From an uncultured Flavobacteriales bacterium (lineage in GTDB: Bacteria; Bacteroidota; Bacteroidia; Flavobacteriales_D; Sanyastnellaceae), in contig CALKGK010000037.1 of the NCBI GenBank assembly GCA_938085105.1, positions 1-61,374 of the forward strand: a stretch of DNA of 61,374 nt, in the 5' to 3' direction. Both the position numbers and the translations under genes were made by a program. The notes under the pieces are model-generated. The model was given only the letters and a program-made list of their open reading frames with translations, made no database searches and was not told the origin of the DNA. Below are positions 1 to 61,374 of this stretch, piece by piece. Within the stretch, counting starts at the first letter, position 1. The number at the start of each line of letters is the position of its first letter.

Positions 1-449
1 ATCCCTTTCACAACGTCATTGCTTGGATCGCCATTTGCAAAGCGATCAGGCATGATGAGATAGATCAAGTCACTTTGGTCCAAACCGCGTTCCGCACTCT
101 TTTTTTCTTTGAAGGTGTAATCAAACTGTGCTGCCGGACGCTTTTTGCCTGGTGTAAAAAGACCAAAGCTCACCGAATATTCTTTTTGCTCTTGGGGCGC
201 AACTCGATAATCTACCCACAGGTAATTAGGGTTGGCAAGTTTTTGAACCTTCAAAACCTCTCCGCTTCCTTCAATGATTTTCAAATCATATTGAGCCAGG
301 TTCTCGCCATGAAGCATGATCTGAAGTTCCGGACTTTTCATTTCACAAAACCAGAAAGGAGGCTCGATTTTGTCAATTATTTTCGGACTCTTGGAATACA
401 AGCTTATACAACTCAACATCCCTATGGTACTCATTATTAATGCTCTCAT
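1..449 (-). CDS. GH13 alpha-glucan hydrolase (cyclomaltodextrinase/neopullulanase type), N-terminal part
   Basis: Partial gene: it reads from an ATG at 449 leftward without a stop to the window edge, about 149 codons. The translation contains IEPPFWFCEMKSPELQ near residue 30 and LANPNYLWVDYRV, which match the N-terminal domain of bacterial cyclomaltodextrinases, followed by DLIYLIMPDRFANGDPSND, the classical first beta-strand region of GH13 enzymes. The family cleaves alpha-1,4 links in starch-derived oligosaccharides. The first residues (MRALIMSTIGMLSC) look like a short lipoprotein signal with Cys14, so the enzyme is probably envelope-anchored, as in SusA-like systems; a second ATG at 434 is an alternative start. 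It is divergent from a four-module carbohydrate-binding T9SS protein, which supports a shared role in alpha-glucan use. The catalytic residues lie outside the window. Confidence 0.85.
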   Translation of the reverse strand, partial: MRALIMSTIGMLSCISLYSKSPKIIDKIEPPFWFCEMKSPELQIMLHGENLAQYDLKIIEGSGEVLKVQKLANPNYLWVDYRVAPQEQKEYSVSFGLFTPGKKRPAAQFDYTFKEKKSAERGLDQSDLIYLIMPDRFANGDPSNDVVKG

Positions 450-481
450 GCAGTTTCAGCTTTGCTTGATTGTTAGCTTGG

Positions 482-494
482 TGTAAAGTTTACA
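482..494. promoter_or_regulatory. Candidate operator, perfect inverted repeat TGTAAA-g-TTTACA
   Basis: A perfect 6-bp inverted repeat with one central base lies in the 122-bp gap between the divergent GH13 and CBM genes. Its AT-rich arms resemble LacI/GntR-size operators. The regulator is not in this window, so the role is inference. Confidence 0.4.
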
Positions 495-517
495 TTTTTA
501 TCACAAAAAAAAATGGC

Positions 518-525
518 TACTTTTA
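518..525 (+). promoter_or_regulatory. Possible -7 element TACTTTTA for the CBM protein gene
   Basis: The sequence fits the Bacteroidota -7 box TAnnTTTG with one change at the last base and lies 46 nt before the start codon at 572. No convincing -33 element was identified. Confidence 0.4.
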
Positions 526-528
526 CAT

Positions 529-545
529 GGTGTGAAATATACACC
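529..545. promoter_or_regulatory. Candidate operator, inverted repeat GGTGT-n7-ACACC
   Basis: Arms GGTGT and ACACC are perfect complements around a 7-bp centre. On the minus strand the repeat overlaps TATATTTC (541-534), a plausible -7 box for the GH13 gene, and it lies just after the plus-strand -7 candidate. A protein bound here could affect both divergent genes. This is inferred from position and symmetry only. Confidence 0.35.
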
Positions 546-571
546 ACCTACTAAACATTAAACAATTTATT

Positions 572-2320
572 ATGAAGAAAATCTACTTTTTCGCGCTATT
601 CCTCTGCGCTTCATTGGTTGTCAGCGCTCAAGTTGACGTGACTTTTTCTGTCGACCTGAACAACGAAGCAGCACCAAGTGCAGATGGAGTATATATCGCT
701 GGAAACTTTGGCGATACCAATCCAGAATATCCTGTATGGAATCCTTCTGGAATTGAGATGACAGACATGGATATGGACGGAGTTTACGAAGTAACGCTAA
801 GTCTTCTTCCAGGAACTTATGAGTACAAGTTTTTGAATGGGAATGATTGGCCATTCAACGAGTCTGTACCAGCACCTTGCCAAGTTGGCGGAGGGAATTC
901 AAACCGTGAAATTACGGTAGGAATGGAAGCAATGAGCTCTTTGGTTTGTTTTGGAAGTTGTGCAGCTTGCAACGAATATGCGGTTTTGTTCCGTGTAGAC
1001 ATGACAGCTCAGCCAGCAGTGAATCCTAATGGAGTTCACGTTGCAGGATCATTCCAGCAACCAACCGCTTGGCAAGCAGGCGATACTCCTTTGTCTGATG
1101 AAGACGGAGATGGAGTATGGGAAGTTCTTGCAACTTTCACAGCAGATGCTTTGGACATGGATGGAAACATTCAGTACAAGTTCATCAACGGAAACGACTG
1201 GGCGAACCCTAATGAAGACATGACCGGACAAGATTGTGCAGTTCCAGGTGGTGGAGATCGCCAGTTGGCTGTAAGTGAGTTCAACATGATGACGGATGCA
1301 TACTGCTTTGGTACTTGTAGCCCATGCACTGCTCCTACAATGGTTACTTTCCAAGTAGATATGAGCTTGCAAACGGTTTCTCCTAACGGAGTTCACGTAG
1401 CAGGAGCTTTCCAAACCCCAGACGCGTGGCAGCCGGGAGCAACTGAAATGTTGGATGACGATATGGATGGCGTTTACGAGGTAACTGTTCCAGTTCAACC
1501 AGGTAACTACGCATTCAAATTCATCAACGGTAACAACTGGGATGGGCCAGATAACGATAACGAAGCGGTACCTGGTGAGTGTGCAACGGACGGTAACCGT
1601 CTTTTGGTAGCTGAAGGTGAAGAGATGACGGTAACTTACTGCTACAATCAGTGTGGAGCAGCTTGCGTTGCAGATCCAGATCCAGAAGAGATTACTTTTA
1701 GAGTGGATATGACTGAGGAAACAGTAGACGCAGCAGGCGTTTGGTTGATCGGTGGTTTCACAACGCCACAATGGCAAAGTGGAGCAACTCAGATGACAGA
1801 TGTTGATGAAGATGGTATTTACGAGGCGACCCTCACCGTTGATGGTTCTGCAGAAATGCAGTACAAGTTCACAAATGGTGATCCATACCCAAATGAAACC
1901 ATTGATGATTCTGTAAGTGAAACTGGTGATTTCCTCGAAGGAGGTTGCGGAGTTTCTAATGGACTAGGAGCTTTCAACAGAACTTATTTGAGAGATGGAA
2001 GCGGAGTTGTTTTAGAAGCAGTATGCTACAACTCTTGCGCAACTTGTATTATAAATGTTGATGAGTTGAGCAGCAGAATTGGATTGAATGTATATCCAAA
2101 CCCAAGCCAGGATGTTTTGAACATTTCAATGGAGGATGCTACAACAGTAAACACAATTGAATTGATCAATCAACTTGGACAGACGGTTATCAACATGAAC
2201 AAAGAAGCCTTGAGCAACAATTCAAATGCCTTGAATGTTAGCGCACTTCCTTCAGGGTTCTACACCTTGAGTATTTTCACAACAAACGGTGTTATCACCA
2301 AGAAAGTGATTAAGAAATAA
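572..2320 (+). CDS. T9SS-exported protein with four CBM48/CBM20-like carbohydrate-binding modules
   Basis: A 582-residue exported protein. Residues 1-19 form a signal peptide ending SAQ. Four copies of one module of about 110 residues start near residues 21, 136, 256 and 372; each begins with a strand such as VTFRVDM, continues GVHVAGSFQ, then DDMDGVYEVT and YKFINGNDW. This is the beta-sandwich pattern of glycogen/starch-binding domains (E-set/CBM48-like). Each module ends in a Cys-rich stretch (for example CYNQCGAAC), probably disulphide-bonded. A T9SS type-A sorting domain starts near residue 500 (VYPNPSQDVLNI) and ends at a KKVIKK tail, so the protein should be exported through the Por machinery and attached to the surface or released. 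Its divergent GH13 neighbour suggests starch or glycogen binding. The glucan specificity is inferred. Confidence 0.85.
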   Translation: MKKIYFFALFLCASLVVSAQVDVTFSVDLNNEAAPSADGVYIAGNFGDTNPEYPVWNPSGIEMTDMDMDGVYEVTLSLLPGTYEYKFLNGNDWPFNESVPAPCQVGGGNSNREITVGMEAMSSLVCFGSCAACNEYAVLFRVDMTAQPAVNPNGVHVAGSFQQPTAWQAGDTPLSDEDGDGVWEVLATFTADALDMDGNIQYKFINGNDWANPNEDMTGQDCAVPGGGDRQLAVSEFNMMTDAYCFGTCSPCTAPTMVTFQVDMSLQTVSPNGVHVAGAFQTPDAWQPGATEMLDDDMDGVYEVTVPVQPGNYAFKFINGNNWDGPDNDNEAVPGECATDGNRLLVAEGEEMTVTYCYNQCGAACVADPDPEEITFRVDMTEETVDAAGVWLIGGFTTPQWQSGATQMTDVDEDGIYEATLTVDGSAEMQYKFTNGDPYPNETIDDSVSETGDFLEGGCGVSNGLGAFNRTYLRDGSGVVLEAVCYNSCATCIINVDELSSRIGLNVYPNPSQDVLNISMEDATTVNTIELINQLGQTVINMNKEALSNNSNALNVSALPSGFYTLSIFTTNGVITKKVIKK

Positions 2321-2342
2321 GGAGATAAAAACCTTTTTTAAA

Positions 2343-2388
2343 AGTCCGAACGGGTCAGTTAATGATCCTGTTCGGGCTTTTTTTTTCT
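2343..2388 (+). terminator. Rho-independent terminator after the CBM protein gene
   Basis: The stem pairs CCGAACGGGTCA with TGATCCTGTTCGG (a few mismatches) around a short loop and is followed by a run of nine T. It lies 23 nt after the stop codon at 2320. Confidence 0.85.
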
Positions 2389-2430
2389 TCAAAAGAATGC
2401 TAACTTGTTAATATTTGACGATTTTAGTGC

Positions 2431-2461
2431 TTGTGTAACACTAGTGCTCGGCATATATTTA
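2431..2461 (+). promoter_or_regulatory. Bacteroidota-type promoter, TTG-N20-TATATTTA
   Basis: TTG at 2431-2433 is separated by 20 nt from TATATTTA at 2454-2461, matching the -33/-7 arrangement of Bacteroidota housekeeping promoters. It is 42 nt upstream of the SprB-repeat gene. Confidence 0.6.
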
Positions 2462-2503
2462 CACTCAAATTGAAATTTTATCTACAACCAATCCAAATCT
2501 TAC

Positions 2504-4873
2504 ATGAAAAGGTTTTTACTATTTATTGCTTGTGCAATGCTATCAACCGCTTCTTTCGCCCAGTTTACGGGTCTCGAAGTAGAGGTTTATCAAGTGCACG
2601 ACGGTTCTATTCCCGTTCTTGAAGGAATGACGACCTACCGTCTTTACGCGAATTTTGCAGATCCAGACGATTTCGTTTCTGCGATGTCAGGGCTTCAAGG
2701 AGAACCCCTTAAAATTCGTACATCAACGTCTTTCTTCCAGACTCCAGCTGGAGGCGATGCCGGATACCAAATCAATCCAGCGCTTTTCACATTTGTTCCT
2801 GAATTGGAATTTGATTCATTCTTGACAATCGGCGTGGACGACACGGATGATCCTGGACAGGATATTACTATTCTTGACGATACTCAGGTATCATGGTTGG
2901 ATCCTTTTAACGAAGGTGAAGATTTGATCATCGACGGTCTCGTTGGTGGTGCTTGGTTCGTTACTTTCGGAGCAGGTACAGTGAATGCATTCGCTGGCGA
3001 CGACGGAAAAGTATTGCTAGGTCAGTTTACTACCGACGGTACTTTTGACGGAGTAATGAATATCCAAGTATTCGAAAATGGAAGTCAAGACAACGAAGCA
3101 CGTGTGGTTGGAGAACCATTCTCTTCTGATCCTAATGCTATTTTCGGGTGTACTGATGAAACTGCAGAGAACTATGATCCAACTGCGACTGTAGATGACT
3201 GTACTTGTCAGTTCCCATGCTTTCTGAACATTGATGAAGTAGCAATTACACCAACGACATGTGCGAACACGAACAACGGTTCTGCTCAGATCATTACTTC
3301 TGGCGGACAAGGTGCTGTTTACCACCGTTTGGATGATGGTAACAACTTGGTAACAAGTAATTTCAATAACTTGGGAGCAGGTACTTACAACATCTTGGTA
3401 TATGACGGACAAGGTTGCCGCGATTCTTTGATGTTCGATATGATTACTCCAGACCCGGTTACTTTGACATCAAGCCTCGAATCTCCAATTCTTTGTAATG
3501 GGGATGCAAATGGTGTAATGATGGTAGAAGCAGCAGGTGGAACAGGTGAGTTGACGCTTAGTTTGACTCCAGAATTCACAGAGCCTACAACTGATCCTAT
3601 GTTTGTAGACCTTGGTCCGGGAACTTACACGGTTTACGCTCAAGATGAGAATGGATGTGCCGGACAAGCATCTGCCTTGGCAATTACCCAGCCTTTGGTA
3701 CTTCAAGCAAACAGCACTGCAAACTCTCCGGCTTCTTGCTTTGGTGCAGAAGACGGATTGATCGTTGCAATTGGAATTGGCGGTACTGCACCTTACCAGT
3801 ATTCTGTTGATGGAGAGTCTTGGCAAAATAGCAACCTCTTGAATGTTGCTGCTGGAGATTATGTAGTAAACGTTTTGGATGCGAATGGTTGTGAAGACCT
3901 TGGTCCAAACACCATTACGATCGGTTCTCCAGATGAAATCGTAATTGCTGAAACCTTGAGTGACATTCTTTGTAATGGAGACGGAAACGGAAGTATCGAA
4001 GTTGCTGCTACAGGCGGTAACGGAGGTTTTACCTTCTCTTTTGATGGTGGTGCTTATTCTGATACTTTGTCTTGGACAGGCCTTGAAGGAGGAATGTACA
4101 TGGTAGACGTTCTTGACGATGAAGGTTGTTCTGCTTCTGCTGAATACGAAATTATGGAACCAGCAGTTTTGACGGCAACCGCTACAGCTACTGATATTAC
4201 CTGTAATGGTGATGCTGACGGTAGCGTTTTGATTGAAATTGAAGGAGGAACTGAGGATTATACAATCGAAGGTGGTGAGACTACAGGTCTTGTAGCTGGC
4301 GACTACACTTACACAATTGTGGACGCTAACGGATGTCAAACCGAAGTAAGTGAAAGCATTGCTGAGCCAGAAGCTTTGAGTGTAACTATTGACGAAGTAG
4401 TGAACGCTGAGGATAACGATGGTTCTATCGACGTTAGTGTTGAAGGTGGAACAGGTGATTATACTTACAGTTGGACTGGATCAAACGGATTTTCTTCAAA
4501 CGAAGAAGATTTGAGTGGTTTGGCAGTAGGAGAGTACACTTTGACTGTTACGGATGAGAATGGTTGTGAGGTAATCACAGAAACTCAAGAAGTGATGGTT
4601 GGATTGGATGAGTACTTGAATAACGTTGCTTTGAGCATCTATCCAAACCCTAACAACGGTGTGTTTACATTGAATATCGAAGGTCTTAATGGAGAAGCAG
4701 TAAACTTCGACGTTGTTGATGCTATCGGTAAGACTGTTTTGAGTGAGCAATTCAATGCTGTGAACGCTTCGTTCCAACACCAAATGGACATGAGCAACTT
4801 GGCTGATGGAATGTACTACTTGAACATTCAATTGAATGGTGCAGTGAAGTCAATCAAAATGGTGAAGCAATAA
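2504..4873 (+). CDS. T9SS-exported protein with SprB-like repeats
   Basis: A 789-residue exported protein with signal peptide 1-19 (ending SFAQ). Residues 20-210 form an N-terminal domain I do not recognise. Near residue 214 comes GCTDETAENYDPTATVDDC, a short Cys motif common in surface proteins of marine Bacteroidota. From about 240 to 640 there are five or six SprB-type repeats, each with an opening Cys (ILCNGDGNGSI), a GG.P/GGY segment, and a closing (Y/V)V.V.D.NGC. SprB repeats occur in the large gliding adhesin of Flavobacterium and in many other surface proteins. A T9SS sorting domain starts near 705 (IYPNPNNGVFTLNI) and ends IKMVKQ. A role in adhesion or in surface layers is likely; the ligand cannot be told. 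It has its own promoter and terminator, so it is probably monocistronic. Confidence 0.85.
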   Translation: MKRFLLFIACAMLSTASFAQFTGLEVEVYQVHDGSIPVLEGMTTYRLYANFADPDDFVSAMSGLQGEPLKIRTSTSFFQTPAGGDAGYQINPALFTFVPELEFDSFLTIGVDDTDDPGQDITILDDTQVSWLDPFNEGEDLIIDGLVGGAWFVTFGAGTVNAFAGDDGKVLLGQFTTDGTFDGVMNIQVFENGSQDNEARVVGEPFSSDPNAIFGCTDETAENYDPTATVDDCTCQFPCFLNIDEVAITPTTCANTNNGSAQIITSGGQGAVYHRLDDGNNLVTSNFNNLGAGTYNILVYDGQGCRDSLMFDMITPDPVTLTSSLESPILCNGDANGVMMVEAAGGTGELTLSLTPEFTEPTTDPMFVDLGPGTYTVYAQDENGCAGQASALAITQPLVLQANSTANSPASCFGAEDGLIVAIGIGGTAPYQYSVDGESWQNSNLLNVAAGDYVVNVLDANGCEDLGPNTITIGSPDEIVIAETLSDILCNGDGNGSIEVAATGGNGGFTFSFDGGAYSDTLSWTGLEGGMYMVDVLDDEGCSASAEYEIMEPAVLTATATATDITCNGDADGSVLIEIEGGTEDYTIEGGETTGLVAGDYTYTIVDANGCQTEVSESIAEPEALSVTIDEVVNAEDNDGSIDVSVEGGTGDYTYSWTGSNGFSSNEEDLSGLAVGEYTLTVTDENGCEVITETQEVMVGLDEYLNNVALSIYPNPNNGVFTLNIEGLNGEAVNFDVVDAIGKTVLSEQFNAVNASFQHQMDMSNLADGMYYLNIQLNGAVKSIKMVKQ

Positions 4874-4895
4874 GCTTTAGCACTTCTGAATATTG

Positions 4896-4926
4896 AAAAA
4901 GCCCCGGTTTACCGGGGCTTTTTTTA
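4896..4926. terminator. Bidirectional terminator between the SprB-repeat gene and the DUF4407 gene
   Basis: A perfect stem AAAGCCCCGGT/ACCGGGGCTTT with a tiny loop has an A-run on the left and a T-run on the right, so it can end transcripts from both convergent genes. The stop codon of the DUF4407 gene overlaps its right arm. Confidence 0.9.
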
Positions 4927-6015
4927 TGCTTTCCATTGTTGTATCGATTCTTGTAGGTCGGCTTCTATTCTGGCCCTTTCCTTTTTGATCTGAGCATTCA
5001 TCTTAGCTGTTGAGATCTGCGTGTGGTATTTCAACTTCTCTTCAAGGTCATGCTGGCGAATGGTACGCAATTCTTTCGAGTGAAGCTCTGCTGAGAGTTC
5101 ATGCTGGTTCAAATGCAAATCGTACGGCGATCGAGAACTAATCAGTTTCACCAATAAAGGAGAACATTCAATCATCAAAAAGAGAAAAAAGATGAACTGG
5201 TGAGCGATACCAACTTTGGGGTAGGTGTCTGATAGTCGGTCCAAAGCTTGAATCCTTCCAGCAATTCCACCGAAGTCAGGTACTGGAAGGTTTTCAAGAG
5301 CTTCCGCTTTCTTTCTTTCCAATTCATCGATATCTTCGTTCAGGCTTTCTAATTGCAGGCTAGCATCATTCCGCAGCTCATCAAATTCCTTTGCAGCTCT
5401 TTCTGCGGCATCCATCTTGAGTCGGTAGATGGGCCCCATATTCCTTCTTTGAGAACCGCCAGTTCCATCCGCCTCTTGCAACGCGTCTTGAAGCAGCTTG
5501 TTTTTTTCAAGTTCAACAAAGCCGAGATTGGCATTGATGTCATTTATCTTGCCCTCGTTGAAGCTCAAGTCGTCCGCGAACCTTTGTTCAATTGCTTTCT
5601 TCTGAGCAAATCGTTCCTCTTCTTCCATCATGGTCAACTCGGTGTTGATCTCCTTTTCAAACAAACGCAATTCGATGGGGGTGGCCATCACAAATGCGAT
5701 CAAGACAGCCATAACAATTCGCGGCGCCGCCAAAAATAGACGCGACAAAAAACTGCCTTTATGTTTCAAACTAGAAACAATAAAACGATCGAGGTTAAAG
5801 ATCATCGTAGCCCAAAGTAAGCCAATCACGATGGATAGAAAAAGTTGATCAAATATGAGATGCACAGCGTATGCAGCAGCTAAAAAAGCGAAAACAGCAG
5901 TGAACAAAATGCATCCTCCTAAACTAACTTGTTTGTTAATGTCGCTCGGTGAGCGTTTCAATATGGAACGATCTGCCCCAGAGCACATCAGTAAAAAGTC
6001 TTGTACGTTTTTCAT
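4924..6015 (-). CDS. DUF4407 integral membrane protein
   Basis: A 363-residue protein matching the DUF4407 family by its N-terminal pattern (FLLMCSGAD, then a pair of helices and LDRFIVSS). Hydrophobic segments lie near residues 30-55, 58-75 and 95-115, followed by a long charged coiled-coil loop (about 120-270, rich in Glu, Lys and Arg) and a fourth membrane helix around 280-305 (HQFIFFLFLMIECSPLLVK). The C-terminal 50 residues are again charged and helical. The family is widespread in Bacteroidota and actinobacteria and has no established function. The start ATG at 6015 gives the conserved MKNVQDF beginning. A short possible reading frame ends 18 nt upstream on the same strand. Confidence 0.85.
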   Translation of the reverse strand: MKNVQDFLLMCSGADRSILKRSPSDINKQVSLGGCILFTAVFAFLAAAYAVHLIFDQLFLSIVIGLLWATMIFNLDRFIVSSLKHKGSFLSRLFLAAPRIVMAVLIAFVMATPIELRLFEKEINTELTMMEEEERFAQKKAIEQRFADDLSFNEGKINDINANLGFVELEKNKLLQDALQEADGTGGSQRRNMGPIYRLKMDAAERAAKEFDELRNDASLQLESLNEDIDELERKKAEALENLPVPDFGGIAGRIQALDRLSDTYPKVGIAHQFIFFLFLMIECSPLLVKLISSRSPYDLHLNQHELSAELHSKELRTIRQHDLEEKLKYHTQISTAKMNAQIKKERARIEADLQESIQQWKA

Positions 6016-6033
6016 TTCCTTGGATTCAATGGT

Positions 6034-6207
6034 TTAAGAATCAACGGGATAAACTTTCAGCTTATTTCTTTCAAGGTAAAATGAAGTAGGTGGGATGTCC
6101 TTTTTTTCAGCAATGAAGCCACTTTCAACTCCAAACGAAGGCCCTACACTAACTTGATTCACAACGATTTGTTCATTTGAATACGATGAATTAACGTTCC
6201 TTCTCAA
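6034..6207 (-). CDS. Possible small protein of 57 residues upstream of the DUF4407 gene
   Basis: On the minus strand an open frame runs from TTG at 6207 to TAA at 6034, just ahead of the DUF4407 start. The translation (…VGPSFGVESGFIAEKKD…SFYLERNKLKVYPVDS) has ordinary amino-acid composition and the codon choice of neighbouring genes, unlike most random frames in intergenic DNA. There is no ATG and no clear promoter. It could be a real small gene co-transcribed with DUF4407, the 3' remnant of a decayed gene, or chance. I do not recognise the sequence. Confidence 0.25.
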   Translation of the reverse strand: MRRNVNSSYSNEQIVVNQVSVGPSFGVESGFIAEKKDIPPTSFYLERNKLKVYPVDS

Positions 6208-6216
6208 GAATAGTAG

Positions 6217-6224
6217 TACTTTTG
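6217..6224 (+). promoter_or_regulatory. -7 element TACTTTTG for the DEAD-box helicase gene
   Basis: Perfect match to TAnnTTTG, 20 nt before the TTG start codon at 6245. It supports that start and implies a leader of only about 15 nt. Confidence 0.6.
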
Positions 6225-6244
6225 CATTTTATATTAGATTCCAT

Positions 6245-8050
6245 TTGAACAATTTCAAAGACTTAGGGCTTTCCGAGCCCATCCTACGTGCCCTCGATTC
6301 GATGGGCATCCATACCCCAACACCTATCCAAGCTCAGGCCATTCCGCTCTTGCTCGAAGAAAAGCAAGATTTGATTGGTTTAGCTCAGACTGGAACCGGG
6401 AAGACAGCTGCTTTCAGTTTGCCCCTTTTGGAGCGAATTGATCCAAACAGCTCTAAAGTACAGGCTGTAATTTTGAGTCCAACAAGAGAGTTGGGCCAAC
6501 AAATTGCGGCCCAGATTGCTTCTTTTTCTCAGCACCAAAGAAAGGTGAATACCCTTGCAGTTTATGGTGGTACTTCAATTGTAAATCAGATACGAGCACT
6601 GAAAAAACCGGTCCAAGTAGTGATAGCTACCCCCGGTCGTTTGCTCGATCTCATTCGTAGAAAGGCCATCAGCTTACGCAATGTCGAGTATCTAGTCCTC
6701 GATGAGGCAGATGAGATGCTCAATATGGGCTTCAAAGAAGATATCGATGAAATCCTGAAAGGGGTAGAAAGAGAGAATTCAGTTACCTGGTTATTCTCTG
6801 CTACTATGCCAAGCGGTATCCGGTCAATCATCAAACACTACATGTCTCCACAGGCAAAAGAAGTGAAGGTGAGCACTGGAAATCAGGTAAACAAAAACAT
6901 TGAGCACCAGTACATGGTGCTTCGTACAGAAGAGAAAACAAGCGTGCTTAAGCTGCTGATGGACTCTGAAGACAATATGCGAGGCATCGTTTTTTGTAGA
7001 ACAAAATTGGGTTGTCAGAAACTCTCCGATAGCCTTTCGAAAGAAGGTTACCTGGCGGATGCCTTGCATGGTGACTTGTCTCAGAATCAACGTGATGCTG
7101 TGATGGGCAAATTCAAAGCACACCGTCTTCAAGTACTTTGTGCTACTGACGTTGCTGCTCGTGGTATTGACGTAAACGACCTTACCCACGTTATTCACTA
7201 CAATCTTCCCGATAACGATGAGTATTATACTCACCGAAGTGGTCGTACCGCACGTGCAGGAAAAACTGGAGTTTCGATCGCTTTGGTTTCAACCAGAGAA
7301 AGAACGAAGCTGCTTAGTTTCGCGCGGAATATCAAGATTGATGTAAGTCGTGTAAATCCTCCTTCAGGACGAGTTATAGTAGAGAAGCGTGTTATGAATT
7401 TGGCGAAGCGTATTGAGAACATAGATGTTCCTCGTGCGCTTCCAGATGAAATCATCGAAACGGGAATTACTCAACTCGAACACCTCAGCAAAACAGAGCT
7501 CATCACCAAGATGATTGCTATGGAGGTGAACAGCATGGATTTGGATACACTCTTGTCCAACAAACCTCCAAGAAAAACACGTGACCGCGATGATCGTCCT
7601 GAACGAGAAGATCGCAAAGCACGAAGAGATCGAAAAGAGCGTCCGGAAAGGAAGGAACGCGAGTACAAGAAGAAAGACGACTACCGTTCAGACTCCTTTG
7701 ACTCACCAAAAGAATCCAAAGCCCGAAAAGCTTCGAAAGAAACGGCAGGCTATGTTCGCTTCTTTATCAATTTAGGTAAAGTCGATCAGGTGAAGAAGGA
7801 TGACCTCGTTGAGTTCTTGCACGAACAAGGTGGAGTAGAACAGTCCAACTTGGGGAACATCACAGTGAACGATCAGCATTCTTTCTTTGAGGTTGATGAA
7901 AAGTCTTCCAAAAAGATTGCTCAACGTTTCAAAGGTCTTTTGGTCAATGGACGACCATTAAGAGTGAATAGAGATGATCCAGGCGCTTCATTCCCTTCAA
8001 AGAAAAAGGGCAAGGGAAAACCAAGTTCAAAACAAAGAAAGAGATCCTAA
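6245..8050 (+). CDS. DEAD-box ATP-dependent RNA helicase with C-terminal DbpA-type RNA-binding domain
   Basis: A 601-residue helicase of the CsdA/DeaD type. Motifs in order: Q-motif region FKDLGLSEPILRAL, Walker A AQTGTGKT (47-54), PTRELGQQ, TPGRLLDL, DEAD (153-156), SAT (185-187), and HRSGRTARAGKTG. After the helicase core comes a charged Arg/Asp/Lys linker (about 440-500) and a C-terminal DbpA-like RNA-recognition fold (about 505-580) ending in a Lys-rich tail. Such helicases unwind structured RNA during ribosome assembly and cold adaptation. The start codon is TTG: the family normally begins a few residues before FKDLGL, and the -7 box lies directly upstream, leaving no ATG alternative. 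It is followed closely by typA, another ribosome-associated factor. Confidence 0.92.
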   Translation: MNNFKDLGLSEPILRALDSMGIHTPTPIQAQAIPLLLEEKQDLIGLAQTGTGKTAAFSLPLLERIDPNSSKVQAVILSPTRELGQQIAAQIASFSQHQRKVNTLAVYGGTSIVNQIRALKKPVQVVIATPGRLLDLIRRKAISLRNVEYLVLDEADEMLNMGFKEDIDEILKGVERENSVTWLFSATMPSGIRSIIKHYMSPQAKEVKVSTGNQVNKNIEHQYMVLRTEEKTSVLKLLMDSEDNMRGIVFCRTKLGCQKLSDSLSKEGYLADALHGDLSQNQRDAVMGKFKAHRLQVLCATDVAARGIDVNDLTHVIHYNLPDNDEYYTHRSGRTARAGKTGVSIALVSTRERTKLLSFARNIKIDVSRVNPPSGRVIVEKRVMNLAKRIENIDVPRALPDEIIETGITQLEHLSKTELITKMIAMEVNSMDLDTLLSNKPPRKTRDRDDRPEREDRKARRDRKERPERKEREYKKKDDYRSDSFDSPKESKARKASKETAGYVRFFINLGKVDQVKKDDLVEFLHEQGGVEQSNLGNITVNDQHSFFEVDEKSSKKIAQRFKGLLVNGRPLRVNRDDPGASFPSKKKGKGKPSSKQRKRS

Positions 8051-8127
8051 GGGATTCATAAATCAGAACATTTTATTTCGAGGAGCAAGGGCGTTGACCT
8101 TTGTTTTCTCAAACCAATACCTACAAG

Positions 8128-9888
8128 ATGCAATCGATCAGAAACATCGCCATCATTGCCCACGTTGACCACGGTAAAACGACTTTGGTTGACAAAATTA
8201 TTCAAGAGTGTCAAGCCATGGATACCCGTAAAGAAACGGGAGAGCTTATTCTTGATAACAACGATCTAGAGAGAGAACGTGGAATTACCATTCTTTCGAA
8301 GAACGTTTCCGTTACCTACAAGGAAGTGAAAATCAACATTATCGACACCCCTGGTCACGCCGATTTTGGTGGTGAAGTAGAGCGTGTGTTGAAGATGGCC
8401 GATGGGGTTATTCTTCTTGTTGATGCTTTTGAAGGTCCGATGCCACAAACACGATTTGTATTGGGCAAAGCCATTGAGCTTGGTTTGAAGCCAATTGTTG
8501 TTGTGAACAAAGTGGATAAAGACAACTGTACTCCTGATTTGGTTCATGAGGCTGTATTTGATTTGATGTTCAATTTGAATGCTACCGAGGAGCAGCTAGA
8601 CTTCCCAACCGTCTATGGTTCTTCAAAGCAGGGATGGATGAGTGAAGATTGGAAACAACCCACCACGAACATCATTCCTCTTTTGGATGTCATTTTAAAA
8701 GAAATTCCTGAAGCACCTCACCGAGAAGGAACACCACAAATGCAGATCACATCTCTTGATTTCAGCTCATTTGTAGGTCGTATCGCCATTGGCCGTGTTT
8801 TCCGTGGAGACTTGAAGGAAGGAATGGACGTGATGCTTTGTAAGGCAGACAATGTGATGAAGAAAGCCCGCATCAAGGAACTGTACATTTTCCAAGGTTT
8901 GGGTAGAGAGAAAGTAAGCCATGTACGAAGTGGAGATATTTGTGCAATCGTCGGTTTGGATGATTTCGAAATTGGAGACACCATAGCAGATCGTAACGAG
9001 CCAGAAGCTTTGAAACGAATTTCTGTAGATGAGCCAACAATGAGTATGTTGTTCACCATCAACAACTCACCTTTCTTTGGAAAAGAAGGGAAATTTGTGA
9101 CTTCTCGTCACTTGAGAGACCGTTTGTTTAAAGAGACGGAGAGAAACCTTGCTTTGAGAGTTGAGGAGACCGATACCGAGGATAAATTCAACGTATATGG
9201 TCGTGGAATACTTCACTTGAGTGTTTTGATTGAAACGATGCGTCGTGAAGGTTATGAGCTTCAAGTAGGTAAACCTCAGGTAATTATTAAAGAAATTGAC
9301 GGAAAGAAATGTGAGCCATTCGAAACCTTGGTGATCGATGTTCCAGAAACCACCAGCGGTAAAGCCATTGAGCTGGTAACACAGCGAAAAGGTGAATTGC
9401 AAGTAATGGAGCCGAAAGGAGATCTTCAACACCTTGAGTTCGACATTCCTTCCCGTGGTATCATTGGTTTGAGAAACAACATCTTAACAGCAACAGCTGG
9501 AGAGGCTGTAATGACCCACCGTTTTCGCGCTTATGAACCCCACAAGGGAGATATGGGAAACAAAAGCAAAGGATCATTGGTGAGCATGGAGCAAGGTCAG
9601 GCATTGGCGTATGCCATTGACCGTCTTCAAGATCGTGGTCGTTTCTTCGTTGAACCGGGAGATCAGGTTTATAAAGGTCAAGTAATTGGTGAACATAGTC
9701 GAGAGAAAGACTTGGAAATCAATGTCATTAAAGGAAAGCAACTCACCAACATGAGAGCTTCTGGATCGGACAGCAACACGAAGCTTGCGCCGAAAACTCA
9801 GTTCAGCTTGGAAGAAGCTATGGAATACATCCGAGACGATGAGTACTTGGAAGTAACTCCAGAAAGTCTCCGAATGAGAAAAATTTAA
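8128..9888 (+). CDS. typA: Ribosome-associated translational GTPase TypA/BipA
   Basis: A 586-residue GTPase of the elongation-factor family. Visible G motifs are AHVDHGKT (11-18), the RGITI switch, DTPGHADFG and NKVD; the order of domains (GTPase, beta-barrel II, EF-G-like domains III and V, and the BipA-specific C-terminal domain with [11 protein letters not shown]-like [11 protein letters not shown]) and length match TypA. It binds the 70S ribosome and helps 50S assembly at low temperature or stress. I chose ATG 8128 because the frame can be extended to a TTG at 8101, but that codon is inside a -7-like box (GACCTTTG, 8096-8103), and the family starts with [16 protein letters not shown] strong terminator follows. 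Confidence 0.96.
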
Positions 9889-9910
9889 GGTCATCGACTA
9901 ATCGTTATTG

Positions 9911-9942
9911 AAAGGATCCCCAAGCAACTGGGGGTCCTTTTT
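9911..9942 (+). terminator. Rho-independent terminator after typA
   Basis: Stem AAAGGATCCCC pairs with GGGGGTCCTTT around a 7-nt loop and runs into TTTTT, 22 nt after the typA stop. Confidence 0.85.
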
Positions 9943-9983
9943 AACTTTATTCATTTTCATCAAGAACCCAAAATAACTCGAAG

Positions 9984-11576
9984 ATGCTCAAACTTATTTT
10001 GAAACAAACCAACAACGCGAAAGACGATATTCTTTCTGGTTTAACCGTGGCTTTGGCCTTAGTTCCAGAGGCTGTAGCCTTTGCTTTTGTGGCTGATATC
10101 CCACCCATCATTGGTCTGTATGGTGCATTTATGGTTGGTCTCATTACCTCCATTTTTGGTGGAAGACCGGGAATGATTTCTGGAGCTACGGGTGCTTTGG
10201 CCGTTGTGATGGTAGCTTTGGTGAAAGAAGGTCGGATGATCTCACCCGACATTGAATACGCCGGACTCCAATACCTGTTCGCAACCCTCATTTTGATGGG
10301 ACTCATACAAATGGCAGCAGGTTTTTTGAAGTTGGGCAAGTTTGTGCGATTGATTCCACATCCAGTGATGATGGGCTTTGTGAACGGATTGGCGATTGTG
10401 ATTTTCACCTCTCAATTGGGAATGTTCAAGATTGGAGGAGAATACATTGAAGGTGGTCCTCTTTACATGATGTTGGCATTGGTTGGACTCACTATGGCCA
10501 TCATGTTTTTCTTACCAAAGCTTACCAAGAAGGTTCCCGCAGGTTTGGTGGCGATTTTGGCCGTGTCTGCAATCGTTATTTTTGGAGGCATTGAAACCGA
10601 AACAGTTTTGAGCTTTGTACAGTCCAAAGCCGCACCAGGAAACACAGCCAGTATTGAAGGCGGACTTCCGAGCTTTGCTATTCCGAACATTCCGATAACT
10701 TGGGATACACTAGCATTCATTTTCCCTTATGCACTGATTCTTGCCGCCATTGGCTTGATCGAAAGCCTCATGACCTTGCAGTTGATTGACGAACTCACTG
10801 AAACCCGAGGAAGCAGTAATCGCGAGTGCATTGCTCAAGGAGCGGCAAATGTTGTGAACGGTTTCTTCGGAGGAATGGGAGGCTGCGCGATGATCGGTCA
10901 GTCCATTATCAACATCAATTCAGGAGGAAGAGGACGCTTGTCTGGAATTGTAGCTTCTGTGGTTCTCCTATCATTCATTCTCTTTTTATCGCCATACATT
11001 GAAATGATCCCAATCGCCGCTTTAGTAGGGGTGATGTTCATGGTGGTTATTGGCACTTTTGCTTGGTCGAGCTTTAGAATACTACATAAAATACCTCTGG
11101 CGGATGCCTTTGTTTTGGTAGCGGTTTCTTCTTTAACGGTCATCTTTGATTTAGCGATTGCCGTGGCAGCTGGTGTGGTGATTTCTGCTTTGGTTTTTTC
11201 TTGGCAGAATGCAGTTCGTATTCGGGCGAGAAAACATGAAGAAGCAGACGGAACAAAAGTGTACGAGATTTGGGGGCCCTTGTTCTTTGGTTCCATTACA
11301 GCCTTTAATCAGAAGTTTGATGTTCAAGGTGATCCTGATAAAGTGGTGATCGACTTTATGGAGTCAAGAGTGTCTGATCACTCAGGAATGGAAGCGATTG
11401 AAAATTTGGCTAACAAGTACCTCAAAGAAGGTAAAACCCTTCGTTTACGTCATTTGAGTCCGGATTGCATTTCCTTACTGACGAAAGGTAACCCAAAGTT
11501 CGAAGCGTTGATTGAGCGTGATATCGATGATCCTCGATATTTTGTAGTTACGAATACGGATGGACAAGTAGAGTAA
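9984..11576 (+). CDS. SulP-family inorganic anion transporter
   Basis: A 530-residue membrane protein. The beginning (DILSGLTVALALVPEAVAFA, then GLYGAF and GRPGMISGATGA) is the SulP signature, with ten to fourteen hydrophobic segments up to about residue 400. A cytoplasmic STAS domain occupies about 430-525 (KVVIDFMESRVSDHSGMEAI). SulP proteins carry sulfate, bicarbonate or other anions, often with Na+ or H+. In marine Bacteroidota many are probable sulfate or bicarbonate carriers, but the substrate cannot be read from sequence alone. A box TAACTTTA (9942-9949) just after the typA terminator may be its promoter. A tandem repeat array starts 20 nt after the stop codon. Confidence 0.9.
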   Translation: MLKLILKQTNNAKDDILSGLTVALALVPEAVAFAFVADIPPIIGLYGAFMVGLITSIFGGRPGMISGATGALAVVMVALVKEGRMISPDIEYAGLQYLFATLILMGLIQMAAGFLKLGKFVRLIPHPVMMGFVNGLAIVIFTSQLGMFKIGGEYIEGGPLYMMLALVGLTMAIMFFLPKLTKKVPAGLVAILAVSAIVIFGGIETETVLSFVQSKAAPGNTASIEGGLPSFAIPNIPITWDTLAFIFPYALILAAIGLIESLMTLQLIDELTETRGSSNRECIAQGAANVVNGFFGGMGGCAMIGQSIININSGGRGRLSGIVASVVLLSFILFLSPYIEMIPIAALVGVMFMVVIGTFAWSSFRILHKIPLADAFVLVAVSSLTVIFDLAIAVAAGVVISALVFSWQNAVRIRARKHEEADGTKVYEIWGPLFFGSITAFNQKFDVQGDPDKVVIDFMESRVSDHSGMEAIENLANKYLKEGKTLRLRHLSPDCISLLTKGNPKFEALIERDIDDPRYFVVTNTDGQVE

Positions 11577-11596
11577 TTTGGTTTTTGGAGGATCTT

Positions 11597-11766
11597 GGGC
11601 GACGTAAGTCAATAGCCTCCGGGGCACCTGATTTGGGCGACGTAAGTCAATAGCCTCCGGGGTACCTGATTTAGGCGACGTAAGTCAGTAACTTTCGAAT
11701 AACCTGATTTGGGCGACGTAAGTCAATAACTTCCGGGGAACCTGAGTTGGACGACACTAATCATCT
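11597..11766 (+). repeat. 38-bp-period tandem array built on GGCGACGTAAGTCAATA
   Basis: Core copies lie at 11598-11614, 11636-11652, 11674-11690 (one change) and 11712-11728, with a decayed fifth copy starting near 11749. Every step is exactly 38 bp. The remaining 21 bases of each unit (CCTCCGGGG then ACCTGATTT) are also largely conserved. The array fills the convergent gap between the SulP gene and the ABC-F gene. The same core recurs around the transposase-like gene 10 kb to the right, so this is one dispersed family and not a local slippage product. Confidence 0.95.
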
Positions 11767-11804
11767 TCGTACAAAAGAAGCCCGTAAGATCGATCTGCTA
11801 TAAA

Positions 11805-13493
<1,689 letters not shown>

Positions 13494-13528
13494 CTAGGGT
13501 TTCGTACCTTCACCGGCAATTGAGAACC

Positions 13529-13972
13529 ATGAATAAAACTGATTTACACCGCACTTGCTTGGAACTACTCAAGACGCAAATTTCTGAGCGATCTAAAGCA
13601 GTAATTGATGCGCAAGAAAGTGTGTTTTCAAATGCGAAATCCAGCGCTGGAGACAAGCACGAAACGGGCAGGGCCATGGCGCAAATTGAATTGGAGAAAT
13701 TGTCCAATAACCTCAGTCAGAGTAAACAGTTGTACGCAGCACTTCAGCAAGTCAAGAAATGCCTTTCTCAGACAGTCGATACAGGTGCTTTGTGTGAGAC
13801 GAATATAGGTTTGTTTTACATTTCTGTGTCTCTTGGGAAAATTGATGTTGACGGGAAATCGGTGTTCTGTTTGTCTTCAGCAGCTCCCATCAGTCAGGCC
13901 ATGATGGGATTGAAGCAAGGGGATTGTTTTACCGTCAACGGAGTAACGCATACCATTAAAGAAGTCAAGTAA
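13529..13972 (+). CDS. GreA/GreB C-terminal-like small protein
   Basis: A 147-residue protein. The N-terminal half is helical with a recognisable SSAGDKHETGRAMAQIELEK segment; the C-terminal half (GLFYISVSLGKIDVDGKSVFCLSSAAPISQ, then GLKQGDCFTVNGVTHTIKEV; quoted in parts) resembles the FKBP-like domain of transcript cleavage factors GreA/GreB. Short proteins of this type are common in Bacteroidota and are often mislabelled as 3-oxoacyl-ACP synthase; I see no thiolase motif. It lacks the full GreA coiled-coil finger, so cleavage-factor activity is not assured. ATG 13529 is preferred to the in-frame TTG at 13520. It ends 18 bp from the convergent recQ stop. Confidence 0.6.
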   Translation: MNKTDLHRTCLELLKTQISERSKAVIDAQESVFSNAKSSAGDKHETGRAMAQIELEKLSNNLSQSKQLYAALQQVKKCLSQTVDTGALCETNIGLFYISVSLGKIDVDGKSVFCLSSAAPISQAMMGLKQGDCFTVNGVTHTIKEVK

Positions 13973-13989
13973 GAAAGAAGGCTTCCGAT

Positions 13990-16116
13990 TTAGGAAACGT
14001 TTTCCAATTCGCCAGATTTTTCAAGATAGGCGAGGGCTAGCCGAATTTCGTGGTAAGGAACCTGCTCGTTCAAGGCTTCATAAAACGGTTTCAGTTTCTT
14101 CTTTTCCTCAACTTTTGGAAGCACAGCGCGAACCAAATGAATACTCTCTTCCTCTATAAGTCCTTCTAAGCTGTTCAATCTGCCATCAACATACAGACTG
14201 GCAAGATGACTATAGATCGTGGTTACCTGGAGATCACGGTCCAAGGCAATTTGTTTCGGACTCAATCCTTTTGAAAATAGTTCCAAGGTCTTTTTAAAAG
14301 TATCAGAAGCTTTCTTTTTGTTTTTCTGGAATCCCCCAATTTCAGCTAGAAAATCATGGGCATACTTATTTGCTTTGTATTCCCCAACCCCAGACACATC
14401 TAGAAAACGTTCAAATGTAGTAGGTTTGATCATCACCATGTCGCGCAAAGTAGCATCGTTAAACACTTGGTAAGGAGGGATTTTCGCTGCAGTAGCCAAT
14501 TTTCGCCTCAAGGTTCGGAGTCGGTCAAATAATAGGTCATCGGGACTCTGTTCTTGCTCACGGGCACTTCTCACTTTAACAGGTTTTTCAGAACTCACTT
14601 CTTCCGGAACCTTGGTAAGCTGAACAGCTTTCTTTCCTTGCAACACCGCCTTTGCTGCTGCAGTGACTTTCAAGCTGAAGCCATCATCATAAGCGAGCTC
14701 AAACAATCCGTGATTGAGTAATTGGACAATGTAGTGTTTCCAATCTCGAAAGGACACCATTTTGCCTACTCCGTAAGTTTTGATCTTATCGTATTCATGA
14801 GCCAGTACCTCACTATTCGCAGAACCTCTTAAAATGTTGACCAACATGTTGGTGCCCACCTTTTCATTGGTGCGAATGCTTGCTGACAGCGCCATCTGAG
14901 CCAGTTGGGTTCCGTCAAAACTCACAGGTGGATGGTCGCAAATATCACAATTACCGCAGTCTTCCTTCAAATATTCTCCAAAATAGGAGAGGAGCACCCG
15001 ACGTCTGCAAGTAGTGGCTTCAGCGTATTGAAGCATCCGGTCCAATTTTGTTCGATTGAGCTCTTTTTGACCGCTATCATCGATGAATTTACTCAGCATT
15101 ACGATGTCTTTCATGCTGAAATACAGCACAGTATCACTTGGTAGCCCATCTCGACCAGCACGACCAATTTCTTGATAATATCCTTCAATGTTCTTGGGCA
15201 TGTTGTAATGCATCACCCAACGAACATTACTCTTATCGATCCCCATACCAAAGGCAATCGTCGCACAAACCACTTGCGTTTTGTCGTTGATGAAATCCTC
15301 TTGAACTTGAGATCGAACATTTGCCGAAAAACCCGCATGATAGGCCTCCGCATCAATTCCAGCCGCTTGAAGCTTATCTGCCAAGGCTTCTGTTTCTTTC
15401 CGACTCAAACAATAAACGATACCCGACTGATGTGGCCTGCGATTGATGAAGGAAACCATTTCCCGAATTTTGTCTTTTTGGGGCATCTGTGGGCGGACCT
15501 TTAAACTCAAGTTTTTTCGGTCAAATGAGCTAACGAATGTTTTTGGCCGACGCAAGGCTAGTTGCTCCACAATGTCTTTTCGTGTAACCTTATCCGCAGT
15601 AGCCGTGAAAGCCACGAAAGGACAATTGCTCCATCGTTCACGAAGAAGTTTAAGTTGAGTGTACTCCGGTCTGAAATCGTGTCCCCACATACTCACACAA
15701 TGCGCTTCATCCACTGCAACAAACGAAACGTCCTCATCTTTCAGCCAAGGAATTCCACCACCAATCAATCGTTCAGGGGAGACATAAAGGAATTTCAATT
15801 TCTTGGTCTCTACCAACTCTCGAACATCGCTCTCCTCTTTAGCCCCCAAAGAACTATTATAAAAAGCTGCCGAAATACCGTTTGCTCTGAGCGCTTCAAC
15901 TTGATCCTTCATGAGAGAAATGAGCGGAGAAACCACCAAGGTTAAGCCATCGAAAAGCAAACCTGGAATTTGAAAGCATACAGATTTACCGCCCCCTGTA
16001 GGCATCAAAACCAATCCGTCACGCTTGGCGAGGATATGATCTATGATTTCTCGCTGTTTTGGTCGGAATTCATCATAACCAAACACCTCCTTAAGTATCG
16101 ATTCGGGCGTATTCAT
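13990..16116 (-). CDS. recQ: ATP-dependent DNA helicase RecQ
   Basis: A 708-residue RecQ. Motifs: FGYDEFRPKQ (motif 0), PTGGGKS (39-45), DEAH (136-139), the aromatic-rich loop after it (CVSMWGHDFRPEY), QEIGRAGRDG (motif VI), and the zinc cluster CRRR…CGNCDIC near 370-395. Then follow the RQC winged helix, an HRDC domain (about 525-600) and an additional C-terminal helix-turn-helix (about 625-660) seen in many RecQ proteins. It unwinds recombination and stalled-fork structures 3'-5'. ATG 16116 gives the expected start MNTPESILKEVFGYD; the longer frame to 16212 lacks homologous sequence and runs through the -7 box. Only 4 nt separate that box from the ATG. Confidence 0.95.
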   Translation of the reverse strand: MNTPESILKEVFGYDEFRPKQREIIDHILAKRDGLVLMPTGGGKSVCFQIPGLLFDGLTLVVSPLISLMKDQVEALRANGISAAFYNSSLGAKEESDVRELVETKKLKFLYVSPERLIGGGIPWLKDEDVSFVAVDEAHCVSMWGHDFRPEYTQLKLLRERWSNCPFVAFTATADKVTRKDIVEQLALRRPKTFVSSFDRKNLSLKVRPQMPQKDKIREMVSFINRRPHQSGIVYCLSRKETEALADKLQAAGIDAEAYHAGFSANVRSQVQEDFINDKTQVVCATIAFGMGIDKSNVRWVMHYNMPKNIEGYYQEIGRAGRDGLPSDTVLYFSMKDIVMLSKFIDDSGQKELNRTKLDRMLQYAEATTCRRRVLLSYFGEYLKEDCGNCDICDHPPVSFDGTQLAQMALSASIRTNEKVGTNMLVNILRGSANSEVLAHEYDKIKTYGVGKMVSFRDWKHYIVQLLNHGLFELAYDDGFSLKVTAAAKAVLQGKKAVQLTKVPEEVSSEKPVKVRSAREQEQSPDDLLFDRLRTLRRKLATAAKIPPYQVFNDATLRDMVMIKPTTFERFLDVSGVGEYKANKYAHDFLAEIGGFQKNKKKASDTFKKTLELFSKGLSPKQIALDRDLQVTTIYSHLASLYVDGRLNSLEGLIEEESIHLVRAVLPKVEEKKKLKPFYEALNEQVPYHEIRLALAYLEKSGELENVS

Positions 16117-16120
16117 GACG

Positions 16121-16128
16121 CAAAGGTA
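16121..16128 (-). promoter_or_regulatory. -7 element TACCTTTG placed 4 nt before the recQ start
   Basis: Perfect TAnnTTTG with spacer CGTC before ATG 16116. With the usual distance from box to transcription start, the mRNA would begin at or within one or two bases of the start codon. Confidence 0.65.
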
Positions 16129-16286
16129 AAGCATCAAAGCCATCCGAAGGGAATCACTTTGTATTTGACGTGGGATCTTTTGTTTTTGTCTAGATCCTGC
16201 TTTGAAACTCAAAGAAAGCCATGAATATGAAGTAGGTTTTCATGATTTTTTTGGGGAGAAGTCAAATCTTACACGACCTTTGTGAA

Positions 16287-17309
16287 GTGAAAGCGATAAC
16301 GATATTAACCATTTTGATCCCCGTTATAGTTGCGGGACAAATTCCTCCAGGGTATTACAACTCGGCTCAAGGTTTAGAAGGTGAAGCACTGAGAATGGCC
16401 CTTCATAACATCATCGACGACCATAACGTCTTGTCGTATAATAGTTTGTGGGGACACATGGATGAGACGGATGCTCAGGCCGATGGAGATGTTTGGGACA
16501 TTTATGGTTATGATCCAGATGAAGTTCCTGCTTACGAATACAGTTTCTTTTCAGATCAGTGTGGCAGCTATTCTCAGGAGGGAGATTGTTACAACCGCGA
16601 ACACAGTTTTCCGAAATCTTGGTTTGGAGATGCCTCACCGATGAACTCTGATCTTTTTCACATTTACCCAAGTGATGGCTATGTTAATGGTCAACGCAGC
16701 AATTTACCTTATGGTGAAGTGGAAACCGTGGTTTGGGAATCGACCTTAGGCGCTGCAAATGGACTCGGGGAGAACTTTGGTTATAACGGACCAGTGTTTG
16801 AGCCTCCAGCTGAATACAAGGGTGATTTAGCGCGAACGTATTTCTACATGCTCACCCGCTACATGGATGTTTGCGACAACTGGCAAAGCCCAATGTTGGA
16901 CAACGGCACCTTCACCCAATGGTCAATTAACATCTTGATCCAGTGGCATTTGAATGACCCTGTCTCAAGTAAAGAAATCAATCGAAATAACGCAGTTTAC
17001 GCCAAGCAATTGAATCGAAACCCATTCATAGATCAACCCGAATGGGCAAGTTTGATCTGGACTGCAGATGTTGTAGACCACATTGCCGAATCAAACCAAA
17101 ACATTGAATTTAGCCAAGAAGGGAAGAGCATTATCGTTCGTTCAAGCTTGGGTACAATGAAATACAGTATTCATGATTTGATGGGAAGAACAGTAGAAAC
17201 AGGTCAAATACAATCAGGAGAAACACGTCATTTCGAAACCCTTTCTGGACACTTTTTCCTTCGCGTAGAAGGAGGGGAGCATCCGAAAGTTTTCCGTTGC
17301 TATTTCTAA
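16287..17309 (+). CDS. Exported endonuclease I family nuclease, probable T9SS cargo
   Basis: About 340 residues. From GTG 16287 the protein begins MKAITILTILIPVIVAGQ, a clean signal peptide; the longer frame to ATG 16242 puts 15 unrelated residues in front and is unlikely. The core matches the EndA/NucM endonuclease I family: LSYNSLWGHM, NREHSFPKSWF (the catalytic EHxxPKSWF motif), DLFHIYPSDGYVN and GDLARTYFYMLTRY. These enzymes cut DNA and RNA outside the cell for nutrient or phosphate gain. The last 70 residues (SIHDLMGRTVETGQI, then FFLRVEGGE) look like a T9SS sorting domain with weak YPNP motif. A GACCTTTG box ends 4 nt before the GTG. Confidence 0.85.
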   Translation: MKAITILTILIPVIVAGQIPPGYYNSAQGLEGEALRMALHNIIDDHNVLSYNSLWGHMDETDAQADGDVWDIYGYDPDEVPAYEYSFFSDQCGSYSQEGDCYNREHSFPKSWFGDASPMNSDLFHIYPSDGYVNGQRSNLPYGEVETVVWESTLGAANGLGENFGYNGPVFEPPAEYKGDLARTYFYMLTRYMDVCDNWQSPMLDNGTFTQWSINILIQWHLNDPVSSKEINRNNAVYAKQLNRNPFIDQPEWASLIWTADVVDHIAESNQNIEFSQEGKSIIVRSSLGTMKYSIHDLMGRTVETGQIQSGETRHFETLSGHFFLRVEGGEHPKVFRCYF

Positions 17310-17322
17310 GAACCTTCCAGGA

Positions 17323-18633
17323 CTACCAGCATCGGTCTACCTTCACTTTTTTTCCTTTTACTCTGACTTGACGGAGTTCATTGATAACCGCTTTGATCTT
17401 CTTCAAGGGAACCGCCGCGAATGCAGAGTGATCCATGACGTCAATTTTCCCCACCTCTTGAGGTTTTAGTTTCGCTTGTTTGATCAAAACACCAAGTACA
17501 TCGACCTTATTGATTTTTTCTTTCTTTCCACCACCAAAATAAACTGTAGCGTTCAAGGGTAAGCTCACTGTACGCTGTTGGCTGGGAAGGGAGAAGTCTT
17601 GAAAATCTGATGCAAAATCAGGCAAATATTCATCTTCACTTAATAAAATAAAACTCTTTCCATCAGCGCTCATCCGAGCCGTTCTTCCGTTGCGATGAAT
17701 GAAAGAGGCTTCATCCTTTGTTGCCTGGTAGTGCACCACGAAGTCCAAATTTTGGATATCCAACCCACGCGCTGCGAGATCTGTAGCGAGAATATAGTTG
17801 ACACTTCCATTTCTGAACTTCAAGAGTGCTTTTTCGCGATCCATTTGCTCCATTCCGCCATGAAAGGTCTCATGCGGTAAGCCGATATTATCCAGGAAGT
17901 CACTCACTCTTTCTACTGCGTCCCTATGATTAAAAAAGATGATCCCTTGTTGCAGATCTAACTCTCCTAAGAGACGTTCCAGATAGCTTGTTTTTTCATC
18001 TTTTGGAGTGATCAATTTGAACTTTTCAAGTTGAGCAGCTAAACTTTGTTGCGCTCCGGCAATTTTGAAGAAATCAAGGGCACTCCAACGTTGGGGAAGA
18101 ACAATCTGATCTGTGGCCGAAACCAAATAGTGCTTTTCAACCCTATCGAGGTATTCCAAAATCGTATTGATGTCTTCTTCAAAACCAAGTTCCAAAGCTT
18201 TGTCATATTCATCAACAACCACCAAGTTTAGACGGTCTTTTGAAAAGCGTTCATTTCTGCAATGATCCGCCAGTCTTCCTGGAGTTCCGATAATCACCTC
18301 AGGGGCATTGCTCAAACTTCGAGCTTCATTTCGACGATCATGACCACCGTAACAGCAGAGCACATTAAGTCCTGTTTTCATGTCCTGCCAAACACTCGTA
18401 ATCTGCAGTGCTAATTCTCTACTAGGGGCAATAATCATACATTGTGAGCCGCCTTGCTGAACGATTTTATCGAGCAGGGGAAGAGAGAAGCCTAAGGTTT
18501 TTCCGCTTCCTGTAGGTGCGTGAAGTTGGATGTTATCGTGCTTCTCAGCTGCCAACAACATCTCTTCTTGCATGGGCTTCAATTCAGAAAAACCCAATTT
18601 GCTCATCGCCTTATTTACTAGTGGAGTATTCAT
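17323..18633 (-). CDS. DbpA-type DEAD-box RNA helicase
   Basis: A 436-residue helicase: GFSELKPMQEEM (Q motif), APTGSGKT Walker A, PSRELALQ, GTPGRLADH, VDEYDKAL (motif II reads DEYD, not DEAD), SAT, and HRNGRTARM in motif VI. The C-terminal 70 residues form a DbpA-like RNA-binding domain (VYFGGGKKEKINKVDVLGVL), the domain that in E. coli DbpA binds hairpin 92 of 23S rRNA. It probably acts in 50S assembly. The DEYD variant is a conservative change seen in some members. ATG 18633 follows TACCTTTG by 4 nt, the same arrangement as recQ. It is convergent with the endonuclease gene (13 bp between stops). Confidence 0.9.
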   Translation of the reverse strand: MNTPLVNKAMSKLGFSELKPMQEEMLLAAEKHDNIQLHAPTGSGKTLGFSLPLLDKIVQQGGSQCMIIAPSRELALQITSVWQDMKTGLNVLCCYGGHDRRNEARSLSNAPEVIIGTPGRLADHCRNERFSKDRLNLVVVDEYDKALELGFEEDINTILEYLDRVEKHYLVSATDQIVLPQRWSALDFFKIAGAQQSLAAQLEKFKLITPKDEKTSYLERLLGELDLQQGIIFFNHRDAVERVSDFLDNIGLPHETFHGGMEQMDREKALLKFRNGSVNYILATDLAARGLDIQNLDFVVHYQATKDEASFIHRNGRTARMSADGKSFILLSEDEYLPDFASDFQDFSLPSQQRTVSLPLNATVYFGGGKKEKINKVDVLGVLIKQAKLKPQEVGKIDVMDHSAFAAVPLKKIKAVINELRQVRVKGKKVKVDRCW

Positions 18634-18637
18634 CCCG

Positions 18638-18645
18638 CAAAGGTA
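18638..18645 (-). promoter_or_regulatory. -7 element TACCTTTG placed 4 nt before the DbpA-type helicase start
   Basis: Perfect consensus with spacer CGGG before ATG 18633. The context TACCTTTGCG-n2-ATGAATAC is nearly the same as at recQ. Confidence 0.65.
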
Positions 18646-18741
18646 GGTGCTCTTGTTAAGGGAAGAAAGTTTAATTTAGCCGCAAAATTGAATAAAGGCT
18701 TCGGCCTTGATTTCAGAATATTTGAACCTTAAGAACACATC

Positions 18742-19485
18742 ATGCTGCAGTACTCATTAGAAAAGACCGGAAATAAATTGTTCAAGTACAGAGGACAAAT
18801 CCCCGTTGTCTTGTTTATTCTGGCCATTCCTTTCATTTTTGAGATGGAGTATTGGGAAATGACCGATGGGGCCGTTGGAACTTGGAGTATTGCCGCGATT
18901 ATTACCTCCTTGGTGGGGTTTTACATTCGCTTTTTTTCCATTGCAACTACACCAAGAGGTACTTCTGGAAGAAATACCAGCAAACAAGTGGCTGAGTCCT
19001 TGAATACCACTGGTATTTACTCGATTGTTCGTCATCCGCTATACTTAGGGAACTACTTCATTTGGTTGGGAATTGTTGTTTTCACCTTTAGCTGGTCTTT
19101 TATCCTCATCTTTTCTTTGGCTTATTGGATCTATTATGAGCGCATTATGTATGCTGAAGAACAATTTTTGTTCAGAAAATTTGGTGAAAAATACAAGTTG
19201 TGGAGTAGCAGAACACCTGCATTTTGGCCGTCATTTAAGTACGCAACAAAAGGGAATGTCCCATTTTCATTCAAAGCGATTCTAAGAAGAGAATATTCTG
19301 GAGTTTTAGCTACTGTGTTGGGCTTTGTTTATGTTGAAGCGCTGCGTCTATACGCTCAAGATATGTTAAACATGGAGAGTTTCCGAATTCCATTTTCCGT
19401 GTTCGGAGCTACATTGATTGTCACGCTCATCTTGAGAACTTTGAAGAAAACCACCCGTGTTCTTCACGATGATGTGCGCGATTAA
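18742..19485 (+). CDS. Isoprenylcysteine carboxyl methyltransferase-like membrane methyltransferase
   Basis: A 247-residue membrane protein with about six hydrophobic segments. The motif RHPLYLGNYFIWLG near residue 98 followed by YYERIMYAEEQFLFRKFGEKY is the signature of the ICMT/phospholipid methyltransferase superfamily, which methylates lipids or prenyl groups using S-adenosylmethionine in the membrane. Bacterial members include lipid A phosphate methyltransferases and phospholipid N-methyltransferases; which substrate applies here is open. AATATTTG ending 22 nt before the ATG is a plausible -7 box. The 3' end overlaps the convergent tex stop by 4 bp. Confidence 0.75.
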   Translation: MLQYSLEKTGNKLFKYRGQIPVVLFILAIPFIFEMEYWEMTDGAVGTWSIAAIITSLVGFYIRFFSIATTPRGTSGRNTSKQVAESLNTTGIYSIVRHPLYLGNYFIWLGIVVFTFSWSFILIFSLAYWIYYERIMYAEEQFLFRKFGEKYKLWSSRTPAFWPSFKYATKGNVPFSFKAILRREYSGVLATVLGFVYVEALRLYAQDMLNMESFRIPFSVFGATLIVTLILRTLKKTTRVLHDDVRD

Positions 19486-21590
19486 ATCCCTCGCATGGTC
19501 AATTGAATGCGTTTTCTTTCCGTGTCAACTTCCAAAACCTTGACGCGCACTTCTTGACCAAGACGCACAACGTCAAGCGGGTTGCTTACGAATCGGTCGG
19601 CCAGTTGCGAAAGGTGTACTAAACCATCTTGCTTTATTCCAAGGTCTACAAAGGCACCGAAATGCGTAATATTGCTCACTTTTCCAGGAAGAATCATCCC
19701 AACTTTTAGGTCTTCAATGCCTTGAATGAAATTGGCAAATTCAAACTGTTTGGCTTTTCCCCGAGGGTCACGTCCTGGTCTTTTAAGCTCTTCTAGGATG
19801 TCCAAGAGGGTGGGCATCCCTACAGTATCGCTCAAATAGTTACTCAAGGGAATCTTGTCTAACTCATCAACATTCAGTTGATTCGGGTTAATTTTAGCGT
19901 CTTTCAACATCAGATGGACAAGCTCATACCTTTCTGGGTGAATCCCCGTGTTGTCCAATACTTCATCACCATCGGAAATCCGCAGAAATCCTGCTGCTTG
20001 TTCAAAAGCTTTCGCCCCCAATCCTTTTACCTTCAGTAGTTCTTGACGATCCTGAAAGAGCCCAGAAGATTTTCGGTGTTCAACAATGTTTTTTGCCGTG
20101 GTTTTGGTCAATCCAGATACGTGCTGAAGGAGATGTTCACTGGCTAAATTGAGGTTCACACCAACTCTGTTCACGCAGCGTTCCACCACTTGATTGAGCC
20201 GTTCTTTCAATCGGTTTTGATTCAAATCATGCTGATATTGGCCAACACCAATGGATTTCGGATCTATTTTCACCAATTCCGACAGTGGATCCATCAATCT
20301 TCGGCCAATACTCACAGCGCCTCTTACCGTTACATCGTGTTTTGGAAATTCTTCTCGAGCAATGGCAGAAGCAGAGTAAATACTTGCCCCATCTTCATTC
20401 ACCATGAAAGCCTCAATTTTGTGGTAGCGAAGAAGGTCTTTCACCATTGCCATTGTTTCCCGACCAGCGGTACCGTCTCCAACAGCAATCACTTCAATTT
20501 TATAGGCTTCGATCAGGTTTTCCAGTTTTTTCATGGCTCCTTTACGATCGTTTTTGGGTGGGTGGGGAAACACCGCTTCATTGTGCAACAGTGTTCCTTG
20601 TTCATCCAAACAAACGACTTTGCATCCCGTTCGAAATCCAGGGTCCAATGCCAACACCCTCTTTTGTCCCAAAGGAGAGGCCATGAGCAGTTGCTCCAAG
20701 TTTTCAGCAAAAACATCAATTGATTTTTCTTCAGCCGTTTTGAGGTATTCCTTACGCATTTCCGTTTCAATACTTGGTCGGAGCAACCGAGAATATGCAT
20801 CTGCGCAAGCGAGTGAAATCTGATCAGAGCATGCATTTCTTTGCTTGATGAAAATCTCTTCTAAGAGATCAAGCGCATCTTTTCTATTTGGTGCAATGGA
20901 TACTTTCAAAAAAACATCTCGCTCACCTCTCATGATTGCAAGCAAACGGTAGCCTGGAGTTTTGGAAAGGAGTCCTTCAAACTTGAAAAAGTCGCGATAT
21001 TTTTGACCATCCTCTTCTTTTCCTGTGACTACTTTTGACTTGATCAAAGCAGTTCTATGGAACAAACTCCTCATCCGTTTACGCGCAAAAGCTCGCTCAT
21101 TGATCCATTCCGCCATAATGTGTCGGGCACCTTCTAAAGCTTGGTCGGCATCAAGGAGGTCCCCTTTGACGAAGCGCTCGGCCAGACGAAGAGGGTCGTT
21201 TGGTCCTTCCTTCATTAAAGCTCCGGCAAGAGGCTCAAGTCCCAATTCCCTTGCTGCACTTGCTTTGGTTTTTCTTTTGGGCTTGAAAGGAAGGTAGAAA
21301 TCTTCTAAGGCTTGAAGGTGCTGGAATCCTGCTATTTGGTCTTTTCGTTCAGAAGTGAGCAGGTCTTGATCTGCCAAACTTTTGATGACCGTTTTTTTAC
21401 GGTCTTCGAGTGCGTTCTTCAGCTGTATTTCGTCAATGATCTCTTGGATCTGTAATTCATCCAAACCCGAAGTAGCCTCCTTTCGATAGCGAGCAATGAA
21501 TGGAACGGTTGCACCTTCCTTAAGGAGGTTTTGGATGGTTTGGATTTGATTTTGGGAGAAGGATTTGCGTTTTGACGAAGTGCTGTTCAT
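19482..21590 (-). CDS. tex: RNA-binding transcription accessory protein Tex
   Basis: A 702-residue protein with full Tex architecture: N-terminal helical region (GATVPFIARYRKEATSGLDE), YqgF/RNase H-like fold (ALDPGFRTGCKVVCLDEQG, about 315-450), helix-hairpin-helix repeats (VKGLGAKAFEQAAGFLRI, about 500-560), and a C-terminal S1 domain (GMILPGKVSNITHFGAFVDLG, about 625-700). Tex is the bacterial relative of Spt6 and binds nucleic acids; it affects transcription and tolerance of stress. Start ATG 21590 lies 4 nt after a TATCTTTG box. The promoter region touches one copy of the GGCGACGTAAGTCAATA repeat. Confidence 0.95.
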   Translation of the reverse strand: MNSTSSKRKSFSQNQIQTIQNLLKEGATVPFIARYRKEATSGLDELQIQEIIDEIQLKNALEDRKKTVIKSLADQDLLTSERKDQIAGFQHLQALEDFYLPFKPKRKTKASAARELGLEPLAGALMKEGPNDPLRLAERFVKGDLLDADQALEGARHIMAEWINERAFARKRMRSLFHRTALIKSKVVTGKEEDGQKYRDFFKFEGLLSKTPGYRLLAIMRGERDVFLKVSIAPNRKDALDLLEEIFIKQRNACSDQISLACADAYSRLLRPSIETEMRKEYLKTAEEKSIDVFAENLEQLLMASPLGQKRVLALDPGFRTGCKVVCLDEQGTLLHNEAVFPHPPKNDRKGAMKKLENLIEAYKIEVIAVGDGTAGRETMAMVKDLLRYHKIEAFMVNEDGASIYSASAIAREEFPKHDVTVRGAVSIGRRLMDPLSELVKIDPKSIGVGQYQHDLNQNRLKERLNQVVERCVNRVGVNLNLASEHLLQHVSGLTKTTAKNIVEHRKSSGLFQDRQELLKVKGLGAKAFEQAAGFLRISDGDEVLDNTGIHPERYELVHLMLKDAKINPNQLNVDELDKIPLSNYLSDTVGMPTLLDILEELKRPGRDPRGKAKQFEFANFIQGIEDLKVGMILPGKVSNITHFGAFVDLGIKQDGLVHLSQLADRFVSNPLDVVRLGQEVRVKVLEVDTERKRIQLTMRGI

Positions 21591-21594
21591 ACAG

Positions 21595-21602
21595 CAAAGA
21601 TA
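21595..21602 (-). promoter_or_regulatory. -7 element TATCTTTG placed 4 nt before the tex start
   Basis: Perfect TAnnTTTG with spacer CTGT before ATG 21590, again predicting a leaderless message. The repeat copy at 21617-21633 begins 15 bp upstream of the box, where the -33 contact region would be. Confidence 0.65.
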
Positions 21603-21616
21603 AATTTTGTCTTAGT

Positions 21617-21633
21617 TATTGACTTACGTCGCC
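21617..21633 (-). repeat. Single repeat copy at the 3' end of the transposase-like gene
   Basis: Perfect copy of GGCGACGTAAGTCAATA on the minus strand. The stop codon TAA of the transposase-like gene (21626-21624) is inside it, so the repeat encodes the last residues of the protein. Confidence 0.95.
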
Positions 21634-22493
21634 GCAATTCGTTTGAAGGAAAGCCATGGGTGTATTGTCATTGCTTTCAGCAGTTTTATAAATGGGATTT
21701 TTCGATCAATTTGACCTCTATTTCGATACCTGAAAGCAAGTTCACTGCAATAATAGAACAGGTGTTTCCTTGAAATATGAATATGAGTCTCTTTAATCCA
21801 TTCCCTGATCATTTCTCGGACTTGAAATTTCGACTCACCAGATAGCGAGTCTGCTTCATGTAAATGTTTCAGCCATTGACCACCTAACGCCTTTGAATGG
21901 AGTAGCTTCGTCTTGTCGTCTGCTATTTTTTCAGTTCTATCAGTCCATATAGATTTAATGCGAAATGTTCGATTGAAATGTGTTGAATTCGCTAAGCTTC
22001 CATCTTGTTCAAATTGGATTTCACTATCGCGTCCAAGACTTTGCTCCAAGAGCATTTTTCTTTTCAGATCTTTGCCGGAAGGAATGACATTGAATTGATC
22101 TTCATGAAGTTGATCATTTTCAAATTTAGCACAGCTTTGTTGAACCTTTCTTTTAAAGAACCACGCTGTTTTCTGACATATGGTAAAATTTCGAGATAGT
22201 TCACAGCTGGATAAACCCTCAGGAATGTGGCTGAGGTGATAAACAATTTCAAAAGCTTCATTGAGTGGGAATTTGATTTTATGGAAAAGTGTTCCCGAAG
22301 TTGGAGATTCGTCATAACGGCATTTTAAGCATCGACGATTTAAACGCTTTTTTCCCATTCCAAATTTATGATGAGTACACTTTTTGCAACGATACCCGTT
22401 TTTCCATTTTAGCTCAACTAAAAATTCCAAACATTTTTCGTGATTCGTGAAGAGTCCTTGGGTGAATGTTTTTGTCAAGTCAGAGATGATCAT
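21624..22493 (-). CDS. IS1595-family transposase-like protein with divergent centre
   Basis: A 289-residue protein. The first 110 residues fit the IS1595/ISXO2 N-terminus: a zinc ribbon (YRCKKC at about 35-40 and RRCLKC at about 54-59, then YDESPTSGTLFHKIKFPL) and a helix-turn-helix (LSSCELSRNFTICQKTAWFFK). The C-terminal part (IHISRKHLFYYCSELAFRYRNR) matches the end of the family's catalytic domain. Between them, where family members have a VDE(T/F)YxGG motif and further acidic residues, the sequence from about 120 to 230 shows no clear equivalent, so DDE catalysis may be lost. The gene has a good promoter (TAGTTTTG, 22523-22516) 22 nt before ATG 22493. It may act as a DNA-binding protein for the flanking repeats. 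Confidence 0.75.
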   Translation of the reverse strand: MIISDLTKTFTQGLFTNHEKCLEFLVELKWKNGYRCKKCTHHKFGMGKKRLNRRCLKCRYDESPTSGTLFHKIKFPLNEAFEIVYHLSHIPEGLSSCELSRNFTICQKTAWFFKRKVQQSCAKFENDQLHEDQFNVIPSGKDLKRKMLLEQSLGRDSEIQFEQDGSLANSTHFNRTFRIKSIWTDRTEKIADDKTKLLHSKALGGQWLKHLHEADSLSGESKFQVREMIREWIKETHIHISRKHLFYYCSELAFRYRNRGQIDRKIPFIKLLKAMTIHPWLSFKRIAAT

Positions 22494-22515
22494 TTGATTG
22501 TATTTCAGATGTTTA

Positions 22516-22523
22516 CAAAACTA
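22516..22523 (-). promoter_or_regulatory. -7 element TAGTTTTG for the transposase-like gene
   Basis: Perfect TAnnTTTG, 22 nt before ATG 22493. A host-type promoter inside the element suggests regular expression, unlike many insertion sequences. Confidence 0.55.
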
Positions 22524-22603
22524 ATGAAAGGTGTGGTAGGAGACAGCTTCATCGACAAACTGAACGCGGTCATACACAAAGTTCTTTGGCTTGGGTGCTT
22601 CTT

Positions 22604-22713
22604 GGCGACGTAAATCAATAGAGTGAAAATATTTGAGATCAGGACACTTGGCGACGTAAGTCAATAAGTCTGAAATTTGAACGCACGAGATATTTTGGAG
22701 ACGTAAGTCAATA
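22604..22713 (+). repeat. Three copies of the GGCGACGTAAGTCAATA repeat upstream of the transposase-like gene
   Basis: Copies at 22604-22620 (one change), 22650-22666 (perfect) and 22697-22713 (one change) are spaced 46 and 47 bp. Unlike in the 11.6-kb array, the bases between copies share little similarity with each other. The copies lie between the transposase-like gene and the cyclophilin gene. Confidence 0.95.
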
Positions 22714-22762
22714 GCTAATTAATTCGTCCTAGCTTAAACCTTCCATTCCAATTCCGATTCCT

Positions 22763-22770
22763 TAAATTTG
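22763..22770 (+). promoter_or_regulatory. -7 element TAAATTTG for the cyclophilin gene
   Basis: Perfect TAnnTTTG, 22 nt before ATG 22793; it is 50 bp after the last repeat copy. Confidence 0.55.
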
Positions 22771-22792
22771 TAGGATACAAAACCCAAATAAA

Positions 22793-23227
22793 ATGCTCAC
22801 AGCTGAAATCCAAACAGAAAAAGGAACAATGAAAGTGGAGTTCTTCGAAAAAGATGCTCCTAATACGGTCAAAAACTTCACAGACCTCGCGAAAAAAGGT
22901 TTCTACGATGGACTCACTTTTCACCGAGTTATCCCAAACTTCGTGGTACAAGGTGGTTGTCCCGATGGAACGGGTGCTGGCGGACCAGGTTATAAAATTG
23001 ATTGTGAATTGGATGGTGAGAATCAGTTTCACGACAAAGGTGTTTTAAGTATGGCTCACGCCGGAAGAAACACTGGTGGATCACAATTCTTTATTTGCCA
23101 CAGCAGAGATAACACTGCTCACTTGGACAGAAATCATACTTGCTTCGGAAAAGTGGTTGAAGGATTAGATATTATCGATGACATTCGTCAAGGAGACAAA
23201 ATGATCAAGGTCACTGTCAACGATTAA
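22793..23227 (+). CDS. Cyclophilin-type peptidyl-prolyl cis-trans isomerase
   Basis: A 144-residue single-domain cyclophilin without a signal peptide, therefore cytoplasmic. Active-site landmarks are [13 protein letters not shown] (with the catalytic Arg), [27 protein letters not shown] and [12 protein letters not shown]. It matches the short PpiB-type bacterial enzyme, which speeds proline isomerisation during folding. It has its own -7 box and terminator, so it is monocistronic. Nothing unusual was seen. Confidence 0.93.
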
Positions 23228-23250
23228 GACAAGCATAGCACCGAATGATA

Positions 23251-23284
23251 AAGCCATCTTGAAAACTCTTGATGGTTTTTTTTG
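23251..23284 (+). terminator. Probable terminator after the cyclophilin gene
   Basis: Short stem GCCATC/GATGGT (one G-T pair) around a 12-nt loop, followed by eight T. It lies 24 nt after the stop. Confidence 0.6.
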
Positions 23285-23344
23285 TTCCCAATATTAAAGA
23301 GGGGATAATTCTCAAAAACGAGGATTGATTTAAGAAAATACACT

Positions 23345-24043
23345 ATGAATGATTTAAGAGGAAAAAAAGTATTGATCACGGGAGGAAGCTCTGGTTTGGG
23401 AAAAGCAAGTGCTAAAAGCCTAATTGAAAATGGTGCTAATGTGCTCATTACAGGAAGAAATGAAGCGAAATTGAAACGGGTAGCTGATGAGTTGAATTGC
23501 CAATATCTCGCTTTTGATATGGCGGATGTCAATACCTTGGAAGAAAAGGCAATGAAGGCCGTTGATATCCTGGGTGGGATGGATGTGTTGATCAATAATG
23601 CGGGAATCGGAGAGTTTGCGCTTTTGGGCGAAATCGAACTGGAGTCCTTCCAGAGAGTTTTCCAAACGAATGTGTTCGGACTCTCAATGCTCACCCAATT
23701 TCTTCTCCCAGAACTTAAAAATTCGAAGGGTGACATTGTGAATATTGCAAGTACAGCCGCAGTTAAAGGGTTCGCTCACGGTAGTGTTTATGCGGGTTCT
23801 AAGTTTGCTTTGAGAGGAATAACACAGTGCTGGCAAGCAGAGTTGAGACCACACGACATTCGTGTTTTCTTGGTGAATCCTTCGGAAGTCCCCACTGCTT
23901 TTAATGTTCCTGACAGACAAGAAAGAGAATTGGTTGATAGCAAATTGAGTCCAGATGAGATAGCACATAGCATTCTTAGCATGCTCAAGATGCATCACAG
24001 AGGATTCATTCCTGAATTAACCGTTTGGGCAACAAATCCTTGA
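23345..24043 (+). CDS. Short-chain dehydrogenase/reductase (SDR family)
   Basis: A 232-residue classical SDR. The cofactor motif is TGGSSGLGKA (residues 12-21), followed by NNAG near 83, catalytic Ser at IASTAAVKG, and the YxxxK pair in VYAGSKFAL (about 142-146). The Arg of TGRNEAK after the second strand favours NADP(H). Such enzymes are often 3-oxoacyl-ACP-reductase-like, but no fatty-acid genes adjoin it and the substrate cannot be told. Confidence 0.88.
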   Translation: MNDLRGKKVLITGGSSGLGKASAKSLIENGANVLITGRNEAKLKRVADELNCQYLAFDMADVNTLEEKAMKAVDILGGMDVLINNAGIGEFALLGEIELESFQRVFQTNVFGLSMLTQFLLPELKNSKGDIVNIASTAAVKGFAHGSVYAGSKFALRGITQCWQAELRPHDIRVFLVNPSEVPTAFNVPDRQERELVDSKLSPDEIAHSILSMLKMHHRGFIPELTVWATNP

Positions 24044-24066
24044 TATATGGTAGAGTAGGGGGCAGC

Positions 24067-24381
24067 TTATTTTTTAAGCGACATGGGTTTTAAAATCTTT
24101 GCGTCAATGTAAAAGGTGCCAAAAGGAACCATACTTGATAGCAAAACTTTCCATGTTGTTTGGGTAAACTTCCATTCATGGAGTACATGAACAAGTAAGG
24201 CAAGTAGAACGAAGGCCATGAATAAAAAGCCATGTGCCATTCCTACATATTTCACAATGAAGTCTTGGCCAAATATGTATTTCAAAGGCATCCCTAAGAA
24301 TAATAGGATGATGAGTGATAGACCTTCGAAAAAAGCGATGAATCGTAATAATCCAATGCTGCTGCCAAACAAGTTTTTCAT
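24067..24381 (-). CDS. DUF3817 small integral membrane protein
   Basis: About 104 residues with three hydrophobic segments (IGLLRFIAFFEGLSLIILLF, YVGMAHGFLFMAFVLLAL, and a C-terminal LLSSMVPFGTFYIDAK). The pattern RFIAFFEG…GMAHG…PFGTF is that of the DUF3817 family, whose function is unknown. I chose ATG 24381 (MKNLFGSSIG) over the upstream TTG at 24408, because that codon overlaps a -7 box at 24406-24413. Confidence 0.75.
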   Translation of the reverse strand: MKNLFGSSIGLLRFIAFFEGLSLIILLFLGMPLKYIFGQDFIVKYVGMAHGFLFMAFVLLALLVHVLHEWKFTQTTWKVLLSSMVPFGTFYIDAKILKPMSLKK

Positions 24382-24405
24382 GACTTTGTGTATGATTTTC
24401 AGGAG

Positions 24406-24413
24406 CAAAATTA
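24406..24413 (-). promoter_or_regulatory. -7 element TAATTTTG for the DUF3817 gene
   Basis: Perfect TAnnTTTG on the minus strand, 24 nt before ATG 24381. Confidence 0.5.
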
Positions 24414-24481
24414 ATTCAGTTAATTGATTGTTTTGTCATGAATTCATCATGTTTCGTACATTATGTTAAGTAGATGTCACT

Positions 24482-24934
24482 ATGTGGAGCTGTCCAGTTT
24501 GTAAGAGAAAATTCAATAAAGAAGATCAAAGGCATACTTGTTCAACGAAAGACGTTGGCGAGCTATTCATCAATAGGTCGGACGAGCTGGTTTTACTGTA
24601 TGATGCACTAGCCAGTGTCATCGGAAATTGGGACAATGTGCAAATTCGAGCAGCGACGCACAGCGTCGTATTTTCAGTCGGACGTGCATTCTTAGTTCTG
24701 AAGCCAATGAAAGATCAATTGGATTTGAAAATCTACTTGAACGAAGAATTGGAAAGGGAGCTGTTTTTTAAGGTGAACAAATACTATGGTCGGTTTCAAT
24801 GCCAAATTCGCTTGCAGAATGAATGGCAAATGACTGATGAATTTCTAGATCTGGTTCGATTATCTTATAACGAGGCACTGCAAGAACCAAAGTTCGCTTA
24901 TCGCAGAAAGAGACGAAGACGGCGCCTGCCATAG
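24482..24934 (+). CDS. DUF5655 domain protein with N-terminal zinc-finger-like motif
   Basis: A 150-residue soluble protein. It opens with WSCPVCKRKFNKEDQRHTC, a CxxC…HxC pattern able to bind zinc. The rest (FSVGRAFLVLKPMKDQLDLKIYL in part, about 60-130) fits the DUF5655 family, of unknown function and often found near nuclease-like or DNA-associated genes elsewhere. It ends in an unusual basic stretch RRKRRRRRLP, which could bind nucleic acid. No operon partner is obvious: the gene to the left is divergent and the one to the right convergent. Confidence 0.65.
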   Translation: MWSCPVCKRKFNKEDQRHTCSTKDVGELFINRSDELVLLYDALASVIGNWDNVQIRAATHSVVFSVGRAFLVLKPMKDQLDLKIYLNEELERELFFKVNKYYGRFQCQIRLQNEWQMTDEFLDLVRLSYNEALQEPKFAYRRKRRRRRLP

Positions 24935-24999
24935 ATCTATTTCATATTACCCCATAAGGGAATATAATTAATATTATGTTAACTAAAGCTTGAAAGAGA

Positions 25000-25025
25000 A
25001 AGGACCATTTCATATTGGTCCTTGT
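25000..25025. terminator. Hairpin between the convergent DUF5655 and TPR genes
   Basis: Perfect stem AAGGACCA/TGGTCCTT with an 8-9 nt loop. The T-tracts are short, so termination efficiency is uncertain. Confidence 0.5.
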
Positions 25026-25043
25026 CTCCTTCTTTTAAGAAGC

Positions 25044-26177
25044 TTATTTTCCTTCGAGCAATTTGGACATTTTCAATAGTCCTTCATCGTTACCAGTTCT
25101 GGCGTAAATGTCTCTCAATGATTTAATGGTCGACTGATCTTGACCGTCCAATTCAAATGCACGCTCCAAATATGGCAAAGCCTTTTCGAAGTCAGCATTG
25201 GCCTTATCTACCATTGCGTTATACTTCGCATTTTCTTTTGGTGGAATTTCGTTCGCCAATTTAATTTTCTGTACTCCTTGGTTAAAGTACATCGCACCAA
25301 GGTTGTAATTCGCATCAAAATATTCTGGATTGATCTCAATAGCTTTCAAATATGCGGCTTCAGCATCTTCAAGCTTGTTGAGGTTATCACTTACTGTTCC
25401 TAAACTGAACCACAACAATTCATTTGTTGGATCTTGTTCTGCAGCTAGCTCTAGGTTTTGTTTCGCCAGGTCAAACTCTCCCCTTTTAATGTAAATATTC
25501 AACTCCTCAATAATGAGTGATTGCTCTCTAGGGTATGTTTTTCTTGCTTCGCGAAGCGTTTCCAAGGCTGCATTATCATCTCCTGCCTGTCCTTGCATGT
25601 TGGCAATGAAAAGATAAACGTTCGGTACTTGGTAGTTTAACTCACCACATCTCAAGTATTTTTCAATAGCTTGATCCATCATTCCGGCTTTCTCAAAGCA
25701 CAATGCAGTATTGAAAATACCTAATGTGTCGATTCGATCAAAAGCTCCAGCAACCACGGTTGACAAGTCAAACATGTTCGCTGCCTTCTTGAATTCTTGG
25801 GCTTGATAGTATCCAGCACCATAATTGTTGGCTAAGATTTGAGCGTTTTGAAGTCCGGCTTGGTCTTCGGCGTGATAAGATCCTCTGCTATCAAGTTCCA
25901 TTGCTTTCTTGTACGACTCGATGGCCGTTCCTATGGCGGTAGGTTTTTGAACGAAAAGACTTGAGTCTCTCGCGATATTTAAATAAATGTCGCCACGATA
26001 TCTCCAGGTTTTTTCCTTAACGCTCGCTTTTTCATTAGTGGTAGCACGATCAATGGCTTCTGCCGCTGCCATGTACTTACCTTCTTTGTTCAAGTTGTAT
26101 GCCGTTACAACATCCTTCTGTCCGAAAACGGTGATGCTGATAACGAGGCATGCTAAAATTGACGTAATTTTTTTCAT
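25044..26177 (-). CDS. Exported TPR-repeat protein downstream of gyrA
   Basis: A 377-residue protein with signal peptide 1-19 (MKKITSILACLVISITVFGQ) and at least five tetratricopeptide repeats between about 75 and 370 (for example LEDAEAAYLKAIEINPEYFDANYNLG, quoted in part as AAYLKAIEINPEYFDANYN). TPRs form helical scaffolds for protein contacts, so it is probably a periplasmic adaptor. The same gene order gyrA-TPR is common in Flavobacteriia as I recall it. Here, a terminator separates it from gyrA, and TAATTTAG in the 26207-26214 area is a plausible own promoter. Confidence 0.85.
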   Translation of the reverse strand: MKKITSILACLVISITVFGQKDVVTAYNLNKEGKYMAAAEAIDRATTNEKASVKEKTWRYRGDIYLNIARDSSLFVQKPTAIGTAIESYKKAMELDSRGSYHAEDQAGLQNAQILANNYGAGYYQAQEFKKAANMFDLSTVVAGAFDRIDTLGIFNTALCFEKAGMMDQAIEKYLRCGELNYQVPNVYLFIANMQGQAGDDNAALETLREARKTYPREQSLIIEELNIYIKRGEFDLAKQNLELAAEQDPTNELLWFSLGTVSDNLNKLEDAEAAYLKAIEINPEYFDANYNLGAMYFNQGVQKIKLANEIPPKENAKYNAMVDKANADFEKALPYLERAFELDGQDQSTIKSLRDIYARTGNDEGLLKMSKLLEGK

Positions 26178-26273
26178 GGGTGATGAAGTGTTTTTATAGC
26201 TGATGCTAAATTAGCAATTATTCCACACTGCATAAGGCAAAACAAGTGCCAAAGTTCAGTATGGTGGTAAAGA

Positions 26274-26305
26274 AAAACGGTTGAACTTTCGATCCAACCG
26301 TTTTA
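26274..26305 (-). terminator. Terminator after gyrA
   Basis: Stem AAAACGGTTG/CAACCGTTTT with a 10-nt loop; on the minus strand it is followed by a T-run. It sits 30 bp past the gyrA stop. Confidence 0.75.
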
Positions 26306-26334
26306 TATTTCTCATTGAGAAGGGCTTATCGTCC

Positions 26335-28893
26335 CTATTCTTCTTGCTTTTCTTGATTGTCGTCGTTGCTATCCTTCGCTTCTTCTCCTCCTTCAGTAGT
26401 ATCCATTTCGATGATGTTCCCATCTTCGTCGTAGATCACTTCCTCTTCGTCTTCTTCGCGAAGAACTTTACAAACTGCTGCAATTTGATCCTTACCTTTC
26501 AAGTTGATCAGGCGCACACCTTGTGTTGCACGACCCATAACGCGAAGCTCATCAATGCGGAGTCGAATGGCAATCCCTGATTTATTGATGATCATCAAGT
26601 CATTCTCGTCCTCAACGTTCAAGATGGCGATCAAATCACCGGTCTTATCAGTAATGTTCAAGGTCTTGACTCCTTTTCCACCTCTGTTGGTGATACGATA
26701 ATCTTCAACTGCAGAACGTTTTCCGTATCCATTTTCAGATACAACCAACACATCGCTTGAAGCATCACGGATGCAAATCATTCCAATCACTTCATCTTTA
26801 TCGTGTCCTAAAGTGATTCCTTTCACCCCTTGAGCTGTTCTTCCTACCGCTCTCACAGTAGATTCGTTGAAACGAATGGCTTTACCACTCTTCAAGCCCA
26901 TGATGATTTCATTGTTCCCGTCAGTCAATCGAGCGGCCAACAATTCATCTCCGTCGCGAACAGTAATGGCGTTGATTCCATTGGTTCTTGGTCGAGAATA
27001 AGCTTCGAGCGTGGTTTTCTTGATCAGACCTTTTTTAGTGCAAAGAATCAAGTTATTTGACTTCACGTATTCCTCCTCACGAATGTCTTGAACAGGTATG
27101 TAAGCCAGTACTTTATCTTCAGACTCAATGTTGATCAAATTCTGAATAGCGCGTCCTTTCGATTGCTTCGTTCCTTCAGGCACTTCAAAAATTCGCATCC
27201 AGAAACACTTACCTAACTTGGTAAAGATGAGCAACCAGTTGTGGTTGGTAGCGGTAAAGATGTGCTCCAAGAAATCATTGTCTCTGGTTGTACTTCCTTT
27301 CGACCCTACTCCTCCTCTACTTTGTGCGCGGTACTCGTTGAGTTTGGTTCTCTTAATGTATCCTGCATGACTAATGGTAATTACCACTCGTTCATCCGGA
27401 ATCATGTCTTCAATGGAAAGATCGGCTGAACTAAACTCAATGTTAGATCGGCGCTCATCACCATACTTGTCGCGAACTTCAATCAATTCGTCTTTGATGA
27501 TTTCCATTCTCAACTCACGTTTTCTTAGAATTTCTTCCAAACGGTTGATCAAGGCCATCAATTCATCAAACTCTTCACGCAATTTATCACGCTCGAGTCC
27601 GGTCAATTTCTGAAGTCGCATGTCCAAAATAGCGCGAGACTGTAGTTCTGACAAGTCAAAACGTTCCATCAATCCGTTACGTGCTTCTTCTGGTGTCTTG
27701 CTAGCCCGGATGAGTTTAATCACTTCATCGATGTTATCGAGAGCAATGATTAAACCTTCAAGGATGTGGGCACGTTCTTGTGCTTTGCGCAATTCAAACT
27801 CAGTTCTGCGTACAATAACTTCGTGTCTGTGCTCAACAAAACACTCAATCATCTGCTTGAGGTTGAGCATTTCTGGTCTACCCTTTACAAGCGCGATGTT
27901 GTTTACTGAGAAGGAGGTTTGCAAAGCGGTGTACTTGAACAATTTGTTCAATACCACATTTGGAATAGCATCTCTTTTCAATTCGTAAACGATGCGCATA
28001 CCATTACGGTCACTTTCATCACGGATTTCAGAAATACCTTCGATCTTCTTATCGTTCACCAATTCAGCCGTCTTCTTAATCATGTCGGCTTTGTTCACTT
28101 GGTAAGGGATCTCGTCAACAATGATGACTTCTTTTCCAGTCTTGGTTTCTTCAAAGTGAGTTTTACCGCGTAGTACAACTCTTCCTTTCCCTGTCTCGAA
28201 CGCAGATCGAACACCTTCCACACCATAAATAGTACCTCCAGTTGGGAAATCAGGTGCCTTTACGTGCTCCATCAATCCTTCGATGCTGATATCGTTATCA
28301 TCGATATAAGCCACGATTCCGTTCACAACCTCTGTAAGATTATGAGGAGGCATGTTGGTGGCCATACCTACTGCAATCCCAGAAGCTCCGTTCACCAATA
28401 GATTGGGGATACGCGCTGGCAAAACAGTGGGCTCTTTTAACGATTCATCAAAGTTGGGTGCGAAGTCAACGGTTTCTTTCTCAAGATCAGACAACATTTC
28501 CTCTGCAATCTTTTTCAATCTTGCTTCGGTATACCTCATTGCCGCTGGGTTATCACCATCAATGGATCCAAAGTTACCTTGTCCGTCCACCATTGGATAA
28601 CGCAAAGACCAATCTTGGGCCATACGCACCATTGTGTCATACACAGAGGAATCACCGTGCGGGTGATACTTACCGAGCACCTCCCCTACGATTCTTGCCG
28701 ACTTCTTGTGCGGTCTGTTTGATAGTACGCCCAAATCGAGCATACCATATAATACCCTTCTGTGTACGGGTTTCAATCCGTCCCGAACATCAGGCAAGGC
28801 ACGCGAAACGATCACCGACATCGAATAATCGATGTAAGCTGATTTCATTTCGTCTTCTATGTTAATGGAAATTATTCTTTCTCCCTCTGCCAT
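26335..28893 (-). CDS. gyrA: DNA gyrase subunit A
   Basis: An 852-residue type IIA topoisomerase subunit. The quinolone region reads [10 protein letters not shown] with the wild-type-like Ser82 and Asp86, and the catalytic tyrosine is Tyr121 in AMRYTEARL. The C-terminal beta-pinwheel carries the GyrA box QSRGGVG, which marks gyrase rather than topoisomerase IV ParC. The last 40 residues form a strongly acidic tail ([14 protein letters not shown]). It pairs with GyrB (not in the window) to introduce negative supercoils. It is divergent from clpC with 235 bp between the starts. Confidence 0.97.
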
Positions 28894-29055
28894 ATCTTCC
28901 TTAATTTAGGTTTAGCATAGTCTTTGATAAGACAAACGAAAATAAGCAATTCGCAAGGCTTAGCTCGTATTCGAAGGATGCAATTTTCCACAAAATTGCA
29001 CAGGTAAATGTGAATAAAAAGAATATCTGTCATGGTTTGAAGTGTCAACTTCGGA

Positions 29056-29063
29056 TATTTTTG
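29056..29063 (+). promoter_or_regulatory. Possible -7 element TATTTTTG for clpC
   Basis: Matches TAnnTTTG, but lies 66 nt before the clpC start with TTTG 16 nt further upstream. No CtsR- or CIRCE-type operator was seen in the 235-bp gyrA-clpC gap, and nothing else is apparent there. Confidence 0.35.
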
Positions 29064-29128
29064 ATCTTTAGGACAATTTCGAACTAACTTGGGGGCTGAC
29101 CTGTTAACAATAAGAAGAAAGAAACATT

Positions 29129-31708
29129 ATGGATGCAAAATTTTCTCCCCGTGTAAAAGATGTCATTACTTATAGTCGTGAAGAGGCATTGCGCTTGGGA
29201 CACAACTATATTGGAGTTGAACATCTGCTGCTCGGTATTATCCGTGAGGGAGAAGGAACGGCCATTAAAATTATGGAAGGTCTTTCTGTAGACTTAGCTA
29301 AACTTCGAAAAATGGTAGAAACTTCTATTCGTGCAAACGTTTCGAAAACGGCGAGTCAAGGAAACATTCCTTTAGTCAAACAGGCCGAAAAGATTCTGAA
29401 AATAACCTACCTCGAGGCGAAGATTTTTAAGTCTCCTGTAATTGGAACGGAACACCTCCTCCTCTCTATCCTTAAGGATGAAGATAACGTAGCAACAAAA
29501 ACCCTACATTCTTTCAGCGTGGATTATGACGCAGCGAAAGAAGAATTTGAAAGTATACTCATGGAAAACGCAGATATGGATTTGCCGAAGTCCGAATTCC
29601 CTGGTACGTCAGACGATGACGATGATGGAGGATTCGCTGGCTCAAGCAGCAGCTCTTCAAGCAAAAAGCCTGGAGATAGTAAAAGTAAAACTCCTGTGCT
29701 CGACAACTTTGGTCGGGACCTGACAAAATTGGCAGAAGAAGGAAAACTCGATGCCATCGTTGGTAGAGAAAAAGAAACGGAACGTGTTTCACAAATCCTC
29801 TCTAGAAGAAAAAAGAACAACCCGATCCTAATTGGTGAGCCGGGTGTTGGTAAATCGGCCATCGCCGAAGGACTTGCCCTTCGTATCGTTCAGAAGAAAG
29901 TGTCTAGAGTGCTCTTCGGTAAAAGAATTGTTACGCTTGATGTGGCTTCTTTGGTGGCGGGTACAAAGTATCGTGGACAGTTTGAAGAGCGCATGAAGGC
30001 GGTGATGAATGAATTGGAAAAATCTCCGGACGTGATTCTCTTCATCGATGAGATCCATACCATTGTTGGTGCTGGTGGCGCTAGCGGTTCTTTGGATGCA
30101 TCGAACATGTTCAAACCTGCTCTTGCTCGTGGTGAAATTCAATGCATTGGAGCCACTACGCTCGACGAATACCGTCAGCACATCGAAAAGGATGGCGCGC
30201 TCGAAAGACGTTTCCAAAAGGTGATGGTAGAACCAACAACTCCTGAAGAGACGATCCAGATCTTGAATAACATTAAGGACAAGTATGAGGAGCACCACAG
30301 TGTGAACTACACCGATGAGGCGCTCGAGGCCTGTGTGAACCTCACAACAAGATACATTACTGATCGTCACCTTCCTGACAAGGCGATCGATGCTTTGGAC
30401 GAAGTGGGATCACGTGTACACTTGAAAAACATCAATGTTCCTAAAGAGATCCTCGATATCGAGGGGCAAATTGAAGACATCAAAGAAGAAAAAAACCAGG
30501 TTGTTCGCTCTCAGAAATACGAGGAAGCTGCAAAACTTCGCGACAAAGAACGTCAACTGATCGAACGTTTGGATGCTGCGAAACTGAAGTGGGAAGAAGA
30601 CAGCAAAAATCACCGTGAAACCGTGACGGTAGATAATGTTGAAGAGGTGGTTGCGATGATGACTGGTATTCCTGTACAACGTATCGCTGAGAAAGAAAGC
30701 GGTAAGCTGGTGAGAATGGAGAATGAGCTTGAAGGAAAGGTCATTGGTCAAGATGAAGCGATTAAAAAAGTGGTTCAGTCCATTAAAAGAAATCGTGCCG
30801 GACTAAAAGACCCCAACAAACCGATTGGTTCGTTCATTTTCCTCGGTCCTACAGGTGTTGGTAAAACACAACTGGCAAAGGAATTAGCGAAATACTTGTT
30901 CGATTCTGAAGAGGCTTTGATCCGTATCGACATGAGTGAGTACATGGAGAAATTTGCTGTGTCTCGTCTTATTGGTGCACCTCCGGGATACATTGGTTAC
31001 GAAGAAGGTGGTCAGCTTACCGAAAAAGTAAGACGTCGCCCCTACTCAATCATTCTTTTGGATGAGATTGAGAAAGCGCACCCTGATGTTTTCAACTTGC
31101 TGTTGCAGGCTTTGGATGATGGTCAATTGACAGACAGTCTTGGAAGAAAGATTGATTTCAGAAATACCATCATGATCATGACTTCTAACATTGGTGCTCG
31201 CCAATTGCAAGATTTCGGCACGGGTGTAGGTTTCTCCACGGCTGCGAAATCAAACAAAGAACTTGAGGCGAGAACAGGTGTGATTACTTCTGCTTTGAAA
31301 AAGGCCTTCGCTCCTGAATTCCTCAACCGGATTGATGATGTGGTGATGTTCAACTCCCTAAAAAGAGAACATATCCACCAAATTATCGATATCGAACTTT
31401 CACGTTTGTTTGTTCGTGTAGAGGACTTGGGTTACGAATTGAAACTCACAGAGGATGCCAAAGACTTCATCGCGAACAAGGGTTACGATGAGAAATATGG
31501 TGCACGTCCTTTGAAAAGAGCCATTCAAAAGTACCTCGAAGATCCATTGGCAGAACAAATCATCAATTCAAGTCTCAAAGAAGGAGACTTGATCAATGTT
31601 GGTTACGACGAGAAAAAAGAAGAAATCACCGTTGCAGTTAAAAAAGGTGGTGCAAAGAAGAAGGATAAAAAGAAAGGTAAACCTACCGAAAGCAAAGACG
31701 AAGAATAA
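29129..31708 (+). CDS. clpC: ATP-dependent Clp protease ATP-binding subunit ClpC
   Basis: An 859-residue Hsp100 protein. Order: two Clp-N repeats (about 1-150), an acidic and Ser-rich linker (about 155-185), AAA+ 1 with GEPGVGKS (about 237) and LFIDEIHT, a UVR-type segment in the middle region (KYEEAAKLRDKERQL, about 460), AAA+ 2 with GPTGVGKT (about 574), and the ClpB-D2-small domain, ending in a Lys-rich tail. The UVR segment distinguishes ClpC from ClpA and ClpB. It unfolds damaged proteins for ClpP and usually needs adaptors. It has its own terminator. Confidence 0.95.
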   Translation: MDAKFSPRVKDVITYSREEALRLGHNYIGVEHLLLGIIREGEGTAIKIMEGLSVDLAKLRKMVETSIRANVSKTASQGNIPLVKQAEKILKITYLEAKIFKSPVIGTEHLLLSILKDEDNVATKTLHSFSVDYDAAKEEFESILMENADMDLPKSEFPGTSDDDDDGGFAGSSSSSSSKKPGDSKSKTPVLDNFGRDLTKLAEEGKLDAIVGREKETERVSQILSRRKKNNPILIGEPGVGKSAIAEGLALRIVQKKVSRVLFGKRIVTLDVASLVAGTKYRGQFEERMKAVMNELEKSPDVILFIDEIHTIVGAGGASGSLDASNMFKPALARGEIQCIGATTLDEYRQHIEKDGALERRFQKVMVEPTTPEETIQILNNIKDKYEEHHSVNYTDEALEACVNLTTRYITDRHLPDKAIDALDEVGSRVHLKNINVPKEILDIEGQIEDIKEEKNQVVRSQKYEEAAKLRDKERQLIERLDAAKLKWEEDSKNHRETVTVDNVEEVVAMMTGIPVQRIAEKESGKLVRMENELEGKVIGQDEAIKKVVQSIKRNRAGLKDPNKPIGSFIFLGPTGVGKTQLAKELAKYLFDSEEALIRIDMSEYMEKFAVSRLIGAPPGYIGYEEGGQLTEKVRRRPYSIILLDEIEKAHPDVFNLLLQALDDGQLTDSLGRKIDFRNTIMIMTSNIGARQLQDFGTGVGFSTAAKSNKELEARTGVITSALKKAFAPEFLNRIDDVVMFNSLKREHIHQIIDIELSRLFVRVEDLGYELKLTEDAKDFIANKGYDEKYGARPLKRAIQKYLEDPLAEQIINSSLKEGDLINVGYDEKKEEITVAVKKGGAKKKDKKKGKPTESKDEE

Positions 31709-31735
31709 TTGTCCCACTTCGAATAAATCATTTTC

Positions 31736-31770
31736 AAAAAGCTCTGACACATTGGTGTTGGGGCTTTTTT
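31736..31770 (+). terminator. Terminator after clpC
   Basis: AAAAAGC…GACAC pairs with GTGTTGGGGCTTTTTT around ATTG with two mismatches, and ends in a T-run. Confidence 0.7.
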
Positions 31771-31847
31771 GGTTTTGAACAGGTGCTTTTGGATAAGAAT
31801 CGACAACTCGAGTGAAAAGGGAACGGATTTAGAAGCAATTTTGAATT

Positions 31848-32144
31848 ATGAAACTCCACTGGAAATCCATCATTCGCAATAAATATATCGTAGCCACTTT
31901 GGCTTTTTTGGTGTGGATTACTTTCATCAATGATATTGACCTGCTTTTCATCATCAAGTCGAAAGGTGAATTGAACGAGATGAAAGATCGTTTGGAGTAT
32001 TACGAACAAGAGAACAACTTGATTCAAGAGTCTTTAGAAGACTTGACAAGCAACAAGGCTTCGCTCGAAAAATTTGCCCGTGAACAGTATTACATGCACA
32101 AGGCGAAAGAAGATGTTTTTGTGATTCGAGAGCGCGAGCAATAG
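31848..32144 (+). CDS. Septum formation initiator family protein (FtsB/DivIC-like)
   Basis: A 98-residue bitopic protein: short basic N-terminus, one membrane helix (YIVATLAFLVWITFINDIDL, about 13-33), then a coiled coil (KSKGELNEMKDRLEYYEQEN) and the family end LEKFAREQYYMHKAKEDVF. This is the FtsB/DivIC architecture, which joins the FtsQ/FtsL complex at the division septum. It lies alone between the clpC terminator and the convergent rhomboid gene. Confidence 0.88.
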   Translation: MKLHWKSIIRNKYIVATLAFLVWITFINDIDLLFIIKSKGELNEMKDRLEYYEQENNLIQESLEDLTSNKASLEKFAREQYYMHKAKEDVFVIREREQ

Positions 32145-32179
32145 TTTTGGATTACCTCTTCCCTACTTTTCCGGTGCTT

Positions 32180-32845
32180 TTAAACGATGCTGCCTAACTG
32201 TGAAATAAAGTTCACATAAAGTTGGGGCTTGAGTAGAGCAATAACAATCAATCCCCACAACGCGCCATACAAGTGAGCATCATGGGCTATTCCAGAGTTT
32301 CCCTTCTTATTCATGTAAGATTCAAATGCAAAAAACAAGGCTCCCATCACAAAAGCAGGAATAGGTATTCCTGGAAGAAAGATGAACGATAGCTTGTTCT
32401 GAGGAAACATGATGATGTAAACAATCAATACTGCACTTACTGCTCCCGAAGCACCCAAAGAGTAATAATTCGGATTGTCTCTATGCTTCCTGATGGATGG
32501 CAATGTGGCAAATACAATCCCAAGAATGTACAACATGGCAAAACTCAGTAGACCAGCGTTTCCGTCAAACCCTTCAATTCCAGGGAAATTGCTCTTCCAG
32601 AGTTGAGGATTGCTAAAATTTTGTTCCACAGAACTCCCAAATCCAAACAAGACGTACATGTTGAAGAACAGGTGCATGTAATCGGCATGAATGAAACCGT
32701 GAGTCAAGGTTTTATACCATTTTTTGCCGTGTACTACGGAGTATGGATTCATCATCAGCGTGTGCCTGAGGTCTCCATTTTGAAAGGCCAAAAGCGATAG
32801 TCCGACAGAAACGATGATGACGATGAGGGTGAAAGATAGTACCAT
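32180..32845 (-). CDS. Rhomboid-family intramembrane serine protease
   Basis: About 221 residues with six hydrophobic segments. The catalytic serine is in SLGASGAVSAV (GxSG motif) and the catalytic histidine in IAHDAHLYGALWG (AHxxG), both in the expected helices; HGFIHADYMHLFFNMYVLFGFG is the typical first-loop region. Rhomboids cut substrates within the membrane. ATG 32845 follows the upstream stop codon by 2 nt (TAA-TT-ATG), so translation is probably coupled. A longer frame to 32878 would overlap the previous gene by 31 bases and seems less likely. Confidence 0.88.
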   Translation of the reverse strand: MVLSFTLIVIIVSVGLSLLAFQNGDLRHTLMMNPYSVVHGKKWYKTLTHGFIHADYMHLFFNMYVLFGFGSSVEQNFSNPQLWKSNFPGIEGFDGNAGLLSFAMLYILGIVFATLPSIRKHRDNPNYYSLGASGAVSAVLIVYIIMFPQNKLSFIFLPGIPIPAFVMGALFFAFESYMNKKGNSGIAHDAHLYGALWGLIVIALLKPQLYVNFISQLGSIV

Positions 32846-32847
32846 AA

Positions 32848-33372
32848 TTAACTTGAATGATCTGTAACGATGAGCCATTCACCATTGATTTTACGCCAAA
32901 GCAAGCTGTAATGTCCGCCTACTTCTTCATCCTTCAGTTGAAGGTGCCATTCTCCGAGCACAAAGGCGTGTTCAGCATCGAGAACTTCCATATCAATGAG
33001 ATCAAACTTCAATATCCCCATTGCGTCTCGGTCAGGATAGGATTGCTTGTAGTTGTTTAAGGTTCTTTGCCACCCTTTCTTCAAGCCACTTTTCCCAATA
33101 AACTTCAAGTCTTCACTCTTCCAATAGCCTTTCATAAAGTCTTCCAAGCTTCCCGTGTTCCAAGCAATTTCCTGGGCAATCATCACATTTCTGATGTCGT
33201 TCAGCGCTTCTTGTGCCTCTTCTTCTGAAAGGAACTTGTTTTCTTGAGTCTTGCTGGTTGCGGGAGCACTGGCCTGATGGATGTTTTCACCAGAGTCTGA
33301 ACAGCTCGAAAAAAGAAAAAGCCCAAATGCCAGAGCAATGAGCTTTAAACTAGATTGAATTTCTTTCATCAT
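32848..33372 (-). CDS. Lipoprotein with NTF2/SnoaL-like (DUF4440-type) domain
   Basis: About 174 residues. From ATG 33372 the sequence MMKEIQSSLKLIALAFGLFL leads to lipobox FSSC, giving a lipoprotein. The mature part (IAWNTGSLEDFMKGYWKSED, FIGKSGLKKGWQRTLNNYK, HYSLLWRKINGEWLIVTDHS) matches SnoaL/DUF4440 proteins of the NTF2 fold, which bind small ligands in a cone-shaped pocket or serve as structural units. No catalytic residues can be asserted. The gene sits between ychF (31 bp upstream) and the rhomboid gene (2-nt gap) on one strand, indicating an operon. Confidence 0.75.
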   Translation of the reverse strand: MMKEIQSSLKLIALAFGLFLFSSCSDSGENIHQASAPATSKTQENKFLSEEEAQEALNDIRNVMIAQEIAWNTGSLEDFMKGYWKSEDLKFIGKSGLKKGWQRTLNNYKQSYPDRDAMGILKFDLIDMEVLDAEHAFVLGEWHLQLKDEEVGGHYSLLWRKINGEWLIVTDHSS

Positions 33373-33403
33373 GATGGTGAAGTTACAGAATTTTCTTCTG
33401 CCC

Positions 33404-34501
33404 TTACACGTTGAATCGGAAGTGCATGATGTCTCCATCCTGAACCACGTATTCTTTTCCTTCAACGCTCAATTTACCAGCTTCTTTCACTGCCTGTTCT
33501 GATCCTAAAGTAACGAAATCGTTGTACTTGATGACTTCAGCGCGAATGAAACCTTTTTCAAAATCGGTGTGAATTACACCTGCTGCTTGTGGCGCTCTAA
33601 AGCCTGTTTTGATGGTCCAAGCTCTTACCTCTTTCACCCCTGCCGTAAAATAGGTTTGTAGGTCCAGCAATCGGTAGGCTTGACGAATTAATTTTGATAC
33701 TCCTGGTTCGTCCAGTCCAATGTCTCCCAAGAACATGCTACGTTCTTCAGGGTCTTCAAGTTCTTGGATTTCTGATTCAATTCCTGCTCCAATCACAAGT
33801 ATTTCCGCATGCTCGTCTTTCACTGCTTCGCGCACGGCTTCAACATATTGATTTCCATCAACCACAGAACTTTCATCCACATTGCACACGTAAAGGATGG
33901 GCTTGGTGGTAAGCAATTGGAGTTCGTCCAAAATGACTTGCTCAGATTCTTCCGTTTCAATAGTTCTCGCGGATTTCCCAGATTCCAATACTTCTTTGAT
34001 CTGAGTGTAAAAAGCAAGTTGCTTTTGCGCTTCTTTGTCCCCTGTTTTCGCTGCTCTAGCAATCTTGGCCATGCGTCCTTCAACGGTTTCAAGGTCTTTG
34101 AGTTGGAGCTCTATGTCAATCACTTCTTTGTCGCGAACAGGATTGACAGATCCATCAACGTGAACAATGTTGCCGTCGTCAAAACAGCGCAATACGTGAA
34201 GAATGGCGTCGGTTTCTCGAATGTTTCCAAGGAATTTATTTCCCAATCCTTCTCCCTTACTGGCGCCCTTAACGAGTCCGGCGATGTCAACGATCTCAAC
34301 GGTAGTAGGTACTAGGTTTTGAGGTTGAACGATGTCAGCAAGTTTGTTCAAACGAGGGTCTGGAACTGTAATTACCCCGACGTTCGGTTCAATGGTGCAA
34401 AAAGGGAAATTTGCACTTTGTGCCTTTGCGTTGGAAAGACAATTAAACAAGGTAGATTTCCCAACGTTGGGGAGTCCGACAATTCCGCACTTTAAAGCCA
34501 T
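33404..34501 (-). CDS. ychF: Ribosome-binding ATPase YchF (Obg family)
   Basis: A 365-residue protein with GLPNVGKST (about 8-16), the NFPFCTIEPNVG switch region, DIAGLVKGASKGEGLGN, the NxxE-type base motif (NVDE) that gives ATP rather than GTP preference, and the C-terminal TGS domain (TWTIKTGFRAPQAAGVIHTDFEKGF in part). YchF binds ribosomes and influences translation and oxidative stress responses. It heads a probable operon with the lipoprotein and the rhomboid protease. A TAAATTCG box at 34521-34528 lies 19 nt upstream of the ATG. Confidence 0.96.
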   Translation of the reverse strand: MALKCGIVGLPNVGKSTLFNCLSNAKAQSANFPFCTIEPNVGVITVPDPRLNKLADIVQPQNLVPTTVEIVDIAGLVKGASKGEGLGNKFLGNIRETDAILHVLRCFDDGNIVHVDGSVNPVRDKEVIDIELQLKDLETVEGRMAKIARAAKTGDKEAQKQLAFYTQIKEVLESGKSARTIETEESEQVILDELQLLTTKPILYVCNVDESSVVDGNQYVEAVREAVKDEHAEILVIGAGIESEIQELEDPEERSMFLGDIGLDEPGVSKLIRQAYRLLDLQTYFTAGVKEVRAWTIKTGFRAPQAAGVIHTDFEKGFIRAEVIKYNDFVTLGSEQAVKEAGKLSVEGKEYVVQDGDIMHFRFNV

Positions 34502-34566
34502 AGAGGATAAAATTGAAGCGCGAATTTACGCCAATTCTTTTACTTGTGAAATGTAGTTCTGCGTTT

Positions 34567-35847
34567 CTATCTGAACTTTCCAAACCTTCCTGGATAGAGC
34601 ACCAATTGGATGAAGTTGATTTCAATGATGTCCTGAATGGATTCAAAACCACTTTCGCTGTCAGCTATCTTCACTTGTGGCAGATAACGAATGTTGGTGC
34701 GCAAAATCAAGGATTGAAGTTGATTTGGTCGAATGTCCCACCCCAACACCAGCCCATAGTTCCATTGGTTCTGTTCAAATTCAAAAGGCGCTACTTCCAA
34801 AGAACGGTGACTCACTTGATGGTTCTCGTAGGATAAAATAGGACCAATGAAGGGAACAAATCCATGGTAATCTGCAAAAAACCATAAGGCCTCCACTCCT
34901 ACCGCTCTTCGTTGGATGCGCTGTGTGCTGGTGTAGGCGTGTATTTCACTTTGGTATTGTCGAAAGGGGATGTTCAATTGGATGTCTGGTCGATGGAAAT
35001 AATAACCCAATCCAAATTCAACGGTTCTTGCTAACTCGTGCTTGCCCAATGCAGGATGGTTTTCCTGGTTGAAGCGGCTACTTCCTTTTTGAAGAACGGA
35101 AGAAAATCCAAGTGCGAAGCTTAAGCTGTTCAATTCACCACGTCTTCCTAAAGAATCGGCCAAGGCCTGAGCTCTTCCTGATTTCCACGATTTTTCAGCG
35201 GCCAATGTGGTGTCAAAGGTTTTCTTTAAGCTGAACCCAAAGGTCCAGGGATTGATCTGAACTTTGTTGATTTCAAATTCATCTGTGTAGTATTCAAACT
35301 CATTCTGACCAAGAAGCGCAAAGTCTAAGCCGAAGAGGTAGTCGCCAAACTGTGCCGTTAGTCCGCCATGATATCGCGGAACAAAACGGTAGTCCACTGC
35401 GCCCATACTGCTGGAGTCTGGCCCCAACTGTTGGTAGTTACTGGTATTGAATGACAGTCCTAAATAAGGTCGGATGGCTTTTTTCTTAATGGACAATGGA
35501 TAAAGTTTGGCGGATGTACTCACGCCATGCGAATACAAAGCCGTGTACTCGTTATCTCCGGCTTCTCTTCGAATCACGGGAATACTGATTTCAAAATCGG
35601 CATGTCCCCAAAAATGTGTTCCACCAATAATGAATCGCAATTCATTGATGTTGGGAGCGACTTTCTCCTCTCCTTCTTCTAAAGAAAAACTTCGGGTATA
35701 GTTGAATCCTGGTGAGCTTGAGAAGTTCAATCCTAGATTGAGCTGGGCAAAACGATGTCTGGTTTTAGCAGAATCTGCGGTGTAGACTTGTGCGGTGATT
35801 TCACTCACGAAAAAAAGTACGAGGGCGATCAGGAGGTGCTTTTTCAT
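34567..35847 (-). CDS. Putative outer-membrane beta-barrel protein
   Basis: A 426-residue protein beginning MKKHLLIALVLFFVSEITAQ, a signal peptide. The mature part has repeated short amphipathic strands with alternating aromatic residues (YLFGLDFALLGQNEFEYY, PYLGLSFNTSNYQQLG) and ends in a strand-rich FIQLVLYPGRFGKFR segment, consistent with an outer-membrane beta-barrel. I do not recognise a named family. ATG 35847 is chosen; the GTG codon directly before it would add only one residue. Confidence 0.65.
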   Translation of the reverse strand: MKKHLLIALVLFFVSEITAQVYTADSAKTRHRFAQLNLGLNFSSSPGFNYTRSFSLEEGEEKVAPNINELRFIIGGTHFWGHADFEISIPVIRREAGDNEYTALYSHGVSTSAKLYPLSIKKKAIRPYLGLSFNTSNYQQLGPDSSSMGAVDYRFVPRYHGGLTAQFGDYLFGLDFALLGQNEFEYYTDEFEINKVQINPWTFGFSLKKTFDTTLAAEKSWKSGRAQALADSLGRRGELNSLSFALGFSSVLQKGSSRFNQENHPALGKHELARTVEFGLGYYFHRPDIQLNIPFRQYQSEIHAYTSTQRIQRRAVGVEALWFFADYHGFVPFIGPILSYENHQVSHRSLEVAPFEFEQNQWNYGLVLGWDIRPNQLQSLILRTNIRYLPQVKIADSESGFESIQDIIEINFIQLVLYPGRFGKFR

Positions 35848-35934
35848 CACTCACAAGATAAAGAAGGCCTTTTTCTGGTAGATCTTTCTTATTAATAAGT
35901 TTTACACATTCCCTAAAAAGCAGGATTGAAGCCT

Positions 35935-35942
35935 TATTTTTG
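35935..35942 (+). promoter_or_regulatory. -7 element TATTTTTG for the transketolase N-half gene
   Basis: Perfect TAnnTTTG, ending 18 nt before ATG 35961. The in-frame TTG at 35940 overlaps it and so is not the start. Confidence 0.55.
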
Positions 35943-35960
35943 TGGCGTCAAATCATGATT

Positions 35961-36806
35961 ATGAAAAACACGCAAGAATTACAAGAAGTAGCATCTCAGG
36001 TGCGAAGAGATATCGTCCGAATGGTGCATAAAGTTCAATCTGGTCACCCTGGTGGTTCATTGGGTTGCACTGATTTCCTCGTTTCGCTTTACTTCGAACA
36101 CATGAACTTGGACCCGAAGAACTGGAACATGGACGGCAAGAACGAAGATTTGTTTTTCTTGAGTAACGGACACATTTCTCCAGTGTGGTACAGTGTTTTA
36201 TCGCGCAGAGGATACTTCCCAGTGAGTGAATTGGGGACTTTCCGACATATCGACTCTCGTTTGCAGGGGCACCCAGCCACTGAAGAAGGACTAGAAGGTA
36301 TTCGCGTGGCTTCAGGTTCATTGGGGCAAGGTCTTTCTGTTGCCCTTGGTGCTGCCCAAACAAAGAAATTGAACAAGGATGAAGGTATCGTTTATACCCT
36401 CCATGGAGATGGTGAAATGCAAGAGGGTCAAATTTGGGAAGCTGCGATGTATGCCGCTCACCATAAAGTGGACAACTTGATTGCGACCATCGATTACAAC
36501 GGTCAGCAAATCGACGGATCTCTGGAAGACGTAATGTCGCTCGGTAACTTGGGTGATAAATGGCGTGCATTTGGTTGGGAAGTGATGGAAATGAAAGGTC
36601 ATGATTTTGACAGTATTCGTGAAACCGTGAATGCAGCGAAAGCGAAACTTGGTCATGGAAAGCCGGTATTGATTTTAATGCATACCGACATGGGCCACGG
36701 TGTAGATTTCATGGCTGGTACACACAAGTGGCATGGTATTGCTCCAAATGATGAGCAACTTGATTTGGCCTTGGCTCAACTTCCAGAAACCCTCGGAGAT
36801 TATTAA
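35961..36806 (+). CDS. Transketolase, N-terminal (thiamine-diphosphate-binding) subunit
   Basis: About 281 residues corresponding to the first half of transketolase. Seen: VHKVQSGHPGGSLGCTDFLV (cofactor pyrophosphate region), SNGHISPVWYSVL, GSLGQGLSVALGAA, and the GDGEMQEGQIWEA…NYNGQQIDG thiamine-diphosphate motif. Split transketolases of this kind are common in Bacteroidota and archaea and need the C-terminal subunit, here encoded at 38233-39189. Together they transfer two-carbon units in the pentose phosphate pathway. Start ATG 35961 (MKNTQELQEVASQVRRDIV) follows a perfect -7 box; ATG 35955 is an alternative. A VWA gene is inserted between the two halves, 30 bp downstream. Confidence 0.93.
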   Translation: MKNTQELQEVASQVRRDIVRMVHKVQSGHPGGSLGCTDFLVSLYFEHMNLDPKNWNMDGKNEDLFFLSNGHISPVWYSVLSRRGYFPVSELGTFRHIDSRLQGHPATEEGLEGIRVASGSLGQGLSVALGAAQTKKLNKDEGIVYTLHGDGEMQEGQIWEAAMYAAHHKVDNLIATIDYNGQQIDGSLEDVMSLGNLGDKWRAFGWEVMEMKGHDFDSIRETVNAAKAKLGHGKPVLILMHTDMGHGVDFMAGTHKWHGIAPNDEQLDLALAQLPETLGDY

Positions 36807-36836
36807 TCTGCGCAGCATCTCGTCGTTTTTCGATGT

Positions 36837-38207
36837 ATGATTAAACCCGTTCACAAATATCTCTTTTTAGCCTTGGCTATCCTTTGTTCGAATGCTCTTC
36901 GATCACAAGAAACCACGCGCATTCTTTTTGTGTTCGACGCTTCAAATAGCATGAACGCATATTGGGGAGGTGAACGAAAAATCAACACTGCGGTTCGCTT
37001 GTTGGGTTCATCTTTGGAGGAGTTGTATGGATTGGAGCATGTTCAGTTGGGCTTGCGGGTTTATGGACACCAAACGAAGCACATTCCTGGTCAGCAAGAT
37101 TGTGACGACACCGAGCTCGTGGTTCCCATCAGCAAAGGGAATAATTTGGTGATCAAGAAAGCGCTTGAAGGCATTACACCTCAAGGAACAACACCCATTG
37201 CCCGTTCCCTAGAACGATCTGCAGACGACTTCAATTCTGCGGAAGGAAGGAACATCATCATCCTCATTACCGATGGAATTGAAGCTTGTGATGAAGACCC
37301 TTGTGCTGTTTCGAGAGCGCTTCAGTCCAAAAACATCATTGTTAAGCCCTTTATCATCGGCATTGGGATTGATGATAAATACAAATCGACCTTCGAATGT
37401 GTAGGGAATTACTTTGATGTTTCTGATGATGCGATGTTTGAGCAAGTTCTGGACATCGTGATTGCACAAGCTCTCAACAATACCAGTGTTCAAATCAACC
37501 TAAACGATTCACAAGGAAACCCAACAGAAACGAACCTCCCCTTTACCTTGTATGATTCAAATACTGGGGAGTTGAAGTACCATTTTGTGCATACCCTAAA
37601 CACGAAAGGCCTTCCTGACACTTTGAATATTGACCCACTTATAACCTATGACCTTCATTTAGATACGTGGCCCAACTTAGAGAAAAAGAACATCCAGCTC
37701 ATTCCAGGAGAGCACAACACCATTTCAATGGACGCTCCTCAGGGATCCATTCAATTGAACATGTCTGGATTTAAAGGAGGCTATGATAAATTGAAGTGCA
37801 TCGTGAAGAAGCCTGGGACCTGTGAAGTGGTTCACGTTCAGGATTATCACACCATTGAAAAGTATTTGATTGGGAAGTATGATTTGGAAATACTCACCAC
37901 ACCGAGTATCTTTTTGTCCGACGTTGAAGTAGCTCAAAGCGAGCAAACCAACATTGAAATACCCGCTCCAGGAAGTGCAATAATTCAAACTGGAGGTAGC
38001 GGTTATGGAGGTATTTATTTGATTGACGGGAACGATCGCAAGTGCGTTATTCGTTTTGATGATGGAAACCCTTCAGGAAAATACGTTCTTCAACCTGGAC
38101 AATATGTACTCGTGTTCAGGTCTTTTTCGGCCAGACAAACGGCCTATAGCATCGAAAAGGAATTTACAATTAACAGCGGTTCAAGTTCAAATGTACGCTT
38201 GAATTGA
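36837..38207 (+). CDS. Exported von Willebrand factor A domain protein
   Basis: A 456-residue protein with an N-terminal signal peptide (about 1-23, ending LRSQ). A VWA domain occupies about 27-215, with a MIDAS motif DASNS (34-38), the TTP of [14 protein letters not shown] and [18 protein letters not shown] residues bind a metal ion and a partner acidic residue. The remaining 240 residues consist of beta-rich segments without a recognised family, including a [11 protein letters not shown] stretch. There is no obvious T9SS tail or membrane anchor, so it is probably periplasmic. It lies on the same strand between the two transketolase genes with gaps of 30 and 25 bp and so is probably co-transcribed. 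I see no metabolic reason for this. Confidence 0.82.
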
Positions 38208-38232
38208 TCACAACGAAAAGCATCAACCCACT

Positions 38233-39189
38233 ATGAAAAAATTCAACATTACTGAGAAGAAAGATACCCGTTCAGGCTTCGGTGCGGGTTTGGCGGCTTT
38301 AGGGGAAACCAACCCAAACGTCGTTGCCTTGTGTGCTGACCTCACCGGTTCGCTTAAAATGAATGCGTTTAAAGATGCGCACCCCGATCGCTTTTTTCAG
38401 GTAGGTATTGCGGAAGCAAACATGATGGGACTGGCTGCTGGTATGACCATTGGTGGAAAAATTCCTTTTACTGGAACTTTCGCTAATTTTTCAACCGGAC
38501 GGGTTTATGATCAAATTCGTCAAAGCATCGCTTACAGTGGTAAGAATGTGAAGATTTGTGCTTCTCACGCCGGATTAACTTTGGGTGAAGATGGAGCTAC
38601 TCACCAGATTTTGGAAGATATCGGGATGATGCAGATGCTTCCTCACATGACCGTCATCAACCCTTGCGATTACAATCAAACCAAAGCAGCGACCATGGCC
38701 ATCGCTGATTTTGAAGGTCCGGTTTACCTTCGTTTTGGCCGACCATCTGTTCCTGTATTTACCGATGCCGATCAAAAGTTTGAAATTGGTAAAGCTTGGT
38801 TGATTGATGAAGGAACCGATGTCAGCATTATCGCTACTGGTCATTTGGTATGGGAAGCCATTGAAGCCGCTCATGCACTCGAAGCAAAAGGAATCAGTGC
38901 TGAGGTGATCAACATCCACACCATCAAACCTTTGGACGTCGATGCCATTGTGAAAAGTGTGAAGAAAACGGGATGTGTAGTAACAGCAGAAGAACATCAA
39001 ATTATTGGTGGATTGGGAAGTGTAGTAGCGCAATGCGTTTCTCAGCACTGTCCTAGCCCAATTGAATTTGTTGGTGTAAATGATTCGTTTGGAGAATCAG
39101 GAAAGCCGGCAGACTTGATGAAGAAATACGGACTTGATGCTGAGAACATTGTTCTTGCCGCAGAAAGAGCCATTGGGAAAAAGGCCTAA
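38233..39189 (+). CDS. Transketolase, C-terminal subunit
   Basis: A 318-residue protein containing the pyrimidine-binding domain ([21 protein letters not shown] in part, with the catalytic Glu of GIAEANM, and [14 protein letters not shown]) and the transketolase C-terminal domain ([37 protein letters not shown]). It completes the enzyme formed with the N-terminal subunit at 35961-36806. It closes the three-gene unit and is followed by a strong terminator. Confidence 0.94.
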
Positions 39190-39218
39190 GCTATTCTCAA
39201 ATCGAATTATTGGAACAT

Positions 39219-39252
39219 TAAAAAGGTCGGGGCAGATGCCTCGACCTTTTTG
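39219..39252 (+). terminator. Terminator after the transketolase gene cluster
   Basis: AAAAAGGTCG…GC pairs with GC…CGACCTTTTT around AGAT. The A- and T-runs on both sides also let it serve the convergent dapA gene. Confidence 0.85.
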
Positions 39253-39273
39253 TTTGATCACAATTTCAGTTTT

Positions 39274-40161
39274 TTAAACCTCTACCAAATCGTGTTCTGC
39301 CATTTGACGGTAGATGGCTTCGCTGGTGGAAGCACTTACGGGCAGCAAAGGCAATCGAAGGTAGTTTTCACAAATTCCACGATACTTTAAGGCCTCTTTG
39401 ATTCCTGCAGGACTACCTTCTACGAACAGCAAGTTCATCAATTCAAGCAATTGATAATGATACACTCTAGCTTCATTCACTTGACCGAACAAAGCTTGGT
39501 TAACCATTTGAGAAAAGATCTTTGGAAAAGCATTGCCCACTACAGAAATCACTCCCTCTACTCCCATCGCTATCAAAGGTAAAGTCAGAGCATCATCACC
39601 AGAAATCACTTGGAAATCGGCCGGCTTCTTCAACAAAATCTCACCAATTTGATTCAAATCACCACTGGCCTCTTTGATGGCAACAATGTTATCTATTTTG
39701 GCCAGTTCAAGGGTTGATGCAGCTGACAAATTCACACCAGTTCTCCCAGGAACGTTGTACAAGATCACAGGAACCGGGGAAGCATTTGCAACTTGCTTGT
39801 AATGCTCGATCATTCCTGCCTGACTCGGTTTGTTGTAAAATGGACATACAGAAAGCACTCCACTCACTCCGGTCCAATCCATGCTGCGCATCATATCACA
39901 AATCACACGCGTATTGTTTCCTCCGAGTCCATAAACAATTGGAACACGCTTTTTGGTAATTTCGATGATAAAATCAAGAAGGCTTCGTTTCTCTTCGATC
40001 CCTAGACTGGGTGATTCGCCTGTAGTTCCTTGAACCACTAAGTAATCTACACCACCATCGATCATGTGTTCTACCAAGCGTTCAACACCGGCAAAATCGA
40101 TTTGCCCTTTTTCATTAAATGGAGTAACCATGGCCACTCCTAAACCTCCAAATTTGCTCAT
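39274..40161 (-). CDS. dapA: 4-hydroxy-tetrahydrodipicolinate synthase
   Basis: A 295-residue TIM-barrel lyase. Catalytic landmarks: GTTGES (45-50), Tyr135 in ILYNVPGRTG, and the Schiff-base Lys163 in VAIKEASGD. It condenses pyruvate with aspartate semialdehyde, the first committed step of lysine and diaminopimelate synthesis. The start ATG at 40161 overlaps the stop of the upstream DUF6913-type gene (ATGA overlap of 4 bp), so the two are one operon driven from 40698-40705. Confidence 0.95.
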   Translation of the reverse strand: MSKFGGLGVAMVTPFNEKGQIDFAGVERLVEHMIDGGVDYLVVQGTTGESPSLGIEEKRSLLDFIIEITKKRVPIVYGLGGNNTRVICDMMRSMDWTGVSGVLSVCPFYNKPSQAGMIEHYKQVANASPVPVILYNVPGRTGVNLSAASTLELAKIDNIVAIKEASGDLNQIGEILLKKPADFQVISGDDALTLPLIAMGVEGVISVVGNAFPKIFSQMVNQALFGQVNEARVYHYQLLELMNLLFVEGSPAGIKEALKYRGICENYLRLPLLPVSASTSEAIYRQMAEHDLVEV

Positions 40162-40691
40162 TTTAAATTGTACTTGGTGAGTAATGTTTGATACTTTTTG
40201 AAAAGTGCTGAGACTTCTCCTTTCTCGTCTGCTATTCCAATTAAATCAGCGCTTTCAGCACAAACGCTATTGCTTGTAGTTACTTTCATTTTTGCTTTCG
40301 ACCGATGCCAAAGGTACTCCAATGGCAGGTTCTCATCTTGGAAGAAATCCAAAAGGAGGTCGAATTCCTGATTTAAAAAGGGGCGAACTCCCGCATTGGG
40401 CAGGCGATTCCATTTCAAATCATCTTTGCAAAGAAAGGTATACTCCAGTTTTTTTAACTGATAAATGGGGAGATGCTTTTTCTTCTGATTCACAAAGCCT
40501 AAGGCCATTACAGACTTTATTCCATACTCGCCATGAAGCTCAGAAACAATGGATTTGATCTTTTTATAATGCGCTTCATCTCTGTCCAAATAAAGTAAAC
40601 CAACATTGTTTGCCTCATTCAAGGTAGAACCCTTTCTCTTTCGGTCAACCGCAGGTTTTTTATTCAGAACATATCTCCCAAAAACTTCCAT
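40158..40691 (-). CDS. DUF6913-like protein in operon with dapA
   Basis: A 177-residue soluble protein with the pattern of the Bacteroidota DUF6913 family (NVGLLYLDRDEAHYKKIKSI, FLCKDDLKWNRLP, PFLNQEFDLLLDF, CAESADLIGIADEKG). Its function is unknown. The overlap with dapA and the shared promoter suggest a role linked to lysine/diaminopimelate synthesis or to the cell wall, but this is inference. ATG 40691 is chosen: it gives the normal start MEVFGRYVLNKK and is 6 nt after a perfect -7 box. The frame could extend 9 nt further to a TTG. Confidence 0.7.
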   Translation of the reverse strand: MEVFGRYVLNKKPAVDRKRKGSTLNEANNVGLLYLDRDEAHYKKIKSIVSELHGEYGIKSVMALGFVNQKKKHLPIYQLKKLEYTFLCKDDLKWNRLPNAGVRPFLNQEFDLLLDFFQDENLPLEYLWHRSKAKMKVTTSNSVCAESADLIGIADEKGEVSALFKKYQTLLTKYNLK

Positions 40692-40697
40692 CGAAAG

Positions 40698-40705
40698 CAA
40701 ATTTA
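40698..40705 (-). promoter_or_regulatory. -7 element TAAATTTG for the DUF6913-dapA operon
   Basis: Perfect TAnnTTTG, 6 nt before ATG 40691, leaving almost no leader. Confidence 0.6.
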
Positions 40706-40809
40706 CGTCAGTCTATTCAGAAAAACCGACACCAAGGCAAGACAAATTAAGCCTTCACTTTTAATAAGTCCACAAATCCATCGCATAAGAGGAAGTATGC
40801 TACACTATT

Positions 40810-41361
40810 TTATTCAAAACGTCCTTTGAAAGCAATGTCAGACAGCGGTTTACGGGTTCTCTCGGCCGTTTCTCTTGACCTCAAAGGCTCCTCCAACATT
40901 TCTGGATTTCCTTGGCGACCTAAAGCAATAGCTACCACTGCCTCATAAACCTCAGGAGCATTGCACACCTCTGCCATCTTTTCGGGATCAAAACCACCCA
41001 TTTGATGTAAATAGAGATCCATGGACTGGGCTTGAATTCCGAGTTGACCAACAGCCAAACCAAGTTCATACATCCACGTGGGGTTTTCCCGCTCTTTGTA
41101 TTCGTGACGGGTTCTTCCAAATACCCCCATCAAAACAGGTGCATTTTTCGCCCAAACTTGATTTCCTTCAGCTAATGTGCTGAGTAAAGCATCAAATTCA
41201 TCACTCCCTTTGTGAGCAAAGACAAACCGCCAAGGCTGTGTATTGTTACCGGAAGCAGCCCATCGAGCAGCCTCAAAAAGGGCGTTGAGTTCTTTTTGTG
41301 AGATGGATTCATTGGAAAACGCTCTCGGACTCCATCGTCCTGATATCTCTTTTAAAATCAT
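40810..41361 (-). CDS. Nitroreductase-family flavoprotein
   Basis: About 183 residues. RWSPRAFSNESISQKELN near the start, ARWAASGNNTQPWRFVFA (flavin-binding, with the conserved SxxNxQPW) and the C-terminal VVAIALGRQG are typical of nitroreductase-type FMN enzymes, which reduce nitro compounds or quinones with NAD(P)H. The preferred start is ATG 41361 (MILKEISGRWSPRAF); the frame extends upstream to 41421 with sequence unlike the family. The true substrate is not evident. Confidence 0.85.
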   Translation of the reverse strand: MILKEISGRWSPRAFSNESISQKELNALFEAARWAASGNNTQPWRFVFAHKGSDEFDALLSTLAEGNQVWAKNAPVLMGVFGRTRHEYKERENPTWMYELGLAVGQLGIQAQSMDLYLHQMGGFDPEKMAEVCNAPEVYEAVVAIALGRQGNPEMLEEPLRSRETAERTRKPLSDIAFKGRFE

Positions 41362-41519
41362 GGATTCAATTTGTTTGGAGCAAAGTACAACACATCCTCT
41401 CCCCATCTGTTGTAATTCCATTAAAGCTTGTTAATACTTCTACCTATTGATTGCTCATACAGCAGGAAGTTTGTATTCTACTTTTTACGAATTTTGATGA
41501 ATTACTTAAACTTGATAAA

Positions 41520-42422
41520 ATGAACACATTATATAAGAACCTAGCCTTGATTTTAACCGTTGCCGCTTTGAGCTGTGCTTCTGGAGAGCCATCACCAAAA
41601 AACGCTTCAGTAAGCGCACCGATGGATTTTGATGCTTATTGGAATCAAGGGAAGGCAGAAATAAGCACGTATAGGTTGAGCCAAGCTCGCTATGGTGAAC
41701 TTCGAGAAGGAACAGCTGTGAGTGTTTTTGTGACTGAGCCTTGGAATGAAGCCAAGATGGTAAAATCAGATCGTGATGGTGACTTTTCAGTCATGAAGTT
41801 GAACCTTACGAAGAATTTTGTCACCGGAATCTATCCATACAGTATGATGACATCAGCCTTTACGCCCATTGATGCTGCTAATGGCGATATTCAAAAGGTC
41901 ACTTGTTCGAGTCAGGAGTGGTGCGGACAAAGTTTTGATCAGCTCAATCGATTGGATGATGGTAGCTTTGAAAGTTCTTCGTACTCTTACTTTGAATCTG
42001 AAGGAGATGAAATTGAGAACATCGAGGAAGTCTTATTGGAAGATGAAATATGGAACCGAATTCGATTGAATCCCGAAGCGTTGCCACAAGGTGAAATAGA
42101 AATGCTTCCGTCCACCATGTACTTGAGGTTGAGTCATGCAGAGGTTCAAGCCTACTCAGCCCGAGCGGAATTGAACAAAAGCGAACGTTATTGGACTTAC
42201 ACGATTCAATACCCCTCTCTGCAGCGCAGTATTTCTTATCGATTTGCTGCGCTTTTCCCCTATTCGATTCAATCTTGGGAGGAAGTGTATCGCGACGGAT
42301 TCGGGTCGAATGCAAAGGAGTTGAAAACCACCGCTGAACTCATCACACGGGAGATGATTGATTATTGGAATAAGAACTCGAATGCTGATCGGGGATTGAG
42401 AAAAGAATTGGGATTGGAATAA
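41520..42422 (+). CDS. Uncharacterised lipoprotein
   Basis: About 300 residues. From ATG 41520 the signal MNTLYKNLALILTVAALSC has a lipobox with Cys19/20. The mature protein begins FDAYWNQGKAEISTYRLSQARYGE and includes VFVTEPWNEAKMVK and FVTGIYPYSMMTSAFTPID. Very similar proteins occur across Flavobacteriia and are, as I recall, often labelled as Maf septum-formation inhibitors; I see no Maf nucleotide-pyrophosphatase motif, and the lipoprotein signal argues against that name. The function is unknown. The next gene also encodes a lipoprotein, but 62 bp and a possible promoter lie between. Confidence 0.7.
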   Translation: MNTLYKNLALILTVAALSCASGEPSPKNASVSAPMDFDAYWNQGKAEISTYRLSQARYGELREGTAVSVFVTEPWNEAKMVKSDRDGDFSVMKLNLTKNFVTGIYPYSMMTSAFTPIDAANGDIQKVTCSSQEWCGQSFDQLNRLDDGSFESSSYSYFESEGDEIENIEEVLLEDEIWNRIRLNPEALPQGEIEMLPSTMYLRLSHAEVQAYSARAELNKSERYWTYTIQYPSLQRSISYRFAALFPYSIQSWEEVYRDGFGSNAKELKTTAELITREMIDYWNKNSNADRGLRKELGLE

Positions 42423-42484
42423 ATCCTACATTTACGGAAAATCATTTGGCATGATTTTTCATGCATTCTCCTTAAACAATAACA

Positions 42485-43036
42485 ATGAAAGCACTACAAA
42501 CCTCCTTCTTAGCAGTTCTCGCCTTGGCCATTTTAGGTTTTATGAGCAGCTGCAGCGCCCCCATCCAAGGCACGAAAGTCAAAGAGCCTTTTTCTTCATC
42601 GAAGTATGAAAGCAATAACCGCTGGTTCAGAGCAGTGGGTAAAGGAGTGAGCGTAAAAGACAATGTAGCCAAAGGCAAGGCTGATATTGAAGCAAAAAGA
42701 GAATTGGCTCAACAAGTTCAGACTTCTGTTAAAGTGGTAACTGATCAATTTTTGGCCGATACCCAAACCGCCAATGGTTCGGAAATCAATGATAAATTTC
42801 AAACCCTTATTCGCGAGGTGACGAATACAGAAATTGGTGACCTACGCAAAATCGGAGAAGAAAAGTATTTCGATGGTGAAAACTACACGGTTTACATCGC
42901 TTATGAAATCAAAAAAAGCGCCATGCTTCGTTTCTTGAAGAAGAAGGCCAAAACCGATGCAAAGATCGATAAGATAACGGCCGATAAAATGGCTGAAATT
43001 CTCGACCGTGAAATCGAGCGTTTGGAGTCAGAATAA
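42485..43036 (+). CDS. LPP20-like lipoprotein
   Basis: A 183-residue lipoprotein with lipobox FMSSC (Cys23). The mature part fits the LPP20 pattern: WFRAVGKGVS, then KGKADIEAKRELAQQVQTSV, and YFDGENYTVYIAYEIKKS. The C-terminus is a charged helix. LPP20-type proteins are outer-membrane lipoproteins with unclear function. TACATTTA at 42427-42434 is a possible -7 box. The gene is convergent with the DUF4112 gene, only 7 bp between stops. Confidence 0.75.
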   Translation: MKALQTSFLAVLALAILGFMSSCSAPIQGTKVKEPFSSSKYESNNRWFRAVGKGVSVKDNVAKGKADIEAKRELAQQVQTSVKVVTDQFLADTQTANGSEINDKFQTLIREVTNTEIGDLRKIGEEKYFDGENYTVYIAYEIKKSAMLRFLKKKAKTDAKIDKITADKMAEILDREIERLESE

Positions 43037-43043
43037 GGAAGAC

Positions 43044-43535
43044 TTAAAACGATTCGGGAATCCAATCAATGATTTTCGCAATTAGGGTGTAAAACCCAAT
43101 GATGATCAAAAGGATCAGTATGCTTGTCACTGCAAAAGCAGCAATTACGATGGGCCATGCTGATCCTTTGTGTTTGTCCTCCTCATAATGTTCTCGAAGA
43201 AGTTTGACGTTGCGATCGTTGGCTTTGTAAGCGAAATCGATGAAGTAACCCAAAACGGGGATTTTACCAATCAAGAAGTCAATGAGAACATTGCCGAGCA
43301 TTTTGAAAACAATCTTCTTTCCGGTGCCAAAGCGAAAAGCATGATAGACCACAAACAGGTGTATGCAATAGGTCACAACATCGCCCAAAACAGGCACCAT
43401 TCCAATGATGGGATCCAGTCCGAATGTAATATCTGTCCCGGGAATTCGAAATTTGGAATCCATCCATTTCGACAATTGGTCGAGTTGTTTAAGATTAACT
43501 CCGTTATGATTCTTGGGTAGTTCTTGCTTTGTCAT
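43044..43535 (-). CDS. DUF4112 membrane protein
   Basis: About 163 residues. The core FRIPGTDITFGLDPIIGMVPVLGD (quoted in part: FGLDPIIGMVPVLGD) followed by two or three hydrophobic helices and a C-terminal membrane segment matches DUF4112, whose function is unknown. ATG 43535 is chosen because TAGGTTTG lies 6 nt upstream and the longer frame would run into the msrA terminator at 43594-43626. Confidence 0.8.
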   Translation of the reverse strand: MTKQELPKNHNGVNLKQLDQLSKWMDSKFRIPGTDITFGLDPIIGMVPVLGDVVTYCIHLFVVYHAFRFGTGKKIVFKMLGNVLIDFLIGKIPVLGYFIDFAYKANDRNVKLLREHYEEDKHKGSAWPIVIAAFAVTSILILLIIIGFYTLIAKIIDWIPESF

Positions 43536-43541
43536 CGTATT

Positions 43542-43549
43542 CAAACCTA
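43542..43549 (-). promoter_or_regulatory. -7 element TAGGTTTG for the DUF4112 gene
   Basis: Perfect TAnnTTTG, 6 nt before ATG 43535. Confidence 0.55.
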
Positions 43550-43593
43550 TTTCTTTTGAAACGATTTTCAAAGCCATCAAATTGTTTCCCATG

Positions 43594-43626
43594 AAAAAAC
43601 CCACAGATGTGCTTCCGTGGGTTTTT
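43594..43626 (-). terminator. Terminator after msrA
   Basis: Stem AAAACCCAC/GTGGGTTTT around a 12-nt loop, with a T-run on the minus strand after the stem. It lies 25 bp past the msrA stop. Confidence 0.8.
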
Positions 43627-43650
43627 ATTATGCTCTTTTTTCAAAGCGGC

Positions 43651-44313
43651 CTATTTCTCCAACATTCCTTCTTTGAGCTTGTCTTTGAAGCGCTTCTTGA
43701 ACTTGTCCATTTTTGGAGTTATTACAATACTACAGTACTGCTGTTCTGAATTGTTGTTGTAGTAATCCTGGTGGTAAGCCTCTGCAGGATAGTAGTTGGA
43801 AATTGGGCTAATTTCTGTAACAATCTTGTTCGGCCATAAACCACTCTCCTCTGCCGCAGCCAATGAAGCCTCGGCAATTTGCTTTTGTTCGTCAGAGTGA
43901 TAGAAGATGGCAGAACGGTATTGGGTTCCTTTATCAGCGCCTTGTTGATTCAATGTTGTAGGATCGTGTGTTTCCCAGAACACTTCCAAAAGCTCCGCGA
44001 AGCTGATCACCTTTGGATCAAAGCTCAACTGAATCACCTCGGCATGACCTGTTCTCCCAGAACAAACCTCTCGGTACGATGGATTCTTAATCGCTCCGCC
44101 GGCATAACCGGATTCGACTTTATGGACTCCTTCTAAGGATTGATAAATTGCTTCAACACACCAAAAGCATCCCGCTCCGAATGTGGCTATTTCTAATGAA
44201 TCATTCATAGTATCGATTGAACTGATGGTTTTTTCTTTGGGGGCGTTTCCTGTGCAAGCACTGATGGAAAGCATTACCAAACATACTCCTAAAAACTTTT
44301 TGATGTTCTTCAT
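43651..44313 (-). CDS. msrA: Lipoprotein peptide-methionine (S)-S-oxide reductase
   Basis: About 220 residues. ATG 44313 gives MKNIKKFLGVCLVMLSISAC, a lipoprotein signal with the lipid-bearing Cys at 20. The mature enzyme has the MsrA active site GAGCFWCVEAIYQ, GYAGGAIKNPSYREVCSG and QGADKGTQYRSAIFYH, so it reduces methionine-S-sulfoxide in proteins. Export is unusual compared with cytoplasmic MsrA but is found in several Bacteroidota; it would repair oxidised surface or periplasmic proteins. The start at 44340 would put nine extra residues before the signal and is unlikely. Confidence 0.92.
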   Translation of the reverse strand: MKNIKKFLGVCLVMLSISACTGNAPKEKTISSIDTMNDSLEIATFGAGCFWCVEAIYQSLEGVHKVESGYAGGAIKNPSYREVCSGRTGHAEVIQLSFDPKVISFAELLEVFWETHDPTTLNQQGADKGTQYRSAIFYHSDEQKQIAEASLAAAEESGLWPNKIVTEISPISNYYPAEAYHQDYYNNNSEQQYCSIVITPKMDKFKKRFKDKLKEGMLEK

Positions 44314-44420
44314 AATGTGAATTTCATTGAAAGATTTCACAAGAGTATAACAAGGCTATGCGCATAATGTTATCAAAGGTGAAGAAATGCCAAATTTCGT
44401 GCTTCAAAAAGCTGCACAAC

Positions 44421-44590
44421 AAAAAAATCCCGTGTCGTTACCCGGGATTTTTTCTTTGCCTTTCGGCATTAAACTTAAAACTACTACGTTGCTAATTACT
44501 TAGCGCTCAAACAATGTGATTCAAAGATGGGCCTTTGGTTTTAGCTAGGTTGTAGTCCATAGCTGTCTTTCCTTGTAGGAATATTCTGTC
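44421..44590 (-). ncRNA. Candidate structured RNA or 3' UTR with four hairpins and a terminator
   Basis: Reading the minus strand from 44590: hairpin TTCCT-aca-AGGAA (44581-44569), hairpin CAAAG/CTTTG (44537-44522), hairpin GCTAA-GTAA-TTAGC (44504-44491), hairpin TGCC-GAAA-GGCA (44468-44457), then a terminator stem ATCCCG/CGGGAT with T-run (44453-44421). The third and fourth loops are GNRA tetraloops only when read on the minus strand, which fixes the strand. It follows the gene at 44594-45958 directly and has no clear promoter of its own, so it could be a 3'-UTR-derived small RNA. I see no match to tmRNA, SRP RNA or 6S RNA. The rest of the msrA-side gap, 44341-44420, holds nothing I can identify. 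Confidence 0.4.
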
Positions 44591-44593
44591 ATT

Positions 44594-45958
44594 TCAACGA
44601 ATGGCTTGATCTTTCAAATAAATCAATTCCTTGTAGAGGTATTTTTTCTGCTGTGATTCGAAGGGTCGATAAGTATAATACACTTCTCCCCCACTGATTT
44701 TGATGGTTTCTGGATGACGAAAATAGAGCTTGAAGGTTCCTAACAACTCTCCTGTTGTTTTATTGACTCCGCACAGATAAGCATTTCCATTCCGGCGATG
44801 CAAAGAGTAAACGTCTCCGGTCAATTCATCAAAAAGAACTTCATCATCCCAAGAGCGTCCCATCTTTCCGAGATGATAGGAAATGGGGATGCTGTCTCGA
44901 TCTTGATAATTGTTGGTGTAGCAATACATGAAATTATCATAATGATCAATCACAAATGCACTGTCGTTAGAAACATACAAGGGTGCGTACAAAGAGCGGT
45001 AATAGGGACCATGCGTAAATCCACTCAGATAGGCTCCATAAATTTCTTTATCAATGCCCGTGCTCAATTCCAATCGAGCAGCTTGGAGTTTTGCTCGTGT
45101 ACCCAACCACTTGTATTCTGAACGAAACTGAATCATCAGTTCCTCATCCACCACTTCCTTTATGTCGATAAGTGAGCTGTCTTCCATGTTGAAACCGAAG
45201 TACTTAAAACCTGGATAATCAGGGTTGTATGTGCTCGCCAAATCTTTGTTGTCGAGGCTGTCGATGAGCGGAAGGAAATAGTTATTGTAGTCGTCCATGC
45301 TCACTTTGGCACACTGAATTTCGTCGTTTTGGTTTTGAACATAGATGGGGTCGTCGAGGGTATTGAGCAATACGTCATCATAAAATTCGGTATAGAATCC
45401 AAGGGCTTTATCATCGATGCTTCGCGCGTCGGTCATGTTCCTTTGCTCGTCTAAAAGCACCAGTTTGACGCCTTCGTAAATGGTCTTCTTAGCGTCTTCT
45501 TGACGTTTCCATCGGTCTTCTTTCTCATAGGTTAAAAGCAGCAATTTACCGTTCAAAAAAGCGAGATCGCCAACGTGGTATTCTTGGTGACCATATACGG
45601 TATCGGGTTTTGCGTCAATCACTGCATCTCCGAGAAGATTTGGAGCGAAAACGAGTTCGAGACTTTGCGTGAATTTTCCATCGACAAAATCTTCTTTCTT
45701 CACGCTGATATCTTGCCTTTCATAGGCAACGTGACTTATTTTAATGAGATAGGAATTCAGTGGAAGACGTAGTACGACCTTTCCTTTTGCATCACTCGCA
45801 GCACCGAAACGCTGTTGTCCTTGTGCAATTACATTGACATCACTAATGGGTTCTTCATTCGCAGAATCAACAAAAGAGAGCTCCAAGGTTTGGATTTCTT
45901 GGGCCATAAAAAAAAGGGGGAGCATCATCCCTATCAAAATCATCAAGCATTGCTTCAT
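44594..45958 (-). CDS. Exported protein with carboxypeptidase-like regulatory domain
   Basis: About 454 residues. ATG 45958 gives MKQCLMILIGMMLPLFFMAQ, a signal peptide. Residues 25-110 (LELSFVDSANEEPISDVNVI, GAASDAKGKVVLRLP, YLIKISHVAYE) form a carboxypeptidase-D-regulatory/CNA-B-like beta-sandwich common in Bacteroidota envelope proteins. The rest contains many Tyr/Asp-rich segments (PDTVYGHQEYHVGDLAFLNG, ITIGSG-like turns) that might make a propeller, but I do not recognise the family. It follows ilvE on the same strand with a 43-bp gap and no terminator between, so it may be co-transcribed. Confidence 0.65.
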   Translation of the reverse strand: MKQCLMILIGMMLPLFFMAQEIQTLELSFVDSANEEPISDVNVIAQGQQRFGAASDAKGKVVLRLPLNSYLIKISHVAYERQDISVKKEDFVDGKFTQSLELVFAPNLLGDAVIDAKPDTVYGHQEYHVGDLAFLNGKLLLLTYEKEDRWKRQEDAKKTIYEGVKLVLLDEQRNMTDARSIDDKALGFYTEFYDDVLLNTLDDPIYVQNQNDEIQCAKVSMDDYNNYFLPLIDSLDNKDLASTYNPDYPGFKYFGFNMEDSSLIDIKEVVDEELMIQFRSEYKWLGTRAKLQAARLELSTGIDKEIYGAYLSGFTHGPYYRSLYAPLYVSNDSAFVIDHYDNFMYCYTNNYQDRDSIPISYHLGKMGRSWDDEVLFDELTGDVYSLHRRNGNAYLCGVNKTTGELLGTFKLYFRHPETIKISGGEVYYTYRPFESQQKKYLYKELIYLKDQAIR

Positions 45959-46001
45959 GACTTTAAGATGCACTCCCCTCTTCATTTCCACAAAAAAATC
46001 T

Positions 46002-47066
46002 TTAGATCACTACATTCCAAGAAAAGCGATCTTCACTTCTTCCTGTTTTCATAGAATTCAAATCAGCCGCCGCTTTATTGGCAAAATCCCACTGCTCTGT
46101 GCTTGGAAGGTGATAATCTTTTCCTCTAAAATTGATCACTGAAATGGGGGCTATGGTAGCAGCTGTTCCTGCACCAAAAGCTTCGTGCAATTCCCCTTTT
46201 TCGAGCAGATCAACAATTTCAGCAACCTCGATTTTACGTTCTTCTACTTGATATCCATAATCTCGAGCCACATGAAGAATACTGTCTCTTGTTATTCCTC
46301 TTAGAATGGTTGTCGAAACGGCGGGCGAAAACACTTTATTTCCTGAGCGGAAAACGATGTTCATGGTACCACTTTCTTCAATGTACTTGTGCTCAATGGC
46401 ATCTGTCCAAAGCAGTTGGTTGTATCCTTGGTCTTGCGCTAATTTCGCTGGGTAAAGCGACGCAGCATAATTTCCTGCAGCTTTCGCAAAACCAGTTCCT
46501 CCGGGCATTGAGCGACTAAATTCTTCTTCGATTTTCACTTTGACTGAACCCGCGTAGTATTTATTTACAGGGCAAGTGAAGATCATAAACTTATAAGTCT
46601 CCGATGGTTTTACTCCGATGTATTCATCTGTTGCAAACATGAACGGACGAATGTACAGTGCGGCGTCTTTATGGTCTGGCACCCAGTTTCGATCCAAATC
46701 CAGCAGTTTTTCCAATCCCTCTTGGAACAATGCTGGTGGTACTGATGGCATGCACATGCGCTCTGCCGATATGTTGAACCTTGCGATGTTTCGGTCAGGA
46801 CGAAAGAGTCTTACTTTACCGTCTTCGGATTTAAACGCTTTCATCCCTTCAAAAATAGACTGCCCATAATGAATCACAGAAGTTGCTGGATTCAGGCTTA
46901 AATTTTGAAAGGGGATGATTTGGGGTTTATGCCAAGCTCCATCTTTGTAATCGATGGTAAACATATGGTCTGAAAACACTTTACCAAAGGGCAGGTTTTC
47001 AAAATCAACTTCCGGTAATCGGGAGTTGTTCGTTGGGTTAATTTCAATCATTTCTTCAGCAATCAT
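46002..47066 (-). CDS. ilvE: Branched-chain amino-acid aminotransferase
   Basis: A 354-residue fold-type IV PLP enzyme of the longer BCAT type. Lys195 in GFAKAAGNYAAS should be the PLP lysine; further landmarks are HYGQSIFEGMKAF, GYNQLLWTDAIEHKYIEESG and the VSTTILRGITRDSIL phosphate-binding region. It interconverts leucine, isoleucine and valine with their 2-oxo acids. ATG 47066 is used; ATG 47051 is possible. A TAAATTCG box at 47129-47136 lies 62 nt upstream and is identical to the one before ychF. Confidence 0.93.
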   Translation of the reverse strand: MIAEEMIEINPTNNSRLPEVDFENLPFGKVFSDHMFTIDYKDGAWHKPQIIPFQNLSLNPATSVIHYGQSIFEGMKAFKSEDGKVRLFRPDRNIARFNISAERMCMPSVPPALFQEGLEKLLDLDRNWVPDHKDAALYIRPFMFATDEYIGVKPSETYKFMIFTCPVNKYYAGSVKVKIEEEFSRSMPGGTGFAKAAGNYAASLYPAKLAQDQGYNQLLWTDAIEHKYIEESGTMNIVFRSGNKVFSPAVSTTILRGITRDSILHVARDYGYQVEERKIEVAEIVDLLEKGELHEAFGAGTAATIAPISVINFRGKDYHLPSTEQWDFANKAAADLNSMKTGRSEDRFSWNVVI

Positions 47067-47189
47067 AATCCTGTCATTTAGGCGTTGTGCGGCACGCTTA
47101 CCGCTTTTGCTGGCCTCCTCATTAGGCGCGAATTTACGACTTTCAGTAGCAGATGTTCCTCACAAAAGTCTAAAACTTCCCAAAAGATC

Positions 47190-47873
47190 TTAGTTGAGCT
47201 TGGAAAACAGGAACTTATTCGGGCAAACCAAGCCTGATTTTACTGCATACATCACAATTGCGGCCGTATTATTAACTCCCAATTTCTGCATTATGTTCTT
47301 TCTGTGCGTCGTAATGGTATGGCTGCTCAGGAACAATTTGTCTGCAATTTGAATGTTGGTGTGTCCTTCTGCGATGAGTGTAATCACTTCCAATTCTCTA
47401 GCAGAAAGACTTACAGGTTCACATGTAATTTGAGATAAATTGAGTTCTTCTACGTCAATGCTCTCTTTAGCAATGGCGTCTAAAATTTGTCCGCAAAAGA
47501 ACTTCCCGCCTGCTCCAGTTTCTTTAACTGAATCGACAATCTCGTTAATATCACAGTCTTTTTTGATATAGCTGTCCACTCCGGCTTTGAGGGCGTTTAC
47601 GATGGTGTGTCCAGACTGCTCCGATGTGATGGCAACGAGGCGAAGTTTATTATTCAGTTGTTTAGCGCGATTAACGGTATCCACTGAGAATCCATCGGCC
47701 AAAAAATCAAGCATCACCAAATCCGGTTGAAAGTTGGTGATCATTTCAAAGAGGTCCAACTCATTGTTGGCCTCTCCCACAACAGCGATGCCTTCGTAGT
47801 TCCTCAAGATGGCACTGAGTCCGAAACGAATTAACTGGTTACTGTCGGCTATGATGACTTTTACTTCGCTCAT
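47190..47873 (-). CDS. NarL/FixJ-type response regulator
   Basis: A 227-residue regulator. Receiver domain 1-125: phosphoacceptor Asp56 (DLVMLDFLAD) and Lys104 (SYIKKD). The acidic pair near residue 10 reads ADSN, where DD is usual, so metal binding may be weakened. LuxR/GerE helix-turn-helix about 155-215 (LSARELEVITLIAEGHTNIQIADKLF in part, HTITTHRKNIMQKLGV). No sensor kinase is adjacent. TACCTTTG at 47896-47903 lies 22 nt upstream of ATG 47873. Confidence 0.9.
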   Translation of the reverse strand: MSEVKVIIADSNQLIRFGLSAILRNYEGIAVVGEANNELDLFEMITNFQPDLVMLDFLADGFSVDTVNRAKQLNNKLRLVAITSEQSGHTIVNALKAGVDSYIKKDCDINEIVDSVKETGAGGKFFCGQILDAIAKESIDVEELNLSQITCEPVSLSARELEVITLIAEGHTNIQIADKLFLSSHTITTHRKNIMQKLGVNNTAAIVMYAVKSGLVCPNKFLFSKLN

Positions 47874-47895
47874 TATTTAAACTGAATCTAAATAA

Positions 47896-47903
47896 CAAAG
47901 GTA
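47896..47903 (-). promoter_or_regulatory. -7 element TACCTTTG for the response-regulator gene
   Basis: Perfect TAnnTTTG, 22 nt before ATG 47873. Confidence 0.6.
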
Positions 47904-47942
47904 GCCCCTGGAAGTTCGATTATCAAGAATACTTATTCACAT

Positions 47943-48860
47943 TTAAGAATCGATAACGATTTTTAGGCCTTCTTCTGCAAGCAGGGTGTTTGCAAAATGA
48001 GCATGAGCTTCTTCGAGGAAGCGTTCTAAATCACGGTATCTGCTTGAGAAATGTCCTAAAACGAGCTGCTCGACTCCTGCTTTTGATGCTACTTGCGCTG
48101 CTTGTTCAGCGGTGGTGTGATAGGTCTTTGCCGCACGTTCTTTTTGGTCGTTCAAAAAGGTGGACTCGTGATAGAGGCAGCTCACTCCTTGAACTTGTTC
48201 TACCACACGTTCATACATTTTCGTGTCGGAACAATAGGCATAGGATTTAGGCTCAGGAACTTTCAAGGTAAGTTTTTCCCAAGCTAGGATTTCACCATTC
48301 TCTCTTACAACGTCTTCCCTCCTTTTCAGCGCTATGATTTCAGGGATGAGCAATTGATGCTCTTTGATGACTGACTTGTTGATTTTCGGCTTTCTTTCCT
48401 TTTCCTGAAATAAAAATCCTGTGCAGGGGATTCTGTGTTTTAGGATAATGGTACTGATCGAAAAGGTTTCCGTGGTGTGAAGTTCTTCTTGTTCTTTGGG
48501 GTTGGTGAAATGGTAAATGAGTTCGAAATTCAACTGAGTAAAAGAATGGCGAAGATTGGTATCGATGATCTCGTCGATTCCTTTTGGTCCGTAAACATGA
48601 AGCTCTTTTCTTCTCCCCAATAGGTGCATGGAAGAAATGAGTCCGGGCAGACCTAAATAATGATCCCCATGCAAGTGGGAGATGAAAATGTGATTGATCC
48701 GAAGGAACCTCACTTTGTATTTCCTGAGTTGAATCTGTGTTCCTTCACCACAGTCTACCAGAAAGAGTTGTTCATTGAGCTGAACCACTTGAGCAGTGGG
48801 AAAACGCTTGGAAGTGGGCAATGCAGCGCCGCAACCGAGTATTGTAACTTCGAATTTCAT
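47943..48860 (-). CDS. rnz: Ribonuclease Z
   Basis: A 305-residue metallo-beta-lactamase-fold nuclease. The zinc motif HLHGDH (62-67) is in the sequence FISHLHGDHYLGLPGLI, and YHTTAEQAAQVASKAGVEQL with GHFSSRY give the other zinc ligands; FLVDCGEGTQIQL is also typical. It processes tRNA 3' ends. The ATG at 48860 is only 2-3 nt after the T-run of the preceding terminator, and the GGGAGG of that hairpin is the only Shine-Dalgarno-like sequence upstream. No separate promoter was found. Confidence 0.95.
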   Translation of the reverse strand: MKFEVTILGCGAALPTSKRFPTAQVVQLNEQLFLVDCGEGTQIQLRKYKVRFLRINHIFISHLHGDHYLGLPGLISSMHLLGRRKELHVYGPKGIDEIIDTNLRHSFTQLNFELIYHFTNPKEQEELHTTETFSISTIILKHRIPCTGFLFQEKERKPKINKSVIKEHQLLIPEIIALKRREDVVRENGEILAWEKLTLKVPEPKSYAYCSDTKMYERVVEQVQGVSCLYHESTFLNDQKERAAKTYHTTAEQAAQVASKAGVEQLVLGHFSSRYRDLERFLEEAHAHFANTLLAEEGLKIVIDS

Positions 48861-48861
48861 A

Positions 48862-48897
48862 ATAAAAAAAAACCTCCCACGGAATTCGGGGAGGTTT
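48862..48897 (-). terminator. Terminator/attenuator hairpin directly before rnz
   Basis: Minus-strand stem AACCTCCCC/GGGGAGGTT-type pairing (one mismatch) with loop around GAATTCCG, followed by ten T and then ATT-ATG of rnz. It ends the transcript of the T9SS cargo gene at 48917-49717. As it reaches within 3 nt of the rnz start codon, it may also limit rnz expression by read-through. Confidence 0.75.
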
Positions 48898-48916
48898 TGA
48901 ATGCTTTTAAGTTGGC

Positions 48917-49717
48917 TTATCTATTGATGATGAGTCGTTTTGTTAGCACACCTTTTGACGTTTCAATACTGTAAAGGTAGATGCCTGCTTGCAATTTAGA
49001 ACCGTTAAAATTGATGGCTCCTTTTCCTCGTTGACCTACCAAGTTTTCACTGAAAACAACTTCACCAAGGAGGTTACTCACTCTGAATGTGAAGGCTTCA
49101 TTTTTAGGAAGTGTGTAAGCAATGCTCGTATTCTTGCTGAATGGGTTGGGGGCATTTTGCTCCATTTCCAATGCATAAGCCACTTGGTCTTCGATGCTGT
49201 TCGGATCGAAAATTGAGAAACTGTATTGATCGAAGGACACTTCCTGTGGCACTGGAATACCGAATACCGTGGTGTAACCAATTACATCGATAACCAATTG
49301 GAAATTTCCTCCTTGTGTTGGTGTACCTTCAATGCTTGCGCAGTACTGGGTTCCACCATAAAACGTACAAGGGTTTGGAGAATCTCCGTTGTTGTTACAA
49401 ACGATGTTCAAGCCAAGGTCTTCAACGGCATAGCTCATGCCATCAAAATCATCAATAAGCGTTACTCCTGTAAGGATAATAGAATCAATGGGTGCTGCTT
49501 GAGGAAATGTTGGATCGATGTCTGCAGCCGATGTGGGTACCATGATATGAATAACATCACTGTAAGGAACATTAATTTCTGCAAGTTCAAAGCTCTCCCC
49601 TAAAATAGGGTCAGGACTCACTCCAAATGGCTCATCGCCAAAATCATAGTCAGCAACACATTGTGCGCTGGTGGCTAAACTTGCAAAAACAGCAAGGGAA
49701 AGTAAAAGTTTTTTCAT
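48917..49717 (-). CDS. Small T9SS-exported protein
   Basis: A 266-residue protein with signal peptide 1-19 (MKKLLLSLAVFASLATSAQC). The middle part (VSPDPILGESFELAEINVPYSDVI in part; several Cys pairs such as IVCNNNGDSPNPC) is beta-rich and not from a family I can name. The last 80 residues are a T9SS type-A sorting domain: MEQNAPNPFSKNTSIAYTLP, FRVSNLLGEVV and IYLYSIETSKGVLTKRLII. It begins 8 bp after the STAS gene on the same strand, so both are probably on one mRNA. Confidence 0.82.
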   Translation of the reverse strand: MKKLLLSLAVFASLATSAQCVADYDFGDEPFGVSPDPILGESFELAEINVPYSDVIHIMVPTSAADIDPTFPQAAPIDSIILTGVTLIDDFDGMSYAVEDLGLNIVCNNNGDSPNPCTFYGGTQYCASIEGTPTQGGNFQLVIDVIGYTTVFGIPVPQEVSFDQYSFSIFDPNSIEDQVAYALEMEQNAPNPFSKNTSIAYTLPKNEAFTFRVSNLLGEVVFSENLVGQRGKGAINFNGSKLQAGIYLYSIETSKGVLTKRLIINR

Positions 49718-49725
49718 AGTTGTAA

Positions 49726-50088
49726 TTAAAGGTCACGTTCCACCTCTTCCATGTAAACAAGGTCGACGGCTTCATTCAATGTTGGGGTAATTTTTAGAAC
49801 AGAGTCCAATTGTGAAATGGAAATCAACTTGGCTACAGTGGGCTGCAGTCCGCAAAGTACAAAAGAACCTTTCATGTCTCTGCAGAGGCGATTTCCAACG
49901 AGAACAGCGCTCAAACCACTGGAGTCGCAGTAACGTGATTCAGACATATCCAAAATAATGTTGCGCTCTCCATCTTTGTTCAAGAGGACCAGCTCCGACT
50001 TTAATTCTGGTGCATGCAAGGCATCAACTTTGTCAATCTTTGTTTTAACGATGCTTACTTTATCGCGTTTTTCAATTTCGTACTTCAT
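49726..50088 (-). CDS. STAS-domain protein (anti-sigma factor antagonist-like)
   Basis: A 120-residue single STAS domain: KVSIVKTKIDKVDALHAPEL, NIILDMSESRYCDSSGLSAV and FVLCGLQPTVAKLISISQLD match SpoIIAA/RsbV-type proteins. The CDSSGLSA motif contains the serine usually phosphorylated by an anti-sigma kinase. No kinase or PP2C phosphatase gene is nearby. The downstream neighbour, 8 bp away, codes for a T9SS cargo protein. TATATTTG at 50108-50115 is 19 nt before ATG 50088. Confidence 0.88.
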   Translation of the reverse strand: MKYEIEKRDKVSIVKTKIDKVDALHAPELKSELVLLNKDGERNIILDMSESRYCDSSGLSAVLVGNRLCRDMKGSFVLCGLQPTVAKLISISQLDSVLKITPTLNEAVDLVYMEEVERDL

Positions 50089-50107
50089 GGATTCTATCGG
50101 GTTTAGC

Positions 50108-50115
50108 CAAATATA
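50108..50115 (-). promoter_or_regulatory. -7 element TATATTTG for the STAS gene
   Basis: Perfect TAnnTTTG with a 19-nt distance to the ATG; it lies just after the pyrB stop. Confidence 0.55.
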
Positions 50116-50125
50116 AGTAAAAATA

Positions 50126-51073
50126 TCAGTTTCTTTTGATTTTTGCAGCGAGGAGGAAAATGACCGCCATTCTTACTGCCACGCCGTTTTCGACTTGGTC
50201 CAAAATGATGGCATGTTCGCTGTCTGCTACATCAGATGTAATTTCAACACCTCGATTGATGGGCCCTGGGTGCATCACCACAATCTTTTTATCCAAACGA
50301 TCGAGGTGCGCTTTGGTGAGTCCGAAGCGCATGGAATACTCTCTTAAACTTGGGAAGTTTGCCACGTGATTGCCACTTCCTTGTCGTTCCAATTGAATCC
50401 GAAGCATGTTTGCAACGTCGCACCAATCAAGCGCTTCTTCGAGATGATGGCTCACCTTCACTCCTAGTTCTTCAATGTGTTTTGGGATCAGTGTTGATGG
50501 TCCGCATACCATGACTTCTGCGCCCAGTTTTTGAAGACAAAAGATGTTGGACAATGCAACTCGTGAATGTTTGATGTCACCAACAATAACTACTTTTTTC
50601 CCTTTAAGGTCTCCGAGTTTTTCCCTCATGGAGTAGGCATCGAGCAAGGCTTGAGTGGGATGTTCGTGGGTTCCGTCTCCAGCATTGATGATGGTGGTGT
50701 TCACGTGCTGACTCAAAAATTGGTGCGCTCCAGGGTTGGGATGGCGCATGACGACCATGTCCACCTTCATGGCCAAGATGTTGTTTACCGTATCGATGAG
50801 TGTCTCTCCTTTTGACACACTACTTCCGCTGGCTGAAAAATTCACCACATCTGCTGAGAGCCGTTTCTCCGCCAACTCAAAAGAGAGTTTGGTTCGTGTT
50901 GAATTTTCAAAGAACATGTTGGCAATCGTGATTTCCCGAAGTGTAGGCACTTTTTTAATGGGACGATTGATAACGTCTTTGAACTCATCAGCGTGTTTGA
51001 AGATGAGTTGAATGTCTTCTGTTGTGAGCTCTTTGATACCGAGCAAATGTTTGACGCTAAGTTGATTATTCAT
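50126..51073 (-). CDS. pyrB: Aspartate carbamoyltransferase catalytic subunit
   Basis: A 315-residue enzyme with the carbamoyl-phosphate motif FENSTRTKLSFELAE, RHPNPGAHQFLS, HEHPTQALLDAY (HPTQ) and GDIKHSRV. It forms carbamoyl aspartate in pyrimidine synthesis. It is translated from an ATG that overlaps the end of pyrR by 8 bp. No regulatory-subunit gene (pyrI) is adjacent, as is usual for this branch that depends on PyrR or other control. Confidence 0.95.
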   Translation of the reverse strand: MNNQLSVKHLLGIKELTTEDIQLIFKHADEFKDVINRPIKKVPTLREITIANMFFENSTRTKLSFELAEKRLSADVVNFSASGSSVSKGETLIDTVNNILAMKVDMVVMRHPNPGAHQFLSQHVNTTIINAGDGTHEHPTQALLDAYSMREKLGDLKGKKVVIVGDIKHSRVALSNIFCLQKLGAEVMVCGPSTLIPKHIEELGVKVSHHLEEALDWCDVANMLRIQLERQGSGNHVANFPSLREYSMRFGLTKAHLDRLDKKIVVMHPGPINRGVEITSDVADSEHAIILDQVENGVAVRMAVIFLLAAKIKRN

Positions 51074-51623
51074 TGTGCGCGGAGGTATGAAGGACTACTC
51101 GATCTTTTTTGGCTTTGTTGATGTGTGCCCACTCTACAGTGACTCTTTGGGAATCAATGGAGTCAATGGCTTTTCCAACATAAGAGGCTTCAATTGGCAA
51201 CTCACGAGAAAAACGGCGGTCAACCAATGTTAGCAATTCTACGAAACTTGGTCGGCCATAAGCCAACATTGCATCCATTGCCGCGCGTATGGTTCTACCG
51301 GTGTAGAGCACATCATCGACCAAAATGACTTTTCTATTTTCAATGATGAAGGGTACTGAAGTAGCATTGGCGGAAATCGGTTGCTCTCTTCTTCTGAAAT
51401 CATCACGGAAGAAGGTGGTATCCAATACACCGTAGTCAACATGAGCCTTGGGGACAATACTCTTGAGTGTCTCAACAATACGTTCAGCGAGATAGATTCC
51501 TCGAGGTTGAATACCCAGGATCACCGTATTTGAGAAATCGTCATGATTTTCAACGAGTTCGTAGCAAAGTCGGTTGATGATCAGCCGGAACTGTTCTTGA
51601 TCAATGAGCAGGGTTGGTTTCAT
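51066..51623 (-). CDS. pyrR: Bifunctional pyr operon regulator/uracil phosphoribosyltransferase
   Basis: A 185-residue type I phosphoribosyltransferase with the PRPP loop VILVDDVLYTGRTIRAAMDA and PRGIYLAERI upstream of it. PyrR binds pyr mRNA in Bacillus and has weak uracil phosphoribosyltransferase activity. It is the first gene of a pyrR-pyrB operon. Its -7 box (TATATTTG, 51632-51639) lies 8 nt before the ATG, which leaves no leader to hold a PyrR-binding loop or attenuator, so regulation by the Bacillus mechanism cannot act here on the operon's own leader. Confidence 0.93.
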   Translation of the reverse strand: MKPTLLIDQEQFRLIINRLCYELVENHDDFSNTVILGIQPRGIYLAERIVETLKSIVPKAHVDYGVLDTTFFRDDFRRREQPISANATSVPFIIENRKVILVDDVLYTGRTIRAAMDAMLAYGRPSFVELLTLVDRRFSRELPIEASYVGKAIDSIDSQRVTVEWAHINKAKKDRVVLHTSAHNE

Positions 51624-51631
51624 AGTGGGGT

Positions 51632-51639
51632 CAAATATA
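51632..51639 (-). promoter_or_regulatory. -7 element TATATTTG for pyrRB
   Basis: Perfect TAnnTTTG, 8 nt before ATG 51623. Confidence 0.6.
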
Positions 51640-51670
51640 AAAAGCTCAGTTCGTTTATTTTCATGGAAAT

Positions 51671-51709
51671 AAAAAAATCCCTTCTCACAACGATAGGAGA
51701 AGGGATTTT
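51671..51709 (-). terminator. Terminator after rpsA
   Basis: Perfect stem AATCCCTTCTC/GAGAAGGGATT with a 9-nt loop, followed on the minus strand by seven T. It lies 22 nt past the rpsA stop and just upstream of the pyrRB promoter. Confidence 0.9.
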
Positions 51710-51731
51710 AGATGGGATAAGAAGAAGAGGA

Positions 51732-53723
51732 TTATTCTTCTGTTTTATCTTTTTTGTCGGCATCACCTTTAGCGTCACCGTCCATTTTTTCTTTCAATTC
51801 AGACAACACGCCCAAATCACCAAGTGTAGTTCTTTCTACTTTCTCGTTGAGTTGTTTCACTGCTTCTGAAGAACCACGTCCGCCGCCTGAAGCACGTTTC
51901 GCTGGTTTCTTTGCAGAAGGAGTTGGCATCGGTCCTTCCTCAAATGTTCTGAGGTGAGAAACGTTGATGCGTTTTGCGTTTTTGTTGAATTCCAATACCA
52001 TGAAATCAAGCACTTCTTCGAGCTCGGCGTTGCTTCCGTCTGCTTTCTTGAGGTGTTTTGTCTGGCAGTAACCTTCTACACCATAAGGAAGTGTAACGAT
52101 GGCTTGTGCTCCGTCTTTCTTGATAACGGTACCTTGGTGAGTTGATCCCACTTCGAATACGTTCTCGAATACATCCCATGGATTTTCTTCGAGTTGTTTG
52201 TGTCCGAGGCTCAATCTTCTGTTTTCTTTATCGAGTTCAAGAACGATCACCTCGAGTTCGTCGCCGATAGCGCAGAATTCAGATGGGTGCTTCACTTTCT
52301 TGCTCCAGCTCAAATCAGAGATGTGGATCAAACCATCAATGCCTTCTTCCAACTCAACGAATACACCAAAGTTGGTGAAGTTACGTACAGTGGCTTTGTG
52401 CTTCGATTGTACAGGGTATTTTGTTTCGATTTCAGCCCATGGATCTTGGATCAATTGCTTCATACCGAGCGACATTTTTCTGTCTTCACGATCTAAAGTC
52501 AATACTTCCGCCTCCACTTCGTCTCCTACTTTCAAGAAGTCTTGAGCTGAGCGAAGGTGCTGTGACCAAGACATTTCAGAAACGTGGATCAAGCCTTCAA
52601 CTCCAGCTGCGATTTCAACAAACGCACCGTAATCGGCCAAAACAACCACTTTTCCTTTCACTTTGTCTCCAACGTTCAATCCTTCGTCGAGTGCATCCCA
52701 TGGGTGAGAAGACAATTGCTTCAAACCAAGAGCGATACGTTTCTTGTCATCATCGAAGTCAAGAATAACCACGTTGATTTTAGAATCGAGTTCAACCACT
52801 TCTTCTGGGTGATTGATACGACCCCAAGAAAGATCGGTAATGTGGATCAATCCGTCTACGCCACCAAGGTCCACAAACACACCGTATGAAGTGATGTTTT
52901 TGACGATACCTTCGAGTACTTGACCTTTCTCCAATCCGGAGATGATTTGTTTTTTCTGTTCTTCGAGTTCTGCCTCGATGAGTGCTTTGTGAGAAACAAC
53001 CACGTTTTTAAATTCTTGGTTGATTTTAACCACCTTGAATTCCATCAATTTTCCAACAAACTGATCGTAATCACGGATTGGCTTCACATCGATCTGAGAA
53101 CCTGGCAAGAATGCTTCGATTCCGAATACATCGACAATCAAACCACCTTTTGTTCTGCATTTCACTTCACCTTTGATCACTTCACCGTTATCAAGAGCGT
53201 TATTCACGTTCTCCCATGCACTGTGTACACGTGCGGTTTTGTGAGAAATGATCAACTGACCACCTTTATCTTCTTGCTTCTCAATGTAAACAGGAACGGT
53301 GTCTCCAGCAGCTAAATCTGGGTTGTAACGGAATTCTGAAGAAGAAACAACACCTTCTGACTTGTAGCCAATGTTGATAACAACTTCTTTCTTTCCAACA
53401 GAAAGTACGGTTCCGTCAACCACTTCTTTTTCTTGAATGCTTGTCAAAGTGTTCCCGTATACATCGTTCAAGCGCGCGCGCTCTTCGTTGGTATACTCGT
53501 CTTGACCTGATTCGTAAGCGTCCCAATCAAATGGAGCTTCAGGAACAGTAAGATCCAACTCTTCGTCGTCTTCCTGATCCTCTTCTACTGCCTTCGCTGC
53601 TGTTTCTTCAACGGCTTCAGGAGTTGCTTCTTCTGTTGCTTTGCTTTCTTCAGCAGCGGCATTGGCTGCTTGATTTTGAGTTTCTTCAGTATTCTCTACT
53701 GAATCTTTGTTTTCTTCCGCCAT
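51732..53723 (-). CDS. rpsA: 30S ribosomal protein S1
   Basis: 663 residues with six S1 domains, each recognisable by its central beta-strand (GTVLSVGKKEVVINIG, GEVKCRTKGGLIVDVFG, GIVKNITSYGVFVDLGG, GKVVVLADYGAFVEIA, ATVRNFTNFGVFVELEEG, GTVIKKDGAQAIVTLPYG). An acidic N-terminal extension of about 85 residues (rich in Glu, Ala) and a short basic-then-charged C-terminus are typical for Bacteroidota S1. It recruits mRNA to the 30S subunit; in Bacteroidota, where Shine-Dalgarno use is low, it is thought to be important for initiation. ATG 53723 (MAEENKDSVENTEE) is preferred to ATG 53738. Confidence 0.95.
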   Translation of the reverse strand: MAEENKDSVENTEETQNQAANAAAEESKATEEATPEAVEETAAKAVEEDQEDDEELDLTVPEAPFDWDAYESGQDEYTNEERARLNDVYGNTLTSIQEKEVVDGTVLSVGKKEVVINIGYKSEGVVSSSEFRYNPDLAAGDTVPVYIEKQEDKGGQLIISHKTARVHSAWENVNNALDNGEVIKGEVKCRTKGGLIVDVFGIEAFLPGSQIDVKPIRDYDQFVGKLMEFKVVKINQEFKNVVVSHKALIEAELEEQKKQIISGLEKGQVLEGIVKNITSYGVFVDLGGVDGLIHITDLSWGRINHPEEVVELDSKINVVILDFDDDKKRIALGLKQLSSHPWDALDEGLNVGDKVKGKVVVLADYGAFVEIAAGVEGLIHVSEMSWSQHLRSAQDFLKVGDEVEAEVLTLDREDRKMSLGMKQLIQDPWAEIETKYPVQSKHKATVRNFTNFGVFVELEEGIDGLIHISDLSWSKKVKHPSEFCAIGDELEVIVLELDKENRRLSLGHKQLEENPWDVFENVFEVGSTHQGTVIKKDGAQAIVTLPYGVEGYCQTKHLKKADGSNAELEEVLDFMVLEFNKNAKRINVSHLRTFEEGPMPTPSAKKPAKRASGGGRGSSEAVKQLNEKVERTTLGDLGVLSELKEKMDGDAKGDADKKDKTEE

Positions 53724-53829
53724 GTGGAGGATGTTCATTTGTATCTTGCTCCTGAAGTAGCACAGAGCAAAAGTGTTTAACTTAACCGTTGGCTACAATA
53801 CGGTTTCCCCAAATGGGGGCGCAAAGTTA
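53724..53829 (-). promoter_or_regulatory. rpsA promoter and structured 5' leader
   Basis: TAACTTTG at 53829-53822 is a perfect -7 box, placing the transcript start around 53815-53818. The RNA would then open with hairpin CCCC-ATTT-GGGG (53818-53807), followed by hairpin AACCGT/ACGGTT (53805-53784) and an about 60-nt stretch before the ATG. Back-to-back hairpins at the 5' end suggest stability control or autoregulation by S1. Confidence 0.5.
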
Positions 53830-53860
53830 ATGAATAATTCCACACTTTCAGCGTTTTAGC

Positions 53861-55522
53861 TTAGTTTATCAACAAACGGATGGTGTATTGCTGGTTGATT
53901 TGGAGCAAATAGACTCCTGGAGCTAGATTTGGACAGTTCAATTGGTGAACATTCTCTTCTTGTAAAAGCACTCTTCCTCCCATGTCGCTCAAACGGATAT
54001 CGCAGGATTCAGACAATTGAAGTACTGCCCCCGTGCTGATTGGGTTTGGGTACACTTTAACTTCTTTTCGACTCAAGTTCTCTACATTGATACTCGCCCC
54101 GTTGTTGGAATATTCAGGCGTCGTTTCGATGAAGGTAACCCAGTTCGGACTGCCATCGGTTTCTCTTCCAAAGCTCAGGTCCTCCCCTACAACTCCAAAA
54201 CCGATGAAATCTGCCAGTGTAAAACCATCCGGACCATATAGCGATAGGCTTTCACCGTTATTGCTCAATCTAAAATTGGTGTGATTCCAGCCTTCCGATT
54301 GGTTTTCATCTGCGAAGAAAAGTAAATATCCACCTGCCGCAATGGTTGTTTCCTGTGGAACATCCAAAGGTACTTGCCACTTGTCTGGGTTGGCGGGATT
54401 GTCTGTCAAATAGTAACCAGCAATGTTGACCGCATTCGGACCTGGATTGTAAATTTCAAACCAATCTTCGTACTCCATTGCGCTATCTAGGGTATCCGAC
54501 ACATTATCGGTCATCAACTCATTGATGTATAATACTTCAGGCTGAACAATCACCAAGGTATTGGTTACACGCGGTGTTGGAATGTTAAAGGTGATGCTAT
54601 TCGGACCACCATCGGCGCTTCTTCCCCAACTTACATTTTCAGGGATTTCAGGGAAAGAATACTCATCAACCAAAGAATCGTCATGGCCTCTTAATTCAAG
54701 ACTCCCCGGTCCATTTAGCTCAAAAGCATGATCGACGCCTTCAATCTCTTCACCATCCATCCAAATCACTATAAATTCTCCCCCGCCAATTGCAGTGAGT
54801 GCAGGATTTGTGGTTGGGAAGGTATAGGAAACTTCATTCACAGGGTCGTGCAAAGCATACCGCGCCAAATTCACTTGAAAAGGGTTGGGATTATAAATCT
54901 CTACCCACGCTTCATGCTCACCACTTAAATCAACAATGTTTGTGCTGTTGTTCGAGAGCACTTCATTGATAAAAAGGGTTTCAACTTCTGGAATAATTTC
55001 CATATTCACATCATCAGGAGTGCTGTTGTCAAAAAAGACCCAATCATCACATCCATCACAACTTCTTCCATAAGAAACATCACTTGCTTGCTCGGGATAA
55101 GCAATTGAATCAACGATAGTTACTCCATCTGGCATCACCAAAAAGATCGTTTCCCCATCCCCACTTAAACGAAAGTTTGCGTGGTCTTCTCCTTGGGTGA
55201 TATCGTTATCAATCCAAAAAAGAATGTGGTTGTTCGGAAGCACGGTGGTTAGTCCGGCATTGGTTGAAGGAATTTCCCACTTCGTGAGCAAATTGGGATC
55301 ATCACTCATGAAGTATCCAGCCAAGTTGGTAATGCTCCCAGCGTTGTAAATTTCCAGCCAATCGTCCTGTTCGAAGAAGTCATCATTGATGCCTGCTTGG
55401 TTACTGGCCATCACTTCATTGATGTAAAGTTGTGCGGAAGTATTGAATTGAAACAGACCAATAGCAAGCACAACAAAAGCGCTTTGCAGTAGGCTAACTC
55501 GGAAGAAACTACAGTTTTTCAT
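53861..55522 (-). CDS. T9SS-exported protein with three lamin-tail domains
   Basis: A 553-residue protein with a signal peptide (about 1-30). Three copies of the lamin-tail domain (LTD) begin near residues 32 (LYINEVMASNQAG), 182 (LFINEVLSNNSTN) and 330 (LYINELMTDNVSD); each continues with a DW(L/F)EIYN or WVEIYNP segment, a GYF/GYYLTD-type strand, and SFGRETDGSPNWV-type closing. Bacterial LTDs occur in surface and secreted proteins and may bind DNA or other polymers. The last 75 residues are a T9SS sorting domain (KVYPNPISTGAVLQL, LSDMGGRVL, GVYLLQINQQYTIRLLIN). The gene is monocistronic as far as can be seen. Confidence 0.85.
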   Translation of the reverse strand: MKNCSFFRVSLLQSAFVVLAIGLFQFNTSAQLYINEVMASNQAGINDDFFEQDDWLEIYNAGSITNLAGYFMSDDPNLLTKWEIPSTNAGLTTVLPNNHILFWIDNDITQGEDHANFRLSGDGETIFLVMPDGVTIVDSIAYPEQASDVSYGRSCDGCDDWVFFDNSTPDDVNMEIIPEVETLFINEVLSNNSTNIVDLSGEHEAWVEIYNPNPFQVNLARYALHDPVNEVSYTFPTTNPALTAIGGGEFIVIWMDGEEIEGVDHAFELNGPGSLELRGHDDSLVDEYSFPEIPENVSWGRSADGGPNSITFNIPTPRVTNTLVIVQPEVLYINELMTDNVSDTLDSAMEYEDWFEIYNPGPNAVNIAGYYLTDNPANPDKWQVPLDVPQETTIAAGGYLLFFADENQSEGWNHTNFRLSNNGESLSLYGPDGFTLADFIGFGVVGEDLSFGRETDGSPNWVTFIETTPEYSNNGASINVENLSRKEVKVYPNPISTGAVLQLSESCDIRLSDMGGRVLLQEENVHQLNCPNLAPGVYLLQINQQYTIRLLIN

Positions 55523-55595
55523 GGATACTTTTTCTTAACACAAAGAACATCTTTAGTTAAGAATGGAGCAAATTCTTGTGAAATAAAAATTGACA

Positions 55596-58500
55596 TCATT
55601 GTTGTCCCACTTTTCCATTGACTAGGGTTTGAATCTCATTCACACTCACTCCAAATGCTTGGTAAGATTTAATGACCTCTTGGCAAGCCTCTTCGGAATT
55701 GAGTTCTCGAGAAACATAGGTGGTCTCCTCCCCTTTTGTCAACTGAATCACTCCGTGCTTTCTTTCAAGACTCAACATGGCCCGAGCCAAATCGGAAGGA
55801 ACTTTGTCTTTAAAGGTTCCAAAAACCACACGGTAGCTGATGGTGTCGCTCGGAGCATCTGCTCTAACTTCTGGTGCAGTTTCTGTTTCCAGCTCGTCAT
55901 TTGAAGGTGTGATGCTTGAAACGGCTACTTTTTGCCCATTTCTATATGCCGTCACAAAAGCATCTTGAATCCCAGCAGCTCGAATTTGCTCTTTTGCTGT
56001 ATTGACCTCTTCTAATCGGGTAAATTTTCCTGAAGTATATCTGAACAATCCTTCTTTGATTTGTTCCACCATCACTTCGTTCACACCAGGAAGATTGGTC
56101 GGGTCGACTTGTTTAGAATAGACCCCAACTTGAACGGTGTAATAGCTTCCGGTAGTTTGACTCCAGTCCATTTCGGACGGAATTGCGTTTGCAGTTGCAG
56201 GGCTAGGGACAGCGGGAGCAACCGTTTCATTCGTTTCAACGGAGGCTTCTGGTCTGGTAGCTTCCACAGATCGAGCAGCATTTTCAGCCAAGGTTTCGGT
56301 TCCTTTGTCCTTACTTTCGGCACGTGCTTCGTACAGGGGAATTCGAACCCCATTTTTATACGCAACAACAAAAGCATCTTTATAGCCCATGCTTCTCACT
56401 TCTTTTTTAGCAAGGTCTGCCGAAGTAAAAGCCTTAAATAGTCCAACCGCGTAGCGAGTCAATCCGCTTGGACTTTCTTCTCCAGACACTGGAGCAAATT
56501 GCGCATAGAGGTTTTGGGGAATGTCTTTTCTAAAAGCACCTACTTGAACCTTGTACACAATGCCCTCTGGCAAGGCCGCATTGATTGGAATGGGTTGTTC
56601 TTCAGAATATGGACTCTCGCTTACGACATTGAACACCTCTGCTTCGAGCACCTTAGGAAAATTGAAATCATACTCTTCAAAACGGTTATTGTTCGCATAA
56701 TAGAAAGCATTGGCTTCGCTTATTTCTGCTCGAATCGCAGTATTCTCAATGGCCACTACTTCAGATTTTTCCTCCCCATCTTCTCCTGAGCCATCAGCCA
56801 GAATTTCTGCAGTGTCTAAATCAAAAATGAAACTTGCCTTTGCTACTTCCATTTCATTGATCTCCTCTTCTACTGATTCAATTTCATCATCCAAGGTCTC
56901 GATCTGCGCATAGACCACACGAGCTTCGGATTTCAATTGCTCAAACTCGGCATTGAGTCCATCCTTCTCTGCTGCAGTCGTGCTCATCTCAGCTGCTTGC
57001 TTTACACGGAGCATTTCCGAGCGGATACCAGAAGCAGCCGATTGTGCCCCATTTCGATCCTTCACTAAAGCAGATCTTTTCGAAACCAAAGTCAGTTGTT
57101 CTTTATCCAGCTCCAACATTGGAGTGAAGTACTCACTATCTGAAATCTTTGAGCGATCGGACTCTGGCAGTTCTAGAGCCAATAATGCGTCGTTTGGATT
57201 GGTTACTTCCATTTCCTCCGCCAAAACCTCAATCTCTGGGAATTCGTTATTCACCTCGGCTTCTACTGCCAAGAGAACTTCAGCTTCGCGTTCATTCAGT
57301 GCTGCATCATCAGCAACATTGCCATCGGGAGTCAATGCATCTTCGCTCCCATCATTCATTGAAGGAAGCTCCTCGTTCGTTTCTTCACTCTCTGATGAAA
57401 AGTTTTCCGCTAAGATTTCTGCTTCAATTCGTTCTCCTGATTTCAGTTGCTCGATTTGTTCAGGATCAAGGCTGGCCACTTGATCTGAATTCTTGAGAAG
57501 GTTCAAAGCTGCATTTTGCAATTCGAGTGCATTCATCTGGAGAATCGCAGCTCTTTTATACATCTCTGCTTGTTTGATCTCATCGATCTCGGGAGCTGCC
57601 TCCGCAAGAATTTCCCGGGATAATTGTTGGGCTTCATCCGCCTCTTGCTCTTTTTCGCGCACTTTCAAAGCCAACCATTCTGCATTTTCAAGTGAAGGCG
57701 CTTGAGCTCTTTTTTCTTCCGCGATTTTGATCTCATTGTCTGTAAAACGCTGCTCAGCAACCACAACCATTGCTTCTGAAGTGCGAATCTCTGCTGCACT
57801 TCGATCGAAGAAAGCTTTTTCAATTTGTTTGTCCAGCTTCTTGATTTCGCGTCTCGACTCAACTTGAGCAATTTCTGACTCCAACACCTCAATTTCGGCA
57901 GCCTTCTCTTCCATTTCTGCCAAATCCTTGTCGAATTGTGCAGCTTCAACATCTGTGCTTAAGTCATCAAACTGTGAATGTCCCTGAATCGTGCTATTGG
58001 TTTGTACTTCCGTTTCATACAAATTGACAAAAGCAGCTTCGAACTGTTCCTCTTTCGAAAGTTCAGACCAGTCGGCCAGTGCTTTTGAAGAGTAATCTTC
58101 GGGCAATGCAAGCGCAACATTTCCGTCACTTCCACTTTCCGTATTCTCGTTCTCAAGTTCTAATTCGCGCTGTTTTTCGGCATCTTGATCCAGCTTTTCT
58201 TCTGATGCTGTTGCATCGGCAAGTGTACCTTCATCCTGACCTCCAATTGCGTCAGAATTGCTTACTGAATTTTCGTTCGCAACATTGCCATTCGTTTCAT
58301 CTTGATTCTCCGTTTCAACAGACAAAGCGAGCGTTTCATTTTCAAGAGGAAGTTTATCCAAAGCAGCAATGAGCTTCAGCTGCTCTTGAGACTTTCTGTT
58401 AATGAGGGATTGCAAGCGAGTGATCTCCAATTGCAAACGTTCTTTTTCTTCAGTGGAAGTGCTCGCATCGATGGCAAAAACGCGTTCGTCCATCTTCATT

Positions 58501-61374
58501 TGAGCTTTCGAAACCAAATTCTCGTGCTGCTCGATACTTGTTTTCAATTCAAGCTCATTGAGGTCAGCCACCGTTGTATTATCATTCAAATCCAAGGCAG
58601 GGAATTCTGGATCAATTTGCTGGATCAATTCGCTTTCGGTTTCGGCAAGCACGATCAATTCTGGTGTAGCTTTAGGTTCAGCAGAAACATTGACCATCTC
58701 CAAGGCACCTAAACCATCAATCTCAGCTTGATTTTGAGCTTGGAGTTCAGCTATTTCTGCGCTTTCTTCCTCATTCTTTGGTTCGAAATTGGCCAAGAAA
58801 TCTTTGTAATTGCTCAGGAGTTGAATTTGCTCTTTAGCATTCTCATTCGGGAAACTTTCAGCATTGCTCAACTGCAATCGTTTATTCTGAACATTGATGT
58901 TGGTCGCTTTTAAACTCAAAGCTTTGCTCTCTTGGAGTAATTCTAGACTCTCTTTCATCGCTGCATTTTCCCGCAGCAATTGATTCTTTTCGGCTTCGTC
59001 TTCCGAAGCGAGAATTTGTTTTTGATTGGATTTGATGTTTTGAGCAATCATATCCTCTGCATCTCTTGCAGCACTCAATTTTTCAAAGTCCAAATTATCT
59101 TCATTCCGAGCTTGATTGATCTCTTCTGCCAGTTCGGGTTGATATTCTTTCAAGAAAGTTAACGCCTCCGTGGAGTTCATTTGCACCGTATCGGTCTGTT
59201 CCTCAGATTGAGCGATGTCTTCATCCAAAACTGCAATCAATTCATCCATTGCTTTTAATTCTATTGCTACAGATGCTTTTTCTTCGGGGTCGTTCAGCTC
59301 GAGTGCTGACAAAAAGTTGCGCTGTTCAACAAGGCTTGACTTTGTATTTTGAGCCAAGACCAATTCTTTTGCAGGACTCGGTTTTGGGTCATCCTTCAAT
59401 TCCAATTGAGCGGCTTGGTAGTTTGCTTGAATGGTGTTGACCGGTTTTAATTCTATCGACTGGGCATCTGCTTTTTCTCTTATTGCAGTAATTTCATTGA
59501 GCGCCAATGCTTCTTTAAGCGGACCCTCAGCAATGGCTTCCGTTTTGTGATCTCGATCAACTTGTAAAATTGCCAACTGCTCCTTTTCTTGAGCCAATTC
59601 AGTCTCAAAGTTTTGAATTTCATCGGCCACCAAGACCTTCTCATCCGGCTCGGGGTTTTCATTGCTTAGGGATTGGGCCAAGAGAGATTGTTGTCTGGCA
59701 CGAAGGCCTTCCTCGCTTTTCAGATTCAATTGTTGTTTTGCCTTTTCTCCTTGTTCCTCAATGTATTCTAGTTCGCTTTCAAGTTGGAATAATTCTTCGG
59801 CAAGCTGGGCTTTGTCGCGTTGTTTTTTGGCGCTTTCGAGTGCGGTTTTCTTAGAAGTGATCTTGGCTTGAGTTGATCGTTCTTCTTCCTCCAAAGAAAG
59901 GCTTCTATTTTCCAATGACTTCACCTCTCTTTCCGAATTGCTCGCCAATTGACTTAAGTCGCCAATTTTATTTTTCAGCAGATCACTTCCTTCTCTTCTT
60001 CGTTCTTTTTCAGCTTGAAGTACAGCTACCAAAGCGTCCACATCCTCTTCGTTTGAGCTTCGGGCAATCTCTTGTGCGCTTTGTTCCAATGATGCTGCCA
60101 GTGCTTTGGTATCTTCAGCGCTTTGAAGCAGAACTTTGGCTACCTCCATCAAATCGTTGGCCTTGGCCTCTTCCTGTTCAGCTTCATTCACGAGCGCAAT
60201 ATACTCCTCGAAAGTCTCAAAATACGCTTCACCTTTAAGTTGGTCTAGGTCTTGAGCCAGGGTTTGTGCTTTTGCGTTGTTCAGAGCTACCTTTTCTTTG
60301 CTTTCTTGAGCAGCAGCGAGTGCACGATTTGCACGTTGACCATGAGCACGGGCTGTTTGAAGTTGTTCCTCCTTCTCTTGAAGAAGCTCATTTTTGATGG
60401 TAGCTGCATCTTGATCAGCATTCAAACCTGCCAACAAATGTGCATCATTGATATCTCTCTTAGGGTTGGCGATTTCTTTTGCTTGGGCGATGCGTTCTTC
60501 GTTAGCATTCACCTCGAGGCCTGCTTTTTGTCTTAAAACCTCAGCAGAAAGTGCTGCCAAATCTTCATTCAATTCACGATCAAAGAGGTTATTGATGATG
60601 AGTTTTTCTCTCCCATTATCGTCCACCAGTTTGAGCTCTTGTTCCAAGGCAACAGCATGATCGAAAGCGGGCAATTCAATGACTCCTTCATGAATCAAAG
60701 GTTCACCGAGCACTTGAAGGGATAAACGATAAAGTCCGGCCTTTGGAAAAGACAGCACATATCCACCATTAAAGTCGTCGGTTTGTGTTTCAGTGATCAC
60801 CGTGCCGCTCAATTCATCAACAATGGTGATTTTCGCTGCACTTTGGCTGCTGTTCTTTTCGTTCACAAATGATCCTTTGACAAACATCAACTGAACAGGA
60901 ATTCCATCCACCATCACCTTATACACATGCAGTTCTCCTTGACTGCTGTTTCTTCCCGAAGCAAAAAACGCTGTTTGGTGGGCGGAATCGGTTACAAAGA
61001 AGAGATCATCATCGGGTGTGTTTATGGCAAAGTCCAAGTTTTCGGGGCTTGAAAAGCTTTGAGCTGAACCATCGAAAATCGACTTGAAGATGTCATACCC
61101 CCCCATGGAATTGTGTCCTTTCGATGCGAAATAAAAGGTACTTCCATCTGGATGCATGTATGCGAACTCTTCGTCTTCTGGAGTATTGATGGTATTGGGC
61201 AACCTTTTGGGCTCTGAAAAACTTCCATCACCCAAAATATAAGCTTGAAAAATATCAATGCCATTTTCTCCTTTTTCACCGTAGCTCGAGAAGAATACCT
61301 CTGGACTTTCGCCATTCTTATAAAGAACACCTTGGTAGTCCATCTTTTTGTCCATTTTCGAACGCAATTCTTCT
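55596..61374 (-). CDS. Giant envelope protein: PD40 propeller, regulatory-like domain, long coiled coil, three SPOR domains (5' end outside)
   Basis: At least 1925 residues; the frame has no stop or reliable start before the right edge, so the gene continues outside. In order: PD40/WD40-like propeller segments (EVFFSSYGEKGENGIDIFQA, FAYMHPDGSTFYFASKGHNS; about 1-150), a carboxypeptidase-regulatory-like beta-domain (VKGSFVNEKNSSQSAAKITI; about 155-230), then about 1300 residues of Glu/Ala/Lys/Gln-rich coiled coil, and three SPOR-like modules near the end (VYKVQVGAFRKDIPQNLYAQ about 1605, YYTVQVGVYSKQVDPTNLP about 1740, SYRVVFGTFKDKVPSDLARA about 1850). SPOR domains bind denuded peptidoglycan. 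The order resembles PorE of the T9SS (TPR-PD40-CRD-OmpA), with SPOR replacing OmpA. Probably periplasmic and wall-linked; the exact job is inferred. Confidence 0.8.
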   Translation of the reverse strand, partial: EELRSKMDKKMDYQGVLYKNGESPEVFFSSYGEKGENGIDIFQAYILGDGSFSEPKRLPNTINTPEDEEFAYMHPDGSTFYFASKGHNSMGGYDIFKSIFDGSAQSFSSPENLDFAINTPDDDLFFVTDSAHQTAFFASGRNSSQGELHVYKVMVDGIPVQLMFVKGSFVNEKNSSQSAAKITIVDELSGTVITETQTDDFNGGYVLSFPKAGLYRLSLQVLGEPLIHEGVIELPAFDHAVALEQELKLVDDNGREKLIINNLFDRELNEDLAALSAEVLRQKAGLEVNANEERIAQAKEIANPKRDINDAHLLAGLNADQDAATIKNELLQEKEEQLQTARAHGQRANRALAAAQESKEKVALNNAKAQTLAQDLDQLKGEAYFETFEEYIALVNEAEQEEAKANDLMEVAKVLLQSAEDTKALAASLEQSAQEIARSSNEEDVDALVAVLQAEKERRREGSDLLKNKIGDLSQLASNSEREVKSLENRSLSLEEEERSTQAKITSKKTALESAKKQRDKAQLAEELFQLESELEYIEEQGEKAKQQLNLKSEEGLRARQQSLLAQSLSNENPEPDEKVLVADEIQNFETELAQEKEQLAILQVDRDHKTEAIAEGPLKEALALNEITAIREKADAQSIELKPVNTIQANYQAAQLELKDDPKPSPAKELVLAQNTKSSLVEQRNFLSALELNDPEEKASVAIELKAMDELIAVLDEDIAQSEEQTDTVQMNSTEALTFLKEYQPELAEEINQARNEDNLDFEKLSAARDAEDMIAQNIKSNQKQILASEDEAEKNQLLRENAAMKESLELLQESKALSLKATNINVQNKRLQLSNAESFPNENAKEQIQLLSNYKDFLANFEPKNEEESAEIAELQAQNQAEIDGLGALEMVNVSAEPKATPELIVLAETESELIQQIDPEFPALDLNDNTTVADLNELELKTSIEQHENLVSKAQMKMDERVFAIDASTSTEEKERLQLEITRLQSLINRKSQEQLKLIAALDKLPLENETLALSVETENQDETNGNVANENSVSNSDAIGGQDEGTLADATASEEKLDQDAEKQRELELENENTESGSDGNVALALPEDYSSKALADWSELSKEEQFEAAFVNLYETEVQTNSTIQGHSQFDDLSTDVEAAQFDKDLAEMEEKAAEIEVLESEIAQVESRREIKKLDKQIEKAFFDRSAAEIRTSEAMVVVAEQRFTDNEIKIAEEKRAQAPSLENAEWLALKVREKEQEADEAQQLSREILAEAAPEIDEIKQAEMYKRAAILQMNALELQNAALNLLKNSDQVASLDPEQIEQLKSGERIEAEILAENFSSESEETNEELPSMNDGSEDALTPDGNVADDAALNEREAEVLLAVEAEVNNEFPEIEVLAEEMEVTNPNDALLALELPESDRSKISDSEYFTPMLELDKEQLTLVSKRSALVKDRNGAQSAASGIRSEMLRVKQAAEMSTTAAEKDGLNAEFEQLKSEARVVYAQIETLDDEIESVEEEINEMEVAKASFIFDLDTAEILADGSGEDGEEKSEVVAIENTAIRAEISEANAFYYANNNRFEEYDFNFPKVLEAEVFNVVSESPYSEEQPIPINAALPEGIVYKVQVGAFRKDIPQNLYAQFAPVSGEESPSGLTRYAVGLFKAFTSADLAKKEVRSMGYKDAFVVAYKNGVRIPLYEARAESKDKGTETLAENAARSVEATRPEASVETNETVAPAVPSPATANAIPSEMDWSQTTGSYYTVQVGVYSKQVDPTNLPGVNEVMVEQIKEGLFRYTSGKFTRLEEVNTAKEQIRAAGIQDAFVTAYRNGQKVAVSSITPSNDELETETAPEVRADAPSDTISYRVVFGTFKDKVPSDLARAMLSLERKHGVIQLTKGEETTYVSRELNSEEACQEVIKSYQAFGVSVNEIQTLVNGKVGQQ

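Follow-up and report, generated by a model that had tools for sequence, protein, structure and literature searches.

Former IS1595 transposases without catalytic residues, each paired with its own repeat family, in two related Flavobacteriales genomes

The window, i.e. the whole stretch of 61,374 nucleotides analysed here, comes from an uncultured Flavobacteriales bacterium and encodes on its minus strand a catalytically dead IS1595-family protein of 289 amino acids (21627-22493, stop codon TAA at 21624-21626), the "alpha" paralog. We consider it reasonably probable that this protein and its paralogs are former IS1595 transposases that have been retained as sequence-specific binders of repeats and arrays derived from their own terminal inverted repeats (TIRs). 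The catalytic residues are lost, the DNA-binding and C-terminal parts are conserved, the loci are syntenic and each gene is paired with its own repeat. Array sites are conserved, the repeat tips change species by species, and genes and repeats co-occur. The genes thus show the marks of a domesticated transposase, with a fixed position, a kept reading frame, lost catalysis and a kept DNA-binding domain.

The sequence-only reading of this DNA had described the gene as transposase-like and of IS1595 type. The affinity is supported by Pfam matches to Zn_ribbon_IS1595 (E=0.00023) and to the C-terminal part of DDE_Tnp_IS1595 (E=0.011), both below the cut-offs, by a strong hhalign match and by a quick tree. 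Using hhalign, a profile of eight such proteins aligns with ten intact relatives over most of the length with a probability of 100 and an E-value of 9e-65. Thus descent from IS1595 stands; judged from its residues, however, the alpha protein is no longer a working transposase. Residues 14-122 (22128-22454, minus strand) comprise an N-terminal Zn-ribbon (C36, C39, C55, C58) and a helix-turn-helix (HTH) and are the predicted conserved DNA-binding part, with 61-73% identity between orthologs and the four cysteines invariant in 8/8 alignment rows. The adjoining degenerate ex-catalytic region (residues 123-218; 21840-22127, minus strand) is only 17-30% identical between orthologs. A conserved C-terminal segment follows (residues 219-289; 21627-21839, minus strand; 38-46% identity), in which T236, H237, S241, H244, Y248, E251 and R255 are invariant in all eight rows.

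We take the IS1595 catalytic set to be D, D, a third residue and K, following the D-D-H-K subgroup scheme. In the intact relatives D137, D208, H237 and K244 are invariant (10/10). None of the nine full-length paralogs, four in the genome from which the window comes (G000) and five in a sister species of the same genus (G001), has the full set: the first D falls in a gap in 9/9, the second D is present in 4/9, the H in 0/9 and the K in 1/9, and these column counts agree across three alignment modes. No invariant acidic residue is found between residues 63 and 250 (8 rows), and PF12762 gives no match at the cut-off in either genome. The predicted structures point the same way. The model of an intact relative (mean pLDDT 87.3) has a strand at 133-141 carrying D137, two further strands, a helix at 188-198 and a strand at 204-208 carrying D208. 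In the less certain model of the alpha protein (mean pLDDT 74.9) the long first strand is reduced compared to the intact relative, and after the third strand the helix and the strand of the second D are not predicted. A Foldseek comparison of the alpha model with the PDB returned nothing at E 0.001 or better, and in a second structure comparison (VIA) the best hit, the ISCth4 transposase, had a Z of 3.7, which is too low for use. For the intact proteins, no related solved structure was found by sequence at E 0.1.

G000 harbours four full-length paralogs and one C-terminal fragment (epsilon), each as a single copy, and G001 has five full-length paralogs including the complete epsilon gene. All five loci are syntenic between the two species, and most of the flanking proteins that could be matched have an identity of about 54-97% over long stretches. 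For the four ortholog pairs themselves the identity is about 40-51% (tblastn), and the average identities between paralogs are 56% in the N-terminal, 20% in the middle and 39% in the C-terminal part. Within the N-terminal part orthologs (61-73%) are barely closer to each other than paralogs (50-64%). The middle region is near saturation between orthologs; relaxed constraint would give both results likewise. In neutral simulations of the four ortholog pairs a mean of 15.6-17.5 stop codons per gene accumulated, and 0/1000 runs remained free of stops in each pair. The synteny at 5/5 loci, together with the lack of stop-free runs in these simulations, argues that the dead paralogs are kept by selection. 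At contig C35 of G000, the counterpart of the full epsilon gene of G001, an ORF with an Acetyltransf_5 (GNAT) domain is fused in frame to the epsilon C-terminal piece (L216:1219-2043).

The quick tree of 34 rows comprised the nine paralogs, nine sequences from genus g6 and sixteen others, fourteen of them with the first catalytic motif. The nine paralogs form one side of a branch with an SH-aLRT of 100 and are nested among intact IS1595 relatives; the alpha, beta, gamma and delta pairs are recovered with 97, 96, 94 and 92, the last two being under the star level. The tree and the shared losses suggest, most simply, that the D-D-H-K set was lost before the two species split. Both genomes are drafts, of 99 (G000) and about 130 (G001) contigs, and an intact insertion sequence (IS) could be hidden at contig breaks of either.

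The gene is framed by the repeat as the sequence-only reading had proposed, and every copy, including those of a separate array 10 kb away, was located where that reading had placed it. An exact copy on the minus strand lies over the stop codon of the gene (21617-21633), so that the stop sits inside the repeat as GCG ACG TAA; we read this copy as the ex-right TIR. Three plus-strand copies, inverted relative to the gene, follow upstream at 22604-22620 (1 mismatch), 22650-22666 (exact) and 22697-22713 (1 mismatch). The free array (11598-11728, plus strand) consists of four copies starting at 11598, 11636, 11674 and 11712 with a 38-bp period, three exact and one with 1 mismatch, and has a gene for a SulP-type transporter on one side and an ABC-F-type gene on the other, labels which are our reading of the translations. 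Two isolated alpha-like copies are weak: 59947-59963 (minus strand) has 2 mismatches, and 40914-40930 (plus strand) has 3 and may be due to chance. In the window, the alpha 17-mer has 10 matches at up to 3 mismatches compared to 0.05 expected, and 0/100 shuffles reach 10. The whole-genome count, which had been proposed as a check, revealed 25 copies with at most 2 mismatches in the 3.17-Mb draft of G000 and 0 for the reversed pattern, i.e. many free copies beside single-copy genes. The enrichment belongs to the full motif and its clustering, unlike the bare 10-base core, which is not enriched in either genome (73 versus 91 reversed in G000, 100 versus 89 reversed in G001). A scan of 21500-22800 with the sigma-70 consensus only gave 1 promoter-like site versus 3.5 expected.

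Across the two genomes we distinguish five related repeat families, which share an inner core, GCGAC-n-TAA (GAGAC in epsilon), and each have a private tip: GTCAATA in alpha, GCCGATAGC in beta, GCCGGT-n-AT in gamma, ATGGATA in delta and TATATAGC in epsilon. All nine full-length genes (9/9) have their family-specific repeat upstream, with one to four inverted copies close by; the beta gene of G001 has one close upstream copy and, about 2 kb farther away, an array. A repeat copy covers the stop codon in frame in 6/9 of these genes. At the other three, the 3' copy lies within the last codons (gamma of G000) or is lacking (both delta genes). The tip of the copy at the stop codon has drifted in beta of G001. 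Inverted repeat pairs are also found in 9/14 rows of intact type, their right copy being at the stop codon or just past it, and the remaining 5/14 include truncated loci; the repeats are therefore best read as ex-TIRs. The residue following the invariant Gln with which the recognition helix starts is a candidate for the specificity position. The pairings of residue and tip seen are K/GT, E/GCCG, S/ATGG and P/TATATA; these are few cases, and in other clades K is found together with ATGG tips as well.

Beyond the flanks of the genes themselves, two or more copies occur together at 13 places in G000 and at 14 in G001, the latter number including C88, the array that lies some 2 kb away from beta; by eye, two places per genome look like one array halved by contig ends, with the same unit at both. 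Over the stretches fetched we counted 24 alpha, 2 beta, 21 gamma and 17 delta copies in G000 and 6 alpha, 7 beta, 36 gamma, 33 delta and 5 epsilon copies in G001. Copies within an array are all on the same strand; a looser pattern has seven matches at C69, one of them on the opposite strand. In several arrays alpha copies are interspersed with gamma copies, and delta arrays contain delta only. The array periods (34-36, 38, 42-49, 57-60, 66-69, 78-81, 100-104 bp and more) appear stepped, units inside one array not being independent. According to a hand count over 29 rows, in which orthologous sites are entered twice, the tip side of the arrays faces the 3' end of a gene in 16, the 5' end in 6 and no gene in 7. 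A different repeat of 19-20 bp, GCGAAGCGACC-TAAAC, occurs in tandem in G001 (C15, C39, C36, C121; L219, L223, L234, L235) and in G000 (C4; L238); it shares part of the core by letters and was excluded from all counts.

Within the array stretches fetched, beyond which further shared sites may exist, nine contig pairs have arrays beside orthologous genes in both species. Two of the pairs look like halves of one broken array, so that they amount to eight sites, and at least one repeat family is always in common. When the family labels of the eight sites (four alpha/gamma, four delta) are permuted, full agreement has a chance of 1 in 70, although P values for this agreement overstate because tandem copies are not independent. 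Outside the motifs, the spacers show no detectable match in 6/9 pairs and share 12-33 bp in 3/9. Array sites are not all kept, since at least two arrays of G000 are missing at the orthologous G001 sites: the alpha array at 11.6 kb of the window is absent there, and G001 has no family copy at the site that corresponds to the C48 array.

The tips differ between the species at dispersed sites. Setting aside the fragment locus C35 and the stray window copies at 40914 and 59947, and bearing in mind that copies within one array are not independent, the delta tip GGATAGC is found in 13/16 copies in G000 versus 0/33 in G001 and GGATAAG in 0/16 versus 29/33; the gamma tip AAT occurs in 20/21 versus 0/36 and AT[CG]A in 0/21 versus 32/36, while the alpha tip AATAAT is found in 0/23 versus 6/6. 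If catalysis was lost before the split, ordinary DDE transposition by the paralogs cannot account for this species-wise change.

Based on these observations we propose that ancestral IS1595 transposases lost the D-D-H-K set and stayed on as predicted DNA-binding proteins, each of which would recognise a private repeat descended from the TIR of its ancestral element. In this model the N-terminal part would bind its cognate repeat in double-stranded form, subunits may be paired through the C-terminal segment, and the middle may have turned into a spacer. Through the upstream copies each gene might control its own expression (autoregulation). The tandem arrays could act as multivalent platforms, to which the protein probably binds cooperatively, and may thereby influence local transcription or chromosome structure. 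As the catalytic step is gone, binding alone would have to explain the retention of the genes. A bolder version, which is conceivable and in our view rather doubtful, holds that four to five protein-DNA address systems operate in the genus, each orthogonal to the others, as a bacterial counterpart of CENP-B-type satellite chromatin derived from IS1595. Recognition helices and private satellite repeats would then change together genome-wide, much as eukaryote centromere proteins and satellites do.

An ordinary IS is ruled out by the lack of a catalytic set, the fixed synteny and the absence of a target duplication. The homology to the IS1595 domains is there and the catalytic set is not; one inverted copy faces three, and no 8-bp duplication was seen by eye in the window DNA beside any of the three possible left-end pairings, in line with what the sequence-only reading had noted. 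There is one copy of each gene, and 5/5 loci are syntenic, so neither multiple copies nor variable positions are seen. That reading had also named repeats confined to the ends of multi-copy ISs, or related genomes with the gene and no repeats, as observations that would speak against it; free arrays occur elsewhere, and G001 has the repeats as well as the genes. It is unlikely, in our estimate, that the repeats are selfish satellites, i.e. non-autonomous TIR fragments that spread under the active ancestral transposase and now grow and turn over by slippage and recombination, with the dead proteins as repressors or passengers of no use to the cell. The TIR-like look of the repeats, with the inverted pair in 9/14 intact-type rows, the free variation of unit lengths and spacers at orthologous arrays and the existence of species-specific arrays would all suit such an origin. 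However, the reading frames are intact despite the strong neutral expectation of stops, the tips at dispersed sites differ in step, and the repeat family is kept at shared array sites.

We regard it as improbable that the proteins still move short DNA units, non-canonically or with help in trans, as a real counterpart of REP/RAYT that spreads its repeats. Whole units with a shared spacer do recur at different sites within a genome (the 78-81-bp delta units, by eye), and the 11.6-kb array of the window, absent in G001, could be a gain of G000; the absence may also be a loss, and the lack of an invariant acidic residue between residues 63 and 250 (8 rows), the part of the catalytic fold that is not predicted in the model, the lack of an IS1595 domain above the Pfam cut-off in either genome and the missing target duplication at the gene all argue against continued movement. 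To plain decay, in which old IS remnants drift without function, we give slightly less credence still. It would explain the very fast evolution, with 17-30% identity in the middle region, the reduction of epsilon to a fragment in G000 and the lack of a 3' copy at both delta genes, but it fits poorly with full reading frames kept at 4/5 loci in G000 and 5/5 in G001, with Zn-ribbon cysteines invariant in 8/8 rows and with the coordinated tip differences.

The sequence-only reading had compared the locus to REP/RAYT. Single-copy, non-mobile genes with free cognate repeats bear out this logic, and a single fixed gene adjoins cognate repeats that are also dispersed. The comparison fails for the repeats themselves: REP-like hairpins are ruled out, as the folding of six DNA stretches, with z values from 0.62 to 1.08, does not exceed that of shuffled sequences. 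In RNA folding of four stretches one z was -1.37, with 16/200 shuffles folding equally well, and the others ranged from -0.30 to 1.76. Overall that reading is supported in part; the paralogs with separate repeat alphabets, the synteny and the concerted change of the tips were absent from it. TnpAREP proteins are HUH enzymes which process single-stranded palindromic REPs in vitro, as described in PMC8266576. In contrast, the protein here is of DDE/IS1595 type rather than HUH (related to IS200/IS605 TnpA) and has lost its catalytic residues; the repeats here are not palindromes, and there are several paralogs, each with a repeat of its own. The system is thus not a member of REP/RAYT: it differs in the class of its enzyme and in the shape of its repeats, and it no longer has the catalytic set of its own family. 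With IS1595 ISs it shares a homologous Zn-ribbon, HTH and C-terminal segment, and like them it has TIR-like repeats both upstream and at the stop codon; unlike them, it lacks the catalytic set and any sign of mobility, and it has several copies of the left end as well as free arrays.

In eukaryotes, the domesticated transposase CENP-B is devoid of catalytic activity and binds a TIR-like box in tandem arrays. By analogy it appears to be the nearest logical match among domesticated transposases, with an ex-transposase devoid of catalysis and a TIR-like box in tandem arrays in both cases, the binding here being putative. It differs in that it derives from another transposase class, and in that the arrays here are tiny, with 2-8 counted copies, and bacterial. 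Titles and abstract openings, which made up most of the literature covered, yielded no domesticated IS1595 protein with repeats. Here a bacterium seems to have re-used a transposase as a putative repeat-binding protein. If true, this would be a second, unrelated route, starting from a DDE-type enzyme and with the catalytic step plainly gone, and the several paralogs with separate repeat alphabets per genome would make protein-repeat co-evolution directly testable.

In 114 genomes of the family the strict alpha/beta/delta pattern occurs in two, with 24 and 34 matches versus 0 and 0 reversed, and these are the two with this gene clade. A profile of the family scores the nine genes at 338-446 bits and the next genome, which has an intact relative, at 243; weaker or broken matches in ten other genomes are only partly classified. 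The 338 pattern matches in viral contigs include no relative, and the 20 matching plasmid records are all below 60% identity.

In genus g6, nine IS1595 relatives that are likewise catalytically degenerate form a clade of their own (genomes G006 and G025; L113, L114, L119, L120, L125, L055, L096, L130, L054), and 6/9 of them have an inverted pair, identified by shared 11-mers, upstream and at or near the stop codon. A degenerate pattern for this type of repeat matches 26 times in one g6 genome and 15 times in the other (reversed: 1 and 0), and three copies spaced 98-99 bp apart form an array. Several of the g6 copies are located next to transposase fragments where a contig ends, and resemble ordinary IS ends. 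IS1595 relatives without catalytic motifs were further noted in Pollutibacter soli JS81 (L151, L154) and in a Ferruginibacter MAG (L158). L151 and L158 retain the repeat pair; no arrays were found in these two genomes, which have 12 and 10 matches at up to 1 mismatch versus 1 and 3 reversed. Flammeovirga aprica has many related IS1595-type copies with VEVDE, mostly at contig ends (L170-L178, L180-L189), and its element, which is of the same kind, looks like an active IS.

In Cyclobacteriaceae (Belliella, Echinicola, Mongoliibacter, Rhodonellum and others; L179, L190, L193, L194, L196, L199, L201, L203, L205-L208, L210-L212) long ORFs end just past an IS1595-like Zn-ribbon and HTH. The two that were scanned, L203:3474-5393 and L194:3348-5390, contain 7TMR-DISMED2 and 7TMR-DISM_7TM domains; the Zn-ribbon is below the Pfam cut-off in L203, and in L194 it is not found by Pfam and rests on tblastn and the motif. 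These proteins seem to be membrane receptors fused to an exapted transposase DNA-binding domain, which would represent a natural use of the Zn-ribbon-HTH as a regulator module. Together with the g6 clade, the fusions suggest that this DNA-binding domain has been re-used repeatedly in Bacteroidota.
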